Assembly (NCBI GenBank): GCA_016194635.1
Contig: JACQBC010000010.1
Span: forward strand, 62,001 to 126,000
Length of the DNA: 64,000 nt
Origin: Gammaproteobacteria bacterium
GTDB lineage: Bacteria > Pseudomonadota > Gammaproteobacteria > UBA6429 > Thiohalophilaceae
Reading direction: 5' to 3'
Below the pieces are notes generated by a model. It saw only the letters and a list, made by a program, of their open reading frames with translations. It did no database searches and was not told the DNA's origin. This document shows, one piece after another, positions 1-64,000 of the stretch (position 1 is its first letter; each line of letters opens with the position of its first letter). A program made the translations under genes and the position numbers.

Positions 1-350
1 ATAATATCCATGCGGTACGGTTCCTTGCTGTTATACGCCGCATCGAGCCTGCGGATTTCAATCCGCGGCTCCCAGCGTGATAGCGCCTGCCGCACAAGGT
101 GAATGGCCAGCCCCAGCGTGGTTTCATCGGTTGGCATGAATACCAATTGATCAAGATCACAACCGTAATCCTGGCGCATTACGCGCTCGCCCTTGGTGGT
201 GGTCAACAATAACAGGATGGCTTGGCGAACCGATAAATCTTCATCCACCCACTTCAGCCGGCCGGTAGGCGTGATCTGTAACCCGCTTAAAACCGGCTCA
301 GTATCAAAATCCGGATGGTGAAAATACAAGGCGCGGAAATTGTTGGTCAT
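1..350 (-). CDS. eCIS baseplate wedge protein, gp25/Afp9-like (partial)
   Basis: The visible N-terminal ~116 residues contain GERVMRQDYGCDLDQLVF followed by a helix with DETT, the pattern of the GPW/gp25 baseplate wedge family. In contractile injection systems this lysozyme-like-fold protein ties the spike hub to the baseplate and the first sheath ring. The ATG (348-350) lies one base after the stop of the PAAR-like gene, and its ribosome-binding site (GAGGTG) sits inside the end of that gene, so the two are translationally coupled. The C-terminus runs off the left edge of the window; family members are usually about 130-150 residues, so little is missing. The family call is secure from the motif and from the gene order. 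Confidence 0.85.
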   Translation of the reverse strand, partial: MTNNFRALYFHHPDFDTEPVLSGLQITPTGRLKWVDEDLSVRQAILLLLTTTKGERVMRQDYGCDLDQLVFMPTDETTLGLAIHLVRQALSRWEPRIEIRRLDAAYNSKEPYRMDI

Positions 351-351
351 G

Positions 352-690
352 TTACACCTCAGACACCAGGTTCTGGCCGGGACTGCGAACCTTGTAGATC
401 ACTGTGCCCGGTGGAGTACCATTGGTTAGGCCGGTCACGGTATCTAAACAGACACGGTGCTTATCGATTCTGATCAGATCGGAATAACCGGCCTGCACTT
501 TTAAAGTTTGGTTGCACGGATAAATACCAATACCCACCATCGGACAACCCACGATCGGGCGCTGCTCCGGATCGGCTTCCACTAAAATAGGCCGGCCATT
601 GATCGTCACCAGATGTTGTGATACAGCCATTCCAACCACACCATTTTCATGGGCGCATACTAAGGTGGCGTCAAGGGTTAAGAGTTTCAT
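352..690 (-). CDS. PAAR-like spike-tip protein of the eCIS
   Basis: A 112-residue protein with the pattern ATLVCAHENG, then VTINGRPILVEAD, GCPM and a C-terminal VCLDTVTGLTNG. This Cys-His rich layout with a repeated in-G-x-P-hydrophobic strand matches PAAR-like tip proteins found beside VgrG-type spikes, where metal-binding Cys/His residues shape the sharp point. The start codon overlaps the stop of the spike gene by one base (TGATG), which fits a tip made in stoichiometry with its spike. It is longer than a minimal PAAR domain (~95 residues) and I see no fused toxin domain. The assignment rests on motif memory and position; the other possibility is an unnamed eCIS accessory protein. Confidence 0.6.
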   Translation of the reverse strand: MKLLTLDATLVCAHENGVVGMAVSQHLVTINGRPILVEADPEQRPIVGCPMVGIGIYPCNQTLKVQAGYSDLIRIDKHRVCLDTVTGLTNGTPPGTVIYKVRSPGQNLVSEV

Positions 691-2264
691 CAGCCGCTCA
701 CAAAATCGATCGATTGACCGCGTAAGGTGATGGGTTGCCCCGGTGACTCGAACACCATGGGAACCTTGGCGTGAATCGTGAGTTTGTCGCGCGACATCTC
801 GATAAAACTGCCATCGTTATTGATCATTTTGGCCCTCCCCGGGGATAAACTGATTGCGGTACCGTTACCATTATTTAAAGAAACAGTATTTTTATCCTGG
901 TCCAAGACAATTTTCTGACCTCCCGCCAGTTGCAAGGTATACTGTTTTATTTCCCCGGCAACCACACCGGCATTGGGAGGTTGCGTAGTGCCGTATAAAC
1001 CTCCCAAGACGAGCGCCTGGGATGGATCATTGTTGATGAATAACACCAGGACACGATCATCGACCGTGTTTAAGGCGATCACACCCTTGTTTTCACCCGC
1101 CCCTGGGATCACGACTTGCAACCAATCCGTTTCGATATTATTAAAATTCGGCAATAACACGCGCATTCTGCCTAAGCCATCCGGATCATCCACGCGCGTG
1201 ACAATACCGAGGGTTGCAAGGTGTTGGGAGTGGGCTTTTTCGAGCCGTTCTGGCGGCGCTGTGTCCAATATCGAAATATAACCCTTGGTATGATCGAACA
1301 AGTGTGTCACCGCCGTTAACACGTAGCATCCCGATACAGGATCGGCCAGGCCGTCAATCTCGATAGGGATGCCTGGCTGCAACCGTGGATCACCGCGTGC
1401 GACGCCGGTAAAGATCACTTCACCGCAAAATCGGCGGTCTAATTCGGCCTGCGCTAATTCATCGGCTTGTATATTGTCTTGCACAGTGACATCGACCATA
1501 GTACGTTCGCCATTGGCGGCGAAGCTTTCCGGGGACACTTGCAGTGCGATTTGACGGCCGCTACGCGGGGCCGAGGCATTGCCGGAATGTTGCTCGGCGC
1601 GCCAAGGATCCCAACCGCTGCTCTTAACGGAACGGCATGCGGGTTCAGCACTGGCTACCACGCGTGATTCCATTAGATTATTTCCTTGAGTCAGGGGTAT
1701 ACGCGTTCCGAAGCCGCTCAAACTACAAAAAACCAGCACCTCATCGCGTAAAATAAAATATTGACCGTGACGTTCCGCAATCTCGGTCATGAGTTCCAAA
1801 TCAGATTGGCGGTATTGAACAATTTTTTTACAAACCGGACCGGTTGCGGCAATGTCGACGGTTAGGGAGAGATCAGCAACTAATGCCTGGACTAATTCGC
1901 GCAAGGTTACTTCCACGTGTGCACGCACCGGTTGGCGTTTACGCAATTGGTGCAATTTATCATAACCTCGAATACGCACGATCTTCTGGCCTTCCGGTCC
2001 ATAGTCGTATTCGAGGGCGGTGATTTGTCCGTTAAACAACCAGGCGTTGTTGCTGCTAAGATGAATTGAGAATTGATCGCCAGGACGTATCTGTGTCGTA
2101 GCGGCAAGACTCGCTTGGGGGTCGATAAAGGTTAACTCACAGACCGTGGGCAGCGATAACCGCTGTTGAATCCGAATCTCGCCCAGCAGTCTTGCAGTGG
2201 GAATCGGCAGCGCAATTCCATTAATCGTGATACTAAGTTGCGGCAATGTGACAAGTTGATCCAT
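690..2264 (-). CDS. VgrG/gp27-gp5-like baseplate spike protein (Afp8/Pvc8-like)
   Basis: The 524-residue protein has a gp27/gp44-like hub region (about residues 1-340, with the beta-rich start SITINGIALPIPTARLLGEI) followed by an OB-fold gp5-type module (about 350-430: LGIVTRVDDPDGLGRMRVLL, then DWLQVVIPGAG and GVIALNTVDDRVLVLF), and a short beta-helix-like tail. This is the trimeric spike hub at the base of the injection tube. An AAGG ribosome-binding site lies about nine bases before the ATG at 2264. It follows the LysM-type tube adaptor by 11 bases and overlaps the PAAR-like gene by one base. No enzymatic C-terminal extension is present, so effectors are probably carried in the tube lumen or encoded elsewhere. 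Confidence 0.9.
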   Translation of the reverse strand: MDQLVTLPQLSITINGIALPIPTARLLGEIRIQQRLSLPTVCELTFIDPQASLAATTQIRPGDQFSIHLSSNNAWLFNGQITALEYDYGPEGQKIVRIRGYDKLHQLRKRQPVRAHVEVTLRELVQALVADLSLTVDIAATGPVCKKIVQYRQSDLELMTEIAERHGQYFILRDEVLVFCSLSGFGTRIPLTQGNNLMESRVVASAEPACRSVKSSGWDPWRAEQHSGNASAPRSGRQIALQVSPESFAANGERTMVDVTVQDNIQADELAQAELDRRFCGEVIFTGVARGDPRLQPGIPIEIDGLADPVSGCYVLTAVTHLFDHTKGYISILDTAPPERLEKAHSQHLATLGIVTRVDDPDGLGRMRVLLPNFNNIETDWLQVVIPGAGENKGVIALNTVDDRVLVLFINNDPSQALVLGGLYGTTQPPNAGVVAGEIKQYTLQLAGGQKIVLDQDKNTVSLNNGNGTAISLSPGRAKMINNDGSFIEMSRDKLTIHAKVPMVFESPGQPITLRGQSIDFVSG

Positions 2265-2275
2265 GGGTCAATACC

Positions 2276-2944
2276 TTAGGTAACGCTCAGTGGGTTATCT
2301 ATCCCCTGCTGTAAAGCAAGGCTGCGCCAGAGACGATCACTACCTAACACGCGCTGCGCCAGTTGATCGATACGCAGGGTAGATTCGCCGGTTTGCACTA
2401 TTTCCGAGAGTGATGCATCACCCTCCGGCGGGATATCAAATAAGGTTGAAGCTGGGATATCAAAGGGATCGGTTTGCTGCAATGATTTATCGAGAACGCG
2501 CCGCAGAATCAACCGTAGCCAAGACCTTCTCGGAATACCGGTCGAAGTAAAATATTCCAAGTGTTCGGCTACCGATATAATTATACCGGGGATGTTCCAC
2601 GCCTTGCCCCAAACAAAACGGCATAACGGTAACGGACGGTCCGCGCTTGCGTCGAGATTATTTTCTGATAAATTCCACAGCGGACGGGTGAAATCACGCA
2701 CGTCCTCGCTCGTTATGGACGAACCTGGAAGAGTGACATCAAAGAGCAAATCCAGCGATAACTCGGTACTACCCCCGTTGGTGAGCAATAGCGGGACATC
2801 TTCCAAGGCTGTTCCTGCGACAAAGCCGCCAACGGATTCCAATGCTCTTACACCGGCCTGGCGCCGCAGGACAAAACCTTCCGGGTTTAACATACAACCG
2901 ATCCGTTCACCGGTGGAGTCGATTAGAAATGTTACGCGTTCCAT
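2276..2944 (-). CDS. CIS tube-initiator / LysM-like baseplate protein (Afp7/Pvc7-like)
   Basis: A 222-residue protein. The N-terminal half (MERVTFLIDSTGERIGCMLN, then TELSLDLLFDVTLPGS) matches the tube-like domain of Afp7/Pvc7, and the C-terminal RIDQLAQRVLGSDRLWRSLA has the shape of a LysM-like module (R-x-D-x-L-A-x-R-x-x-G-x-x-x-L-W). In injection systems this protein links the spike to the first tube ring. The ATG at 2942-2944 overlaps the end of the preceding disordered-protein gene by 13 bases and has a weak GGAAAA ribosome-binding site, so coupling is likely. Length and order fit the family. Confidence 0.8.
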   Translation of the reverse strand: MERVTFLIDSTGERIGCMLNPEGFVLRRQAGVRALESVGGFVAGTALEDVPLLLTNGGSTELSLDLLFDVTLPGSSITSEDVRDFTRPLWNLSENNLDASADRPLPLCRFVWGKAWNIPGIIISVAEHLEYFTSTGIPRRSWLRLILRRVLDKSLQQTDPFDIPASTLFDIPPEGDASLSEIVQTGESTLRIDQLAQRVLGSDRLWRSLALQQGIDNPLSVT

Positions 2945-4053
2945 AATTTTCCACGTTGTTCATCGGTAATGGCCAGGTTATGCTGGATGGCAGCCAGCGC
3001 ACGCTTCAATACAGGATCTGAATGATCCTCGCTGGAGGACGCGCCACCGGCGCTATTAACCGCGGTTAATTCCGGCCACGTATCGTCCGCGCTATATTCA
3101 ACGTCGCCGCGGCTATTTAGCCTGGCAAAGGGTTCTGCTTGATATCCAAAGGATGTAGAAGGCGGCGGTACTGTGCCGGTTGAATTTCGAGTGGCGCCGG
3201 CGGAATATCCAGGTTGTATAGTATGTTCCGGATTAAAATCGGCCGTTCCTTTATGTATTGGATCACCGTCCAAGCGAGAAGGCGTTTCTTGGTCCAGTCG
3301 AGGCATCGTTTTCGTATCGTTAACGTCTAACACCTCCAACGGTATAGCGTCCATGTGTTTATTGATCGTGTGAGACCGATATAAACCGGATACGCCGTTG
3401 TTATCTGTAGTACTAACAGTGTTTGATGTGTTTAATCCGGTAGTGTGAACATTTTGTTCTTCATGGATGCGGATACTATTCCGAGTCGATACCGTGGCGT
3501 CGTCCTGCTTAATATCATCCTCCATACCACGACGCGGTGGTTCAATGTCGCTTATGTTGATGTTATTGGTGGATTTTACCGAAGCAGGTATTTCTACGAC
3601 CGTCGGCGTAGATAAATCGCCCTCTTGAAAAGGATTGATAGGCTCAAATAGATTCGATGCTAGAATATTTTCAGATGCCACTATTCTCACGGTACGTGGT
3701 AAGGCATTCATAACCGACGGGTTCGAGGAATGATCGGTCTCATGCACTCTAGTGTCTGACGGTATGCGGTATGAATGCGTCGCATCATGTGAACTAACGT
3801 TTTTATTTTCTATGGCAACATTTTTATGATTAGCATTATGGCTATCAAAGGCTGGTATGTTGGTCAGGTGATGCTGGATAATACCGGTATTTTTATCACC
3901 CACCACATCGGATACAAGACCGCTCGACGGATAAAAATTATCATCCGGTGCGTGGTTCTCGCCTTTATCCAGCATCGCGGTAATCGTATCCGTCAATGCC
4001 ATAAATAGGGCGGCCAATTTATGCAATATACGTATTTTCAATCGTGTCCACAC
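2932..4053 (-). CDS. Long low-complexity eCIS protein of unknown function (Afp6 position)
   Basis: A 373-residue product (GTG at 4053) or 356 residues (ATG at 4002). The later ATG avoids a 35-base overlap with the tube gene, but neither start has a strong ribosome-binding site. The middle ~290 residues are rich in Asn, Asp, Thr, Ser and His with no recognisable fold, so they are probably disordered. Only the ends look structured: an amphipathic N-terminal stretch (MALTDTITAMLDK) and a C-terminal helix (DPVLKRALAAIQHNLAITDE). It sits exactly where afp6/pvc6, normally a very short gene, is found between tube and LysM-adaptor genes. It could be a linker, a length-sensing or cargo protein, or a greatly expanded Afp6. 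No function is assigned. Confidence 0.65.
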   Translation of the reverse strand: MWTRLKIRILHKLAALFMALTDTITAMLDKGENHAPDDNFYPSSGLVSDVVGDKNTGIIQHHLTNIPAFDSHNANHKNVAIENKNVSSHDATHSYRIPSDTRVHETDHSSNPSVMNALPRTVRIVASENILASNLFEPINPFQEGDLSTPTVVEIPASVKSTNNINISDIEPPRRGMEDDIKQDDATVSTRNSIRIHEEQNVHTTGLNTSNTVSTTDNNGVSGLYRSHTINKHMDAIPLEVLDVNDTKTMPRLDQETPSRLDGDPIHKGTADFNPEHTIQPGYSAGATRNSTGTVPPPSTSFGYQAEPFARLNSRGDVEYSADDTWPELTAVNSAGGASSSEDHSDPVLKRALAAIQHNLAITDEQRGKLWNA

Positions 4054-4498
4054 GGTGTGTTTCTCGTTTTAGTGATGTGAATACCAAGGCCAGTGTTTCA
4101 ATTGCGACCCGGCTGTGTTGGGCGTTAAATACCCCGCAGCTCCATTCCTTAGGTAGGGCATTGGCAAGATCCCAGCGTATTTGCGCCATTTCCGGTTGAA
4201 TATTTTTTAGGATAATCGAAACCTGTCTGGGTTGGATTTCGCCTTGGGCGGTGGTCAGCACCCAGTCCAATAAAACATTCTCCTCGCCAATACCGCGGCT
4301 TAAGGTAATTTTTCCGTACTTAGGTTTGCGCGGTAGGTGATACACTATTCCAGCCCCGCCCCCCTCGTGGTATTGAAAATACTCAATTTGCAGATCCAAA
4401 CCGCCGATCTCGTTAAAACCACCAACGATCAGACCGTCTATCTCGACGATAAAGTTAAACGCCACGTAGGGGTCATTGCGACTGGATAGTGTCATCAT
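4019..4498 (-). CDS. Inner tube protein, gp19-like (Afp5-like)
   Basis: A 159-residue T4 gp19/Hcp-like tail-tube protein: the opening NDPYVAFNFIVEIDGLIVGG and the following GFNEIGGLDLQIEYFQYHEG are diagnostic (R-x-D-P-Y-x-x-x-N-F-x-V-E-I-D-G, then G-F-x-E-x-x-G-L). A central KPKYGKITLSRGIGEENVLLDW strand-helix unit (given here in part) also fits. It is the second of two tube paralogues; in Afp/PVC systems one forms most of the tube and the other forms a ring near the baseplate. Two adjacent ATGs begin the gene, without a strong ribosome-binding site. Confidence 0.9.
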   Translation of the reverse strand: MMTLSSRNDPYVAFNFIVEIDGLIVGGFNEIGGLDLQIEYFQYHEGGGAGIVYHLPRKPKYGKITLSRGIGEENVLLDWVLTTAQGEIQPRQVSIILKNIQPEMAQIRWDLANALPKEWSCGVFNAQHSRVAIETLALVFTSLKRETHRVDTIENTYIA

Positions 4499-4548
4499 GT
4501 TTTATCCACGGTCCTGTACAAGATTAATATCACCTGTTCGGATAGTAT

Positions 4549-5007
4549 CTATTTCTTTTCGGATTGAGAGTGCGACATTTTGTCAACCCCTTCGTGGGTA
4601 ATTTCCAATGTTTCAATCGCAACCTCGTTGCCGGTCGCATTAAACTGCGGTCCCACCCACTTCACCGGCCAAGCGTCGGTGAAATTCCAACGCCCTTTTT
4701 CCACGCCGGTATCATCCAACAGGATGATAGAACCGTTTTTACGCAAGACCTTTCCATCCTGGGCATTCTTACGCCAATTCCATAACTCCGCATCGTCGGT
4801 AACACCGCGTTTTAGAACAATATTGGAAAATCTTACCAGGCCAGGTAGTTGGCGCACCGCCAATTTATCATTGCCCTCGCGGTATTCAACAATATCTTGC
4901 TCTGAATCCAGGCCGTAACACTCTTTAAATCCGGCCCGTGTCAGCCCATCGACTTCCACTAGGAAGTTGTATTGGCGATAAGGATCGCGACGTTCTCCAA
5001 TTGCCAT
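4549..5007 (-). CDS. Inner tube protein, gp19-like (Afp1-like)
   Basis: A 152-residue tube protein with RRDPYRQYNFLVEVDGLTRA, GFKECYGLDSE and VLKRGVTDDAELWNWRKNA, the standard gp19-type tube signature. A strong GAAGGAG ribosome-binding site lies seven bases before the ATG at 5007, much better than that of the second tube gene, which fits its being the major tube subunit made in large amounts. The C-terminus ends in a charged Ser/Lys tail. It lies 37 bases after the second sheath gene in the same operon. Confidence 0.9.
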   Translation of the reverse strand: MAIGERRDPYRQYNFLVEVDGLTRAGFKECYGLDSEQDIVEYREGNDKLAVRQLPGLVRFSNIVLKRGVTDDAELWNWRKNAQDGKVLRKNGSIILLDDTGVEKGRWNFTDAWPVKWVGPQFNATGNEVAIETLEITHEGVDKMSHSQSEKK

Positions 5008-5044
5008 GGTATTTCTCCTTCAATAGTGATTAATTACAATCCGG

Positions 5045-6166
5045 TTAAAACATGTTGATACCGGCCTGCTGGTGAACAATCTGGACCGAGACAAACTCAT
5101 TGGGCACCGTAGCGGCAAGACCAATCTCGGTGATCAGTTTGCCTTGCGCGCGCGACTCCGGGGTATTATTTGTGGCGTTACAGCGCACATAGAACGCCTC
5201 GCCTGGGTTTTTTCCTTGTAAAGCGCCACGCAAATACAGATCCGTTAAATACACAGTGAGTGCGCGTTCAACCCTTGGCCATAGACGGGGACTGTTGGTT
5301 TCAAATGACAAACCAATCAGGTTCTTTTGACACCATCGACCGACGGTCATGAACAATCTTTTAACATTAATATATTTCCATGCCGTACTACCGCTTAAGG
5401 TTCTCGCACCCCATACACGCAAGCCTCGCCGGGTCAAATAACGGCAAATACAATTGACGTTATTCTGTGTCATGACGGTTAGCATTTCTCTGTCGATGGG
5501 ATGGGATAGGCCCGTACCCTCCAGGACAGGTTCATTCGCGGGCGCTTTGTGCACCCCCACAACGTTATCGCACCGCGCATACACCCCCGCCACCTGTCCG
5601 CAAGGAGGAAGGTCGATCACCACCCCGTTTTTATTTATAATTTTTATCCAGGGATAATACAACGCGCCATGATGTGATCGTAATGCTTGCCTCTGCCTTA
5701 TCACCGTATCCATTTCGGCGGTGTTTATGCCGTCAAGTATCGCAAAACGTTCACCCACTTTCTCGCAATGATCCAGAATCATTCGTTGCGCCTCGGTGGG
5801 GTCTGGGTTTTCGGGCATCAAATCCGGCGCACAAACAAGGTCAACATCGTCCAAGGACTCCAATAGATCCAAACCCTGGCGCAATGCGGTTAACGTGTTG
5901 TTAACCAGCGGCAAAACATAGCATTGCATTCCACCGTTCGCAAAAAAACCTCTAACCGCCTCGCTTAGAAAACCGCCGGCCGGTGCCGCATTAAGTTTCT
6001 GTTCAACGTCATGGTACCCCGTTAACAACACAGCTCCAGACTCGGTGACAGTATTACTCGATGTCAGCGCCGTTCCGATAAAAACGGGAACACCGGTGCG
6101 GAGTGACAACTCCGCGGGCGGTGGGCTTTCCTTGATATAAACCCCAGGTGCATTAAAATACGACAT
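5045..6166 (-). CDS. Contractile sheath protein (second paralogue)
   Basis: A 373-residue tail-sheath protein: N-terminal NAPGVYIKESPPPAELSLRT, central AILDGINTAEMDTVIRQRQ, and the conserved C-terminal half with RGLRVWGARTLSG, WKYINVKRLFM and GEAFYVRCNATNNT. These are the conserved gp18/Afp2-4 sheath elements; the last supplies the extended-arm strand exchanged between subunits. A TTAGGA ribosome-binding site precedes the ATG at 6166. It is shorter than its upstream paralogue (441 residues), the difference lying mainly in the N-terminal insertion. Two sheath genes are common in eCIS loci, and one may form only a baseplate-proximal ring. Confidence 0.92.
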   Translation of the reverse strand: MSYFNAPGVYIKESPPPAELSLRTGVPVFIGTALTSSNTVTESGAVLLTGYHDVEQKLNAAPAGGFLSEAVRGFFANGGMQCYVLPLVNNTLTALRQGLDLLESLDDVDLVCAPDLMPENPDPTEAQRMILDHCEKVGERFAILDGINTAEMDTVIRQRQALRSHHGALYYPWIKIINKNGVVIDLPPCGQVAGVYARCDNVVGVHKAPANEPVLEGTGLSHPIDREMLTVMTQNNVNCICRYLTRRGLRVWGARTLSGSTAWKYINVKRLFMTVGRWCQKNLIGLSFETNSPRLWPRVERALTVYLTDLYLRGALQGKNPGEAFYVRCNATNNTPESRAQGKLITEIGLAATVPNEFVSVQIVHQQAGINMF

Positions 6167-6206
6167 CGCTTTTCCTAAGTGTTAACCGTGTGTATCTCGA
6201 AGTTAA

Positions 6207-7532
6207 TTATTCACCGCCGGCGCCGGCCTGCCATTGGCTGATCTTAAACACCACAAACTCCGCCGGCCTGGCGATCGCCACGCCAATTTCCGTCACCACC
6301 TGTCCAAGGTCGCGGATCTCCGCTGGGTTGGTTTCGGCATCGCACTTTACATAAAAAGCCTCTTGCGGTGTATTGCCGAACAACGCACCGTCACGCCACA
6401 CATTGGTAAGATAAGCGGAAACGTTTAAAATAATTTTTGCCCAGAGATTAGGGGTGTTTGGTTCAAACACCACCCATTGCGTGCCTTTATCGATGGATTC
6501 ACGCAGGTAGAGGAACAGGCGCCGTACGGATATGTATTTCCATTCCCCATTGCGATCACCGCCCAGTGTTCGGGCCCCCCAGACACGAACATTACCATTC
6601 ATATAGCGAATACAATTGATACCAACAGGGTTAAGCCCGTCTTGCTGGCCCTTGCTTAACCGGTATTTTAAATCCGCCGGACTAGCCACCCCACGGATAA
6701 CTTCGTTGGCGGGCGCCTTGTGCACACCACGTTCTGCGTCAACCCTGGCGTAAATTCCCGCAATGTGTCCGCTGGGTGGAATAAAACGCTTTCCCGTACC
6801 TTCAGGAACCGTTATCTTCAACGCTGGATCGAAAACACTGAACCAGGGCGTGTAGACCGCGCCATAATTCGTATCGGTGGGTTCACCCAATTTAGTCCGG
6901 TCGAACATCCCATCGGATTCACTTTCCTCGGCACAATCCAAGATGGCAAAACGGTCGCCCATCTTTTCACAGTGGCTGATAATAGCGCTACGAACGTCTG
7001 AGTCTGTAATCCCCGGTGCGGCGACAATCGCGATCTCGTCGATCGATTCAAACCGTTCCAATGCAACGCTCATCAGTTTCGATTTGTCCTTTACCCTGAC
7101 AACATAGCAGCGGGTTCCGCCATTGTCGAAAAATCCATTAACCGCGTGCAATAATTTGCACTGTCCATCATCGTTAGAGAAATCACCCAATAAACGCTTG
7201 CACTCGCTTTTATTGGTAACCAATTTAATCTCACCTGCATCGACAGGTTTAAAATCCTTAGTAATAAATGGACTATTGGCGGGTATTGCCGCGCGTGCCG
7301 TTCGGCGCCGTACCGCGCCCGCGGTGGAATCGGCCGGATCCGCGGCCTCGGTCTCGGTCTCTGTCGCGGTTGATTTCTTAGAAGGATCGTAGTCGGGATT
7401 TTCCATTGGTATTTGCAGAGTGTCGGCAAAAATACCGATAAATCCCGCGGTACTGGTGCCTACCCCGACGATAGGTGCGATACCCGATGGGACTTCATGG
7501 ACATAAACGCCCGGCGAAAGATACGTAGCCAT
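6207..7532 (-). CDS. Contractile sheath protein (first paralogue)
   Basis: The 441-residue protein begins MATYLSPGVYVHEVPSG. I chose the ATG at 7530-7532 because AAGGAGA lies seven bases upstream; a longer reading to 7559 has no such site and lacks homology. The C-terminal half carries VRVWGARTLGG, WKYISVRRLFLYLRESID and EAFYVKCDAETNPAEI, the sheath signature. Residues of about 45-85 form a Thr/Glu/Ala/Arg-rich low-complexity insertion (TATETETEAADPADS) absent from the second paralogue and likely surface-exposed. The gene lies 33 bases after the cap gene. Its strong ribosome-binding site suggests that it is the major sheath subunit. Confidence 0.93.
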   Translation of the reverse strand: MATYLSPGVYVHEVPSGIAPIVGVGTSTAGFIGIFADTLQIPMENPDYDPSKKSTATETETEAADPADSTAGAVRRRTARAAIPANSPFITKDFKPVDAGEIKLVTNKSECKRLLGDFSNDDGQCKLLHAVNGFFDNGGTRCYVVRVKDKSKLMSVALERFESIDEIAIVAAPGITDSDVRSAIISHCEKMGDRFAILDCAEESESDGMFDRTKLGEPTDTNYGAVYTPWFSVFDPALKITVPEGTGKRFIPPSGHIAGIYARVDAERGVHKAPANEVIRGVASPADLKYRLSKGQQDGLNPVGINCIRYMNGNVRVWGARTLGGDRNGEWKYISVRRLFLYLRESIDKGTQWVVFEPNTPNLWAKIILNVSAYLTNVWRDGALFGNTPQEAFYVKCDAETNPAEIRDLGQVVTEIGVAIARPAEFVVFKISQWQAGAGGE

Positions 7533-7565
7533 TCGATTTCTCCTTAGATAGATTACCAATAACCA

Positions 7566-8141
7566 TTATTGAGTTTTAATTTCATTCTCAACCTGCACTT
7601 TTAATATCTTTTGTTTAACCAGTGGAACCTTCTGTGGTTTTTGCTTAGCAACGCTACTTATTACGGTACAACCTAAACCAAGTCGCGGTTGTATTCCGCA
7701 AAGCTTCCACAGAGAACTTACTTTGTCGTAACCAACCCTGTTTAATTTTAACCTTGCATTTTCCACCCGTGTATCGATATCGACATCTCGTAGCACGGAT
7801 TCCGGATTAACCTCATACGCCAATAGTGCGGTAAATATCTGACCCAGCAACCGGTGTTCGTCGTCGACAGTGTCGGCCCATGCGGTTATATAATATTCAC
7901 AGCTTAACCAGAATGGCGCGCGATGCTTTAATGCGATCCCATCCTGACCCTTGTCATACGACCACTCATTGCTTTTCATGTCTTCGTTTTCATTAATCTC
8001 GTACAAGAAACAATTTATACTCATGGGGTTTGGTTTATAACGTTGGCAAGGCGTATCGAAGTTGATATTCGTTTCCGCTACCGCATTATCCAGTCCCGTG
8101 GCCAGTATTGCCTTTAATACCGCGTCTATTTCGTGAAACAT
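7566..8141 (-). CDS. eCIS cap/terminator protein with DUF4255 domain (Afp16/Pvc16-like)
   Basis: A 191-residue protein with the DUF4255 (Pvc16 N-terminal domain) layout: short N-terminal helix (MFHEIDAVLKAILATGL), NINFDTP, then CFLYEINENEDMKSN and the hydrophobic core FWLSCEYYITAWADT followed by HRLLGQIFTALL. This domain caps and stabilises the distal end of the tube and sheath. Its position ahead of the sheath genes is the arrangement seen in several non-Afp eCIS types. The basic C-terminal tail (KPQKVPLVKQKILKVQ) has no domain I recognise. Confidence 0.85.
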   Translation of the reverse strand: MFHEIDAVLKAILATGLDNAVAETNINFDTPCQRYKPNPMSINCFLYEINENEDMKSNEWSYDKGQDGIALKHRAPFWLSCEYYITAWADTVDDEHRLLGQIFTALLAYEVNPESVLRDVDIDTRVENARLKLNRVGYDKVSSLWKLCGIQPRLGLGCTVISSVAKQKPQKVPLVKQKILKVQVENEIKTQ

Positions 8142-8166
8142 ACCGTATAATCACCTAGTCCGTCGT

Positions 8167-8430
8167 TTATGGATCTTCATTATCTTTGTGTTTATAGAAA
8201 TACACTGTCTTATTACCTTTTCTAACCATTTTTCGTACTATGCCTTCTGTAATTAATATCTCCAGTGCTTTTTGTACCACATCGGTCGCCTTGGAATAAC
8301 GTTGGCGTGCCAACCACCAGGTTACAATACCCTCCAAACTATCGGCGGCATTAGGATGTGCCGAGAGATACAGGTTGATTTCCGTTGCAACTTCTTTAAC
8401 ATCAGTATCCTTTGAATGTGTATGTCTCAT
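8167..8430 (-). CDS. Small winged-helix-like protein at the head of the eCIS operon
   Basis: About 87 residues from the ATG at 8428-8430 (a TTG at 8436 is also in frame). The core reads EINLYLSAHPNAADSLEGI, then VTWWLARQRYSKATDVVQKA, LEILITEGIVRKMV and a beta-hairpin KGNKTVYFYK, which is the shape of a short winged-helix domain. Proteins with the HPxAADSLEGI-type motif commonly precede eCIS structural genes. Whether they regulate the operon or act in assembly is unknown to me. It is first in the operon, 25 bases before the cap gene. No strong ribosome-binding site is visible. Confidence 0.7.
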   Translation of the reverse strand: MRHTHSKDTDVKEVATEINLYLSAHPNAADSLEGIVTWWLARQRYSKATDVVQKALEILITEGIVRKMVRKGNKTVYFYKHKDNEDP

Positions 8431-8990
8431 TGTCAACTGGATTTTTATTGAGTTACGAGCGAATACGTTTGCAATAGGCGTACCAACAAAAATCGGCCCG
8501 TGGTCCGTGGATTTATTGAGTTTAGGGTTCTAGGCGCACAGTGCGTTGGGTCTGATTCGACCCGGAAAAAAATGTATTATTAAATAAATATCAAATACCA
8601 GGCATAATTTAACACCCGCCTTTACCCGCCGCCGGGTAGACTATGACCCAACGACACTACATGTTTACCAAGACGTTCCAGCAACACCGCTTAATAGTAC
8701 TGAGTCACATGGACAGGATATCCCCTAACCAAGACAACGCCGTCAACACCTCCCTGTAGACTCGACAGCAGCATCCCTGCGGCGGACAGTCTTGGTGGGG
8801 GGTATCCTGTCCATACGCCGCATTAGCAAGTGAAATGTTTTTGTATTTCAGGGTGAAATTAAGTCACGTCATTAATGTAAATTTTTCACTACCACTACAA
8901 CTACATATCAACTAACGTTATCACATGGTCAATAATATTTGACTACCACTCTCACTTTATTATTTCTTACGAAGATATATGGAGGGAACG
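8431..8990. other. Intergenic region between eCIS operon and lipoprotein gene
   Basis: About 560 bases without a credible gene between divergently transcribed genes. It must hold both promoters; no consensus -35/-10 pair stands out on either strand. It contains small inverted repeats (gggtc TGATTC gaccc near 8549-8564 and cgcacagtgcg near 8535-8545) and hairpin element A (8709-8814). Upstream of the lipoprotein start the sequence is AT-rich with repeated cac-tac triplets (8887-8912). Confidence 0.6.
8709..8814 (-). repeat. Hairpin element A with conserved ~53-base core
   Basis: The left arm (8709-8735) and right arm (8789-8814) are inverted repeats: the outer 12 bases (atggacaggata) pair perfectly, the inner part (ending in ccaagac) with a few mismatches. 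The enclosed segment, read on the minus strand, contains gcagggatgctg, ctacaggga and acggcgt in that order. The same core occurs in element B at 9713-9765 on the plus strand; I count 42 of 53 positions identical. The arms of the two elements are unrelated. It lies between divergent genes, so it is not simply a shared terminator. Confidence 0.85.
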
Positions 8991-9572
8991 ATGAAGTCAT
9001 ATTTCACAGTATTATGCAGTACATTATTATTTGCGTGTGCCAACACTCAAAGTCCGGAAGACGCCCAGGCTATGGCGTCATATGTCGGCGGATTATTAAA
9101 GGATGCGGCGTCGAAGGAGATCGACAAGAACACCAGGATTAATAATATGGAAGTGTCTCAGAAGTTAGGCAATACGGTTAGTTTGCGTGTTTCCTATGGG
9201 AATTTATATAAACCCGATGGCGTAGTAGTTCAGGTCAAGGCACTTGATAATGGTGTCAGGATCCCCGGCATACAAAGCACGATTGGAACCCCCGGATCAA
9301 TCAATGGCGGAGTCGACTTAGCCCTCACCTGGAAAGATGCGCGTTTGGGCAGGTCATTGCGATCGAATCAAATTACCGTGGAATTTTCTCGTGATGGCAA
9401 TGTCTTTAAGTCGCGCACCTTTGAACTAACAAAACAATGGACCGCGTTAACCGAACCCGATGCGGATTCGCCGCAGTCCACCGCAACGGCCACGAGTAAC
9501 CCGTCACCGCTACGTATTCCACCGATATATGTCCCATTACGCCCCGCCAAAACCACGGTCGATACTAAATAG
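8991..9572 (+). CDS. Small lipoprotein of unknown function
   Basis: 193 residues from the ATG at 8991, chosen because GGAGG lies six bases upstream; an ATG at 8979 overlaps that ribosome-binding site. The N-terminus MKSYFTVLCSTLLFAC is a short lipoprotein signal with lipobox LFAC (Cys16). The mature part is beta-rich (VSLRVSYGNLYKPDGVVVQV, then ITVEFSRDGNVFKSRTFEL) and ends in a Pro/Ser/Thr linker. I recognise no family. It is monocistronic, followed by a terminator at 9603-9633, and flanked by hairpin elements A and B. Possibly an envelope adhesin or stress lipoprotein, but that is a guess. Confidence 0.75.
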   Translation: MKSYFTVLCSTLLFACANTQSPEDAQAMASYVGGLLKDAASKEIDKNTRINNMEVSQKLGNTVSLRVSYGNLYKPDGVVVQVKALDNGVRIPGIQSTIGTPGSINGGVDLALTWKDARLGRSLRSNQITVEFSRDGNVFKSRTFELTKQWTALTEPDADSPQSTATATSNPSPLRIPPIYVPLRPAKTTVDTK

Positions 9573-9602
9573 CTGCTTGGCCGTATCACACACCGCTATT
9601 TA

Positions 9603-9633
9603 AACCAGGATTCATCAGAGTCCTGGTTTTTTT
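9603..9633 (+). terminator. Rho-independent terminator of the lipoprotein gene
   Basis: A perfect 8-bp stem aaccagga/tcctggtt (9603-9610 with 9621-9628) runs into a stretch of seven T residues ending at 9633, 31 bases after the lipoprotein stop codon. Confidence 0.85.
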
Positions 9634-9676
9634 GGGTCTCAATCCACCGGTTTTAATTCGGTGTCACCTACTAAAG

Positions 9677-9800
9677 CCTGCGATGATAAAGCGCTCCTGC
9701 GCCGGCGGCGGGTGTCGGCAGCAGGGATGCTGACGTCAAGCCTACAGAGACGTATTCACGGCGTCCCACCGCCGGCGCAGGAGCGCTTTATCATCGCAGG
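9677..9800. repeat. Hairpin element B: perfect 32-bp inverted repeat around the conserved core
   Basis: The arms 9677-9708 and 9769-9800 are exact reverse complements over 32 bases (beginning cctgcgatgataaagcgctc). Between them lies the core also found in element A: gcagcagggatgctg, then cctacagaga and cacggcgtc. The element fills the space between two convergent genes: it starts 43 bases after the lipoprotein terminator and ends two bases before the stop codon of the regulator gene. It could end transcription from the minus side, but the conserved core is not explained by that role. Confidence 0.9.
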
Positions 9801-9802
9801 TC

Positions 9803-11197
9803 TTAGTAATTCTGCCTTGAGTAAGTAATATTATATTTCTTGAGCAACTTGCCCAGCGCGCGCCGTTCCTTACCGGCTATTTTTGCCGCCATACTGACAT
9901 TGCCGTGTGTTTGATTGATGATCCAGTTCAAGAATGCCTTTTCAAATTCATGGATTGTATGACTCTTAGCGTCATTAAAGCTCATATTAAACAGCTTGCT
10001 CATGCGTCGGTCCGTAAGTGACGAGCGTCTTTCCTGCCCCTCTGTATTAGAATTGCAATGGGTTATCGCTTGAGCATCGGAAAGCAAGAACATTCGATGT
10101 ATCGTGTTCTCCAGCTCGCGCACATTCCCTGGCCATGAATAACTCTCCAACCACTGTAGAGCGTTCTTATGTAAATACTTGTCGCCTTGCTTATAACACT
10201 CGCGGCAATTCGCCACGAATTTTTCCGCGAGAATAGCTATGTCGCCAAAACGCTCACGCAACGGTGGCAAGGTCATTGACAAGATATTTATCCGAAAATA
10301 CAAGTCCTCGCGGAATAGCCCGGCGTCAACGTTCTTGCGTAGGTTCGCATTGGTCGCCGCCATGATCCGCACATCCGCCTGAGAATAGCGTTTCGCGCCC
10401 AGCGAACGGTATTGTTGGTCTTGCAAGAACCGCAACAAGGTAACCTGCGCCTTGGGTGACAAGGAGTCGATTTCATCCAAGAATAACGTTCCACCGTTGG
10501 CTTCTGCGATCAAACCAACCTGGGCGTATTTGGCGTCCGTATACGCGCCTTTTTCATGGCCGAACAATTCATTTTCCAACAGATTATCCGGAATCGCGCC
10601 ACAATTGACTGGAACAAAGGGATGGTCGCGTCTGGCGCTGAGGTAATGTATCGCGCGGGCGGTAACTTCCTTGCCGGTGCCCGTTTCACCTTCAATCAAT
10701 ACTGCCGCGTCACACCGCGCCATCTTTTTAATCAAGTTTAAGGCTTGGGCAAAACGTGGCGATTTTCCTAGAAGATTTAATCCGGTAAATTCCGCATACT
10801 CTAGATCGGGTTGGGGACTTGCGCAATTTTCTAGTTTTTCACTATTCGACAATCGCTCAAGCCTACATACCAACTCCTGCTCATGGCAAGGCCAGGTGGT
10901 AAAATCGTCACACAGGTCAAATAAATTGAAGGCATCGGATATTTTATTATCGTCCACAATACCAAACGCCAAAGGCCGATTATCCTTGCCCAAATGATCC
11001 CGTAACGCGACAGATTGGATAACCTCGGTATCAAGCAGTAAGATTGAAATGCTATCCTCCATCAGCCGCTTTGATGAAATCCAGGCATCACACCCCATCA
11101 CTTCAACAGGATAGCCCATTTTAAGCATCATAGTGCGCACCGAATCGCTACAAATTGCTTTGCTAAAAGGCACGAGGTTTAACTGTGTTCTCTCCAT
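9803..11197 (-). CDS. Enhancer-binding-type transcription regulator with non-canonical GAFTGA loop
   Basis: A 464-residue NtrC-type protein. Residues 1-118 resemble a degenerate receiver domain (SILLLDTEV keeps one Asp, but the acidic pocket and the conserved Lys are not evident). Residues ~140-370 form the AAA+ core: Walker A GETGTGKE (170-177), Walker B GGTLFLDEID (235-244), and ERFGDIAILAEKF. The C-terminus (~415-460) is a Fis-like helix-turn-helix (GNVSMAAKIAGKERRALGKL). The sigma-54-contacting loop reads GAYTDA (217-222) instead of GAFTGA. Such proteins, like VpsR of Vibrio, may work with sigma-70 polymerase. The target is unknown; it stands alone, convergent with the lipoprotein gene. 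Confidence 0.85.
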   Translation of the reverse strand: MERTQLNLVPFSKAICSDSVRTMMLKMGYPVEVMGCDAWISSKRLMEDSISILLLDTEVIQSVALRDHLGKDNRPLAFGIVDDNKISDAFNLFDLCDDFTTWPCHEQELVCRLERLSNSEKLENCASPQPDLEYAEFTGLNLLGKSPRFAQALNLIKKMARCDAAVLIEGETGTGKEVTARAIHYLSARRDHPFVPVNCGAIPDNLLENELFGHEKGAYTDAKYAQVGLIAEANGGTLFLDEIDSLSPKAQVTLLRFLQDQQYRSLGAKRYSQADVRIMAATNANLRKNVDAGLFREDLYFRINILSMTLPPLRERFGDIAILAEKFVANCRECYKQGDKYLHKNALQWLESYSWPGNVRELENTIHRMFLLSDAQAITHCNSNTEGQERRSSLTDRRMSKLFNMSFNDAKSHTIHEFEKAFLNWIINQTHGNVSMAAKIAGKERRALGKLLKKYNITYSRQNY

Positions 11198-11438
11198 AAT
11201 CTCATCCTAGTCAAGGGACTCATTCTACATCGCTATTACATATTAAATGATGTTATGGCATTAATTTTTATAGCGTTATGCCCATGTTAATAAAATATTA
11301 ATATGCTGTTTATAGTATTAGCTCACGCAGCGGTGAAAGGGTGGTAAAATAATCCGCGCTATGACCGGAATTATTCACGCCATGGGCAGGTAATTTATCA
11401 CTGTCGCTAGGAAGGCATTACGATAAAAATAGAGGTAT

Positions 11439-14400
11439 TCATTCTGTATCATGGGAGGACAAGATCCTTTTTACCACCTCCGAGCTGGAACCGCGATGCC
11501 TAGCCTCGCGCGCCCATTCATAGGCCTTGGTGGGATCCTCCAGCTTGGCATAGACCTCGACGATGTTATTAAAATACGAAACCGTGTTTGGATCATCTTT
11601 TGCTGCATCCTGGAAATATTTCAGGGCTAAGGGATATTCCTTTAACTCATCATAAGCACAACCAATTAAATTTAATAGCCGCGCGCGCCCTGAACCTCCA
11701 TGTAAATCAGCCATATATTTTACACCGATCTCGATCGCCACTTGTGGATCATTTTTTTCCTTCCAACTCAGGCGCGCATCCAAGAAATACACAGTGGGAT
11801 TGACAACCCCCTCCATTAATAATTTATCCGTGTATCTACGCGCGATAGATAGGTCTTCGTCCTGATTTGCCTTCCAAGCAATATTGATCTCGGCTGTTTT
11901 ACGTAGCGCGTCCAGCTTGGAAAGCTCTTCATCCGTATCTTTGTCTGGTAAGGCCTGTACTATCAGGCTCATTTTACTATACCGCGGTTGATCCATGCTC
12001 TCAAGCATGATACTGAACAGCGCCCTGAATAACTGGTACTCGGCGGGGTATCTGCGCTTATCGTTTAGGCGAATAGCCAATGCTTCTATCAGAATATCGA
12101 GCTCTAAACCGAGATCCATGGATAATAACATGGGCTGAAGCAAGAGTTTCCAACTGGAAGGATACGGCTCCAGTTCCAAATTATCAGGCCACAGCGATGT
12201 CACCTGATCCTTAGTACGGACCAATTCACGAAACCGTTCCAGCAACATTCTACTAGTAAATAACCGTTCAATTCTGCACTGATCGTATTGATGATTGTTT
12301 TTTTGATCAAGTGACTTGATCCCGAGTTTAATATCATTATATTGTTCGCCGTGTTTCTCCTTGGCCGATTGAAGCAGTAAACCACGTGGGATAACATGGA
12401 TCCCGGCACGAAACAACTGCTCAGATAGTTTCGGTAGACGGTTGTCATTTTCCTCCATCGCATCAATCGCCTGGTTAATTTTCGCCGCAAAACGCCGAGT
12501 ATCATTCTGTTTATCGAGTAAACGAACCACCTGATCATAATGCTTATAATCAGGTTTTTCACTGAACAGCAGTGCATCAATTAGAGGATCCAGTTCCAGA
12601 TTATCCTGACAACCCAACATTATGGATACACTGATCAACGGCCCTGCCCATTCCGTCACCTGCTCGGTTGAATGATTAACATTCTGTAGTAGTTTTGTAT
12701 ACAGGCGTTGACAGGTCGATTGTATGTCCTCTCGCGCGGATAAATAATCGATAAAATCCAGCCAGAAATAATCTTCCAGGTTTTCTACCACATCCAAGAT
12801 GACGGCCACCACGGCGTCCTCATCCTGATCCAGACGGCGACGAATGACTTGCAATGCACCTCGATCCCCGGCGCGGCCCAGGGCATATAATTCTTGTTTT
12901 AGGATTTCGTCCTGGCCGCATTTTGCGGCATAGTTGTCCCAACGGCTGGAATCTCTCAATATTTCACTCAGTGTCAATTCCACCCGACCAATAATCTCTC
13001 GACGCCAAGGCTGCCAGGCGCCGCCGTTGAACCGGCAAGCGAAAACCTCCAGCTTCAAAATTCGCGACAATAGATAAACCCGACTCGGGGCAATTTTGTT
13101 AAATACATCGCCATTGCAGGCGGTTTGCAACACTTCCCTAAAAATGTTATCCATCTGTTGACGACGTAGTATCTGTACCCACTCCAGCACTGCATCACAG
13201 ACATTATTATTCTCAGGTTTATCGGCTTGCACGCCGAGCATCGTCAACCAGTCGCCCTTATATTCAGTATAAGCAAAGAATCCTTCCTCCTGGCGTTGAA
13301 TTGGTCCAAACGGGATGCCCGGCAAACTGCGTTGGCCATCTAAAAAAAGCGTAAACTGCTCCCCATTACCATCGAGCAGAAGAATTCCCACCCTGTCAGC
13401 GGGCCTGCTGTGCGCGAAATCAGCCCACCTCGCCTCGAACCAGTTTTTCAGTTTTATTTGACCTTCGTATATCCGCTCTGGACTGAATAAAGGGTAAACC
13501 GGCATGGATTCAAAACCGGCCAGAATAATCTGATCCTCCATGCAGACGAGATAACCTATATCCAGCGGTAGTACGGATTTTGCATAGTAGAAGTTGTAGG
13601 GAAAAGTATTCGTGCCGAATTGCGGATAGGCTATTGGCAAATGCAGGCCGGTAGAAAAATCATAGATAATTTCCTGCAAGATATAATTATTATCTCCTGC
13701 AACAAAACGAAATCCATTTTTATATCCTGGAATATGGAATAGATATTCCCAGTTTTTTTGATGTCGCAATACATAAACAAGCTGCGGATTAAACGGATTG
13801 TCAATATTGAAAATGGATATACCGTACTTACCATACAGGGCAAGATGGGTTTGATTTATAACGATCCCATCGATAGAATCTTTCAGAGCAATAAAACCTT
13901 TTACCTTAGGCGCGGCGGGATCGGATAAACTCAGGGCAAAACAGCCTTTTTTATCGGCCACTAAATAAAGAAAATTACCCCGCAGAAACATTCTATCACA
14001 ACTCACATAGGCAGCCATCCGTTTTGTGAGTGATATTAGACTTATCACTGTTGGGTGTTGTCTATCGGAGACGTTATATATCTCAAGCTCTTTTCCAGAT
14101 GCAATCACGACCGTATCCATATCACGGCAAATTTCAACAGGCCGGTCGGGATGTTTTAATTGTCCTGAATAAAGTAATACCGGCGCCTGTTTCGAGTGTT
14201 CATGATACGACAGAATATGAAACCGATTGTCTGTTGTTGCATAGATATACGAGCCGTCCGTCACCAATGTACAAAATTTCTCATTAGATACGTATTGATT
14301 GATAAACTGTACCTTATTATTCTCCAATCTAATGCGGGCAAAACCATTCGCACCATTAGAAAAGGCGACCCAGATCTCATTGTGTGACCTATAAAGCACC

Positions 14401-16115
14401 GATGAAATTTTGTTTTGTTGCTCTAACTTCTGGTATTCCTCTTGAATCCTCAGTTGTCGTAATTCTTTTCCCGTGGACCAGGCTTTCAGAAAATCATCAA
14501 ACGGATGATGGACAGTGGAATCCGTGTTCATGCCCGTTTTTGAATCTAACCGAGCCTGTATTTCTTTCTCCAGAAAGATTTTTTTAGTGTAGATTCCGAA
14601 TTCTTTCTCAACCTGCTGCAAAAGTTTCGGTTCGCACGCCAAATCCACCCTGGCATACGCCAACTTATAAATCTGTTGTCGCAGCACCATTGCAATATCC
14701 TCAAGACTGGCTGGTTTATCTTTTTTATAATTCATCAGTGCTCTGGCAACGCCAAAAATAATTTCATCTCGATATTTTTCTCCCGCCTTTTCCAGGATAA
14801 AATCATAATCATATGGTTGCTTAGTGTTTATCCCGGCAATGATCATAAACGCCGCATGTGTAACGTAGGATAGGTTATCGTGTTCTGTATTTATAATATA
14901 TTTACTGGCGGATGCAATAACCTCAGGGTATCTTCCCAGCATAATCAATGCTCGGTAATACTCTTCCCATTGCCATGAATTTAAACTATCCATATTCCTG
15001 TCATCAAAAACCTTCACGGCTTCATCGTACAAGCCATGTACAAGATAATAAGCAACATACTCGCCGCGCAGTCCGCTGGCCTGTTCCTTGTCCAGTGACT
15101 GTGATGCGATGAAGGTGTCAGCCAACGCCAGATCACCGGCTTTGACTGCATTACGGACTATCGTGCTGGCTGTTTTTTTGTCTGTTTTATCAAAAAGAGA
15201 TAACCAATGCCGCCATGCCGATTTATCCTGGCAAGCGGGCGGACATTCCGCATCGAATAACAACTGTGGTGCGTGTTGTTTGAAATGATTAATCAGTTGC
15301 GCATCAATTTCTTCTTGCGAGGGCCACCCCCATTCTTCATGAGAATGACCGTGATTAAATTCAATTTCCTGACCAGATGATCTCAGTCGAAACACCACTT
15401 CTCCGCGGTCGATGGTATAAACTTCCATATCTTGAAACTTATAATGATTATACCAACGCGTCTGAAATTTCGGGTCGTATAATTCTTCGTCACCATCCTC
15501 ATGCGCATCCTCTTGCTCAGTTTCTGGATAAAAATGGATCAAGCCATCATCGGTTAACTGCATCATTCCATAGATACTGTCATAGCCGGGTAGACGTCGC
15601 TCGCTGGCGGGTAACAGGTGTGTAGCAAGTGGATGATATAACGTCACTAGATCAGCATAGCGTGAATTGGAGATGTTCATGCCCAATAGTCCAACCAGCT
15701 TATCGAAACTGCCCAGCAATTGCTCGCTACTGATATAAATCAAGGCGTCCTTGATTTCCTTAATACGAGCTGTCAGCAATTTTTTATACTGACCTTGCAG
15801 CGCATTGTCCGCAAAGGTTACCCCCATGTTGGGTAACCAAGAGCTTGACGTCACCAGATCCCCGTGGGATGGACCCTCACCGAAACCCACCTGATCCAGT
15901 AGATCCAACCAAGTGAGATTGGTGACCTGTCCAATAGCCTCATCGTCCGCATACTCGCAATAATCTTCCCATTCGTCGCGTTGCCAAATATTAATTGATT
16001 GTCCATCGGCGGCTATCCCAACAATAATCTGGCGTACGGTAGCACGGTCAATTGCCCCCGCGTCGATATTTTCATTAATGAGGTTGGTAATCTGTTGATA
16101 AAGTCTGGCTTCCAT
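11439..16115 (-). CDS. Giant soluble protein with beta-propeller and TPR-like repeats, function unknown
   Basis: 1558 residues from the ATG at 16113-16115, preceded by AGGGGGA; an open frame to 16262 lacks a comparable site. There is no signal peptide or membrane segment, so it is probably cytoplasmic. The N-terminal ~550 residues are acidic and helical, with TPR-like pairs (LRGEYVAYYLVHGLYDEAVK). Residues ~570-870 are beta-rich with LVIVD-like blades (ELEIYNVSDRQHPTVISL; GCFALSLSDPAAPKVKGF; GISIFNIDNPFNPQLVYVL), i.e. a propeller. The middle is HEAT-like, and the C-terminus has clear TPRs (LLNLIGCAYDELKEYPLALK). I do not recognise a named family. A scaffolding or polymorphic-toxin-related role is only a guess. 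Confidence 0.75.
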   Translation of the reverse strand: MEARLYQQITNLINENIDAGAIDRATVRQIIVGIAADGQSINIWQRDEWEDYCEYADDEAIGQVTNLTWLDLLDQVGFGEGPSHGDLVTSSSWLPNMGVTFADNALQGQYKKLLTARIKEIKDALIYISSEQLLGSFDKLVGLLGMNISNSRYADLVTLYHPLATHLLPASERRLPGYDSIYGMMQLTDDGLIHFYPETEQEDAHEDGDEELYDPKFQTRWYNHYKFQDMEVYTIDRGEVVFRLRSSGQEIEFNHGHSHEEWGWPSQEEIDAQLINHFKQHAPQLLFDAECPPACQDKSAWRHWLSLFDKTDKKTASTIVRNAVKAGDLALADTFIASQSLDKEQASGLRGEYVAYYLVHGLYDEAVKVFDDRNMDSLNSWQWEEYYRALIMLGRYPEVIASASKYIINTEHDNLSYVTHAAFMIIAGINTKQPYDYDFILEKAGEKYRDEIIFGVARALMNYKKDKPASLEDIAMVLRQQIYKLAYARVDLACEPKLLQQVEKEFGIYTKKIFLEKEIQARLDSKTGMNTDSTVHHPFDDFLKAWSTGKELRQLRIQEEYQKLEQQNKISSVLYRSHNEIWVAFSNGANGFARIRLENNKVQFINQYVSNEKFCTLVTDGSYIYATTDNRFHILSYHEHSKQAPVLLYSGQLKHPDRPVEICRDMDTVVIASGKELEIYNVSDRQHPTVISLISLTKRMAAYVSCDRMFLRGNFLYLVADKKGCFALSLSDPAAPKVKGFIALKDSIDGIVINQTHLALYGKYGISIFNIDNPFNPQLVYVLRHQKNWEYLFHIPGYKNGFRFVAGDNNYILQEIIYDFSTGLHLPIAYPQFGTNTFPYNFYYAKSVLPLDIGYLVCMEDQIILAGFESMPVYPLFSPERIYEGQIKLKNWFEARWADFAHSRPADRVGILLLDGNGEQFTLFLDGQRSLPGIPFGPIQRQEEGFFAYTEYKGDWLTMLGVQADKPENNNVCDAVLEWVQILRRQQMDNIFREVLQTACNGDVFNKIAPSRVYLLSRILKLEVFACRFNGGAWQPWRREIIGRVELTLSEILRDSSRWDNYAAKCGQDEILKQELYALGRAGDRGALQVIRRRLDQDEDAVVAVILDVVENLEDYFWLDFIDYLSAREDIQSTCQRLYTKLLQNVNHSTEQVTEWAGPLISVSIMLGCQDNLELDPLIDALLFSEKPDYKHYDQVVRLLDKQNDTRRFAAKINQAIDAMEENDNRLPKLSEQLFRAGIHVIPRGLLLQSAKEKHGEQYNDIKLGIKSLDQKNNHQYDQCRIERLFTSRMLLERFRELVRTKDQVTSLWPDNLELEPYPSSWKLLLQPMLLSMDLGLELDILIEALAIRLNDKRRYPAEYQLFRALFSIMLESMDQPRYSKMSLIVQALPDKDTDEELSKLDALRKTAEINIAWKANQDEDLSIARRYTDKLLMEGVVNPTVYFLDARLSWKEKNDPQVAIEIGVKYMADLHGGSGRARLLNLIGCAYDELKEYPLALKYFQDAAKDDPNTVSYFNNIVEVYAKLEDPTKAYEWAREARHRGSSSEVVKRILSSHDTE

Positions 16116-16376
16116 ATATCCCCCTGAGTGAATAGACCAAGTATACACGCCCTTCTTTTTCCATGTCCATGTCCGGCTAAACCGTGGAAACCACGATTCA
16201 CTCGTGACCAGCCACCATGAGCCCACGGCGAAAATTGAAGTGCCCTGCCCAACCGATGTCAACGCTCAATTCGATTTGAGCCACCGTTACTCATTTAAAA
16301 TTGACCCACTCTAGATCACGGTAAGATGAAAGTAGTGCAATGAGTACATTAATCTTTTCACCAGTGGAATAGTGAT

Positions 16377-16778
16377 TCATGGCCAAACTATTTCTGGAAA
16401 AAATGGTACAAAAAAAATCACCAGATAAATGGTAAGCCAAATAAATATTGATATTTTTTGTACCGCCACTGTACGCCTGCGAGTAATTCGAATCACTCCG
16501 AAACCAACCAAAAGAAATACAATAATAAAAATAAAATACGGCACGAGATACAATAAAAAAATACTGCCAAAGTCTAATATAAAATGAAAATATTCGTACT
16601 CAAAAAACGCACTTAGTATCATTACACGTAAAATCAAATTTGTGCCTTTATAAGCAGGATTGTATGGAAATCCTAAAATAAGATATAAAGCATATATGAA
16701 CGGACTGGCCGCCACGACTAACGTTGCCAGATACAAGACACCACGCGGACCGATTCTTGCTAAAGATAATGAGGCCAT
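16377..16778 (-). CDS. Small four-helix membrane protein; candidate Rhs immunity protein
   Basis: 133 residues with about four hydrophobic segments (roughly 14-36, 50-68, 72-93 and 108-128), a basic loop ITRRRT before the last one and no known motif. It starts six bases after the stop codon of the Rhs gene on the same strand, the usual place for the immunity gene of a polymorphic toxin. The local sequence is clearly AT-richer than the Rhs core, as is typical for swapped tip-immunity pairs. Function is inferred only from position. A membrane immunity protein would suggest a toxin acting at or beyond the inner membrane. Confidence 0.65.
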   Translation of the reverse strand: MASLSLARIGPRGVLYLATLVVAASPFIYALYLILGFPYNPAYKGTNLILRVMILSAFFEYEYFHFILDFGSIFLLYLVPYFIFIIVFLLVGFGVIRITRRRTVAVQKISIFIWLTIYLVIFFVPFFPEIVWP

Positions 16779-16784
16779 ACCTAC

Positions 16785-19700
16785 CTAATTCTTTCCGGGG
16801 AATCTACCCACCACATAACCCCCGTTCGCACTGTTCACACTTTCCAGTGGTAACGGTTTGCTGTACCCTAGGGCAGCGTAGTCGATGGCAGGGGGTATTC
16901 CACTGGCTGCGTTGATGACACCGGATGTAAAGGAGTTACTGTTATACCCACCAAACTCCACCGGTAGTGGAAAATATTGCTGTGAATTATCATAACTCCC
17001 TGCGGCATTAATGAGATTATTTATAAACTGGGTATCCGACATGTTAAGAGGGGTTGGAACTAAATTATATCTGGTAAGATTATCCATGGAATCTCTCGGA
17101 TCATTCGGTGTGTATATTAAATTCGATAGGCCCACTGCCACTCTGTAATCAAAACCGTCAATACTCGGCTCACCCGCCAACGTCGCCACGACATATGGAA
17201 CACCCGCATTGGCACCCGGACCATCGTAACCATTACTTAAGCTCGACCAGCCCGTTCTGTTAGAATAGGCTTGCGGTGCATCCGGGATAAGAACCAAGAC
17301 AGTGTGGTATTCAGGTGAACCTACAGCTGACCTTGCACCCACATACACTCTCATCCCACTCGGATCAGTATTATTCATCGGATTATTCTTTGCATACCCA
17401 TAGAAATTAATCCCACCCCCAAACCCAATCGGATCCCTTTGCGTAAACCGTCCGACGCTTGGATCATAATACCTTGCCCGATAGTACATCAGCCCCGTTT
17501 CATCCGGCTCCCTGCCCGTGTACCCAAAATGCGGGGAGGTTCCGGTGGAGGCCAGCGTGTTGCCCCACGCGTCAAAGCGTTGCGTGGCATCCGTCGTCCC
17601 GGCCGTATTTGTAACCGCCACGACACTGCTCAATCCATCCTGATGAAAGTATTGTGCCGCGGTGCCAGTGGCACGAATGACCACATCATCGATACCCGGC
17701 CCGTGCACATACTGCGCCGTGGGTAGCCCCCAGGTCGGGCCGTATTCGGCCAATAGGTTCTGGCCGGTGTACAGGTAATTCGTGGCGATGCCTGCCACGG
17801 TCTTCTGCAATCGTCGTCCCTGCGCGTCATAGGTGTACAACGAGGTTTGTGCCCCCAAGGTGGCTTGGGTCATCCGATTGAGCGCATCGTAGGTTAATGT
17901 GAGGCCGGTGTCACTGCGGGTTTTTAGGTTCCCATTGGCGTCGTACGTCAAGCTTGCAAATAAAGCTCCGGTGGCACTGCCCTGACGAATCTCCTTCAAC
18001 TGATTCGCCACATCGTATACATACGCCGTGATGCTCGGGGTCGTGGCGTTGACCTGTTTGCTCAGCCGATTGCCCAGCGGGTCGTAGGTGTACCCATGAC
18101 TGCTAATAACACTCAACCCTCGTTTATTCGTGAGGCTCTGTAAGGTGTTGTCCGGGTTATATAAATACTGGCTGTCCTCCCCGTTGGGCAGCCATGTCTC
18201 AACCAGCCGTCCCCCCGCGTCGTAGTCCAGGCTCACAATGTCGTCGTTGGGCGACCAAATCCCGGTCATCCGACCGTTCGGATCGTATAAATAATCGGTG
18301 CGGTTGCCGTCGGAATCGCGCAGGGTGTTTAACAACCCGCCGGGGCTGTAAGCGTAGTACAGCGTCTTGTTGGCGCGGGTATCGATCAGCGAGGTCAGCC
18401 GGTGGCTGGCATCATATCCGTACACATAGGTCACCGCCGGGGACTGCGCTTGGGTGACTTGCCCTAGAGGATTACGCATGAAGGTATAGAGCGTGTTGTT
18501 ATTATCTTTTATCGAATCCAGTAGCCGGCCGTAGGTCCAGGTGTAGGTGGTGGTGTGCAGCATGGCGTCGGTGCTGGTGCTGAGGTCGTTGTGGGCGTCG
18601 TAGGCAAAGCTTCGCGACTGATTCAGTGGATCGGTTTCTTTGACCGTGTGGCTGAAGTCATCATACGCAATGGTGGATTGGACTTTCAGAACATCCAAGG
18701 CGGTGTTGTTACCGGTCGCATCGGGGGTGTATCCCGCCGCGACCTGGGTCCGGTTGCCAAGGGTATCATAGGCATAGTGTGTCACCGGTCGGATCACCCC
18801 TAGGCTGGCATCGGTGTACGACGGGCCCACGATGCGTACAGGACGGTTGAGTTCGTCCACGAAGGTTTGGGTGGTACGGGTCGTGGTACCGTCACTGCCG
18901 GTCACGGTCACCGTGGTGGTGTTGCCGTTGGGGTCGTAGCCGAACTGTGCGCTGTGATTGGCGGGGTCGATGAGGCTCTTGAGCCGACCGTCCACCGTGG
19001 CGTCGTAGTATACATAGGCGGTGCTATTGCCGTTGGCGTCGGTGAGGCGGCGCGGTTTGCCGTCGATATCCAAAAAGCGCGACAGCGTGCCGTGTTGCGG
19101 GTCGATGCTGCGAATAAAATGGTTGGCCTCGTCGTATTCCAGGTGGGTGGTGTAGTTGTCAGGGTTTGTCATGGTGTCGAGGTTTCCCGTCGCGTCAAAC
19201 CCATACGCGGTAACATTGCCTCCGGCATCGACCTGGGTTTGTTTTCGGTCGTTCAGATCGAAATAGGCGGAACGGCTGTCCACTAAAGCGCCATTGATAT
19301 CCAATCGCTCGCTGACGGCATTGTTATTGGCGTCGTATTGAAACGTGCGTTGATTACCGATTGGATCAGTAGCTTCGATCACACGATCCAGTGCATCGTA
19401 TTTCATCTTGGTGGGGTACCAATGGGCATCGATGCCGGTGGTCAAATGGCCCAGCGTGTCATACACCAGACTGACGCTTTGTGTGGTAACCGCCGCATCG
19501 GCGTTCTTAACACCGATCCGCGCCATACCCGTGCGGTAGAGGCTGTTGGTATCATAGGTATAGGTGATAATCGGTCCGGTGTTACTCAACGCGGTGGGCG
19601 TGGTCACTTGCGCGGCGAAATTGCGCACCCGCTTTATACTGATGGTGTTTCCGAAACCATCATAACCGTTGACCGACCAGCTGATCATGTCGGTCGCGGC

Positions 19701-22700
19701 GGGGGCATAGGTCACCGGGTTTAACGTGGCGCAATTGTTCAACGTACAATAATTCGTGGTCAGGTGGATTTCCTGGATTAGGTTATCCTTCGCATCGTAC
19801 TTGAACACGGTGGTGTTGCCGTTGGCGTCTTTGACGTCACCAGGCCGGTTGCTGACGGTGAAATTGGAGAACACCACCGTGCTGCCAGAAGGGTTGGTGA
19901 TCTGCGTGATATTGCCATTACTATCATAGGTATAGTTTGTTAGATACCCCTGCGGGTCTTGCTGTCTAACCACATTATAGACATTGGCCGGTACCGTGGT
20001 GTCGTAGTAATAATGGTGTGTCGCGCCGTTGCCCTCCACCGCCACGGTGTTGTTGCCGAATTCATCAAAGAAATATTGCAATCGATTGCCGCGTTCATCC
20101 ACCACCTCGGTCTCGCGCCGGAAGTCGTTGTAATTATAGGTACGGGTATGCGCCAGCGGATCGGTTTGGCGAAACAGCTTGCCGGTGGAATAGTATTCGT
20201 AGGTCGTTGCATTGCCCCGCGGCAGGGTCTTGCGCTCGAGGGCGTGATTGAGGTTCATGCCATCGGCGGCGGTGTAGTATTGGTAGGTCACAGGCGGCTG
20301 TTTTCCCGCCACCGCCAGTGGATTAGAGAAGCTGGTTAGATTATTATTGCCATCGGTGTAGCCGTATTGGAATTGCCTGCCGGTCCAGTCGGTGATTTTT
20401 ACCAAATAAGTGTTGGTCGCGTCGTAGCTAAAGGTCAGCGTCCGGCCTAGGGCGTCATTGACCGTGCACAGATTATTCCCGCAACTGGTGTTGTAGGTGA
20501 GTGTCAGGGTGTTGCCATTACGGTCCGCAATGCAAATTAAACGCGCTTTTTGATTCACCGTGCCCGCCACAGTCTCGAACCTGTAGACCATACCGTTGGT
20601 TTGGCGCACCGCATAGCTCCCATCACTAGCACGCGTCAGGCTGGCAAAGGTACCGGGCAGATGCGTGAAACTGCTGCCAATCGCCACCCCGCTGGCCGAG
20701 CCGGTGACTTGGAAGAGTTTTTCACTGCCGCTGCCGTCGGTCCAGCCGACCGAGGAGGTCAGCGTATCGGTGTCCGCCGCGTCCACGGCATTATTGGCAT
20801 TGTCATCCTTGAAGATCAGAAATTGATTAAAATTATGCGTCCAGCCGTAACCCAAGGGGCCGGGTTGGGGATTACGCGAATTATACGAACGCATAAAAAC
20901 CAACGGCAGACCGCCACGACCGGGGATGCTGACATCGGTTTCAAGGTGGGTGAAGTTACCGGTTGCGACATTGATCTCTTTATCGCTCACGGTGTAACGT
21001 GGATCAAAACCGTTATTCAATCCCCCGCTGTTAGTGGGATAACTGAGGCTGGGGTTGGGCGTCACAAATCCCGTCCCCGCCGCGGGATCATAAGTCGTCA
21101 GCGAGGTGGGTTTGACGAGTTTTGAGACGGTATAGCCACCGGCATAACCTCCACTGATAATAAAGCCGACGCGGCTTTGGGTGGGTACCGGGTTATTGGT
21201 GTTATCCAAGGCCGCGACAAACACCTCGCCCTTCCAGTCGCTGTATTGAAACAAGGTTTGCGGCAGAGTCACGGTATACCCTTGGTCGATATAACTGGTT
21301 TTAATCGAGTCGATATAACATTGCGGGTAGTTTAAATTGGTGCTAAACGTGCACCCGGGGTTGGTACTGATCGTCGGGCTGAGTGTCGCCCAGTTGGCAC
21401 TGTTCAAGGTTAAAAATGGGATATTCGCTTCACTGGCGAATTGCAAACCGCGCACCGTGGACACAGCATCCATGCGCGCGTTTTCTTGCCAGATATAATA
21501 CTCAAAGGCGGAAGTGCTGTACCCCATTAATAGAAACGTCTTCCACACTATTTTGCCGGTGGTGAGGTCGACGTTGCGCGAATATCCGCCTGGAACATCG
21601 ATCAACATACCGGCGCTGATCACGGCGTAGGGCACATCGAATAAATACAACACCCGCATATTGGTGGCGGTCAGGCCTAAATGATGACCCACATCACCGG
21701 AGCCGCCGTCTAATTGGCCAATGCGTTTGGCCGCGTCCGAAATATGGCGCATGTATTTTAACCCGACCAGGTGCAGGAACTCCCCTTCGGTCGCTTCTAA
21801 ATTGCTGTTGGGATTGGCGCTGGCCTTGACACTGGCGAGCAAGCCCGCGGCGCGTTCGGTGAGTAAACGATCCGAGGCTTGAAACGCATAGGCTTGCAGC
21901 GCGTGGTAATTCGAACCATGAATATTGAAATAACTCACGGTATTAACCGTAGGCGCGGTGAGCTCGGCCAGCGTCACGCTCAAGGTTAACTGATTGTTGC
22001 TGCTGCACAGTCCTACGGGGGTGGCGGCGGAACCGGTGGCCAACACGCTGCCTTCAACCCCGTTTAACCAACCCTTGAGCACCGGTACTACATTTACCGT
22101 GCAGGGTATCGCGCTGGGAGTGGCGGTTCCCACGCTAGTGTCATTTTGCCAGGTGGTGAGCGTGGTTTGATCCGAGGCCGTCGCACCTTGAAAGGAGAGG
22201 GTCACGCGGCTGAGTGCGGTTTGCGGTAGTGACAAACTCGCCGTTAATAACAGCGTGCCCGGTGCATTGTTGGTCGTGCCTTGGTTGACGGTGAGGTTAA
22301 ATTTATAACGGTGGCTGTCGGGTAGATCGGCGGTTTCCGGCGAGGTCGTACCCGCCCACGGTAAAAACGTGCTGACATCATACGGTGTTGAGGCGGGCAA
22401 GATATCCACGTACAGGGGATTCAACCTGCCTTTATAAGGAACATCCACAAGGGTGTTGTTCGTGCCGTTGGGTGCGACACCGCTGAGCTGGATGGCCTGT
22501 TGCACCTGGTTGGCAAAGTATTCATCCGGTAACGTATTGGTACGACGCAGCAGATAGCCGTTGTAGTCAAACGCCACGTTGGTGGCGATGCCCGCCTGGT
22601 AGGTCGCATCCTTGAAACTCGCATCGAGCGGAATCCAACGCGCACCGCTGCTGTCTTGTTGTGTACCGCGGTAATGACTGTACGGCACACAGGCCTCCAC

Positions 22701-23402
22701 CCACACATGGGTTAGTGACACCCCATTGGTAAGATAGGCCGTGGAGGGGTTGCGGCCTTGCGAAAGGATCGCGGCGGCCGCCAGATAGGATTTGGCACCC
22801 ACCCAGCGGCCCACACGGCCCCCCAACGTATCCGGCGCGGGATCGGATACTGTGATTTGGCCTTTAACAAAACGCGCTGGAATATTGGAGGCGCGTAATA
22901 AGGCGATTAACAACGAGGCTTGATCGGTGGCGCTACCTGCTTTGCTGTAGAGTGTACCCATCGATCCCTTGAGAGAACCGTAATACGGCTCGAATTGGAT
23001 GTTGTTGTACACGTACTGAAAAATCTTCACCGGTGAATACCCCAGGCTTGCGGCCAGATCTTTAATCTCCTGGGTAATTTGCACATCCTGGGTCGCGGCC
23101 AGGGCGGCGTTAAGCTCGGTGCTGCTGCCGCAGTTTACCGCGCTCGCGGGGGTCGGCGGCGCCACGGCGGCCAGCAAAGTGTTACCCAGAAAGGCATACA
23201 CATTATTCGGTGCCGCACGGTGATAGGTAAGGTATTGGGGTATTTTATCGGTAGGCGTAAGTTCGGCCGGTGGAGGGGGTGTTTCGGTTTTCCACGTCGC
23301 CGGCGGGAGTACCGGAGCCTTTTCAGGACGTAATACGCGCAGTTCATCATCGGCGCGCGATAGCGCTTGCGATCGTGTCGCGAGGTCGGGCGCTAAACGC
23401 AC
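16785..23402 (-). CDS. Rhs/YD-repeat protein with transglutaminase-like domain and variable C-terminal tip
   Basis: 2205 residues from a GTG at 23402; the frame is open to a stop at 23508-23510 but has no ATG, signal peptide or ribosome-binding site. Residues ~115-270 form a transglutaminase-like domain with His (LTHVWVEA, 232) and Asp (PLDASFK, 260), while the expected Cys region reads GSATDQASLL. Next come a cell-surface linker, the DUF6531-type start (INVATGNFTHLETDVSIPG), many YD repeats (e.g. YTYDPLGNRL) and the Rhs core end MYYRARYYDPSVGRFTQRDP then NNPMNNTDPSGM. The last ~190 residues differ from the core and carry YHTVLVLIP and GYNSNSFTSG; this is the likely toxin tip, family unknown to me. 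See the frameshift finding for the N-terminus. Confidence 0.85.
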   Translation of the reverse strand: MRLAPDLATRSQALSRADDELRVLRPEKAPVLPPATWKTETPPPPAELTPTDKIPQYLTYHRAAPNNVYAFLGNTLLAAVAPPTPASAVNCGSSTELNAALAATQDVQITQEIKDLAASLGYSPVKIFQYVYNNIQFEPYYGSLKGSMGTLYSKAGSATDQASLLIALLRASNIPARFVKGQITVSDPAPDTLGGRVGRWVGAKSYLAAAAILSQGRNPSTAYLTNGVSLTHVWVEACVPYSHYRGTQQDSSGARWIPLDASFKDATYQAGIATNVAFDYNGYLLRRTNTLPDEYFANQVQQAIQLSGVAPNGTNNTLVDVPYKGRLNPLYVDILPASTPYDVSTFLPWAGTTSPETADLPDSHRYKFNLTVNQGTTNNAPGTLLLTASLSLPQTALSRVTLSFQGATASDQTTLTTWQNDTSVGTATPSAIPCTVNVVPVLKGWLNGVEGSVLATGSAATPVGLCSSNNQLTLSVTLAELTAPTVNTVSYFNIHGSNYHALQAYAFQASDRLLTERAAGLLASVKASANPNSNLEATEGEFLHLVGLKYMRHISDAAKRIGQLDGGSGDVGHHLGLTATNMRVLYLFDVPYAVISAGMLIDVPGGYSRNVDLTTGKIVWKTFLLMGYSTSAFEYYIWQENARMDAVSTVRGLQFASEANIPFLTLNSANWATLSPTISTNPGCTFSTNLNYPQCYIDSIKTSYIDQGYTVTLPQTLFQYSDWKGEVFVAALDNTNNPVPTQSRVGFIISGGYAGGYTVSKLVKPTSLTTYDPAAGTGFVTPNPSLSYPTNSGGLNNGFDPRYTVSDKEINVATGNFTHLETDVSIPGRGGLPLVFMRSYNSRNPQPGPLGYGWTHNFNQFLIFKDDNANNAVDAADTDTLTSSVGWTDGSGSEKLFQVTGSASGVAIGSSFTHLPGTFASLTRASDGSYAVRQTNGMVYRFETVAGTVNQKARLICIADRNGNTLTLTYNTSCGNNLCTVNDALGRTLTFSYDATNTYLVKITDWTGRQFQYGYTDGNNNLTSFSNPLAVAGKQPPVTYQYYTAADGMNLNHALERKTLPRGNATTYEYYSTGKLFRQTDPLAHTRTYNYNDFRRETEVVDERGNRLQYFFDEFGNNTVAVEGNGATHHYYYDTTVPANVYNVVRQQDPQGYLTNYTYDSNGNITQITNPSGSTVVFSNFTVSNRPGDVKDANGNTTVFKYDAKDNLIQEIHLTTNYCTLNNCATLNPVTYAPAATDMISWSVNGYDGFGNTISIKRVRNFAAQVTTPTALSNTGPIITYTYDTNSLYRTGMARIGVKNADAAVTTQSVSLVYDTLGHLTTGIDAHWYPTKMKYDALDRVIEATDPIGNQRTFQYDANNNAVSERLDINGALVDSRSAYFDLNDRKQTQVDAGGNVTAYGFDATGNLDTMTNPDNYTTHLEYDEANHFIRSIDPQHGTLSRFLDIDGKPRRLTDANGNSTAYVYYDATVDGRLKSLIDPANHSAQFGYDPNGNTTTVTVTGSDGTTTRTTQTFVDELNRPVRIVGPSYTDASLGVIRPVTHYAYDTLGNRTQVAAGYTPDATGNNTALDVLKVQSTIAYDDFSHTVKETDPLNQSRSFAYDAHNDLSTSTDAMLHTTTYTWTYGRLLDSIKDNNNTLYTFMRNPLGQVTQAQSPAVTYVYGYDASHRLTSLIDTRANKTLYYAYSPGGLLNTLRDSDGNRTDYLYDPNGRMTGIWSPNDDIVSLDYDAGGRLVETWLPNGEDSQYLYNPDNTLQSLTNKRGLSVISSHGYTYDPLGNRLSKQVNATTPSITAYVYDVANQLKEIRQGSATGALFASLTYDANGNLKTRSDTGLTLTYDALNRMTQATLGAQTSLYTYDAQGRRLQKTVAGIATNYLYTGQNLLAEYGPTWGLPTAQYVHGPGIDDVVIRATGTAAQYFHQDGLSSVVAVTNTAGTTDATQRFDAWGNTLASTGTSPHFGYTGREPDETGLMYYRARYYDPSVGRFTQRDPIGFGGGINFYGYAKNNPMNNTDPSGMRVYVGARSAVGSPEYHTVLVLIPDAPQAYSNRTGWSSLSNGYDGPGANAGVPYVVATLAGEPSIDGFDYRVAVGLSNLIYTPNDPRDSMDNLTRYNLVPTPLNMSDTQFINNLINAAGSYDNSQQYFPLPVEFGGYNSNSFTSGVINAASGIPPAIDYAALGYSKPLPLESVNSANGGYVVGRFPGKN

Positions 23403-23497
23403 TGCCTGCAGTGCTTGTTCGACGCGATCAAAACGGTTTTCGACCCGCGCGCTAAGATCATCCCACGCCTGACGTTTATCCTCTAGACCAAGAGCAT

Positions 23498-23923
23498 CTA
23501 ATTTGTCTTAGCATTTTGCCATTGATTTAATTGCGTGATATACGGCGTAGTGTTGAGTCCTGCCGAACTCAGCGCCATGATCTGCCGCGCCAGAGCGTCG
23601 ACACTGGGGGCGGGTGTATTTTGCGTATAAGCGATGGCCGCCGTGTAGGAATACCCCTGTTTAATCCCAGCATTCGTCAACGCCGCAAGCGCCGCTGTTG
23701 TTGCCTGCAGGGTTGCGCCGTTAGCGGATTTCCAACTGCCATCGCCGCCTTGGTGGGTCAGCAACCATGCCAAGCCCGCGATACGCGCTTGATTGAGCTG
23801 GGTGGCGGTCGGTGTCGCGGCAACCGTGTGCGGTGAAATTAGCAACCATAGAAAACACCCTGCGATAACGGGGTAGTGTATTGTCAAACGGATCTTTCGG
23901 GTATTCCAAGATAGTAAGTACAT
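23498..23923 (-). CDS. Secreted prenyltransferase-repeat-like fragment, probable detached N-terminus of the Rhs protein
   Basis: 141 residues from the ATG at 23921-23923 (GGGAG five bases upstream). A signal peptide (hydrophobic about residues 16-34, cut near PHTVAA) is followed by an alpha-toroid-like repeat: RIAGLAWLLTHQGGDGSWKS, ATLQATTAALAALTNAG and ALARQIMALSSAGLNTTPY. This resembles the squalene-cyclase/prenyltransferase repeat, but a single copy is far too short for an enzyme. It ends at a TAG 13 bases inside the open frame of the Rhs gene. Adding one base near 23503-23508 joins both into one reading (NAKDKLDALGLEDKRQAWDD), giving a secreted Rhs protein of about 2,380 residues. Confidence 0.65.
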   Translation of the reverse strand: MYLLSWNTRKIRLTIHYPVIAGCFLWLLISPHTVAATPTATQLNQARIAGLAWLLTHQGGDGSWKSANGATLQATTAALAALTNAGIKQGYSYTAAIAYTQNTPAPSVDALARQIMALSSAGLNTTPYITQLNQWQNAKTN

Positions 23924-24422
23924 CTCCACTCCCTTTCCCTTATCGACGGCGAGCGGGCGAGCGCCGGAGAATTTATAATTTTCCCCCCGGTATCAAAGGT
24001 TAGATGTACGGTATGACAGGTTAATGAAAAAATAAAATAATTTTAAACATCACGCGGCGCCACGCAACGTATTACTTGTGTATTACGTCAATAGCCTAAA
24101 TCGCAATACTTTAAAGACATTAATGTGTATCACTGCGCAGGCCATGTGGAAACCGGCAAGGACAGCATCAGTGATCCTGCCATGGGAGGATTTCAACTAT
24201 TATCCTAATCCAGGATTGAGTGTGGTGTTACCGGATGATCATATTTTCTTAACACAAGTGTCATCTAAATAGCCGATAGTGCGCTGGGCATCATGGCAAG
24301 CGGTTTATGATTATGCACGTATATCGGTTGATGGTAGTAATCGTTCGAGCACGTCTAATGACGATGCCAATGCGATTGTCATTAGACCTTGATAGCAAAG
24401 CCGCAGCGCAAAGTCAGGTTCG
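23924..24422. other. Intergenic region upstream of the GT4 gene
   Basis: About 500 bases between divergent genes. No convincing gene was found: a 64-codon plus-strand frame at 24078-24272 has no ribosome-binding site or recognisable product. The first part (23990-24075) is AT-rich. A perfect 10-bp inverted repeat, gtctaatgac (24353-24362) with gtcattagac (24378-24387), loop 15 bases, lies 36 bases before the glycosyltransferase start; it lacks a T-run, so it is an operator-like or leader hairpin candidate rather than a terminator. Confidence 0.5.
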
Positions 24423-25523
24423 ATGAGGATTGCAATCATCACCGATGCCTGGCGGCCACAGATCAATGGCGTTGTTACCACCCTGAGCAAAACCGGCGAG
24501 TCTTTACGGGCCCTGGGTCATGAGGTTTTATTCATTACGCCGGAGTTCTTTCGCACCGTTCCCTGTCCCACCTACTCCTCGATTCGACTGGCGGTAAACC
24601 CCATCGGCACGATGGGCCGCCTGCTGGATAATTTCTCCCCGCACGCGGTACACATCGCCACCGAGGGGCCCTTGGGTTGGGCGGCGCGGGGGTATTGCAA
24701 ACGGCGCAACCTGCGTTTCACAAGCTCCTACCACACCCAGTTTCCGCACTATATCAACATGCGCATACCGCTACCGATACGCTGGTCCTATGCGGTATTG
24801 CGCTACTTTCACAACGCCGCGGTGCGTACCATGGTACCCACACTATCACAACGCCGCGAACTCAAACGCTGGTGGTTTCGTAACGTGGTTATCTGGCCGC
24901 GAGGCGTGGATACCGATATGTTCCAACCCGCGGACAAGTCGTTCCTCGACGCGCCACGCCCGATAGCGATGTACGCGGGACGAGTGGCGGTGGAAAAAAA
25001 TCTGCAAGCGTTTTTATCACTCGATATGGCGGGTAGTAAATATGTCGTGGGTGACGGCCCGGACTTGGAGAAACTTCGGCGTAAATATCCCGCCGTCCAG
25101 TTCACCGGATTTAAAAGCGGCGCGGTATTGGCGGCCCATCTAGCCGCGGCTGACGTTTTTGTTTTTCCCAGCCGTACCGATACTTTCGGCCTGGTCATGT
25201 TGGAGGCCATGGCCTGCGGAATACCGGTCGCCGCCTTCCCCGTCACCGGCCCCGTGGATGTCGTGCTAAACGGTGCAACCGGTGTGTTGCATGAAGATTT
25301 GGGGATCGCGGTACAAGCCGCGTTACGGTTGGATGGACGCGTATGCCGTGAATACGCCTTGGCCCACTCCTGGCGTCAAGCCACAGAGTATTTTGCGGCA
25401 AACTTAGTTGATAATCGTGAGAGTGTTGCGCATGCTATTAAACCCACAAACAGTCTCTTCCGGGCACGCAACAAAGCCCTCTACGCACAGACGGGCGTGA
25501 TCGCGGAAGAAAATCAAAACTAA
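24423..25523 (+). CDS. GT4-family glycosyltransferase, probably GDP-mannose-dependent alpha-mannosyltransferase
   Basis: A 366-residue GT-B retaining glycosyltransferase. The N-terminal domain starts MRIAIITDAWRPQINGVVTT, the nucleotide-sugar glycosyltransferase opening with the NGV loop, followed by TEGPLGWAARGYC and SYHTQFPHY, typical of MgtA/PimB-like mannosyltransferases that modify diacylglycerol or phosphoinositol lipids. The C-terminal domain has RGVDTDMF, MYAGRVAVEKN and SRTDTFGLVMLEAMACG, where the usual E-x7-E pair is D-x7-E. It is the first of several lipid- and envelope-related genes. The acceptor cannot be read from sequence; a membrane glycolipid is the likeliest. Confidence 0.85.
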   Translation: MRIAIITDAWRPQINGVVTTLSKTGESLRALGHEVLFITPEFFRTVPCPTYSSIRLAVNPIGTMGRLLDNFSPHAVHIATEGPLGWAARGYCKRRNLRFTSSYHTQFPHYINMRIPLPIRWSYAVLRYFHNAAVRTMVPTLSQRRELKRWWFRNVVIWPRGVDTDMFQPADKSFLDAPRPIAMYAGRVAVEKNLQAFLSLDMAGSKYVVGDGPDLEKLRRKYPAVQFTGFKSGAVLAAHLAAADVFVFPSRTDTFGLVMLEAMACGIPVAAFPVTGPVDVVLNGATGVLHEDLGIAVQAALRLDGRVCREYALAHSWRQATEYFAANLVDNRESVAHAIKPTNSLFRARNKALYAQTGVIAEENQN

Positions 25524-25750
25524 CCTGCGCAGGATAAAATATATATAACGTTACCCCTTCTCGTCACCGTCGGCTCGCTAAATCTTAAACCAAGTCATTG
25601 TGCGCCCCCTACGCATACACTACCTAAACACTGCGCGTGGGTGCAACGGATACTCTAAGCCTAGGATGGAATAATAAACTTGTATTTAATGACTTTTATA
25701 TTACTATGTAACAATCAAATTCTAAAAACGCCATGACGAGGTAATATTAA

Positions 25751-26359
25751 ATGCAAAATTTTCTACAGGCACTTAAAGTGCAGCGTTGGGATGACCACCG
25801 CTTTTATCACCACAATCGGATCAACCAATCTCTCCATTTGCTGAGCGCGACGAGTTTCCTATGCGCCTACGTATTGCTATTTATTGATCCGGCCGCGGCC
25901 GCCTTGGTCGGCTGGCTTGTCGCGATGGTCAGTCGGCAAGTCGGGCATTTCTTTTTTGAGCCCAAGGGCTTCGACGAAGTAAATCAGGTTACGCATGAAT
26001 ATAAGGAAGAGGTTAAAGTCGGGTATAATCTCAAACGCAAGGTCGTGCTTTTATCCATCTGGGTACTCTCGCCCTTAGCACTATATTTTAGCCCTACGCT
26101 GTTCGGGTTATTCGTCGCTGCCCACACTCTATCCGAACTCGTGAACCACGTGGCGCTGATCTGGCTCGGGGTGGGCGCGGGTGGTTTGGTGTTCCGCACG
26201 GTGCATCTCTTTTTTATAAAAGATATACAAACAGGCCTGGTGTGGATTACTAAGATTCTGACCGATCCTTTTCACGATATTAAACTCTATTACAAAGCGC
26301 CAATCTATCTGTTGCAAGGTCAGCGGCTGGATCCGATGAACTCTGAACAGCACGCTTGA
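25751..26359 (+). CDS. Mpo1/DUF962-like membrane protein
   Basis: 202 residues. The start DDHRFYHHNRINQSLHLLSA followed by two hydrophobic helices and RQVGHFFFEPKGFDEVN matches the layout of the Mpo1/DUF962 family (H-x-x-x-H-x-x-N-x-x-x-H, then G-H-x-x-F-E), where the His residues bind iron in the yeast 2-hydroxy fatty-acid dioxygenase. About four membrane segments are predicted. The C-terminal ~60 residues (FIKDIQTGLVWITKILTDPF) extend beyond the minimal domain. In bacteria the family's substrate is not well defined. Its neighbours (glycosyltransferase, aminotransferase, Psd) support a role in membrane lipids. It is convergent with the aminotransferase gene. Confidence 0.6.
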   Translation: MQNFLQALKVQRWDDHRFYHHNRINQSLHLLSATSFLCAYVLLFIDPAAAALVGWLVAMVSRQVGHFFFEPKGFDEVNQVTHEYKEEVKVGYNLKRKVVLLSIWVLSPLALYFSPTLFGLFVAAHTLSELVNHVALIWLGVGAGGLVFRTVHLFFIKDIQTGLVWITKILTDPFHDIKLYYKAPIYLLQGQRLDPMNSEQHA

Positions 26360-26380
26360 TAAGGAATATTGAATGGCTAG

Positions 26381-28030
26381 TTACAAAATATGCGACACCA
26401 TCTCGCGTAAAATACGCCGCTTTATCCACTTGTTAGTTATCGCGGTATTCGCCCACCACCAGCCATCGTGTTGCATCGCACGCGCTGCTGCAACAATCTT
26501 GTCCGCCACGGTTGCGAAATCGCTTGGTGTATAGTCCAGGCTGAAAATGAAGCGGCCGGTGCCCACCCAGCTTAACGCCAGGCCCTCCGCGGCCAGGTAA
26601 TATTGCAGCATCCAGTTGTAACGCGACGGCGTGGTGTACCACGCGGTCCAAACGGAGGACAGGTTGGCAAACCGCAGTGGCAACCCTTCCACCTGTAAAC
26701 GCTGATTGAGCTGCCCGGCCCGGCCATCCCACACTTCATCCAGAGTCTGGTAAAGGGCGAGAACTTCCGCCGAGTCCAGTTGTTGCAGAAACTCGTCCAT
26801 TGCCGCCATCACATAGGGGTGGGAGTTAAAGGTGCCACGCGCAAAACAGATATCCGCGGGATGATCCGCGCGAAATCGCTGCATTAACGCTTTTCGTCCA
26901 CACACCACACCGATCGGTAGCCCGCCGCCAAGGGTTTTTCCATAGGTGACCATGTCCGCTTTTATACCGAAATACTCTTGCGCGCCGCCCCGGGCCAGAC
27001 GAAACCCGGTAAACACTTCATCGAATATCAATACGATGTTGCGCTCGTGACAGACGCTGCGTAGTTGCTGCAGCCAATCACTGTAGGCTTGTCGGTCGAA
27101 ATGGGCACGCCGTGAACTGTCCACCAACGAGGAATCGCCTGGGGCATTGGCATTAGGATGTAACGCCTGTAACGGATTCACCAACACGCAGGCGATGTCC
27201 TTGCGTGTACGTAATACCCGTAAGGTCGCCTCGTCCATCTCTTTTAAGGTGTAAGTTTCATGCGCCGGCACGGGATTGCCAATACCCGGTTGCACATCGC
27301 CCCACCAGCCGTGGTATGCTCCGCAGAAACGCACCAGATGCGAACGCCGCGTGTGGTAACGCGCCAACCGCACAGCTTGCATGACCGCTTCGGTCCCCGA
27401 CATGTGAAATGACACCGCATCCAATCCTGAAATACGTTTCAGCCGCGTGACATTCTGGGTAATAATCGGATGATACCTGCCCAGCACCGGCCCCAGCGCC
27501 GCGACGCGCTCAGTGCCGCGCACCAAACATTTTTTATAAAAATCGTAACCCAATAGATTGACACCGTAAGAACCGGCAAGATCGTAGAATGAATTATCAT
27601 CGAGATCCGTCAAGGTCACGCCCGACGACGCCGTGACGAAAACGCCGGTTTTCAGGTGTGTACGCACGTAACGGCTGAACTGGAAGGGAACACGGTACAC
27701 ATGGGTGAAGTGCAGATCGGGGAGGCTGGCATAAACCTCGGCGGTGAGTTGGACCGTCGCCGCGAAACGCGCGCGAAAAACATCGGCAAGACGCATGAAG
27801 CCCGTGCGTCGGCGCGCGGCAATGTCATCGGGCGCGTCATCCGAACAAAAAAAATACACCTCGTCGTACTCGTAAAAAGGTATGATCGCCGCCAATCGCC
27901 GCGCCATCCTGGAATGACCGGACAGCGAAGGGTGCTTGGCCAGGGAAAGCTGCAATCGCGTGACAAGTTTTGACAGAACAAAGACGATGGCCGTCGCGCC
28001 CAAGATATACACTAGCAACTTGCTGTACAT
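26381..28030 (-). CDS. Membrane-anchored class III aminotransferase (glutamate-1-semialdehyde aminomutase-like)
   Basis: 549 residues from the ATG at 28028-28030 (GAGGAA just upstream; an ATG at 28042 is also possible). One N-terminal membrane helix (residues ~4-25) precedes an extra ~110-residue domain and then a fold-type I PLP enzyme: FHMSGTEAVMQAVRLARYHT, FCGAYHGWWGD, LIFDEVFTGFRLARGG (cofactor Asp ~337) and the PLP-Lys in TYGKTLGGG (~365), ending with CFARGTFNSHPYVM. It resembles HemL-type and aminotransferase modules of polyketide pathways more than true HemL, which has no membrane anchor and is ~430 residues. It is divergent from Psd, 107 bases apart, so it may make or modify an amine-bearing lipid or secondary metabolite. 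Confidence 0.8.
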   Translation of the reverse strand: MYSKLLVYILGATAIVFVLSKLVTRLQLSLAKHPSLSGHSRMARRLAAIIPFYEYDEVYFFCSDDAPDDIAARRRTGFMRLADVFRARFAATVQLTAEVYASLPDLHFTHVYRVPFQFSRYVRTHLKTGVFVTASSGVTLTDLDDNSFYDLAGSYGVNLLGYDFYKKCLVRGTERVAALGPVLGRYHPIITQNVTRLKRISGLDAVSFHMSGTEAVMQAVRLARYHTRRSHLVRFCGAYHGWWGDVQPGIGNPVPAHETYTLKEMDEATLRVLRTRKDIACVLVNPLQALHPNANAPGDSSLVDSSRRAHFDRQAYSDWLQQLRSVCHERNIVLIFDEVFTGFRLARGGAQEYFGIKADMVTYGKTLGGGLPIGVVCGRKALMQRFRADHPADICFARGTFNSHPYVMAAMDEFLQQLDSAEVLALYQTLDEVWDGRAGQLNQRLQVEGLPLRFANLSSVWTAWYTTPSRYNWMLQYYLAAEGLALSWVGTGRFIFSLDYTPSDFATVADKIVAAARAMQHDGWWWANTAITNKWIKRRILREMVSHIL

Positions 28031-28137
28031 TTCATTCCTCATAGTATACTTAAGAACTGCGTTGACGAAGCCTCGTCAACGCACGCCATCGCAATTATAG
28101 AATTCGTGAATAGTAATGCGATCACTATTACAACCAC

Positions 28138-29031
28138 ATGACAATAAAATATTTTCTAAACAAGTTCTTCCACCAGGAAAGCATTAATTTCTGGCTGACC
28201 AACCGCATACCCCGGCAATGGTTGACGCGCTGGATGGGTTGGTTTAGTCAAATTGAACAACCCTGGGTACGTGATCTATCCATTACGCTCTGGCGGTATT
28301 TGGCCGACCCGGATCTGAGCGATGCCAAAAAGACCCGCTTCAGCAGCTTACACGATTGCTTCATTCGGGAACTTCAAGCGGACGCCCGGCCGATCGCTTC
28401 CGATCCTGAAGTCATTGTAAGCCCCTGTGATGCGATTGTGGGGGCCTGCGGTAAGATCGAAGGTACTGAGCTTGTACAGGCCAAAGGTTTCCCGTACACA
28501 CTGTGTGATCTATTGGCTGATCCTGATCTGGTCGGTATTTACCGCAATGGCCACTACATCACCCTGCGCATTACCGCCACGATGTACCACCGCTTCCATG
28601 CTCCGCACGACTGCCGCGTCGAGCAAGTAACCTATATAACGGGCGACACCTGGAACGTCAACCCGATCGCTTTAAAACGTATCGAGAAGCTGTTTTGCAA
28701 AAATGAACGGGCGGTGATTCGCTGTCGCCTCGAACCCAGCGGGCATTTGATAACCTTGGTACCGGTCGCGGCCGTGCTGGTCGCCAGTATCCGTCTGCAT
28801 TGCCTGGACGTTCTGCTCCACCTCCGGCATCGCGGTCCCACGGTCATGGCGTGTAACGCGCACCTGCGCAAGGGCGAGGAAATGGGTTGGTTTCAACACG
28901 GCTCAACCATCATCGTGTTCGCGCCGCCGGGGTTTAACTTGTGTGCGCAGATACAACAAGGAGCCATGATCCGCATGGGCCAGCGTTTATTGCACCTACC
29001 CACCCAGGATGGGATTACCTCGCCGCTGTAA
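28138..29031 (+). CDS. psd: Phosphatidylserine decarboxylase
   Basis: A 297-residue proenzyme. The autocleavage motif is HGST (residues 254-257: WFQHGSTIIVF), a variant of the usual LGST/GGST, with Ser256 expected to become the pyruvoyl group. Upstream conserved elements include SPCDAIVGACGKIEG (Asp98), KGFPYTLCDLLAD, and YHRFHAPHDCRVE with the catalytic His. It converts phosphatidylserine to phosphatidylethanolamine at the inner membrane. It is divergent from the aminotransferase gene and is followed 61 bases later by a PEP-CTERM gene. The neighbouring lipid genes raise the possibility that it acts on a special serine lipid rather than being the housekeeping copy. Confidence 0.9.
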   Translation: MTIKYFLNKFFHQESINFWLTNRIPRQWLTRWMGWFSQIEQPWVRDLSITLWRYLADPDLSDAKKTRFSSLHDCFIRELQADARPIASDPEVIVSPCDAIVGACGKIEGTELVQAKGFPYTLCDLLADPDLVGIYRNGHYITLRITATMYHRFHAPHDCRVEQVTYITGDTWNVNPIALKRIEKLFCKNERAVIRCRLEPSGHLITLVPVAAVLVASIRLHCLDVLLHLRHRGPTVMACNAHLRKGEEMGWFQHGSTIIVFAPPGFNLCAQIQQGAMIRMGQRLLHLPTQDGITSPL

Positions 29032-29092
29032 TCAGCGCGTCATATTCATACCTGATAATAGAGCCACTATTACAATAACGTATGGGGTTGAC

Positions 29093-29860
29093 ATGACTGG
29101 AATAAAACGGCTCCTCCTTCTGCTCACTTGGTTTTTTTCCTCCGGTCGGCGCATCAGGGAAACAAGAGTTCTTTCCTGTTTGTTATTCGCAGTTACGGCC
29201 GGACATATCCAAGCCGCCATCGTGTGTTCCACACCCTGTCCCGGCTCGACCGTCACCACAAGCCACCCTCCACCTACTTCTACCGGCGCCGACGGTCCCC
29301 TGTTCGTGACAACGAATTTAACATTGTCCTTAGTACCGGATACTATTTTTAATTTTACAACACTGAACACGGCAACGGGATCACTACTGGATTTTGGTGC
29401 GCCTGGCGCAGCTACTACGATATATCTACTAGCCACATCCGATATTCAAATAAATGGTTCAATCAACGCGGGGCCGGCCTCCCTGGTTATATCGACACCG
29501 GGTAGTATTACGCTCAATGGTAGTTTGCCTGGCAGTAATCTTACCCTCTGGGCTAATTCGGTTATTCTCGGTCAATCGACGAGCTTTGGAGGCCTTGCGC
29601 TGCAGTCTGCCGTCACGCTTACAGGCGGCACCAGTCCTATCACTGTCAATCAAAATCCAGATCAATCGGTATCCATCATCAATAACAATTTTGCCATCAC
29701 CAACCCAGGCGGAATCATTACCATCGCCCCTACCCCACTCCCGACAACCGCACTGTTGTTTATCGCAGGATTAGGTGTAATCGGTCTGTTTTACCGTAGG
29801 CGAATCACTGTTGCTACGGCACACGCTACTCAGATCTCTTTACCAGCGTCATACTGCTAA
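29093..29860 (+). CDS. PEP-CTERM-type sorted exported protein
   Basis: 255 residues from the ATG at 29093 (GGGG about eight bases upstream); a longer frame to 29009 overlaps psd and is unlikely. An N-terminal signal segment with an Arg-containing start (LLFAVTAGHIQAA) leads to a Thr/Ser/Gly/Asn-rich beta-rich body of alternating SITLNGSLPGSNLTLWANS-like strands. The C-terminus PLPTTALLFIAGLGVIGLFY followed by RRR is a PEP-CTERM sorting tail (Pro-x-Pro motif, hydrophobic helix, basic end), cut by an exosortase. The last 35 bases overlap the 3' end of the convergent protease gene. Function of the mature protein is unknown; it is probably surface or matrix. Confidence 0.8.
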   Translation: MTGIKRLLLLLTWFFSSGRRIRETRVLSCLLFAVTAGHIQAAIVCSTPCPGSTVTTSHPPPTSTGADGPLFVTTNLTLSLVPDTIFNFTTLNTATGSLLDFGAPGAATTIYLLATSDIQINGSINAGPASLVISTPGSITLNGSLPGSNLTLWANSVILGQSTSFGGLALQSAVTLTGGTSPITVNQNPDQSVSIINNNFAITNPGGIITIAPTPLPTTALLFIAGLGVIGLFYRRRITVATAHATQISLPASYC

Positions 29861-31612
29861 TTAATAACAGCATCAGCGCTAATGCCCACCCAGGCAAAAA
29901 CGGGATGTCCGTATCAATGCCCGCGCCGCTATCGATGGTTTGCTGCCACTGCAGCGCCACTTCCCCGCTGGCAGCGTTCACGCCGTCGATTGCAATGAAA
30001 TAGGTTTGTCCGGCCTGGGCATAGAACGTTACGAGACTGCTGCCGGCGGTGGCGCCACCGTTATTATCCGCTGCCGTCAACGATAAATTACCCAAGGCCG
30101 TCCCGGTATACACCGCCAGCACGGTATCAAAACTTGAACCGTTGGTATTCATTGTCACCCATCCTGTTTGGGTGGCGGTCCAGCGGTACCAAATCGAGGC
30201 GCCTCCGGCAACGCCGGCGTGATTCGGCTCAAGTGGTTCCTTGGTCGCACCTAGGGTTATTCCAGAGACGTTGCCGCTGCTACCTAAAAGAACCAAGGCC
30301 GCACTGAACGGATTATTCACCGCGCCTACCGCATCCAACACATCCAGCCGTGGCTTGATAGTGCCGTTGCGTGCATCGGTAATGAGTTTGCGGCTTTGCA
30401 GTAACCGCGCCTGAAGGGAACTTAGATTCTCCGAGGGGTAGGCGGATCGCAACAAGGCGACGGTGCCGGCAACGTGCGGCGTGGCTTGCGATGTGCCCGA
30501 GGCACTATAGTTGGCGGCCGTGATTACCGCGCCGGGCGCCCATAAAGTATGATAACCGGCGCTGTTGCTAAAACATGTCACCTGATCCGCCGTCGTGCTG
30601 GCATCGGTGCAATTGCTATACGACTGAGGACCAACATTGGCATCGTACACTGCTCCTACCGAGATTGCACCGGGCGTGCATGCCGGTAGATTGATACCCG
30701 CGCTGTAACCGTTATTACCATTGGCGACTACCACCGCTATTCCGGCGGCATTGGCGTTGGCGAACGGCACTACAAACGGATTGGTCACGCTGGAATTGCA
30801 GGGCGTGGTGTAGTTGCCGCCATCCCCCAGACTCAGATTGATCGCGACGATGTTATAGGCGACTTGATTGGCTATAGCCCAATTGATCCCGGCAAGCACA
30901 TCACTGGTCACGGCAGTGGCGCCGTTAAAAATATCCAACACGGCCAAGCCGGCCCCAGGGGCGACCCCCGCGACGATGCCCGACACATTGGTGCCATGCC
31001 CGGAATCATCGAGTTGACCATCGTTGGGTGCGATATCCAACGCCGCCACCACGCGGCAACCTTGGGGAATTCCGGGTGCCGTGCAATTGCCGAAAGCGTT
31101 AAAGGTATAATTCACCCCGGTGTCTAAAATCGCCACCGTGGTATGTTGGCCGGTAAATCCCATACTCCAAACCTTGGGCGCGCTGATCAGCGGCAGGCTT
31201 TGCGTCAACTGGGTATAGAATTCCTGCTCAGGATAAATGGCCAGCACCTGCGCCAACTGATCCAAGAGGTGTAAAGCAATCTCGTCGCCGACCTGCAACT
31301 TCAACATCGGTAAATGCGAATAATCGCGACTCATTTGCAGAGTGGTGCGGTTTAGCTTGGAGACCAGATCTTGTTTTAAGAGATGATAGCGCGCCAGGAG
31401 TTGCGGATTGATCTCCGGCGCTAAGACATTGGCCGCCGTATCGCGTAACAACACCACCACCGGTTGTGCTTGTTGGTTGCGTAATTGCTGCAGCGTCCGC
31501 GTTGCGGCCGCGGTCGAGGTATCGAACTTCCCATAAGGTAAGGCCGATGCTGCCACGGGCAACAACGTTAAGAGTGGCCATGATAAAAAAAATATCGACG
31601 TATAATCACCAT
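29826..31612 (-). CDS. Subtilisin-like (S8) protease with IPTL-type sorting tail; signal peptide out of frame
   Basis: Catalytic triad in AILDTGVN (Asp), DSGHGTNVSG (His) and ASGTSQATPHVAG (Ser); oxyanion Asn in VANGNNG. In the corrected numbering these fall at about 164, 206 and 375. A pre-peptidase-like beta domain follows (~430-560), and the end DTDIPFLPGWALALM plus a basic tail is an IPTL-CTERM-like signal for exosortase H. No start codon exists in this frame near a signal peptide. The ATG at 31610-31612, ten bases after the upstream protease stop, is one base out of frame: a run of eight T (31585-31592) would need nine to give MVIIRRYFFLSWPLLTLLPV. As written the ATG frame stops after 14 codons. 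Confidence 0.8.
31585..31592 (-). other. T8 homopolymer tract controlling the protease reading frame
   Basis: On the coding strand eight T residues lie seven codons after the ATG at 31612. With eight the frame closes quickly; with nine it joins a complete signal peptide to the protease. This is the arrangement of a phase-variable tract, an inactivating deletion, or a sequencing error. Confidence 0.7.
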
Positions 31613-31621
31613 CGTTACACT

Positions 31622-34600
31622 CTAAGCAATCTCCAATCGCTGCGTACTCTCTTTCCAAGCCAGACCCAACAGCAACAGGCCACCCATAACCATCAAACCC
31701 CATTGCGGCAACGCGGGGATCTCGCTGTCGACAATATCCGCATTAACCGTCGTGGAAACACCTGCGCTATTGTTAGTGGAATTTTGATCAATGGAATCGG
31801 CACTCACATAGGCCGTACTGTTAAGATTGCCCGCGGCCAAAGGGGAAATCGTGACCTGTAAACCCGTTGCGGCGCCACTTGCCATCGTCCCAAGGACACA
31901 GGTGACGACACCGGTACCCGCTGTACAACCGGATGAAGACGAAATTACCTGAGTCGACCCGGGTAGTGCTAACGTCACCATCACATTGGTTGCGATGCCG
32001 CTACCTTGATTGGTAACAGTGATCGCGTAGCTCAACGGTATACCCACAGACGCGGGGAGGGGGGATTGATTGAGGGTGACCAGGAGATCGGCCTTGCCGG
32101 TGGTTGTGTTTGCGGTATTGAAGGTGCCCACCCCACCCTGTCCAACCGTTTGAACAGCGAACACGGCAGGCAGTGTCGTACCCGTACCTAATTGCCCGCC
32201 GTCATTGGCCCCCCAGGCTTGAATCGTCAGATCACCATCGAGTGTCAGCAGATGCGATGCCCCCGCGCTAATCGACACCGCATTACTTACATTCGATGAT
32301 TGCACGGGAGTTGTGCTGTAAATTAAGGTGCCGCTGCTGCCATTGCCTAATTGGCCCGCATTCCCATTTCCCCAGGTCCATACTGTACCATCGGACTTCA
32401 CGGCCGTTGAAAAATAGCCATTCCCGGCCGCAATCGAAACCACCTCGGTCAATCCACTCACCTGTACCGGCGTAAACTTACCAACCAGTGTACCGTCACC
32501 CAGCTGCCCAAAAGAGTTATCGAATCCCCACGCCCAGACGGTGCCGTCTGATTTAAGTGCGAGTGAGGTGTCAACATTCACACCGGTCGCGGCATCGCCC
32601 GCCGCCGCAATCGCAATCACATCCACGAGTCCAGGAACTTGCAGAGGAATAGTTGAAATACTGGCGGTGGTCGCGCTGATGATATGCGCATCCTTGCCCC
32701 AGGCCCAAACCGTACCGTCATTTTTGAGAGCAAGCGAACGTTTTCCCCCGGCGGCAATCGCCACCACAGCCGTCAAGCCGCTTACTTGCACCGGAATATG
32801 TTTATCCACATACGTCCCATCCCCCAGTTGTCCAAAGAAGTTATAACCCCAATCCCACACGGTGCCATCCGACTTCAGGGCCAGCGAATGTTCGGACCCC
32901 ACGACTGTGGTGATCACTCCCGCCAGACCGCTGACTTGCACCGGCGTGGATTGATCCACGGATGTATTATTACCCAATTGTCCCGTGGCGTTATAACCCC
33001 ACGCCCAAGCGGTACCGTCCGATTTCACGGCTGTGTTGTGAAACTCTCCACCCGCGATATCGGTCACGCCCGCGCTTAATGCGGCGAGCGGACCGGGGGA
33101 GGTACGTAGGGTTGTTAACGCCGTGCCATCGCCAAGCTGACCGTTACCGTTGTAGCCCCAACTCCACACGCTCCCGTCCGATTTCAGGGCGATGGAATGA
33201 TAATCACCCGCGCCAACGCGACTTTGCGCGGCACGAACGGCTGCCGCACCGTCCACGATGCCCGCACCGCATAGGGTGGTCGTGCAGTTAAGTAATACGC
33301 TTTTTGGGAAAGACCGCGCCGTCTTTTGCAACATACTCTTGACTTGCTTGAAATTAAGTTTGTTATTGACGGACAACATCAGTGAGGCGACACCGGACAC
33401 CACCGGTGCGGCTTGGCTTGTGCCGATCATATTAATGTAGGCATTGTCGTTGAGTGCGGCGGTCGTGCCGCCGTCGCCGGTAGAGGTAATGGCATCAATG
33501 GCGTATCCCGTGTCATCACCACCGGCGGCGCTTAATGCCACGGCGGAACCGGTATTGGAAAACGGACTTAGCCCACCTTCACGAGTGACGGATGTCACGG
33601 TGATGACGTTTGCACAGTTGGCCGGCCAGAAAGCGGAGACAATATCACTGTTATTTCCGGCGGCAACAACCACGACGACATTTTTCTTAACGACCGCATT
33701 AATGGCGGCTTGTATTTCAGATGGGCATACAGCCATTCCACCAAAACTAATGTTGATGACTTTAGCCGGATTGATGTTGGTGAGTGGGGTAACTGAAGGA
33801 ATACCAGCAGCCCATTGGATTGCCGCACTTACATCCAATGAGTTTCCCTGTGCGCATTTACCAGATATTCGTACCGGTAAAAGCTTTGACACCCAATTCA
33901 CCCCCGCCACCCCAATGCTGTTATTACTGATTGCCCCAATGATCCCGGCCACATGGGTACCGTGCCAGGTGCTGTCTTTCTTGGTTTGGCTTGGGTCAAA
34001 CGTACACTTTCCTAAAGAATTCGGGTTGGCTATTACGTCGGCTTGTGTGACCCAATTACCGGGGTCTGTCGGATCGGTATCTCGGCCTCCACCATCGTTG
34101 GCGATAACGGGATCGGTGATAAAATCATAACCGGAAACGGTACGGCCAATCAAATCAACGTGATTAGCTAATATGCCACCATCAAGAACAGCCACGACCA
34201 CTTTGCCACTACCGGTTGTAATGTCCCAGGCAGGCGGTAAGTTTGCGCCGCCCGCCGACGTTTTCAAATTCCATTGAGAGGTTTTATACAGTACATCGGT
34301 TGGTACTTGATCATCATAACCCCATACGCTGGGTCCTGCCGATTCGACATCCGGATGCTTTGCTATTTTTGCCGCCACGGCACGGGCTTCTTTCGGTGTC
34401 ATGACATACGGCAGAATGAGCACTTGGGGATCCGTGATCACATTACCCCTGCCTTTAATCTTGTGTTTGCGAATTTCTTTCTCCGTCAGCGGGGCCTCTT
34501 CGTAAAGTAAATGGGCTTCATCAGGAACGTTGAACGGTTTTAACTGGAGCTCAATCCCGGCGGTTTTGCTCAACGAATAGGCCTCTTCCTGGGTCATCGT

Positions 34601-34846
34601 TTCTTGGTATCCCTCGCTGGTTCTCCCATCGCGCCAGTCATAGCGCCGAAATGCGTATAGGCGTGCCGATGGCTTGAGGATAATAACCAGCTCCGTGACA
34701 CTAGGCGTATTTTCATCATTCTTAAAATCATGAAAATTCGACACAGGGGGGCGAACCACGTCTTCCTCGGCCGCCCCTATATTTCCGATACTAACTACTG
34801 CTGTAACCACGAGCACAAAGCAAATAGAGCGGTAAAGCGATTTCAT
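31622..34846 (-). CDS. Subtilisin-like (S8) protease with RCC1-type repeats and IPTL-CTERM sorting tail
   Basis: 1074 residues from the ATG at 34844-34846 (GAGGAG six bases upstream). Signal peptide (~1-26); propeptide (~50-180, ending VAAKIAKHPDVESAGPSVWG); S8 domain with Asp222 (VAVLDGGILANHVDL), His295 (DSTWHGTHVAGI), Asn in VAAGNNSD and Ser477 (MIGTSQAAPVVSG). Then about seven RCC1-like propeller repeats (HSLALKSDGTVWDWGYNFFG; GQLGDGTYVD), a DUF11-like beta sandwich (DLLVTLNQSPLPASVG) and the tail SEIPALPQWGLMVMGGLLLL with a basic end. The tail matches exosortase H substrates. Surface-anchored protease, product of the same operon as the propeptide-like protein 35 bases upstream. Confidence 0.9.
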   Translation of the reverse strand: MKSLYRSICFVLVVTAVVSIGNIGAAEEDVVRPPVSNFHDFKNDENTPSVTELVIILKPSARLYAFRRYDWRDGRTSEGYQETMTQEEAYSLSKTAGIELQLKPFNVPDEAHLLYEEAPLTEKEIRKHKIKGRGNVITDPQVLILPYVMTPKEARAVAAKIAKHPDVESAGPSVWGYDDQVPTDVLYKTSQWNLKTSAGGANLPPAWDITTGSGKVVVAVLDGGILANHVDLIGRTVSGYDFITDPVIANDGGGRDTDPTDPGNWVTQADVIANPNSLGKCTFDPSQTKKDSTWHGTHVAGIIGAISNNSIGVAGVNWVSKLLPVRISGKCAQGNSLDVSAAIQWAAGIPSVTPLTNINPAKVINISFGGMAVCPSEIQAAINAVVKKNVVVVVAAGNNSDIVSAFWPANCANVITVTSVTREGGLSPFSNTGSAVALSAAGGDDTGYAIDAITSTGDGGTTAALNDNAYINMIGTSQAAPVVSGVASLMLSVNNKLNFKQVKSMLQKTARSFPKSVLLNCTTTLCGAGIVDGAAAVRAAQSRVGAGDYHSIALKSDGSVWSWGYNGNGQLGDGTALTTLRTSPGPLAALSAGVTDIAGGEFHNTAVKSDGTAWAWGYNATGQLGNNTSVDQSTPVQVSGLAGVITTVVGSEHSLALKSDGTVWDWGYNFFGQLGDGTYVDKHIPVQVSGLTAVVAIAAGGKRSLALKNDGTVWAWGKDAHIISATTASISTIPLQVPGLVDVIAIAAAGDAATGVNVDTSLALKSDGTVWAWGFDNSFGQLGDGTLVGKFTPVQVSGLTEVVSIAAGNGYFSTAVKSDGTVWTWGNGNAGQLGNGSSGTLIYSTTPVQSSNVSNAVSISAGASHLLTLDGDLTIQAWGANDGGQLGTGTTLPAVFAVQTVGQGGVGTFNTANTTTGKADLLVTLNQSPLPASVGIPLSYAITVTNQGSGIATNVMVTLALPGSTQVISSSSGCTAGTGVVTCVLGTMASGAATGLQVTISPLAAGNLNSTAYVSADSIDQNSTNNSAGVSTTVNADIVDSEIPALPQWGLMVMGGLLLLGLAWKESTQRLEIA

Positions 34847-34881
34847 CGTCTGCTCCTCGAGGAAGATTGGGCGTTGACCAA

Positions 34882-35289
34882 TCAATGGGGTAGACCGTTG
34901 GGTTTAGTGGGGGGTCGCTGGTGGAATTCCGGATCGATCGGCTCCACAGCGTCGATATCCGGCTGTGCGGACAATTGGGTGGCGATGGCCCACGCTTCAG
35001 CTCGTGTCATGGCACGCGGCAAGCCGACGATGTGCGCGTTGTCTGAGGTTTCTACCATCGGAGTGAGGATCACGCCTGCCATTGAACTTAAATCGGCTGC
35101 TTCCTTAATCGTCAGCGGGGTTCTTAGCGTATGGGCCTGTGCCTTCAGTCGAATATGCAGTTGAACGACGTTGGCAACCTCACCTTGCGCGTGAACTCCT
35201 GTCATGAACAACGATATTAAAAAAGTGAAGCCCATTGATTTAAGTAGTATTTTTCCTTTCGAGCTGACAGTGCGATGGGAATTCGACAT
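34882..35289 (-). CDS. Stand-alone protease-propeptide (I9-like) protein
   Basis: 135 residues with a strong GGAGG ribosome-binding site seven bases before the ATG. A signal peptide (~18-35, ending GVHA) leads to a single domain: VVQLHIRLKAQAHTLRTPLT, DLSSMAGVILTPM and MTRAEAWAIATQLSAQPDID ending AVEPIDPEF. This parallels the propeptide of the next gene (ELVIILKPSARL, EAYSLSKTAGIELQLKP and MTPKEARAVAAKIAKHPDVE), i.e. an inhibitor_I9-like fold without its protease. It may act in trans as folding chaperone or inhibitor of the adjacent S8 proteases. It is first in the protease operon. The homology claim rests on this side-by-side reading. Confidence 0.7.
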   Translation of the reverse strand: MSNSHRTVSSKGKILLKSMGFTFLISLFMTGVHAQGEVANVVQLHIRLKAQAHTLRTPLTIKEAADLSSMAGVILTPMVETSDNAHIVGLPRAMTRAEAWAIATQLSAQPDIDAVEPIDPEFHQRPPTKPNGLPH

Positions 35290-35487
35290 ACTACGCCTCC
35301 GGCTATAAATTGGACGCCACCTTACCCGGCTGCGTCTTTTACATTATTGTTCCTAACTTGATAACGGATAGAATAGCAAATGTATGTTACATAAATGATT
35401 CTCAGTATTTTATTAAATAGGCGGAAATTGTCATCAAATTTTCTTCACCTTGCGTTAGGCTCGTAAAAACGTAACCGTAGCCCACAC

Positions 35488-36042
35488 ATGGATAAATGGC
35501 TTAAACTCGGCAACACTTATTATCGGCGGTATCACGCGCGGCCGGTGGTGATCACGTTGATGTTTCTAGTGTTATTTTTCTTGATGCAAACCGGCTTCCA
35601 AAACACCCGTGACACGGCGGTGGAACGATTCGCCATCGATACCGTTACGGTACAACCCGCGGCTTGGTTGATCCGGCAATTTTCCGGTCCCGCACCGGTC
35701 ATCGCCCAAGGGCATCGTATTGTCTCGCCGGGGATCCGTTTGTCCGTGCTCAACGGATGCGAGGGATTTGAAGGAATATTTTTAATTATAGCGGCGATCC
35801 TGGCCTTTCCAGCGCGCCTAAATAAAAAATTGCTTGGCATTATCGCCGGCACCGGGTTGATGTATGGGCTAAATCAACTGCGTATCGCCTTGTTGTTTTA
35901 TACCTTGCATTATGATCGCTCCTGGTTTAACCCAATCCACGGCTATATCGGCCCCACCTTGATCATTATCATCGGCGGCCTGTTCTTTTTTTATTACCTC
36001 TCGCGTCTCAATCGCATCGATGAACAGCGCGGCGTGGTTTAA
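35488..36042 (+). CDS. xrtH: Exosortase H (XrtH-type)
   Basis: A 184-residue multi-pass membrane protein carrying the exosortase catalytic set: Cys91 in NGCEGFEGIFL, Arg132 in LNQLRIALLFY and His151 in NPIHGYIGPT. It cleaves and probably transfers C-terminal sorting tails of exported proteins at the inner membrane. The short length and the following partner gene, together with two nearby IPxLPxW-tailed proteases, fit the XrtH subtype that handles IPTL-CTERM proteins rather than the larger EpsH/XrtA type. The start ATG has no strong ribosome-binding site. It is divergent from the protease operon, with 198 bases between them that must carry both promoters. Confidence 0.85.
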   Translation: MDKWLKLGNTYYRRYHARPVVITLMFLVLFFLMQTGFQNTRDTAVERFAIDTVTVQPAAWLIRQFSGPAPVIAQGHRIVSPGIRLSVLNGCEGFEGIFLIIAAILAFPARLNKKLLGIIAGTGLMYGLNQLRIALLFYTLHYDRSWFNPIHGYIGPTLIIIIGGLFFFYYLSRLNRIDEQRGVV

Positions 36043-36646
36043 ATTCTCCGTTTGGCTGGCGGTGTTTTATATAGGACTTTTGATCCTGTCAATAACGTTT
36101 GGCCAATATTACGCTAAATTAATGCTGCCCTACTACCGTTGGTCGCTGAGGTTAATCACCACGGATTTTCAATTAACCAATCTATCCCTGCTCAGCCGTG
36201 AGGGTCAGAGCCAGTTTGTCGCGAACTTTCAAGTGCGGCGCCCACGGGTGATCCAGGGAACTCTAATCCCGGCGGGGCGGCAGTTTAATAGTTCAACGTT
36301 AGTCGGCCACGCGCTGCAACATCCGATTCTAATTTTCAGTCCATTGCTGGCGTGGTGGATGCTGACACGCCGATCTCTGCTGCGCCTGTTACTGGGCGGT
36401 GTGTGCGCCTTGTTGTGCGTGGAACTGCTGGATCTTCCGTTTGTACTGATCGGCAGCATCGAGGATTTGATATTGGTGAATGTGAACACCGCCTTGCCCG
36501 CGGACTCCGCCCTGGTCGGCTGGATGAATTTCCTCAACGGCGGTGGCCGGATGGGTTTATGCCTGTTTGCCGCGGCCTCGTTACTACTGTACCACCCGTG
36601 GCCAACGCGGCCCCGAAATCAAAGCAAAGCAAAAAAACCCAATTAA
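36020..36646 (+). CDS. Exosortase H-associated membrane protein
   Basis: 208 residues. An N-terminal membrane helix (~7-30) is followed by a ~70-residue non-membrane segment (LITTDFQLTNLSLLSREGQS, FVANFQVRRPRVIQG) and three or four further helices (HPILIFSPLLAWWML; LLLGGVCALLCVELLDLPF; the last near GRMGLCLFAAASLLLY). The start overlaps the exosortase stop by 23 bases, so the two are coupled. This is the usual companion of XrtH; its biochemical role is unknown, possibly substrate handover. The 3' end overlaps the convergent PEP-CTERM gene by four bases. Confidence 0.75.
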   Translation: MNSAAWFKFSVWLAVFYIGLLILSITFGQYYAKLMLPYYRWSLRLITTDFQLTNLSLLSREGQSQFVANFQVRRPRVIQGTLIPAGRQFNSSTLVGHALQHPILIFSPLLAWWMLTRRSLLRLLLGGVCALLCVELLDLPFVLIGSIEDLILVNVNTALPADSALVGWMNFLNGGGRMGLCLFAAASLLLYHPWPTRPRNQSKAKKPN

Positions 36647-37395
36647 CCGGCCGCTAATACGGGTAGGGTTAAAGCCCTCCCTCGACGTCGACGTAACCAC
36701 CCCAGACCTGCAATGCCGCTGATAAACAACCAACCGGCGGCAGGCAACGGTACAACGTCGGTGAGAATACTGCCGGAAGAAATAAAGCGGCTACTAAAAG
36801 GTGTGGCGACGGTGGGATTACCCACCGGTTGGAAGACGATAGCCATCCGGCCATTCTCCGTCGCACCGTTGGCGGGCAATCCAAAGAAGCCCAGTAACGT
36901 GGAATTATTCTGGCCGGTCAGTGCACCGGTGGCGACACTGAAAACGAAGGCGTTGGTGGAAAGTTGTAAGGTCGCCGAGCCCGTGAAACTACCGCTGAAC
37001 AACGTGCCGCTGGCAAGCACGGCGCTATTTGAAGTATCCATAATATTACCGGTGAGGGAAATATTCCCGCCTCCACCAAACAACCACGCGGTGATATTGG
37101 TCTGAGTTGACTGGCTGCTGAGAAAACTCCCTGTTGTGAAATTTAAAGCACACCCCACACAATTCAGCGCGGTATTCCCGTTTAGAGGAGTGCCGTTGAA
37201 ACCAAGGACAGAATCCACCGAGATATTAGAACCAATCATGGCGCCACCGCCGCCGGCATAACTGATCGACCCGCTGGTAGGCGGGGCGATGGTGTACTCT
37301 ATGATAGCGGCCTGGCAAACAGTGGCCCCCGCTAACATCGCGACACCCCATACTGAAGTGACTAACCTGTTAACAACCCGCCTAGAATGACGCAT
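36643..37395 (-). CDS. PEP-CTERM sorted exported protein
   Basis: 250 residues from the ATG at 37393-37395, chosen for the GGGAGGAGAGC ribosome-binding site. Signal peptide (SVWGVAMLAGATVCQA), then a Gly/Ser/Asn/Thr-rich beta body with one Cys pair (NCVGCALNF) and the tail VVPLPAAGWLFISGIAGLGW followed by RRRRGR, a textbook gammaproteobacterial PEP-CTERM. Function of the mature part is unknown. The sorting tail (VPLPA type) differs from the IPTL type used by the adjacent proteases, so a different exosortase is likely needed. A 167-base AT-rich spacer precedes it, so it has its own promoter. Confidence 0.85.
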   Translation of the reverse strand: MRHSRRVVNRLVTSVWGVAMLAGATVCQAAIIEYTIAPPTSGSISYAGGGGAMIGSNISVDSVLGFNGTPLNGNTALNCVGCALNFTTGSFLSSQSTQTNITAWLFGGGGNISLTGNIMDTSNSAVLASGTLFSGSFTGSATLQLSTNAFVFSVATGALTGQNNSTLLGFFGLPANGATENGRMAIVFQPVGNPTVATPFSSRFISSGSILTDVVPLPAAGWLFISGIAGLGWLRRRRGRALTLPVLAAG

Positions 37396-37562
37396 GCTCT
37401 CCTCCCGGATATTGAATGAGTACCGCAACCTTAGTGCTTAAGTAAATATAGTTTGTATCATAAAAATGTGAATGCTCAATGACATTTGAAATAAATACTT
37501 GCATTTAGGTCACATCGTATGTATGCGTTTTGCATTACACCTGAATATCTATTCAAATAAGC

Positions 37563-38279
37563 TTACCGTGCCATGGCCGGCACCTCCGCGGGTAACGCCG
37601 TTTTCCCTTCGTCTAGCAACGGTGTGATGGCATCGATGGTTTTCCGTCCGCTGCGTTGTGCCTGTTGTACCGCGCTGGTCGTAGTTTGGTTTTCGTCTAG
37701 AATTTGTTTTTCAGCCTGCTTAGGAACGGTCAGGCCGTCGATCTTATAGCGATATTCTTCAATGACATTCTCAATCTCGACTTGTTTTAAGCCGGTGAAC
37801 GGTTCACGCTGCGCCAGCGCGTCCCAGACACCTTTTTTTTCGTATTTTGTCAATAGATCCTTCCCCGCGTCGTATAGCTGCACGTTCATGCGCATGCAAG
37901 CCGTCACCTGTTCTTTTTGATCATTCAACACCATTTCCGCTTTGTGTAATTCCATTACGGAGTCATGAAGTTTTGTCACCGTATCCTTGAGCCGCGCATT
38001 AAATTGATCGATTCGTTGCACCGCCGCTTCATTGGCCTTAGTGGATCTATCAACATGTTGCTCTAATGATTTTACCTTGGCTTCGAGCTTGCCATTGGCC
38101 GCTTTAAATTCTGTATTTTCTTTTTGCAGTTGCGCAACCTGGTCGGTCAATTGTTGTTTTTCCATTCCCAGCTGACGCAGCACTTGCTGCATCCGCGCCA
38201 TTTGGCCTTGGTCCGCCGCCATTGCCAAGGAGGCGCCCAGGCTCATCGACAACACCAGCAACCGTATATAATTTATCAT
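37563..38279 (-). CDS. Periplasmic coiled-coil protein of the TPS/TonB operon
   Basis: 238 residues: signal peptide (~1-21, MINYIRLLVLSMSLGASLAM), then a long coiled coil (~25-130; LGMEKQQLTDQVAQLQKENT, KLEAKVKSLEQHVDRSTK), one Cys (TACMRMNV) and a helical tail. It is last of seven same-strand genes, 32 bases after the porin gene. A coiled-coil gene in the same place follows the porin in the pdt-type loci of Pseudomonas (PA0697 position, from memory). It may bridge the inner-membrane energiser and the outer-membrane porin. No enzymatic motif is visible. Confidence 0.75.
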   Translation of the reverse strand: MINYIRLLVLSMSLGASLAMAADQGQMARMQQVLRQLGMEKQQLTDQVAQLQKENTEFKAANGKLEAKVKSLEQHVDRSTKANEAAVQRIDQFNARLKDTVTKLHDSVMELHKAEMVLNDQKEQVTACMRMNVQLYDAGKDLLTKYEKKGVWDALAQREPFTGLKQVEIENVIEEYRYKIDGLTVPKQAEKQILDENQTTTSAVQQAQRSGRKTIDAITPLLDEGKTALPAEVPAMAR

Positions 38280-38311
38280 GTTCGCTCCTCATCCCTACCC
38301 ATGACGTTCGA

Positions 38312-39943
38312 TCAGAATCTTACATTCCAGTCCAGTTGTAACGTGTCAACGCTGAGCGGTACTCCGTCAATGGAATCGGCGCTCATATAGCGTAGGCCCA
38401 ATGCGGATTCATCGCCGATCCCATAGGACATACTGAGTATGTAACCTTTGGCATCGGTACCGCCCAGTAAGAAATCCGAATCGGTAAAGGCATCGAGCAC
38501 CGCGTCGCGTTCCAGGTGTTTATACGCCAGTGACACCTGCCAATCATCCTGTTTTCCAACGTAGGGCCAGCCCACGGCCAGTTTGTACATATAACCTTTA
38601 TTGCGCGGCGCGAGATCTAATGAACCGTTGACCGCCACCAGTGAACCGGCGGTTCGCGCAAGGACATCGTTTTGATCATAACCGACATTCTTGACATAAT
38701 CGCTTGTAAAAATGACATGCGCCGGTGAAAACTGGGCCAGGTCCACCCGTATTACCGCATCGACGAGCCTGTATTTTGCCGCTAAGCCATACAGGAATGT
38801 ATTAGGATTTACCGTATCGTTTGAAATATCGTATAAGGTATTACCCTTCTGCATATAGTCCATGGCGGTATCGTTAGCGGCAGTGGAATTTGGAGTGTTT
38901 TTAACGCCGGTAATATTTTTATAGTAGTAATAGGCAAGACCAAAGTCGATTCGCGATTGATTATCGAAATCCCAATTGAACCCGAGTTGGGTGCCATAAA
39001 GCCAGCGATCATCCCTACGCAGGTCAAACTTCTTTAACGGAAAAGCCCCCACGGTAACATAAGGATGGAACATCGGTGCTTCTAGTTGAAAGCTGCGGGT
39101 ATTGCTTGGCAACCAGCGCAGCGCCACGCCATCGAAATTCAGATCATCATCCCACACCAGATCGGTATTCAAGAACGGATTGGGCATCCGTCCGCCTAAA
39201 AAGTGGATGTTTTTATCTAGGTTGGTATAATTTACATAGACACGATCCAGCACCACCCCATCATGACGATACGAATTACCCAGGGTTTGATTGGTTGAAA
39301 CCGGATTGACGGTATTCCCCGTCGCCAGGCGTGCCACTACCTGAGTGGTATTATTCACCTCCGCCTGCATACCGAAACGAAAGCGCAGCCGAAGCTGATC
39401 GTCGGTGACGGTGGTATTGTAAAAATCGGTATTGTTCGTCAGATTGAAATTGATGGCATTGCGATTGCCCTTGATATTCCACGCTATATAATTTGGATAG
39501 GAATTCGCGCTATTACTACCAGAAAAACCATCGCGTTGCGCACGCAAACGAAAATCGCCCGAAAACTTGATACGGTTGATCCATTCCGGCAGTACGCCGG
39601 GGACACCCCACTGTTCTTGCTTGGCCTGACCGAGCACATCCATGACGACGTCTTTCTGCAGATTAGTACGGATATCATCGCGAATTTTCTGCTTGATATC
39701 TTCTGGAATATATTGAATACGTACTTCGTTTTCCGCCGGGGGCTTATTGGGATCATTGGCGTTGAGCTTGGAATTTTTTAGAATCTCATCAGCCTTATCG
39801 CGCGTCAAGGTGCCGTCCTTGACCAGTTGCTCAATCAAATTCACCGCCACAGCCCTTGGGTCGACTTGTTCCGCCGCCACGGCGGCCGGTAGCGGCAATC
39901 CCAAGCACAACAATAATACCGCCGGTATTTTTTTCAAACGCAT
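38312..39943 (-). CDS. Putative outer-membrane porin
   Basis: 543 residues from the ATG at 39941-39943 (GGGGAG just upstream). Signal peptide ending AAVAA, a helical N-terminal part with a short helix-turn segment (AVNLIEQLVKDGTLTRDKAD, then EDIKQKIRDDIRTNLQKDVV), then a beta barrel beginning RIKFSGDFRLRAQRDG with alternating strands to the C-terminal Phe (LQLDWNVRF). Matches the putative-porin family (Porin_5 type). It lies in the operon between TonB and the coiled-coil gene, so uptake or export through it may be powered by the linked TonB/ExbB/ExbD set. Substrate unknown. Confidence 0.85.
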   Translation of the reverse strand: MRLKKIPAVLLLCLGLPLPAAVAAEQVDPRAVAVNLIEQLVKDGTLTRDKADEILKNSKLNANDPNKPPAENEVRIQYIPEDIKQKIRDDIRTNLQKDVVMDVLGQAKQEQWGVPGVLPEWINRIKFSGDFRLRAQRDGFSGSNSANSYPNYIAWNIKGNRNAINFNLTNNTDFYNTTVTDDQLRLRFRFGMQAEVNNTTQVVARLATGNTVNPVSTNQTLGNSYRHDGVVLDRVYVNYTNLDKNIHFLGGRMPNPFLNTDLVWDDDLNFDGVALRWLPSNTRSFQLEAPMFHPYVTVGAFPLKKFDLRRDDRWLYGTQLGFNWDFDNQSRIDFGLAYYYYKNITGVKNTPNSTAANDTAMDYMQKGNTLYDISNDTVNPNTFLYGLAAKYRLVDAVIRVDLAQFSPAHVIFTSDYVKNVGYDQNDVLARTAGSLVAVNGSLDLAPRNKGYMYKLAVGWPYVGKQDDWQVSLAYKHLERDAVLDAFTDSDFLLGGTDAKGYILSMSYGIGDESALGLRYMSADSIDGVPLSVDTLQLDWNVRF

Positions 39944-39989
39944 AACGCTCCCCAATAATTATATTTATAGATTCATTAACCTGTCGCGA

Positions 39990-40613
39990 TCAGCCGCGCG
40001 AGGCAATGCGTAGGTTAACCGGCTGTGGCATTTGATCCGGTGGCGCTTCCGCCATCGCACTCACGGTTTTCAAGGTATTGCTGATTTCCTTGTCAATCTG
40101 TTTATCACCCGAGGTGTTCTGCAATTCAATCTTTTTGATTTTTCCACCGTTTTCCAGCCAAACACTAACAATGACAGAATAACGTTTTTTACGAATATTC
40201 TGGTTTTCAGATAGGGCATCGTAGATCGCTTTCTGTAATTGCCCGGTAAACCAGCCATAGGGATTGCCATCGAGCAAGCCCCGCCCACCCTTCCGCGCAG
40301 CCAACCAGCCATCCGTCCCCGATCCATCCTCGTCGAGGCCAAGCTCACCGGGCGAGGGTTGATCATCGGGGCTGGGTAACGGCGCGGGCTCGGGTTCATC
40401 GAGTTTCACTTCTTGCTGCTTTTCAGGCTCAATCTTTTCTTCGATCTTCTGCGGCGGCGGCATTACCAGGGTCACGACTTGCACCCGCGTCGGTGTCGCA
40501 TTAGGCGCAGTCTGGATCCAGTTACGTACCGCCAGCATTACAGTAACACTCACTAGCGTAATAACAACGACCAGAAGGGTTCCGGGGAGGTATTTAATAA
40601 GTTTTGTGCGCAT
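39990..40613 (-). CDS. tonB: TonB-like energy transducer
   Basis: 207 residues: one N-terminal membrane helix (~9-30), a Pro/Glu/Lys-rich periplasmic spacer (~45-90, MPPPQKIEEKIEPEKQQEVK) and a TonB C-terminal domain (~115-207; WFTGQLQKAIYDALSE, YSVIVSVWLENGGKIKKIEL, ending PQPVNLRIASRG). It carries proton-motive energy from ExbB/ExbD to an outer-membrane partner. It starts 16 bases after exbD. No TonB-dependent receptor lies in the window, so the porin or the TpsB/TpsA pair may be the client. Confidence 0.88.
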   Translation of the reverse strand: MRTKLIKYLPGTLLVVVITLVSVTVMLAVRNWIQTAPNATPTRVQVVTLVMPPPQKIEEKIEPEKQQEVKLDEPEPAPLPSPDDQPSPGELGLDEDGSGTDGWLAARKGGRGLLDGNPYGWFTGQLQKAIYDALSENQNIRKKRYSVIVSVWLENGGKIKKIELQNTSGDKQIDKEISNTLKTVSAMAEAPPDQMPQPVNLRIASRG

Positions 40614-40629
40614 AAATCTCCTGTTGAAG

Positions 40630-41034
40630 TTATTTAACCAGTTTTTTGGTCACCAGACCCAATTGGGTGATCTCCAGCCGCCCCAACAAATCCAGTATGT
40701 CGATTACCTTGGAATAGGCCACTTGGCCATCGCCCTTGACCACCACCGGTAAATCCGGCGTGGCCGCCTTGTATTGGCGCAAACGACTTTCAAGTTCGGC
40801 CATGGTGACTGGATACGTATCCAAGTAAATCGTGCCGTCGTTGGTCACCGTGATCGCCTTGGTCTTAGGTTTAGCCAGGCTCGGAGTGGCACTGGCCTTG
40901 GGCAAATTGACCTTGATGCCCTGCACGGTCGCCGTGGTCATGATAATAAAGATCACTAATAACACATAGGCCAGATCCAACATCGGCGTGATGTTGATAT
41001 CATCGTAAGGCTTGGACTCTTCGTTTAGTTTCAT
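40630..41034 (-). CDS. exbD: ExbD/TolR-family proton-channel subunit
   Basis: 134 residues with a single membrane helix carrying the proton-path Asp: NITPMLDLAYVLLVIFIIMT (Asp20). The periplasmic domain ends DLLGRLEITQLGLVTKKL. It pairs with the ExbB domain encoded eight bases upstream. The short charged N-terminus ESKPYDDINI is typical of ExbD. Confidence 0.92.
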   Translation of the reverse strand: MKLNEESKPYDDINITPMLDLAYVLLVIFIIMTTATVQGIKVNLPKASATPSLAKPKTKAITVTNDGTIYLDTYPVTMAELESRLRQYKAATPDLPVVVKGDGQVAYSKVIDILDLLGRLEITQLGLVTKKLVK

Positions 41035-41042
41035 CAGTACCT

Positions 41043-42860
41043 CTAGCGGCTGTAATGTTCGCCCAACGTGGTAATAAACTCATCGACAAAGACCTGCATG
41101 TCGGCCACGGCTTGCTTGATTTTCGTGCCCAGATAGTTGTAACCAAACAAGGCGGGAATGGCGACCCCCAGACCGGCCACGGTCGCGAGCAACGCCGCCG
41201 CAATACCCGGGGCAATCGCGTTGATGTTGACATCACCGCTGGCGGCAATGGCCGCGAAGGTAATCATCACCCCCACCACCGTGCCCAGCAATCCAAGAAA
41301 CGGGCCGCCGCTGATGGCGATGGTTAACAACACCATTTGCGCATTGAGTTTCTGACTCTCGCGTACCAGCTGGGCATCCAAACTGGCACGAATCGCGAGC
41401 TGCGCCTCCGGCGTCAATACGATATTGGCACCGGCGGCCTTGCCCATGCGCACCTTAAGCTCGTGCACGCCACGGTGGTAGATGTGATAAATATTCGAGC
41501 TTTGATAGTGATCATGTTTACCAAACAAGGCCAGCGACACCGGTGAATCCCGTAGTTCCCGCTCCTGTTCGTCGTCGTCATGATCCAGCGTGGCGGGATC
41601 GCCGTCCAGACGTTTAAAATCATCCAAAAAAGCCTGATTGTCTTTCGACACGCGCCGCAAATATAAACCCTTGACCGCGATGATCACCCAGCTGATAATC
41701 CCCATGATCACTAAAATTATGATAACCACCCAGCCGTCGGTGGTAACGTTTTTCATAATGATCGGGAAATACGACGCGCCTCCGCCGGCGCTGCGATTCT
41801 CATCTTCGCCATAGCTCAGCAGGCTGCTATCGATCCCTTGGTTACGGGCCGCGACGCTGAACGCGGCCGGTGGCGCGCCCTTGTTGTCAAAGCGGACTTC
41901 GTCTAGATCCCCGGCAAAACCGTGCGCATTGTCGGCCGCGCCTCCCAGCAAGATGTCGCCACTACTGCCCTGGAAATTCACCTCCGAGGCGGCGGCCTCC
42001 TTGCCATCGAGCAGTAAAATAAGTTTAGTACCGTTAATCGTGACCGCGACATGGTGCCAGGCGGCCGGGCTCAATTGCACGGGAGCGGTAGTAAGCATTA
42101 CCTGCCCGGCCTGGTAGTGCACGCTCAGTTCGCGTCGATTAAGGCCGACACGTAACATGCTAGCATTGCTTTGTTGCGTCATTAACCACGCATCGTGTTG
42201 TTCGCTGTCAAACTTCAGCCACAGTGAAAGATCCATGCCCTCGGCCGCGTTAAACATCAACGACTCGCCGGCGGGGATACGCAGGTGCGCCTGGCCGTTA
42301 AAGTGGGCCCCATCGCCGATCAGGGCGCTGCCGATCGGCTCGACATTCACCGCTTCGCCGTTATTCTTGAAAGCCGTGGCGTCTTGCGCGAATTTATCCT
42401 TGATGAAGTGATACGCTACGACCTGTGAGGCGGGAAATACCCCGCTGTCATCCGCGGTGCCGGTGGCCGCTGGATTACTGAAGTACATATAAAAATAATC
42501 GGTTTTAGTATTGGCTGGCAGCTTAGGCAACTTTACCCAAATCAGCGCCATCTGGTTGGTTTGATCAAATCGCTCGACAGAAAATTTCAAGGGCGTCTTG
42601 TCATCGGACGCAATAAAGCGTAAATCACTCGCGTCGGGTTTTACATCGAAGAAATAAGCGAAATTGCCCACATGCAGGCGCACCAACACCGGGATGTCGG
42701 TGAGCGCTTGATCCAGGCTCGCGCTCGTACCGGTCGTATCGACTTTGATAACCTTGCGTAGCTGCCAGTCGTCATTCCACCACGCCTGCGCCAGTGTCGG
42801 CAGGCCGAGCCCCATCAGCATTAGCAAGGTTACGAATGGATATTTTATGTTATAGGTCAT
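41043..42860 (-). CDS. DUF2341-LamG-ExbB fusion protein
   Basis: 605 residues. Signal peptide (~1-26, ending LAQA); DUF2341 domain (~27-150; WNDDWQLRKVIKVDTTG, KTDYFYMYFSNPAATG); LamG/concanavalin-like domain (~150-345; HLRIPAGESLMFN, WHHVAVTINGTKLILLLDGK, GFAGDLDEVRF); membrane helix (~373-396); ExbB/TolQ/MotA proton-channel domain (~430-600; LLTIAISGGPFLGLLGTVVG, GIAAALLATVAGLGVAIPAL). The extra domains sit on the periplasmic side of the channel and may bind a glycan or a polypeptide in transit. It begins eight bases after the giant TpsA gene; the AGAGG ribosome-binding site overlaps that stop codon. Confidence 0.9.
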   Translation of the reverse strand: MTYNIKYPFVTLLMLMGLGLPTLAQAWWNDDWQLRKVIKVDTTGTSASLDQALTDIPVLVRLHVGNFAYFFDVKPDASDLRFIASDDKTPLKFSVERFDQTNQMALIWVKLPKLPANTKTDYFYMYFSNPAATGTADDSGVFPASQVVAYHFIKDKFAQDATAFKNNGEAVNVEPIGSALIGDGAHFNGQAHLRIPAGESLMFNAAEGMDLSLWLKFDSEQHDAWLMTQQSNASMLRVGLNRRELSVHYQAGQVMLTTAPVQLSPAAWHHVAVTINGTKLILLLDGKEAAASEVNFQGSSGDILLGGAADNAHGFAGDLDEVRFDNKGAPPAAFSVAARNQGIDSSLLSYGEDENRSAGGGASYFPIIMKNVTTDGWVVIIILVIMGIISWVIIAVKGLYLRRVSKDNQAFLDDFKRLDGDPATLDHDDDEQERELRDSPVSLALFGKHDHYQSSNIYHIYHRGVHELKVRMGKAAGANIVLTPEAQLAIRASLDAQLVRESQKLNAQMVLLTIAISGGPFLGLLGTVVGVMITFAAIAASGDVNINAIAPGIAAALLATVAGLGVAIPALFGYNYLGTKIKQAVADMQVFVDEFITTLGEHYSR

Positions 42861-42868
42861 GCGTACCT

Positions 42869-45800
42869 CTAGTGTTTCTTTTTGCGTTTCTGATCGTCTT
42901 CTTGATCGCCAAAACCGATCACTTCAACGTCCAGGTACATCAATGTATTACCGGCACCGAGCGGTTGATATTCCGTGGGTTGGATACCGCCGGTCTTGAT
43001 GCCGGTGGTTTCCGGTGAACTCACGGTCGGTGGCGTCACCGTGGGGGTCGTCGTGGGCACGCCAAAGGCAACACCACCGATGTCAATATTGTCCGTGCCA
43101 AGCACCTGCTGCGCCGCAATGAATAAATTGCCGGCGGAGCCGATACCCGCCTCGCCCGCGCTCACCGTGCCGTGCGGTGCAATCAGATCCACATCGGCGG
43201 CGCTGATTTTTATACCCGGACCCCGGGCCTTGATGGTTGAGATGAATTGTCCGTTATCCTTGCAATCCACGACACAAATCACCCGAATACCGCTGCCTGA
43301 AACCGCACCGGCAAAATTGAGGATGACATTGCCTTGACTATCAATATTTAAAGTGGGAGGCGGCGCGGAGATTGCCGATTTTGAACCCCGACCGGCGTCG
43401 ATATCGCCGTAACTCGACCACAGCAACAAGTCGCCGCCGCCCAGGGTGAAAATACGCGATTGATTGACCTGTATATCACCCTGACTGAAAATCCGAATGT
43501 TGCCTTCGCGCAGCGCGACTATACCCAGTTGGTCAGGGGTTTTGTTATCCGCACCCGGCGGCTGCACCGCGAGTCCAGCGTTGACGATACCCCCCGGGGC
43601 CAGGAGGGTGATGTCGCCGCCCGCCAGGGTTTTGATCTGGCTAAAGAACAATTTGATATCGCCGTGATACGCACTGTTCGCTGGATTGATATCGGGAAAC
43701 AATACATCCAAGGCGCGATAGCCATCGGTATAATTTCGATCCGCGGCGCTGGCATCGGCTAATTTGGCGCTCCTGCCGGCCGTGCGGAGTTCCGAAAAAA
43801 ACATCTGCTGGATCATCGGTCGTTGTTGTTGTAGCGACAAGGTGGGAAACAGCGCCAGAGCCTGTGCGGTTGAAAGATTTGATTGATTCGGCAACAGATC
43901 GCGCAAATATTGCGTCAATTGCCATTGGAATTGCTGCACCGCTTCAAGATTAAATATATCTTTACCGGTTAAACCGCCGGCATTGCGTACCGCGAATTGC
44001 TGTTGCGGCGTCAGGATCGTCAAATAAGTCTGCATTGCATCGGAAAAACTGGCTTGTGCGTGACCCGCTGTTTGCGCCACCTCGCCCATAAACCGATCTT
44101 GCGCGGCCGTGTCCGGAGAAAGATAGCCTGGGTAATTTTGCATGAATTGGCTGTACTGCGGCGGCATCCCGGCCAATCCGGCCATAACGGTAATATTCGC
44201 GCCGTTCGCAGCGAGTTGTGGGTTATTCAAATTACCCGATGTTTGGATTCCATTGCTTTTACCCAGATCAATATCGCGCCCGGCGGCAAGGTAAAGCTGA
44301 CCAGGACCATTGATATTTATATAATTGGTTGAATCCCTTGTTAGTAGAATATCGCGCCTGGCGGAAAATACCGATAGATCATCTTGTTGTTCATGGGAAT
44401 GGGTCACCCTGATATTCCCCGTGATGATTAAATCTCTGCCGGCATTGATATTTACTGACTTTGGCGAAGACAAATTATCTAATACAATATCGCCCTGATT
44501 TGAAATCAGGGTTAACGGTGCTGGATCATTCGCATGTAAGGGTGTGGTTGTGGATAACGTATATTCAGGCGGCAGTACAGCGTCGGTCACTGTCCTATTC
44601 ACCACCGTGGCAAGAGTTTGGGTTTGCGCAACGGCTATGTCATACATTTTTATAAAATTTAAATCGGTGATCGCAGCGTTGGCCAGGACCGTGAAATTTC
44701 CAAACGCGGAAGGATATAAATATATATCTCCCGCAATGGTGACATCACCCGAATCCGCGATCAGACTCAATGTCGGCGGCAAGTTCTGAGTATACACGTC
44801 ATTCCCGTTCCCGGTTAATTGCCGGGTCGTTGCATTAAAAAACGGCAGGGCCTCTGCCGTGAACGGAGGACTGGTAAAGACAATATTCTTACCGACAGAG
44901 ACCAGATTCAGCGCCGATCTGTCGCCATAACTGAAGAAATATGGATTCACACTCAATGTGGATATGAGCGTCGGGTTGATCAGCATAGCGCTTGCAACGC
45001 TACCCCGCGCCACCGCGGTAAGGCTGCCGCCCATTTCAGCAAAGACATTCCCCAGTGAGTTTCCACCTAATGATCGGCCGGTGGCGGTCAACGACTGATC
45101 CGTCGTGATATCACCGCGACCATCCCCCACAAAGAACAGGGCGCTGTTGATATTACCGTCGGCATGCACGGTGAGATTACCGCTACCGATATGGACTTCT
45201 TTCTGGCCCATCGAGTCATAATAACCCGTCGTCGGTACCGAGAATGACGCCCGGGTGATGGCGCCGCCCGCCTCGGCGCTGAGGTTGCCTCCGCCGAACA
45301 CCGCGAAATTTTGCTGGAAATTTTTAAAATCGATGTACCAACCGGCATTTTCGCCATGAGTAGTGATTCTCGTACCGCGTATGACTTGCTTGATCGCTGT
45401 TTGGCTCACCAACCAATCGGTGAACAATTGCGATGGGCCATCGGCCGCCACGATGTCGCCACCCGCTATCAGCGCAAGGTTACCGCCGCCCACTGGTAAA
45501 GCTTTCACGGCATTGCCTCCCTGCCAAGCATCCAGTTCGTTGCCGCTCAACCGACCGGCGGTATAGATCGTGGAAGCGCTGTTGCTCAATTCAATATTAT
45601 TCCCGGCCGAGACGGTAATATCACCGCTGCCGCTGCGCACCGTGGCGCCTGCTCCAATCACGACGTTGCCCACACCGTGGTGTACCGCGCTGGTATCCAC
45701 GCTGCGTAGATCGGCACCGGCGGTTAAGGTCAAATCGGCCGAGGTTTTAGTTGACAACGCCCCGGCGGCATTAAACCCGTCGCTGAGATTGGCGTTCAGA

Positions 45801-48800
45801 TTCAAATGACCCGCCGCGCGTAGCGTCAGATCGATGGGTTGGCCGTTGGCGCTGAGTGCGGCGAGATCCCATGGAGTGGCCAGGTTCAAATCGCTGCCGG
45901 ATTGAATCTCAACCCCCGCGCGCAGTTCGGTCACGAGGCCCGGCAGCGTGTTGAGATTACTCAAGGCGGTATTAATCGCGGTCGCATTGGTCGTCATAAA
46001 AGTCGTAGCGGCAGTTTTAATATTGGCAATGTCTGTTGCGGTGATGCTCGTTATCGTGTACGGACTGGCCAGCGCCTCCATTTGCAAATAATCCGCCTTC
46101 AAACCCGGGGCGTTGATGCGCAATTTGTCATTGGTTGTATCCGCGTCGGTCAGCGTGATCATAGCGGATTGACTCAAGCGCAATTTAACCTTACCCGCTT
46201 GTCCTTGCTCGCCGCTACTCGGATCGGCGGCGGCGCGCGCGACATTGACGCTACCGTCCAGATAAACACCCCCTGCCGTGGTATTTATCGCGAGCGTGCC
46301 GCCGTTGCCCCCGGCAACGGTGGCATGCGCATCAAGGCTGCCGGTTGATGCGAGCGTGACATCACCACGCGCGCTCAAGGCGATCGCACCGCCGTTCGCG
46401 CCCGCGGCATCGAGTGTTGCGGCGATTTGGATCGCCCCCTGATCGGCGACAAAATTGATCCGATTCGCCTGTAGTGTATCCAGGGCGCTCAGGGTGATAT
46501 CGCCGGGCCCGTGCAGATGCAGACTACGCTCGTCATGGAAACCGCCTGCGTTCAGCCGGTTGTTGAGATCACTGGCATTTTGGGACAGTGACAGGGTGTC
46601 CAACCTGAACCGGCCGCTCTGGGCGCCTGTCGTTGCCTTGCCTTGGAGTTGTCCTTGTAGTTGAGTATTGCCTTGCACGGCGGCAATGCTCAGCAGGCCA
46701 GCATCGCCGCCCGCGCTCGCGCCCGACACATCGATGCTCGCCGTGGATTGCATGGCCACATTACCGGCATCGGCCGTGAGTTTTACCGTGCCCCCCGCTG
46801 TGCCGGTGATCACCTCCGCAAACGACTTGTTGCCGCCACTGACATCGATTGCACCCGTGACATTGACCGCGTCGACACCGTTGGCGCCGCTGGCATGTAA
46901 ATCAACGACCCCCGAATGCAGTTCGATAGCGCCGGCAACGGCAATGGTCTGCGCATTAACCGCCAAGCGCGCACCCAGTTGATCCGTGGGCAGCGTTGCC
47001 GTCGCGGCAGTGCCCACAACCGTGACCTGCTTGCCGCGGGCATTGATGGTCAGATCACTGCCGCTTTGCGCCGTCAAGCGGGCGCCGGTCAGCGTCAGAT
47101 TGCCGCTGCTCTCCAGCGTGGTCGTACCGGCACCGGTAATATCACCCTGCGCGACCGACAGTTGGACTTGGTCGAAACCCTCCACACGTAGCGTGGACGG
47201 CGTGTCGGTTTGAGCGCTCTGCCCCAGTCGCAGCGACGTTCCGGCCTGCAACCTCACCGTGCCTGCTCCCGCGACAAGATTGCCGCTGGCATTGGTACCG
47301 GAATTCAGCATCGACAATTGCCCGGCGCTGAATGTCAGTATGTCGCCCAGCCCCGCCATGCCTTGCAGATTGGCGGTATCGATCTGGAATTGATCCGCGT
47401 GTAATTCGCTAGTACGTTGACCGTTAGCGTCCAAGCCCTGGGTCAGATCCGCCGCGACATCGATCACACGACGCCCTTGCAAGACCAGGTTAGTGATCGA
47501 CGCGGCGTTGAGGTTGGCGGTGCTGACACGGAGGCCGGCAAGCGCGGTGCTTGGGTTATTCAAATGCAATTGATCACTGCTGAGCGTCAAACTGCGGCTG
47601 AGCGATGTTGTCGTCGTATTAAACTGCAGCTTGTCGGTGAGATCGACACCGCTGCTCGAGGCGCCGGTATCTACCAGGATGGATCGATCCGCTTGCAAGC
47701 GTGAGCCCGCACCGATGGCAATCTGCGGCGCGCCACCTTGCTGCCCCTCCCGTTGCAAACTGATTTGATCCCCAGAGGATAAACGTATAAAGGCGCTATT
47801 CGCATCACTGTGCCATATTCCCGCTTGGGTGGCGGTATTGCCGCCGGTGGCGTTGATCGTCACCTGGTTACCGATCGTCAGGTTTTGTTGCGCGCCTAGA
47901 ATCCATTCCGGTCCTTGCAACACCACCCCGTCCGCCAATGACAGCGTATTGGTATTGATCTGAAATGCATTGGTGCCGCCATGGGTGCGAGTACCGCCCA
48001 ACAAGATACTTTCGGCGTTCAACCCATTGAGTTCGGAGGCCACCAGTTGCACCTGGCCGGTACTATCCGGCCCGCGTTGCGCCACCACCTGCAGGTGGGC
48101 ACTGTCGATGTTGACCTCCACCCCGCGCCCACCGTTAGCCGGGGCAAAGTCCAACCGGCCATTGAGTTCGAGCGTGCTTTGCGGGGTAAAAGTGAGGGTA
48201 CCGGCATCTAAAGGAGTGCGCTGTTCCGTCCCCTGGGCACGCAAATACTCCGAGGCACGTGTCAAGGAAAACTCGGCCATCCGATACGCATAGCTGCCGG
48301 GATGTAGCGCGAAGCTGCGCGTCTGGCTTTCGACATAATCGGTATTTAATTCGGTGCGATAACCGGCGACGATCGGCGTGCCATCGGGCAACCTGCCCGT
48401 TGTTCCCAAGGGTTGATCGCGCTGCGCCGGTAAGGTCTGCACCAGCATCGCTCCGGGTAACAAGGCGTAACGCGCGGGCAAAATGGCATAGGTACCCGCC
48501 GCGACGCCACCCCCACCACTGAGGTAGACACTGTCACCGGGTTGAATCGATGTACCGGCAAATTCCTGTGGATCATACGCCGCATACCGGCCCACCTGAC
48601 TCGGCAGGATCGCAAAATAATGCCCGGCATTCGCCGCCGACAAGGGATCGTACAACCTGCCCACCGGTAGATAATCCCAGGCCAAGAGATCCCCACCGCC
48701 CTTCACATCTACGATGGAACCGGTTTGCAGATTTACGTTGTCGGCCTTAAGGGTGATCTGTTGTTGTGGCAATGCCGCCAGGCTGTCGGTTGACAGTGGA

Positions 48801-51800
48801 TTCCCAAACGCCCCTTGCAATTGGTAGTACCATTGAGCATTGCTGACCCGGCCAAAGAGCAGGTTGGCGCCCTGCAACGATGTGCCTAACATTCCGTTGC
48901 CGGTGACGGTCACGCGCTGTGTCGCGGCGGCGCCCACATTCAGTTCACCCAAGGGGGCCCGTAGGATACCGTCGATGGTGAGGGCCGTACCGTTGAGACT
49001 CACCCGCCCCCCTACCGACAACGGCACGGCGGGGGACATGCCCGGATTGTGCCCTATATATATAGAGTCGGGCTGGCTTGCGGTGGGCTGGAAAGTGGAG
49101 CTTAGCTGAAAATCGTACAAGGTAGTGGGGTAGATCTGGGCGGCGATCAGGCTTAAAGGGGCGGTGGTCGCCAGCTCGCCGGGAGTACTGTAGTTGCTAA
49201 GGTTCGGGTTCGTAAAACGGATATCTCCCCGGCTATGCACATTCAGTTGTCCGAAGCCTTGCCAGCTGGAATGGCCGACGAGGTCGATCAGGTCCGCGGT
49301 GATCGTGGCCGAGGCGGTGGGAGTATGCGCCGTGGCCGGGTCAAGGGTCGAGGTGGCGTCCGACGCACCGAGACGGATATAGGGAGCATTGATGGTCGTC
49401 ACAGCATTGCCGGTGGTCGTGATACGTGAACTATTCAGCGTCACGGCTTGACGCAGATTGATAGCCACATTGCCATTGAAATGGATATCCGGCGTGGCGA
49501 TATTTTTGTCTGCCGGTGTCGCGTAGATACTTGGCGTAATCTGAGTTTGGAGATTTAATTGATCAAAACCACTGTGTTGGATTTGATCCACATCGACCGT
49601 GACCACGCCGCTTCGCAAGGTCTGGGAACCGGCACTCTGCACCACATCGAGCGTGCGCCCCAGCGCGAGTTCGGGATGCAAATACGGGTTATACGAGTTG
49701 TATTTATCGACATCTTGAGTTGAAGCTCCACTCCCCGAGGGAGAACCTGCCCCGGTTTCCTGATTAATTAGAAAATTGATGCTACCACCACGCTGTTGAG
49801 CGCCCCCGGCAAATGCCATTAGTCGGCCATTGAGCGCCATGCCTTGATTGGTGGTGAAATTCATCGTACCGGCGTTACTCGCGAAAGCGGTGCGCGTCAT
49901 CCCGCCGTGGGCATTGGGCAGATCAACCTGGGCCGCGGTACCGCTGACATCGATCACTGCACCGGCCTGCACATTGATGAAGCCGTCGGATGTCAATGAG
50001 ACAGTGCCTCCATCGTAGATCTGGCCGCGCTGCTGGTCTTGCGTGTTGGGTTGGGCGATATACGTACCGGCGGTGGATAGCTCGGCCTGCTTCCCTAACA
50101 TAATTTGTAGATCGGGGTTATAGAACCAATCAGTATGTTTCTGGGTTAGCGCGATATTACCACCAGGGGCAAGAATACCACCCTCAATATCAATCATGCC
50201 GCCAGTTGCGTTCATACTAATAGCCGAAGCGGGATCGGCGATGATCGTCGCACCGCTATCTAAGCGAATGTCACCGAAATTCGTGGTGAATTCAATGTCG
50301 ACGGGTTTACGCAAGGAGGGATCAAGCGTGTCGATATGACTAAAGCCTGTCATCACCGCGCCACTGGCCTGCATTGCAAAGCCGCTGTCCAGCACCCGGT
50401 TCCGTTGCTGGGCCTGTAGTGTCGTGCCATTCTGAATCTCGATATTGCCTAACGTGGAATTCAGATGAACGTGGGCGAAACCGTTATCGAATAGTAATTG
50501 TGTCGGCATACGCAATGCGGTCACGGCACCCGCGGCATAATGTGCGGTAACCATCTGCCGTGGGTTCCAGGCCGTGGGATCATGACCGAGCGCGAATCCC
50601 GTCATCGTCACGTTGAGTGTGCCACCCTGTTGCAAACCATAACCCAGCAATTGCAGATTCCCGCCCAAGATGGTTTTGGGAGTCGGGTTGGCATTGCTAT
50701 CGGGAACGCCCATCGCGAGGGTGATCGTCCCGCCTTTACCGGCGCTCAGCGTATTGGACGAACTTAACCAAGCACCGCCTTGCACATCCATCACGGCGTG
50801 ATTGCCAAGATACAGTGAATCCGCCTTGCCCGCGTTCAGCGCTATTGTCCCGCCGTTCACGAAGATGCCATCGGTGGGGATCGGATCGGCCACGCCGATG
50901 TGATCATTGACCCACTGACCCGCCACGGACAGGTGCACGTCATCACCGATCAATAATTGCCGGTTCCCCGTGACGTCCGTGTCAACCGTGATCGTACTGG
51001 GTGCGGAACCACCGGTGTTCGCCGCACTTATCGGTTTACTCACCGATTGCCCTACACCGAGTTGAAGGGTATTAATACTGATCGCACCACCGGGCGTGCT
51101 GACATCCCCATAAAGCCGCACTTGCTCCGCATTGAGATTAACGCTGCCGCCGGGGGCCAGCCGCAACGCCGCGCCTTGCCCGAGCGAAAACAGCGGTTGT
51201 GTCGCAGCGGTTTGATTTAACACCATCTGTTGATTGCTGATCACACCGTTGCTATACACCGCCAAGCGATTAAAGCCGCCCTGCGTGAAGGCGCGCGTGG
51301 AAAGATAGACCTGTTGCTGTAATTCTTGGTCTAGTTGCGTGAATAGATCGACGTTGCCGAGATTAAAATCACCCGCATCGGTGGCACTGATATTCACGTT
51401 CGGCGCGCGGTAACTTTTGTTTGTGTCATCACCGATACCCCCGGGTAAGCCGAGAATAAGCTGTGCTCCCTTGGCCTGCTGATCCGCCTGCCGTTGGTTT
51501 GCGCCATTGACCGTATGCCCCACCAGATCACCGTTCAGCACCATGCTGCGCGCGGCAATGTTGACGGTCCCGGCATCCTGGCCAGCGACATAGCCGTGAT
51601 AAAATGTGGCCAAGTCGGATAGGCCGCCGATGCTCCAGGTACGCGTCACGCCCCAGCGCGAGGACTGCTGGATCACTTTGCCGACGATACCGTCATACAC
51701 AAGCGACGGATCGGCCGTGGCGATGTCATAGACGTTACCGTTGGCGGTTAATTTAGTCGTCGCGATATAACCATCGGTATAGGTAATACTGCCGCCGGAC

Positions 51801-53560
51801 ACGTCGATCTTGGCGCCTTTAGAAAACACTACCGACCCTTGCGAGTTGAGGGTCACGGTGCCGCCTGGGGTGGTGTGTTGGTTCACCGTCGTGGGAGTAT
51901 TCGCCACCGCCGCAGAAATATCCGCGATCGGTATCCGGCCGTTTTGATCGACATTGCGAATGTCAACGTTGACATTCTGACCGCGCAGAATACCGTTGAT
52001 TTGATTGGGTTCGCCGTTTAATTCATTGGAGGTCAGTTTGACGGTCAGTTGATTGCTCGACATAGGCAATACGACGGCATCGCCGGAAACATTGAGGCTA
52101 CTGCCGCTGTCGACTTGAATACGCGCATCCGTGACCAGCAGATCCGGATTTCTGGGATCTGTATACCCCAGCAATACATCAGTAAACGACTTGGTCAGCC
52201 CTCCTCTCACGGGATTTTGAAGTATCTTTGAAGTATCCTCGGCGCGTAACTCGATTTGTCCCCCCACCGCGCGTAATTCACTGCCGGTCTCTAGATGAAT
52301 CTGGCGCGCGGCGACCGCGATGGTCGAGGGCAGCGGTTGTTGCGCGGCGGTGGCGGTGAGAGTGGCGTTTGCCACATCGTTATCAACCACCGTACTGGAC
52401 CCCGTTCCGAAAGTGGCCCGACCGTCACGTGCATTGGTGGGGTTGAAACGGTTTGGATTAAATTGTTCAGGTAATACTCTGTCACGCGCCTTGAGGACAA
52501 TCGACCCGTTTTCACCCACGGCGGTGGTGGCGTGCACGATGCCTTGCTGATTGATGGCCAACCCGACCATGCTGACATTGCCACGCAAGGCATCGACCAG
52601 ACCGGTATTGGTCACCGTCGCCGCGCTTAAAGACGCCTGCGGATTGGTTTTATAATTGTTTAAATCGGTGTCCTTGACATCGCTATCCACCTCGACCACC
52701 CAACCGCGCAATCCGGGATCGGCGCTGCCGGCGATATAGATTTTACTTCCCGCCGCCAGGATCACCTGGCCGTCGGCGGTGCGAATCGCGCCGCCTTGGT
52801 TGACATTGCGGCCGAATAAGGCGACCGTGCCGTGGTCGGTGGCATTGATCGTTGCACCGGCTTCGACCGTGATATCCTTGGAGACATTCACGCCATTTTG
52901 GACAAAGGCTGAGAACGCAGGCCCCGGGGTTACCGCATTAAAGGCCGTCAATAAACCCTTGAGATAGGTTTGATCGTCGATATTCAAGGTCGAGGCGATC
53001 AGCCCGTGCGTGTCAACTTGCGATCCGTTGCGGAAAATAATCCCGTTCTGATTGATTAAATACAACCGACCATCCGCGCTGATACTGCCGTAGATATTGC
53101 TGGGGTTGGCTTGAAAGATCCGGTTGAGGGTACTGGAATTCGCGCCATAGGTGGCATTGTGAAAATTCAAATGTACATTGGCATCAACGTTAAAACTCTC
53201 CCAGTTGAGCAGCGCATTTTGGCTCAGTTGATCCACTTGCCAGATTTGCCGGTGGGCCGTGTCCACGTTACCGGTGTTTACAAACCCCGACGGATTCGCC
53301 ATGCTGGTAGTGGCGGGGTTATACCAATTCGACCCGCCACAGCCGATTCCGCCCGTGCAGATCTTCGGTAGATCCGCCATCGCCATGTTACAACTCAACG
53401 CGCCGAACAAGATACTCGTCGCAAAAGTGATACGTCGTCGTTGTATGCGTGGCCAAGTGGCCAAGGCCCGGCGGCAGGCGGCCGGGATGGTTTTCAAGCG
53501 TAAATCCGCTTGCTGAATTTGCCGCTGCTTGGGGTTAGAATTCATAGGCGAGTCTCGCAT
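42869..53560 (-). CDS. TpsA filamentous-haemagglutinin-like exoprotein (PdtA-like)
   Basis: 3563 residues from the ATG at 53560 (or 3558 from 53545, which overlaps the tpsB stop in ATGAATTCTAA; both are possible). Extended signal peptide with basic region RRRITFATSI, cleavage near Ala62; TPS secretion domain (~63-330; WESFNVDANVHLNFHNATYG, NIYGSISADGRLYLINQNGI). The centre is a very long Gly/Asn/Ser/Thr beta-helix of repeats like GTVTLNSQGSVVFSKGAKID. The last ~500 residues (RAGLDVLFPDI-like YRALDVLFPDINPANSAYHG) resemble the DUF3739 region found in PdtA-type TpsA. The end is basic (KRKKKH). Secreted by TpsB and likely a surface adhesin. Confidence 0.92.
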   Translation of the reverse strand: MRDSPMNSNPKQRQIQQADLRLKTIPAACRRALATWPRIQRRRITFATSILFGALSCNMAMADLPKICTGGIGCGGSNWYNPATTSMANPSGFVNTGNVDTAHRQIWQVDQLSQNALLNWESFNVDANVHLNFHNATYGANSSTLNRIFQANPSNIYGSISADGRLYLINQNGIIFRNGSQVDTHGLIASTLNIDDQTYLKGLLTAFNAVTPGPAFSAFVQNGVNVSKDITVEAGATINATDHGTVALFGRNVNQGGAIRTADGQVILAAGSKIYIAGSADPGLRGWVVEVDSDVKDTDLNNYKTNPQASLSAATVTNTGLVDALRGNVSMVGLAINQQGIVHATTAVGENGSIVLKARDRVLPEQFNPNRFNPTNARDGRATFGTGSSTVVDNDVANATLTATAAQQPLPSTIAVAARQIHLETGSELRAVGGQIELRAEDTSKILQNPVRGGLTKSFTDVLLGYTDPRNPDLLVTDARIQVDSGSSLNVSGDAVVLPMSSNQLTVKLTSNELNGEPNQINGILRGQNVNVDIRNVDQNGRIPIADISAAVANTPTTVNQHTTPGGTVTLNSQGSVVFSKGAKIDVSGGSITYTDGYIATTKLTANGNVYDIATADPSLVYDGIVGKVIQQSSRWGVTRTWSIGGLSDLATFYHGYVAGQDAGTVNIAARSMVLNGDLVGHTVNGANQRQADQQAKGAQLILGLPGGIGDDTNKSYRAPNVNISATDAGDFNLGNVDLFTQLDQELQQQVYLSTRAFTQGGFNRLAVYSNGVISNQQMVLNQTAATQPLFSLGQGAALRLAPGGSVNLNAEQVRLYGDVSTPGGAISINTLQLGVGQSVSKPISAANTGGSAPSTITVDTDVTGNRQLLIGDDVHLSVAGQWVNDHIGVADPIPTDGIFVNGGTIALNAGKADSLYLGNHAVMDVQGGAWLSSSNTLSAGKGGTITLAMGVPDSNANPTPKTILGGNLQLLGYGLQQGGTLNVTMTGFALGHDPTAWNPRQMVTAHYAAGAVTALRMPTQLLFDNGFAHVHLNSTLGNIEIQNGTTLQAQQRNRVLDSGFAMQASGAVMTGFSHIDTLDPSLRKPVDIEFTTNFGDIRLDSGATIIADPASAISMNATGGMIDIEGGILAPGGNIALTQKHTDWFYNPDLQIMLGKQAELSTAGTYIAQPNTQDQQRGQIYDGGTVSLTSDGFINVQAGAVIDVSGTAAQVDLPNAHGGMTRTAFASNAGTMNFTTNQGMALNGRLMAFAGGAQQRGGSINFLINQETGAGSPSGSGASTQDVDKYNSYNPYLHPELALGRTLDVVQSAGSQTLRSGVVTVDVDQIQHSGFDQLNLQTQITPSIYATPADKNIATPDIHFNGNVAINLRQAVTLNSSRITTTGNAVTTINAPYIRLGASDATSTLDPATAHTPTASATITADLIDLVGHSSWQGFGQLNVHSRGDIRFTNPNLSNYSTPGELATTAPLSLIAAQIYPTTLYDFQLSSTFQPTASQPDSIYIGHNPGMSPAVPLSVGGRVSLNGTALTIDGILRAPLGELNVGAAATQRVTVTGNGMLGTSLQGANLLFGRVSNAQWYYQLQGAFGNPLSTDSLAALPQQQITLKADNVNLQTGSIVDVKGGGDLLAWDYLPVGRLYDPLSAANAGHYFAILPSQVGRYAAYDPQEFAGTSIQPGDSVYLSGGGGVAAGTYAILPARYALLPGAMLVQTLPAQRDQPLGTTGRLPDGTPIVAGYRTELNTDYVESQTRSFALHPGSYAYRMAEFSLTRASEYLRAQGTEQRTPLDAGTLTFTPQSTLELNGRLDFAPANGGRGVEVNIDSAHLQVVAQRGPDSTGQVQLVASELNGLNAESILLGGTRTHGGTNAFQINTNTLSLADGVVLQGPEWILGAQQNLTIGNQVTINATGGNTATQAGIWHSDANSAFIRLSSGDQISLQREGQQGGAPQIAIGAGSRLQADRSILVDTGASSSGVDLTDKLQFNTTTTSLSRSLTLSSDQLHLNNPSTALAGLRVSTANLNAASITNLVLQGRRVIDVAADLTQGLDANGQRTSELHADQFQIDTANLQGMAGLGDILTFSAGQLSMLNSGTNASGNLVAGAGTVRLQAGTSLRLGQSAQTDTPSTLRVEGFDQVQLSVAQGDITGAGTTTLESSGNLTLTGARLTAQSGSDLTINARGKQVTVVGTAATATLPTDQLGARLAVNAQTIAVAGAIELHSGVVDLHASGANGVDAVNVTGAIDVSGGNKSFAEVITGTAGGTVKLTADAGNVAMQSTASIDVSGASAGGDAGLLSIAAVQGNTQLQGQLQGKATTGAQSGRFRLDTLSLSQNASDLNNRLNAGGFHDERSLHLHGPGDITLSALDTLQANRINFVADQGAIQIAATLDAAGANGGAIALSARGDVTLASTGSLDAHATVAGGNGGTLAINTTAGGVYLDGSVNVARAAADPSSGEQGQAGKVKLRLSQSAMITLTDADTTNDKLRINAPGLKADYLQMEALASPYTITSITATDIANIKTAATTFMTTNATAINTALSNLNTLPGLVTELRAGVEIQSGSDLNLATPWDLAALSANGQPIDLTLRAAGHLNLNANLSDGFNAAGALSTKTSADLTLTAGADLRSVDTSAVHHGVGNVVIGAGATVRSGSGDITVSAGNNIELSNSASTIYTAGRLSGNELDAWQGGNAVKALPVGGGNLALIAGGDIVAADGPSQLFTDWLVSQTAIKQVIRGTRITTHGENAGWYIDFKNFQQNFAVFGGGNLSAEAGGAITRASFSVPTTGYYDSMGQKEVHIGSGNLTVHADGNINSALFFVGDGRGDITTDQSLTATGRSLGGNSLGNVFAEMGGSLTAVARGSVASAMLINPTLISTLSVNPYFFSYGDRSALNLVSVGKNIVFTSPPFTAEALPFFNATTRQLTGNGNDVYTQNLPPTLSLIADSGDVTIAGDIYLYPSAFGNFTVLANAAITDLNFIKMYDIAVAQTQTLATVVNRTVTDAVLPPEYTLSTTTPLHANDPAPLTLISNQGDIVLDNLSSPKSVNINAGRDLIITGNIRVTHSHEQQDDLSVFSARRDILLTRDSTNYININGPGQLYLAAGRDIDLGKSNGIQTSGNLNNPQLAANGANITVMAGLAGMPPQYSQFMQNYPGYLSPDTAAQDRFMGEVAQTAGHAQASFSDAMQTYLTILTPQQQFAVRNAGGLTGKDIFNLEAVQQFQWQLTQYLRDLLPNQSNLSTAQALALFPTLSLQQQRPMIQQMFFSELRTAGRSAKLADASAADRNYTDGYRALDVLFPDINPANSAYHGDIKLFFSQIKTLAGGDITLLAPGGIVNAGLAVQPPGADNKTPDQLGIVALREGNIRIFSQGDIQVNQSRIFTLGGGDLLLWSSYGDIDAGRGSKSAISAPPPTLNIDSQGNVILNFAGAVSGSGIRVICVVDCKDNGQFISTIKARGPGIKISAADVDLIAPHGTVSAGEAGIGSAGNLFIAAQQVLGTDNIDIGGVAFGVPTTTPTVTPPTVSSPETTGIKTGGIQPTEYQPLGAGNTLMYLDVEVIGFGDQEDDQKRKKKH

Positions 53561-55235
53561 GTAAACGGATATCCCCTCGCTTGATCGTCCCTAAGGGCCG
53601 TAACGCTTCCCCCGCATCCAGCTCCGCGTGCAGTTGTTTCCAGGCCACGCAGCGATAACCGATCCCGGCGCTCGCCAAATAAAAACGGGCGGTCTGCCCG
53701 GGTAGCGAATCATTGATGGCCACACTGCCGTAGTCGTAGAAGACATGCCAGCGCGACTCAGTGAGCCAGGTGGATTTTGTAAGGTTCTTGCTTTCCCATT
53801 CGAGCGAAGCGTTCTGGCCGCGATCCCCCAGGGCTTGGGATTCGTAATAGCCGCGCACGCTTTGCACTCCGCCAATACCGAACTGTTCGTTGCTGATCAG
53901 GGCTTGATCGGTCCATTGCATCGCCAGGCGAGTATTCCAGCGTGAACCGCCAGCATATTGGTATTGGTAACTCAGATCGGCGCTGACATAAAAGAAATCA
54001 CTCTGCGCCAAATAACGTTTGTTATCGAACTGGTGTTGATCGCTTTTTAAATCCCGGAAGGCCCACGTCACCCCGCTACCCAACCGCAACAGCGATTGTT
54101 CTGCGTGTAAAGCCGCGTCATAACGCAGGGTAAACGGCAGGTAGGTGATCGGCGTCTTGCCGGTGTCGGCGCCTTGCTGTAATAGGGTTTCGGAAAAATC
54201 CTTGTAATCCGCGCCAAACGACACGCTGTGAAATAATTCCGCGGTGCGCGCCAAGTTCAAGTTGACGCGGACCCCATAAATACGGCCATTGCCAACCACC
54301 GAAAAATCTTGAGCGGCGGCGACGTCACTGCTGGATTTGACGGTATACAACGTCAACCGTTCATTGTCGTCGCTGATAGGTAAAGAATACGACACCACAT
54401 AGAAGTTCACTTCGTGGGTATTTTGCGGTGCAGTCTGGTATTGCAACGCCAGGGAATGTTGCGCCTGCCAGAGATTATCGTAACTCAACGTCGCCAGCGC
54501 GCGGCCCTGGGTGGTGGTGGCGGAACTGCGATTGTTGGCCTCAAGTTTGCCGTGCAAGGGCGCTTGATCCTTCACTTTCAATTCCACATCCAGTGTGCCG
54601 GGTTCGCGCCCGGCCTTCATCACCGGCACCACACTGCGATCACCGCTGCTGCCATTAAGACGTTCGAGTTCGGTTTGAATTCCGGGCACATAGGGAACCT
54701 TACCCTGCGTCAGCGATGGCAATGCCCGGCGAATATCCCGCGGCGAATAATATTTGGAGCCGCTGACTTTGATACGGCCGATTTTCGCTTCGGTCACTTG
54801 CAGACGCACGACCCCGGCGGTGACGTCCTGCTCCGGGATGCTGACGACCGCGGTGGGATAACCGGTATTTTTATAGGCTTGTTCAACGGCCTGTCGCGCC
54901 TTCTCGACATCCTGCATGGTTTTTCCAGGCCCCATGTCGGGATACACCGCGCGTTCGATCTGCCCTGCCTCCAAGAGCGTTACACCCTGGACACGAAATT
55001 CCAGAATATTGAACCTCGGTTCGGCTGTGGTTGCCTGCGAAGTCGCATTAACCCCACTTGGCGCCGAGGGATTGTGGGGCGGAGGATCTTGCACTGGATC
55101 GATTTGCGCAAGCTTCCAGGCCCCCGCGGCAAACATCACCGCTAACACGGGTTCGGTTGTGGGCGGTTGCATCGCCCTTATATTCAGTGGCGCACTCAAC
55201 ATGACGAGAACACTTACTCCATAAGATTTCATCAT
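53535..55235 (-). CDS. TpsB outer-membrane transporter (ShlB/FhaC/PdtB-like)
   Basis: 566 residues from the ATG at 55235 (AGG six bases upstream; a second ATG follows). Signal peptide, Pro-rich linker, two POTRA domains (~70-220; FRVQGVTLLEAGQIERAVYP, TAVVSIPEQDVTAGVVRLQV; GRIKVSGSKYYSPRDIRRAL), then a 16-strand barrel with the conserved VRGYYESQALGDRG motif (loop 6, VRGY) and a C-terminal Phe (ARLAYEF). It exports the TpsA encoded just downstream (overlapping starts). First gene of the seven-gene operon; a Pho-box-like promoter lies ~170 bases upstream. Confidence 0.93.
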   Translation of the reverse strand: MMKSYGVSVLVMLSAPLNIRAMQPPTTEPVLAVMFAAGAWKLAQIDPVQDPPPHNPSAPSGVNATSQATTAEPRFNILEFRVQGVTLLEAGQIERAVYPDMGPGKTMQDVEKARQAVEQAYKNTGYPTAVVSIPEQDVTAGVVRLQVTEAKIGRIKVSGSKYYSPRDIRRALPSLTQGKVPYVPGIQTELERLNGSSGDRSVVPVMKAGREPGTLDVELKVKDQAPLHGKLEANNRSSATTTQGRALATLSYDNLWQAQHSLALQYQTAPQNTHEVNFYVVSYSLPISDDNERLTLYTVKSSSDVAAAQDFSVVGNGRIYGVRVNLNLARTAELFHSVSFGADYKDFSETLLQQGADTGKTPITYLPFTLRYDAALHAEQSLLRLGSGVTWAFRDLKSDQHQFDNKRYLAQSDFFYVSADLSYQYQYAGGSRWNTRLAMQWTDQALISNEQFGIGGVQSVRGYYESQALGDRGQNASLEWESKNLTKSTWLTESRWHVFYDYGSVAINDSLPGQTARFYLASAGIGYRCVAWKQLHAELDAGEALRPLGTIKRGDIRLHARLAYEF

Positions 55236-55392
55236 CAAACCTGTTGATACCTTCTACACCTACATCGACAGCCCTGCCTGCCTCAAGACAGAGAGAGCAT
55301 CCGTCCACCACTACCCAAAAAATCATTTTGTGATAGGACCACACCCGCCCTGGATTATTGTTGTGCAGAGGTACAGTCTGCGTTAAAGCGAC

Positions 55393-55426
55393 AGCATAGA
55401 AAGTTAAGGTGACACACGCATGACAA
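55393..55426 (-). promoter_or_regulatory. Pho-box-like promoter upstream of tpsB
   Basis: Read on the minus strand: TTGTCAT GCGT GTGTCAC (55426 to 55409), two heptads 11 bases apart, each 6 of 7 matches to the PhoB half-site CTGTCAT/CTGTCAY. Ten bases further lies TATGCT (55398 to 55393), a fair -10 box, at the spacing of PhoB-activated promoters. The tpsB start is ~158 bases beyond. Confidence 0.6.
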
Positions 55427-55434
55427 TTACTCAT

Positions 55435-55465
55435 AAAAAAAATGCCCACCCCGAAGGGTGGGCAT
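55435..55465 (-). terminator. Rho-independent terminator of the PstS-like gene
   Basis: A perfect 10-bp stem (atgcccaccc 55442-55451 with gggtgggcat 55456-55465) and a four-base loop. On the minus strand it runs into eight T (55442-55435). It closes the two-gene unit 57991-55514 and separates it from the tpsB promoter nine bases further. Confidence 0.93.
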
Positions 55466-55513
55466 GTCGATGACATTGCGTCATCACGCAGACATTGAGT
55501 TACTCAAGCATGC

Positions 55514-57133
55514 TTACGGGCACAGGGTTGCGGCATTGCAGCTGTTGCCGCCACGGACCATGCGCGTAACGGGCGCGGTGGTTGCGGTACCCGGGTTGCT
55601 GGGTTGGGTTGCGCTACATAAGGCAGCCACACCTTGCACGTTCGCGGTCTTCAGGAAGGTGGGGGTAACGGCTTGGGTTTGCAATTCCGTGGCTAACGCA
55701 TATTCCAAGCTGGTGGTGGACAAGGTGCTGTTGAATTGCAGGGTGTTTTCAAACGCATAGTCGTATTTGCCATTCAAATAATTAGCAATCGTCGGTGCCA
55801 CGCCGTTGATGCGGACATAATGCCAGTGGTCGGTAGCGCCCGGTAATTTTTCCAGGCCTTGGATACCGATACTGCCGGTCACACCCACAATACCCGGTGC
55901 GCCGGTGGTCGCAGAGGTATCGCCGGCAAAGGCCGAATTGTGACACGCGATCACATTACCCGAGCCGAAACCTTCCACCACGGTATAACCCGCGCCATTG
56001 GTTGCGGCAGCGGTTACAAAGTCACGTTTCCCACCGTTGGCACCCGTGCGGCAAGGGTTTTCCAGGAAATAGGCATTGGCACCGGCTTGCGTGCCCGAAC
56101 CCACCACCCGGCGGCAAATCGCCATGTCCCCAAAACCACCGCTTAAGGTCGGCATACCGAGTCCTGACCAGTTGGTAATGGTACCGGAGAAGATGGCGGT
56201 GACTTCCGCCTTGCTCAAGCTGGGTTGGCAGGGCGAGTCAATCGCCCGATCACGGGTCGCCAGGGCATCGCAACGGGTGACGCCATCGGCCGCGATCAAG
56301 TTCTGCGTGGTCTGCAGTTGATCGTAGACGTCATCGCCCACGCTCACGCCGAATACCACACCAAAACCCGGTTTGGCGGTCAACGCAAGATTGGGGATAT
56401 TGTTGGCTGCCGTTGGGAAAGCCGGACGGTTTGGAGATCCCGCGAACATACCCGGTTCCACGTCAGAGACACCTTCGTGCGAAGAACGGCACAGGGTATC
56501 CGTGGTCACGCCGGACGCTATTTCATTGCTTACCAGAGGAGCAGCCGCAACATTACATTCCCAGCTGTTCAAGGTCGTATCCAATCCGGTACCCACCGCG
56601 CGGCGGGCTGCCGCGTTGGTGGACGCGTCGATTTCAACGGGACAATTCCACAGTGGCGCACCGGTTTGTGCATCGGTGCCCGCGGACGTGCAATCACGGC
56701 CGCTGCCATTGCGGAAGATGTTCATCTCTTCGACCAGCATGTTCTTCTGCACCGGCACCACACCCCAAACGGAGCCGCCTTTGGCGCGGTTGATCACCAG
56801 CACTTTTTTGCCTTGCAAGCTGACGTTGGTGACAGGCGCGCCGGTCTTGAACGTACAGAAGTAGGCCTGCCAAGCCGCGCCCAACGTCGTGCCCGACTGG
56901 GCAGCGCCGTTCCAGGGTTGATCCTGGAAAATATCCAAGGTGCCGGTTTGGCAATAGCTGGTGAACATGGCCTTGATGTTTTTCTGCAGGGCCGAGGAGC
57001 CGGAGGTGTACAGCGTAAAATTCGCTGTTGTACCCGCGCTGGTCGGCGTGGGAGGCGTCAACGCGAACGACTGACCGGCCAAACAGCCGGCCAGCATCGC
57101 GCTGGCGAGTTGGAGAACGTGTTTCATTTGCAT
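55514..57133 (-). CDS. Secreted PstS-like periplasmic-binding-fold protein
   Basis: 539 residues; ATG at 57131-57133 with AGGAG eight bases upstream. Signal peptide (LASAMLAGCLAGQSFA), then LYTSGSSALQKNIKAMFTSY (a PstS-like SGSS loop), GVSDVEPGMFAGSPN, IFSGTITNWSGLGMPTLSGG and RVVGSGTQAGANAYF, all features of phosphate-binding-type class II binding proteins. It is about 200 residues longer than PstS and rich in Cys (about a dozen), with no membrane anchor. It may bind phosphate or phospho-ligands outside the cell, or form matrix. It follows the PEP-CTERM gene by 30 bases, ends at a strong terminator and neighbours the Pho-box promoter. Confidence 0.7.
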   Translation of the reverse strand: MQMKHVLQLASAMLAGCLAGQSFALTPPTPTSAGTTANFTLYTSGSSALQKNIKAMFTSYCQTGTLDIFQDQPWNGAAQSGTTLGAAWQAYFCTFKTGAPVTNVSLQGKKVLVINRAKGGSVWGVVPVQKNMLVEEMNIFRNGSGRDCTSAGTDAQTGAPLWNCPVEIDASTNAAARRAVGTGLDTTLNSWECNVAAAPLVSNEIASGVTTDTLCRSSHEGVSDVEPGMFAGSPNRPAFPTAANNIPNLALTAKPGFGVVFGVSVGDDVYDQLQTTQNLIAADGVTRCDALATRDRAIDSPCQPSLSKAEVTAIFSGTITNWSGLGMPTLSGGFGDMAICRRVVGSGTQAGANAYFLENPCRTGANGGKRDFVTAAATNGAGYTVVEGFGSGNVIACHNSAFAGDTSATTGAPGIVGVTGSIGIQGLEKLPGATDHWHYVRINGVAPTIANYLNGKYDYAFENTLQFNSTLSTTSLEYALATELQTQAVTPTFLKTANVQGVAALCSATQPSNPGTATTAPVTRMVRGGNSCNAATLCP

Positions 57134-57163
57134 GGTAAAACTCCTAGTGATTTAATTAAATAA

Positions 57164-57991
57164 TTAAACGGAAGTGTTACGGCGGCGAGCCACACCCACC
57201 AAACCCATCAACGCGGAACTAAACAACCACACCGCGGCCGGGATCGGTACCGGCGCAAAGCTCAGCTGACCGTTCGCCGCCAGGGTAAATTGACCCACGG
57301 TATTGAAGTTCGGAGCGGCAGAGGCGCTACTTGTTGGGCGGGGAGGTGTACCGGTATACGATTGAGCGGCTTGCACGAACAGCATGCTGCCGGCGCCAGT
57401 ACCTAAGGCGGTGAACGCACCGTTCTGTGCCCAGCTATTCAACATGCCGGCACCCTGCCAGCTATTCAGGTCGATCACGCTGGTGCTCAGGTCACTGCCG
57501 TTGGCTACGTTATATTGGCCCGGCTGAAGATTCAAATTCGCGATGTAGCTGCCCAATGCATTCACAGAGCCTGTTACCAACGCATTATTGTAATTCCAGG
57601 TCGCCGTTGTCGAGGTGGTCAGCATACGCTGCCCGTACTCTGACGCCGAGGTGGCAGCGGTCGCACTGGCTACAGCGTCAGCGGCCATGACGCCCCATTG
57701 CACATTGCTGTTCAATACACCGTTGGTAAAAAACCCGGCGGCCAGTGCATTGGTCGAGATGTTGCCAAGGCTGGCGGGAACATTGGCCGCTGCATTGGCC
57801 AGCGAACCCATTTGCACACCCAAGTCCACGTTAAAGGTGTTGGTGCCATCCCATAGGCTGAGCACCAGTTCACTCCCGCCCAAGTTGTTGGCACCGTTCG
57901 AGGCCGCTTCGCTCGGGGTAATAATGGTAGCGTTGGCCAGGTTGTTCATACCGGCCGCCAGAACGGCAGCGGCGATTAATTTATATTTCAT
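57164..57991 (-). CDS. PEP-CTERM sorted exported protein (operon with PstS-like gene)
   Basis: 275 residues from the ATG at 57989-57991 (TAGGAGA eight bases upstream); a longer frame to 58024 lacks a site. Signal peptide (KYKLIAAAVLAAGMNNLANA), a Ser/Ala/Asn/Gly body (ELVLSLWDGTNTFNVDLGVQ; QYNVANGSDLSTSVIDLNSW) and the sorting tail PVPIPAAVWLFSSALMGLVG with a basic end ARRRN. The body resembles exported PEP-CTERM proteins with a WDxxxxxTF-like start, function unknown. Co-transcribed with the PstS-like gene. Confidence 0.85.
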   Translation of the reverse strand: MKYKLIAAAVLAAGMNNLANATIITPSEAASNGANNLGGSELVLSLWDGTNTFNVDLGVQMGSLANAAANVPASLGNISTNALAAGFFTNGVLNSNVQWGVMAADAVASATAATSASEYGQRMLTTSTTATWNYNNALVTGSVNALGSYIANLNLQPGQYNVANGSDLSTSVIDLNSWQGAGMLNSWAQNGAFTALGTGAGSMLFVQAAQSYTGTPPRPTSSASAAPNFNTVGQFTLAANGQLSFAPVPIPAAVWLFSSALMGLVGVARRRNTSV

Positions 57992-58654
57992 CGTGATTCT
58001 CCTAGTTAGATTGTTAATTAACAAGTGCTCTGCAGTACATCAACTTAAAAACCTGTTCAAAAGTGGCTAACAATGGCATTGAGATAGACAATCTCCTCTG
58101 CGCCACTTGATAGCAGGTCATTGCCCAATCACGGCGATAGGTATCCCTGTCGCCGGTGAATTGAACGCGGTGTAGCGGCTGTTGCCCACGCGATTGGCGG
58201 CACGCCGTAGCGGCGGCAATCGCAAGCTAAAATGATATGGCAACAACAGCGATAAAAAACGGAAGGAGAAGCTAACGGTTTGAAAGAGATACAGCAAAAT
58301 AGGCGTAGACCTGCGGATAAATACTAAAGCCTGTTGCAGCATGGATCTGTATCCCTCTCCAGTTATTTTCGCACCTGTGCATGGCGGTATTTGCATGCAC
58401 AACGCTTCTTAAGACGAGAGGTATTTGACCATCCAAAGATGTAAGCCAGGTGACCGCATTTTGAAATCGACTAAATATTTTTTGTATGAATATCAATAAC
58501 TAAGTAATTAATTGTGACAGAAATTACATTCAACAGGTTAAATGTATTACGTCTGTAATACGTTTTAGCAACATCATTGTAAGTATTCTGTCATACCCAT
58601 GAATTAGCCTAGGAGGATAATCTACGAAAACAAAACAGGAGGGAATAACAAAGG
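57992..58654. other. Intergenic region between PEP-CTERM/PstS-like operon and RHH gene
   Basis: About 660 bases between divergent genes. No convincing gene: the minus-strand frame at 58118-58402 lacks a ribosome-binding site and known features. The stretch 58480-58620 is AT-rich, includes a 7-bp palindrome gtattac-gtct-gtaatac (58544-58561) and a lone CTGTCAT (58590-58596), and probably holds the promoters of both neighbours. Two purine-rich GGAGG-like segments (58611-58616 and 58639-58644) precede the RHH gene. Confidence 0.55.
58544..58561. promoter_or_regulatory. Operator-like palindrome upstream of the RHH regulator gene
   Basis: gtattac (58544-58550), four-base spacer, gtaatac (58555-58561): a perfect 7-bp inverted repeat 94 bases before the ribbon-helix-helix gene. 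A plausible operator for autoregulation; no second copy was found. Confidence 0.35.
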
Positions 58655-59107
58655 ATGGAAAAAGACCGGAAAAAAATCATTTCCATGCGCATCAGTGAAA
58701 TGGATCACGCCAAGATAAAACGCATTGCCTCGCGTATGAAGGTCAATGATTCCGATGTATTTCGCTTTGCGATTAAAGTCGTGCTGCACAAACTCACGCC
58801 GTTGCACGATACGCGTAAGAATGGCAAGGATGTCCTGCCCGCTTTTATCGAGATCGGCAAGGAGTTAACCCATTTTTTTGAACTGGATGCCGATCGGTTG
58901 GATTCGATCATCAATGACGGCGTCATGATTAAAGAGGGTTTGATAGAACGTCGGGATATCGAGTTATTGGCCATGACTGCTGGTCATGATCACTACCTGC
59001 TGTCGAAACTGCGCGAACACTTCCAATCCGAGTTATCCACCAGTGACCCTCTTTACCAGTTACGGGAATATTTGTACGGAAAATATTTAAACCACACCGA
59101 GGAATGA
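58655..59107 (+). CDS. Ribbon-helix-helix-like DNA-binding regulator
   Basis: 150 residues. The N-terminal KKIISMRISEMDHAKIKRIA followed by SRMKVNDSDVFRFAIKVVLH has the beta-strand (I-S-M-R-I) plus two-helix layout of ribbon-helix-helix repressors. The C-terminal ~100 residues are helical (AFIEIGKELTHFFELDADRL; LIERRDIELLAMTAGHD) and may form a ligand or oligomer domain. It could regulate the divergent PEP-CTERM/PstS-like unit or itself through the palindrome at 58544-58561. Six bases separate its stop from the convergent dsbC. Confidence 0.65.
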   Translation: MEKDRKKIISMRISEMDHAKIKRIASRMKVNDSDVFRFAIKVVLHKLTPLHDTRKNGKDVLPAFIEIGKELTHFFELDADRLDSIINDGVMIKEGLIERRDIELLAMTAGHDHYLLSKLREHFQSELSTSDPLYQLREYLYGKYLNHTEE

Positions 59108-59113
59108 TACAGC

Positions 59114-59878
59114 TTAACGGGCCTTGGCGATATTGCGATGGGATTGCAGTTCGGCCAGCAGTTTTTCCGGTGGATAGTAGCCGACCAATACACTGCCGTC
59201 GGACAGAATCAATGTCGGGGTTCCTTGGACGCCGATTTGCTGCCCAAATTTAAACTGATCGGCGACGGGATTCTCGCACTTGCCGTCGGCAATGGCCTTG
59301 CCCGCGCTCACCTCGTCGTAGGCTTTCTTTCTGTCCTTGGCGCACCAGACATTGACGGCCTTGTAGTAGGAGGGTGTGAGAATACCGGTGCGTGGAAACG
59401 CGATATAACGGATTTCAATGCCAAGATCGTTGTATTGGCTGATCTCGCTGTGGAGTTTTTGGCAGTAGCCGCAATCCAGATCGGTCATGACCGTCACGCT
59501 ATAACGTGTGTCTTTTTTGGGTGAATAAATAATCATGGATTTCCTACCCATGGCATCCAAAACCCGTTTGCGCGCCGCCGCGCGGCTTAAATCGGTCAGG
59601 TTAACAGTGTCGGCAACCTGGGTAATATCAGCGTAAACCAGGTAAGCCAAATCTTTACTGACATAAATAACCTGCGGCGGTGCGATGACTTCATACAATC
59701 CTGGAATGGGTGAGTCATGAATATCAATAGTGCTTAGATCCGTCGTATTAAGCGGTTTGGCAAGCATGGTTTTTATTTTTTCTTTAACGTCGGGCGTGAC
59801 CACCGCCGCCTGCAACAGGCCCGCCGAAACACTCCAGACCAGGAGGGTATTAATTATTTTAACAATATGTTTAAACAT
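59114..59878 (-). CDS. dsbC: Thiol:disulfide interchange protein DsbC
   Basis: 254 residues: signal peptide (LLVWSVSAGLLQA), N-terminal dimerisation domain (~28-90; DSPIPGLYEVIAPPQVIYVS) and a thioredoxin-like catalytic domain with CGYC (136-139, VMTDLDCGYCQKLHSEI) and cis-Pro loop GVQGTPTLILSDG. A second Cys pair (C in VNVWCAKD, and KCENPVAD) matches DsbC. It isomerises wrong disulfides in the periplasm. The neighbouring Cys-rich PstS-like protein is a plausible client. Standalone, convergent with the RHH gene. Confidence 0.92.
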   Translation of the reverse strand: MFKHIVKIINTLLVWSVSAGLLQAAVVTPDVKEKIKTMLAKPLNTTDLSTIDIHDSPIPGLYEVIAPPQVIYVSKDLAYLVYADITQVADTVNLTDLSRAAARKRVLDAMGRKSMIIYSPKKDTRYSVTVMTDLDCGYCQKLHSEISQYNDLGIEIRYIAFPRTGILTPSYYKAVNVWCAKDRKKAYDEVSAGKAIADGKCENPVADQFKFGQQIGVQGTPTLILSDGSVLVGYYPPEKLLAELQSHRNIAKAR

Positions 59879-59974
59879 GGTTTATAGCTCACCGTTTTGT
59901 GAATCATTGAATTTTGAATTGCCAGCTGTAGATTTATTTGCGCATTACGCAGATAGACTCTATCGCGCATTGTT

Positions 59975-62371
59975 TTACAGTTGCTGTAATGCTTCCTTGG
60001 CCTCTTCCATGCCGGCAAAGGGGCGTGGGCTTTTCACCACCGCCTCGAGCAGTGGTTTTGCCGCAGGCTTGTCGCCCGCTTTTAACAAGGCCATGCCCAG
60101 GTGATAATTGATCACGCTGGCATCACCGGCCTTGTCCCTGGCTTTGCGCAGATAGGGGATGGATTCCTTGACCTCGCCATTTTTGTATAAGACCCAGCCG
60201 ATGGTGTCCAAATAGTTCGGGTTGACCGACTTTTTCAGCGGCTCAACCAATTGCATGGCCTTGATTATACTTGTCTTGTCGGTTCGATAGGTCACCAGCA
60301 TCATCGCCAGGTTATTACGGGCAATATCAGAAGCGGGGGATTTCTGCAGCAAGCTCTCCAATTGTTGGATGGCTTCATCAGCGCGGTTGGTTTGCGAATA
60401 TAGAGAAGCGAGCGCATACCCAAGCGCCGGATCGCCCTTGGTTTGTTCATAACCGCGTTGATAGGCCTTGATTCCCTCTTCAAGTTTATTACTTTGCAGA
60501 AAAACCAATGCTTGATTACGGTAGGGTGTGGCCCATTCGGGCTGGGACTGCTGCGCCAGCTCAAACGCTTGTAACGCGTCATCGAGTTTTTTCTGCGATA
60601 GATATATTTCTCCCAAAAGGTTATGGGCAACCGCATTTTTTGGGTTTTTCTGTACTTTTTCTTTTAGAAACTGAATCGCGCCATCGGTTTTATTCATGGA
60701 AATTAAATTACGCGCACAAGCCGTCAGTAATGCGGGAGACTCTGGGTCAATAAGCAAGGCTTTATTGAATTCTAGCTGAGCGGTTTTATACTCATTTTGC
60801 AGTTGATACGCCAGGCCCGCCGCGTAATATCCCACGATCTTGTCCTTGGCAAGGGACTTGATCTTCTCCGCCACCGGCAACGCCGCTTTACCCTCCTTAC
60901 GCGCTAAATACAGATTCAACTTCGCCTCTAGGATCCGTAAATCATCCGGTGCTATCGATAATGCGTTATCAATAACCTTAATAGCCTGCGCCGAATCCCC
61001 GCTATTCTGCAAAAATTCGGCGTATTCCAGGTACAAACTCGCATCCTGTGGTTCCGCGGTTAACGCGGTCTCATAGGTTTGCTTGGCCAATTCATTTTCA
61101 CCATTGCCGTAATGCGCCTCGGCGAGTTGGCGTAGCAACGCCGCTTGGTTGGGTTGGTTACGTAGGGCGGCACGCAGGTCGCCTATCGCGGTGCTATAGT
61201 CTTTTTTTGACAAGGCAAGACTGCCACGCATGATCAAGGCGTCATTATCCTGTGGACTTTCTTCGAGAACCTCATTGATAAGTTTTTCGCCTTTGGTGAT
61301 ATCGTTCGATGATAAATAATATTTTGCCAGCGCATTACGGGCGATTAAGCCGTATTTTCCTTTGCCGTCGTCTTTAATCATTTTTTCGAGTGTTGTAACC
61401 GATTCTTGCGTGCGATTGGCGGACGCGTACAATCCTGACAACCTTAGCCGCAAGGCATAGTCATCGCTATTTTCAGAGATATATTTTTTAAGTTGCGTTT
61501 CAGCACGTTGCGTTTCACCAGAACGGTTAATAACTTCAATATGAAGAATCTTTGCGTCGGTGTCATCACTAAGTTTTGTTACCGCGTCGATGGCGACCTG
61601 TTCTGCTTCGTGCGGAGATTTGTTAGCAAGATAAAACTCCGCCAGTTGTGAATAGTTCGAGAGTTTACCGGGCTGGAGTGTGATGATTTCCTTTAAAACA
61701 GCTATCGCCTTGTCAGGTTGCTGTAACTTGACATAAATACCCGCGAGCAGCTGCCGCAGCTGCGAGTCGCGCGGGTCCGTCTGCACACCCAGCGCAACGA
61801 TCCGCGCGGCTTCTTGGAAGTTTTGCTTACGCAATTGCAATCCGGCGAGTAACGCAATCGCATCGATATTATTCGGGTCCAGTTGCAATGCCAGGTTGGC
61901 GTCGGCGAAGGCGGTATCCACGTCGCCTAGAAAAGCGTGGATTCCGCCGCGTAACGCGATCGCGCCAGGGTCGCGGGGTGCAATCGCCAATGCTTGTTCA
62001 TCGGTGGATTTCGCCTCGTTTACCGCCCTACCCAGTAAATAGATGCGTCCAAGCCGAACCATGGCCTGGTAATTTTTTGGATCAAGTTCAATCACCCGGA
62101 GATAAAATCCTCCCGCCTCGCGGACCTTGTTCAGCCTTTCAAACGTCCGTGCAAGTTCATAATTCGCCTGCAGGTGTTTTTGGTCTATTTTAAGGACATT
62201 GCTGAATTCCACCCGCGCCTTCTCATAATTTTCGCTTTTGTAGTAATCCAATCCTCTAGAGAAATATTTTGCCTTGCGCGCGTCAATACCGCCGCACGAC
62301 GTCAATGATATAAGGGTTATCAACAACACCAGTACTGGCCAAAAACGGCTAACATTCATTGCGGGTAACAT
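59975..62371 (-). CDS. TPR-repeat lipoprotein (PrsT-like)
   Basis: 798 residues with GGGAG eight bases before the ATG at 62371. Lipoprotein signal with lipobox LTSC (Cys26: LVLLITLISLTSCGG), then about 20 TPR units filling the rest (YYKSENYEKARVEFSNVLKI; NNDALIMRG-like DNDALIMRGSLALSKKDYST; YLDTIGWVLYKNGEVKESIP at the end). Length and architecture match the PEP-CTERM-system TPR lipoprotein PrsT of exosortase/exopolysaccharide loci. It probably acts as scaffold for polymer export at the envelope. It follows the glycan phosphotransferase gene by 24 bases, so the two are probably co-transcribed. Generic TPR export proteins such as PgaA-like or PelB-like are alternatives. Confidence 0.75.
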   Translation of the reverse strand: MLPAMNVSRFWPVLVLLITLISLTSCGGIDARKAKYFSRGLDYYKSENYEKARVEFSNVLKIDQKHLQANYELARTFERLNKVREAGGFYLRVIELDPKNYQAMVRLGRIYLLGRAVNEAKSTDEQALAIAPRDPGAIALRGGIHAFLGDVDTAFADANLALQLDPNNIDAIALLAGLQLRKQNFQEAARIVALGVQTDPRDSQLRQLLAGIYVKLQQPDKAIAVLKEIITLQPGKLSNYSQLAEFYLANKSPHEAEQVAIDAVTKLSDDTDAKILHIEVINRSGETQRAETQLKKYISENSDDYALRLRLSGLYASANRTQESVTTLEKMIKDDGKGKYGLIARNALAKYYLSSNDITKGEKLINEVLEESPQDNDALIMRGSLALSKKDYSTAIGDLRAALRNQPNQAALLRQLAEAHYGNGENELAKQTYETALTAEPQDASLYLEYAEFLQNSGDSAQAIKVIDNALSIAPDDLRILEAKLNLYLARKEGKAALPVAEKIKSLAKDKIVGYYAAGLAYQLQNEYKTAQLEFNKALLIDPESPALLTACARNLISMNKTDGAIQFLKEKVQKNPKNAVAHNLLGEIYLSQKKLDDALQAFELAQQSQPEWATPYRNQALVFLQSNKLEEGIKAYQRGYEQTKGDPALGYALASLYSQTNRADEAIQQLESLLQKSPASDIARNNLAMMLVTYRTDKTSIIKAMQLVEPLKKSVNPNYLDTIGWVLYKNGEVKESIPYLRKARDKAGDASVINYHLGMALLKAGDKPAAKPLLEAVVKSPRPFAGMEEAKEALQQL

Positions 62372-62395
62372 GGTTTTCTCCCTAACATTTAAAAC

Positions 62396-64000
62396 TTATG
62401 ATCGGATGAACGCCATGCCGGCAATCACGAAAAGCGTGATCGCCGTTATAGCGCGGGTATATAAAATATTTCGCTTCACTTGTGATAGGATCAATTCAAT
62501 TGCATAAAATAGAACCACGATGTGCACTAGGCTTATTTTAAAATTCAGTCCCGTGATTTTTATTTCCGGGAACAATAGTAATACCGCCACCATCAGTAGG
62601 ATTAACACATCGAGCAACGTCGGCACAAACGTATCATTGCTAGCGTATCTGAAACCCAACACCACCGTTAACAATAAACCGGCGAAAATCATATTCATGA
62701 GGCCCAGCTCTAGATTGACGATGACCGAAAAATTCTGTACCACGTACACCACCATGGTACTTAGTGTATACAAGACCACACGATCCAGCCAATTAAATTC
62801 TTTCCTGGGGTCGTGCACTAACTGCGCGAATAATACCATCAACATAATCATCGATAAAACACCGGTATCAACAGGGACAGACCGCAGATTTACCATACCG
62901 ATGATTAAATAAGCCGCTAGCAAGACTAACGTAAAATAAATAATAAGCGCACGAAAACGTCCGCTGGTCTGAAGCCAATGAACATTTTTCTTGATGAATT
63001 CCCTATCCTTGCCGGCCATGGCATGGATTCTCCAGCCGGAGCGCCTTGCTAGAAATAAAATTCCGGCTGTTAAAAATACGATCAACACGTAATAACCAAG
63101 GAGTACCAGGTCTTGCGCATACAATAATACATAGGCCGAACCCACCAGCATCGACTGAATGATATATATAATCAATACTGATTCATAATGATTAAAACCA
63201 ATCATTAGCAATTGGTGATGGATGTGGTTTTTGTCCGGCTTAAAAGGCGATACGCCCCGACTCAGCCGCGTTGTCATCACTTGCAAAGTATCGATGATGG
63301 GTAATCCCAGCACGAGTAACGGAATAAATGAACTGATCGAGGTATCTTTCTGTTGTGCCAACAAGATGACCGTGACCCCGAGGGTAAAACCCAGGAACTG
63401 GCTGCCGGTATCGCCCATGAATATTCTGGCCGGGTAAGTATTAAAACGCAAAAACCCCAAGATGCTACCCATGCCCGCCAGTGCGATAATGATAATATGG
63501 TTGTTAACCGTGGCATAAGCGATCAGCGCGATGCCCCCCAGACTCAGCAATGACAAGCCGCCCGCCAATCCGTCCAGACCATCCGACATATTGATGGCAT
63601 TGGTGACGCCTAACAGCGCGAAAATGGTGAATGCAACACTGATATAGGCAGGAAGCGTTTCAATGCCAAGGAACGATAGGGTATCGATGACAATGTTGCC
63701 ATAAAAGATTACTACCAACGTGGCCAGAAGTTGGCCCAGGAATTTCCATTTGTAGTCAATGTTATATTTATCATCCAGCGCGCCAAACAGTAACAAGATT
63801 ATAATTGCAATTACATACGCCTGAATTTCTCGATACCCGGTTAATAACAACATTACCGGCAGCGCGGTCCCTAACAACATTGCCACGCCACCAATTCGTG
63901 GCACTTTGGTCAGGTGAATCTTGCGTTCATCCGGCACATCGACAATCCGCCATTTTGTCGCCATTTTTATCAATGGAGGTATCAACACCACGGTAATCAT
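62396..64000 (-). CDS. WecA/MraY-family undecaprenyl-phosphate sugar-1-phosphate transferase (N-terminus cut)
   Basis: At least 534 residues, about 14 membrane segments. Family motifs in order: LIKMATKWRIVDVPDERKIH and RIGGVAMLLG; GALDDKYNIDYKWKFLGQ; TNAINMSDGLDGLAGGLSLL; FMGDTGSQFLGFTLG; and the HIHH motif PDKNHIHHQLLMIGF. It links a sugar-1-phosphate to undecaprenyl phosphate, the first step of a polysaccharide. A C-terminal ~200-residue multi-helix extension is unusual for WecA (~370 residues) and may aid assembly. The codon at 63998-64000 is ATG, but typical members have another ~15-20 residues before this motif, so the true start probably lies past the right edge. Confidence 0.85.
   Translation of the reverse strand: MITVVLIPPLIKMATKWRIVDVPDERKIHLTKVPRIGGVAMLLGTALPVMLLLTGYREIQAYVIAIIILLLFGALDDKYNIDYKWKFLGQLLATLVVIFYGNIVIDTLSFLGIETLPAYISVAFTIFALLGVTNAINMSDGLDGLAGGLSLLSLGGIALIAYATVNNHIIIIALAGMGSILGFLRFNTYPARIFMGDTGSQFLGFTLGVTVILLAQQKDTSISSFIPLLVLGLPIIDTLQVMTTRLSRGVSPFKPDKNHIHHQLLMIGFNHYESVLIIYIIQSMLVGSAYVLLYAQDLVLLGYYVLIVFLTAGILFLARRSGWRIHAMAGKDREFIKKNVHWLQTSGRFRALIIYFTLVLLAAYLIIGMVNLRSVPVDTGVLSMIMLMVLFAQLVHDPRKEFNWLDRVVLYTLSTMVVYVVQNFSVIVNLELGLMNMIFAGLLLTVVLGFRYASNDTFVPTLLDVLILLMVAVLLLFPEIKITGLNFKISLVHIVVLFYAIELILSQVKRNILYTRAITAITLFVIAGMAFIRS

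Follow-up and report, generated by a model that had tools for sequence, protein, structure and literature searches.

Dispersed inverted-repeat elements of a superfamily that includes YPAL/RU-2 share a three-way junction and paired CsrA-type hairpin loops in Gammaproteobacteria

What are the two hairpins that bracket a lipoprotein-like gene in this gammaproteobacterial genome, and how can they share a core when their stems differ? A first-pass annotation of the window (the whole 64,000-nt stretch analysed) had described two inverted repeats enclosing the same core in opposite orientation, and both are present essentially where it had placed them. The cores of element A (8737-8788) and element B (9713-9764) are inverted relative to each other and match at 81% over 52 nt, close to the 42 of 53 positions originally counted. 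Element A is an approximately 134-bp copy at 8695-8828, with its core on the minus strand; on the plus strand it runs TAGTACTGAGTCACATGG ... CCATACGCCGCATTAGCA, the end motif at G000:C13:70695 corresponding to window position 8695, and its outer arms of ∼28 nt are followed inwards by an imperfect stretch. Element B, an approximately 140-bp copy of a second family with its core on the plus strand (9669-9808; TACTAAAGCC ... GGTCTTAGTA), is an inverted repeat in which 44-nt arms (9669-9712, pairing with 9765-9808) are 93% complementary and flank the 52-nt core. Its RNA fold was predicted at -103.8 kcal/mol, with a z of -13.

The lipoprotein-like ORF between the elements (8991-9572 on the plus strand, with a probable start at 8991 inside ORF 8979-9572) showed no relationship to the repeats, and a terminator-like hairpin of its own lies at 9602-9629. 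The outer end of the right arm of B overlaps the stop codon of a minus-strand ORF (9803-11197) named by eye as an NtrC-like sigma-54 regulator, so that the insertion may have replaced the end of this gene. Immediately left of element A is a further inverted repeat of 22 nt (8544-8565 and 8632-8653, 82% complementary, 66 nt apart). Beyond it, the minus strand at 6207-8141 holds ORFs whose translations resemble, by eye, the sheath protein of a contractile tail and a small partner protein, which suggests a contractile injection or phage-tail-like locus adjoining the elements.

Searches of the source genome with the core, as the first-pass annotation had proposed, readily found further copies. The core pattern gave 37 exact matches in 3.7 Mb and none for a reversed-pattern control, so the recurrence of the core in A and B is not due to chance. 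BLAST found 40 copies, and BLAST, pattern and model matches combined amounted to at least 53 distinct copies. On individual inspection, the copies fell into three or more arm types. Family A, to which element A belongs, comprises about 50 copies with arms and ends in common and the termini TACTAATGAG or TATTACTGAG. B and one other copy (L002) share their inner arm and have different, self-complementary outer arms. The third type (L003-L006 and L018) has other arms again, and in most of its copies the P2 stem (see below) is changed to GGCGGC-AGGGAT-GCCGCC. The statement that the stems have nothing in common is thus right for A versus B and wrong within family A. Likewise, the stem conservation that had been named as the mark of simple duplication is seen among the ∼50 copies of family A, while a comparison of different genomes and families shows arms that are free but self-complementary. 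Family A has two distinguishable ends, and the order in which they flank the core differs between copies (L011 and L022 versus L017 and L019); it looks as if the core had been inverted between its arms. A search of the source genome for the family A end motif returned 102 matches, mostly in pairs ∼110 bp apart; those listed were mostly paired MITE ends, and no autonomous partner with these ends was recognized.

The core and its arms fold into a three-way junction of long free arms (P1), a hairpin with a variable stem (P2) and a conserved hairpin (P3). This structure was first drawn by eye, after which 90 copies were aligned with MAFFT; RNAalifold independently returned exactly the same 29 pairs. 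In the 90-copy alignment, 93.8% of cells were paired compared with 64.2% after shuffling, and 778 cells were changed on both sides, compared with 219 after shuffling and 147-216 in slid controls. Across genomes, such double-sided changes were found in 14 of 14 arm pairs and nine of nine P2 pairs. The aligned copies had been pre-selected for at least six of seven P2 pairs formed, and P2 pairing in the alignment is therefore partly a product of selection, with no such selection on the arms; under a looser rule, the P2 hairpin was present in 233 of 274 copies. In approximately 11 of the 90 copies, tandem G.A mismatches occur at the same place in P1 (alignment A3, columns 10-11 with 76-77); tandem GA pairs have also been reported for a TwoAYGGAY stem (PMC4333381). 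At the level of the superfamily, these data support the original proposal that selection acts on structure rather than on arm sequence. The contrast that had inspired it compares members of two different families, and this part of the argument does not hold.

Covariance model R1 was trained on these 90 copies, with B included and A left out. It matched B at 9699-9779 on the plus strand with 85.8 bits (E 3e-19), and A at 8721-8802 on the minus strand with 57.6 bits (E 3.7e-12). In B, P2 spans 9713-9738 (loop AGGGAU at 9723-9728; model alignment and covariation) and P3 spans 9740-9762 (loop AGAGAC at 9746-9751; model alignment). In A, sequence and model alignment place the C-G-closed P2 hexaloop AGGGAU at 8773-8778 and the P3 hexaloop AGGGAG, within UCUAC-AGGGAG-GU, at 8750-8755, both on the minus strand.

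Mismatches within the arms indicate which strand is selected. If the element functioned as a duplex or cruciform, or if its palindrome were merely corrected, G.T and A.C mismatches should be equally frequent on the core strand. Instead, we counted 89 G.T versus 16 A.C mismatches (p=2e-13; one representative for each of 85 arm clusters, symmetric scoring). Much stricter clustering left 22 versus 4, in 11 clusters versus two. In P2 alone there were 13 G.T and 5 A.C mismatches (p=0.10), a sample too small for use. The G.T excess means that the structure is kept on the core-sense single strand, and there is strong support for selection of the structure on one single strand, most simply an RNA; we infer RNA rather than single-stranded DNA. 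Of the two possibilities raised in the first-pass annotation, the folded RNA thus gains support at superfamily level, the mismatches being strand-asymmetric as for a folded single strand, while the same asymmetry disfavours a cruciform in double-stranded DNA.

Beyond the source genome, model matches were obtained in 78 of 369 gammaproteobacterial genomes and in 70 of 272 genera, i.e. about a quarter. A phylum-wide sample yielded 28 genomes with matches, all of them Gammaproteobacteria. A collection scan returned at least 119 loci; among the matches listed, 117 were gammaproteobacterial (including Marinobacter, Microbulbifer, Stenotrophomonas, Methylococcales, Chromatiales, Rheinheimera, Yersinia and Pectobacterium), one lay on an alphaproteobacterial MAG contig and one was unranked. 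When the search pattern placed no constraint on the P3 loop, 40 of the 369 genomes gave matches, compared with none for the reversed control. Exact-pattern copies numbered at least 373 in Methylotuvimicrobium buryatense 5G, 129 in Methylocucumis oryzae, 34 in Marinobacter salexigens, 31 in Marinimicrobium, 27 in Catenovulum and 24 in Microbulbifer rhizosphaerae. Across families the core is conserved, with differing ends and arms.

Mobility, the other part of the original proposal, was borne out by a pair of sites in Methylotuvimicrobium. The empty site GGACATTAGAATT (G416 and G419) corresponds to GGACAT-TA-[TACC...GGTA]-TA-GAATT in the occupied genome (G417). In this methylotroph family, which has conserved TATACC/GGTATA ends at the TA insertion, the TA target is duplicated as in MITEs of the IS630/Tc1 type. 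In a second comparison, two neighbouring copies were absent in related species. The presence/absence comparison that had been suggested could thus be made at the Methylotuvimicrobium TA site; for A and B, eight relatives offered no syntenic flank in which to find an orthologous empty site. A and B themselves resemble MITEs in being non-coding, shorter than 200 bp (134 and 140 bp), present in at least 53 copies and bounded by terminal inverted repeats. Of 193 copies in 1.6 Mb of M. buryatense, 192 were intergenic, with intergenic DNA making up 23% of the sequence. In some M. buryatense copies (G283:C1, e.g. at 27552, 160580, 176000 and 204727), the P2 hairpin contains another repeat, for example GCAGATTTTTGCTCCTGCAAAATCTGCATTCATGCCATCCATGGCAATC, which looks like a nested insertion. 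Dispersal, TA insertion in Methylotuvimicrobium, intergenic placement and the conserved three-way junction together establish a mobile, multi-copy, structured element.

Relative to genes, the copies are orientated almost at random. In the 1.6 Mb of M. buryatense, 57 copies were sense, 60 antisense, 39 convergent and 36 divergent, approximately the random expectation for intergenic DNA, and most copies are accordingly not placed for sense transcription. The scored copies of the source genome were convergent in 15 cases, antisense in 15, sense in four and divergent in none (simple ORF caller). A cis-acting 3′ UTR role in fixed orientation was not supported, given the near-random orientation in M. 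buryatense and the antisense bias in the source genome. As raw counts in M. buryatense, loop retention was slightly higher downstream of a sense gene (89 of 96 versus 82 of 96).

The hairpin loops suggest a candidate ligand. In copies that were chosen without regard to P2 loop content, and whose P2 stems otherwise vary widely, the P2 loop has the composition A (.99), N, G (.99), G (.99), A (.98), N, and the bases on either side are C (.94) and G (.95); the closing pair was C-G in 92 of 104 distinct P2 stems. P3 is nearly invariant as UAC-ANGGAN-GUA, and its loop was ANGGAN in nearly all matches listed even though the search pattern had left it free. Within one M. buryatense family of 108 copies, divergence along the loop was 2% (A), 24% (N), 4% (G), 6% (G), 3% (A) and 18% (N), and the arms diverged by 12%. 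Judged by sequence, such paired, C-G-closed ANGGAN hexaloops match the recognition motif of CsrA/RsmA. The CsrA site selected by SELEX is RUACARGGAUGU, with ACA and GGA 100% conserved and a preference for a hairpin loop (PMC4347634), and ANGGAN hexaloops are known from structural work on CsrA/RsmA (PMC3791407). Element A has kept both loop motifs; B has kept that of P2 and lost the GGA of P3. The GGA triplets of P2 and P3 are separated by 20 nt in sequence, which would suit a single CsrA dimer. The source genome has a csrA gene, as do 36 of the 40 genomes searched; two copy-bearing genomes gave no csrA match (G021 and G044), and both are fragmented or incomplete. Our literature search returned nothing relevant for the core sequence itself and no report that links CsrA to YPAL, Ysr224 or such repeats or MITEs; as the search covered open-access papers, this absence is weak evidence.

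We consider it somewhat more probable than the contrary that A and B are MITE-like, non-autonomous mobile elements of a superfamily that includes YPAL/RU-2, and that their transcribed copies are putative CsrA docking modules. From the loop sequences we infer that a single CsrA/RsmA dimer would bind the P2 and P3 ANGGAN hexaloops of a transcribed copy together, and that the long P1 stem would hold the module in place and stabilize it. Each transcribed copy could then act as a decoy or as a cis handle on the mRNA that carries it. DNA transposases, whose involvement we assume, would move the element DNA via its family-specific ends. The main weakness of the CsrA reading is that the orientation of the insertions does not favour sense transcription, and hence either a minority of copies is active or selection operates during transposition.

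In a rival explanation, the core is a single-stranded-DNA recognition structure: a transposase, either HUH/Y1-like or active at the replication fork, would recognize the folded core strand through contacts with the ANGGAN loops, and the likeness to CsrA sites would be accidental. We regard this as unlikely, yet it would account for a core conserved across families despite different ends and arms; the random orientation would suit a selfish element, and a hairpin of single-stranded DNA tolerates G.T mismatches as well. We know of no transposase that recognizes such ANGGAN hairpins. YPAL is reported to insert close to dyad symmetries and to make duplications of 3-26 bp (PMC2229807), which also agrees with such a mechanism; the TA insertion and conserved TATACC/GGTATA ends of the methylotroph family, however, look like ordinary end-driven DNA transposition. 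Moreover, the constant loop positions are precisely those that CsrA reads and the variable ones those that it does not, which speaks against this rival.

Two further explanations dispense with a specific role for the loops or with structural selection altogether. Long, near-perfectly complementary arms of wholly different sequence between copies are what one would expect if quasi-palindromes were simply perfected by template switching at the fork. This purely mutational origin is improbable, because correction of a duplex gives no reason for the 89 to 16 excess of G.T over A.C on the core strand, nor does it explain why the short P2 stem and the two-pair helix beneath it covary. Strong hairpins in intergenic DNA could be ordinary transcription terminators, mRNA-end stabilizers or RNase III sites, and ERIC and YPAL RNAs are reported to affect neighbouring mRNA (PMC2229807). 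We give this the least credence: no T-run follows A or B in the window, the lipoprotein gene is followed by a terminator-like hairpin of its own, M. buryatense copies show no preference for gene 3′ ends, and a terminator needs neither the conserved ANGGAN loops nor the three-way junction.

Should CsrA bind, the superfamily would be a mobile carrier of sites bound by a global post-transcriptional regulator, and copy numbers such as the at least 373 of the model methanotroph M. buryatense 5G would be high enough to affect free CsrA. More speculatively, and with clearly less confidence than we place in the reading of A and B, the superfamily may have planted CsrA-docking RNA modules by the tens to hundreds in the intergenic DNA of roughly a quarter of gammaproteobacterial genera, with loops and fold kept because the element or its host depends on CsrA binding, and with transposition rewiring the Csr regulon. 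If so, a sense-transcribed copy would titrate CsrA or put the adjoining mRNA under CsrA control. The CsrA question is directly testable in culturable strains.

How do these elements relate to known systems? At gathering score, Rfam returned nothing on the window or on 12 loci. A likeness to the paired loops is seen in the Rfam family TwoAYGGAY (RF01731), two adjacent AYGGAY-loop hairpins on a poorly conserved outer stem, predicted to bind CsrA by Gardner and Eldai (PMC4333381) and placed in clan CL00106 together with CsrB. Its model aligned with one Marinobacter copy over the full length and on the correct strand, at 28.3 bits and thus below the gathering score of 43, and did not match A or B at E<=10; unlike our elements, TwoAYGGAY has not been described as a mobile repeat. 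CsrB and RsmX/Y/Z likewise present paired GGA hairpin loops as docking sites for CsrA/RsmA, but they are single, dedicated sRNA genes with many sites, whereas the elements reported here are dispersed two-site mobile modules with no recognized promoter, and model R1 did not match E. coli csrB. ERIC (RU-1) is a TA-bounded MITE whose ends TATACTCGTCATACTTCAAGTTGC resemble one M. buryatense arm family TATACCCATCGCACTTCAAATTTC at 17 of 24 positions by eye. It lacks ANGGAN hairpins, however, and was rejected as the same family because model R1 gave no match to it. GTAG/CGTC REPs are palindromes of 20-40 bp with one unpaired GTAG or CGTC end, and CGTC REP stems start with AT pairs and have loops of 4-5 nt (PMC3733652); they were rejected on structure, our elements being 134-140 bp three-way junctions with hexaloops.

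The closest relative is YPAL/RU-2, and the elements that the first-pass annotation could not name can be named as an extension of it. This Yersinia palindromic element, known as a MITE, is 167-168 bp long and present in Yersinia and Erwinia/Pectobacterium. The RU-2 sequence printed in Table 1b of PMC2759123 holds the entire core cgtccgcgccaaggatggcgcggctcgagcctacatggatgtatttacggcgt, and model R1 scored the Yersinia and Pectobacterium copies at 71.0 and 65.7 bits. The arms and ends of YPAL/RU-2 are unlike those of the elements described here, whose ends are TACTAA..TTAGTA; it is reported to make target duplications of 3-26 bp and to have no TA ends (PMC2229807), whereas the methylotroph family duplicates TA. 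Because of these differences, we file A and B, which both carry the P2-P3 core within a palindrome as members of the superfamily do, under a wider superfamily and not under YPAL itself. The YPAL/RU-2 literature, as far as it was accessible, does not mention a wide superfamily, a three-way junction or a CsrA motif. The Enterobacterales form has an entry in Rfam as the sRNA Ysr224 (RF02770), whose consensus is the reverse complement of the core and one arm. This model exceeded its gathering score on the antisense strand of the Yersinia and Pectobacterium copies (L169:7888-7994 and L187:638-745) and fell below it in A, B and the other genera tested. It appears to describe the strand opposite the conserved structure; the left arm is missing from it, and its structure is unlike the covarying three-way junction. 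For this opposite-strand annotation, Ysr224 is reported as expressed in Yersinia: its transcript responds to temperature (PMC9029176), and in Y. ruckeri it is multi-copy with different expression profiles (PMC12112432). The Ysr224 and RU-2 matches show that the Enterobacterales member was already known, both as a MITE (PMC2229807) and, as a transcript, as an sRNA. Only this Yersinia form appears to have been described previously, and the wide superfamily, its fold and its paired CsrA-type loops appear to be new. A Yersinia MITE, an opposite-strand Rfam sRNA and the unexplained repeats of dozens of genera thus come together as one family with one fold.
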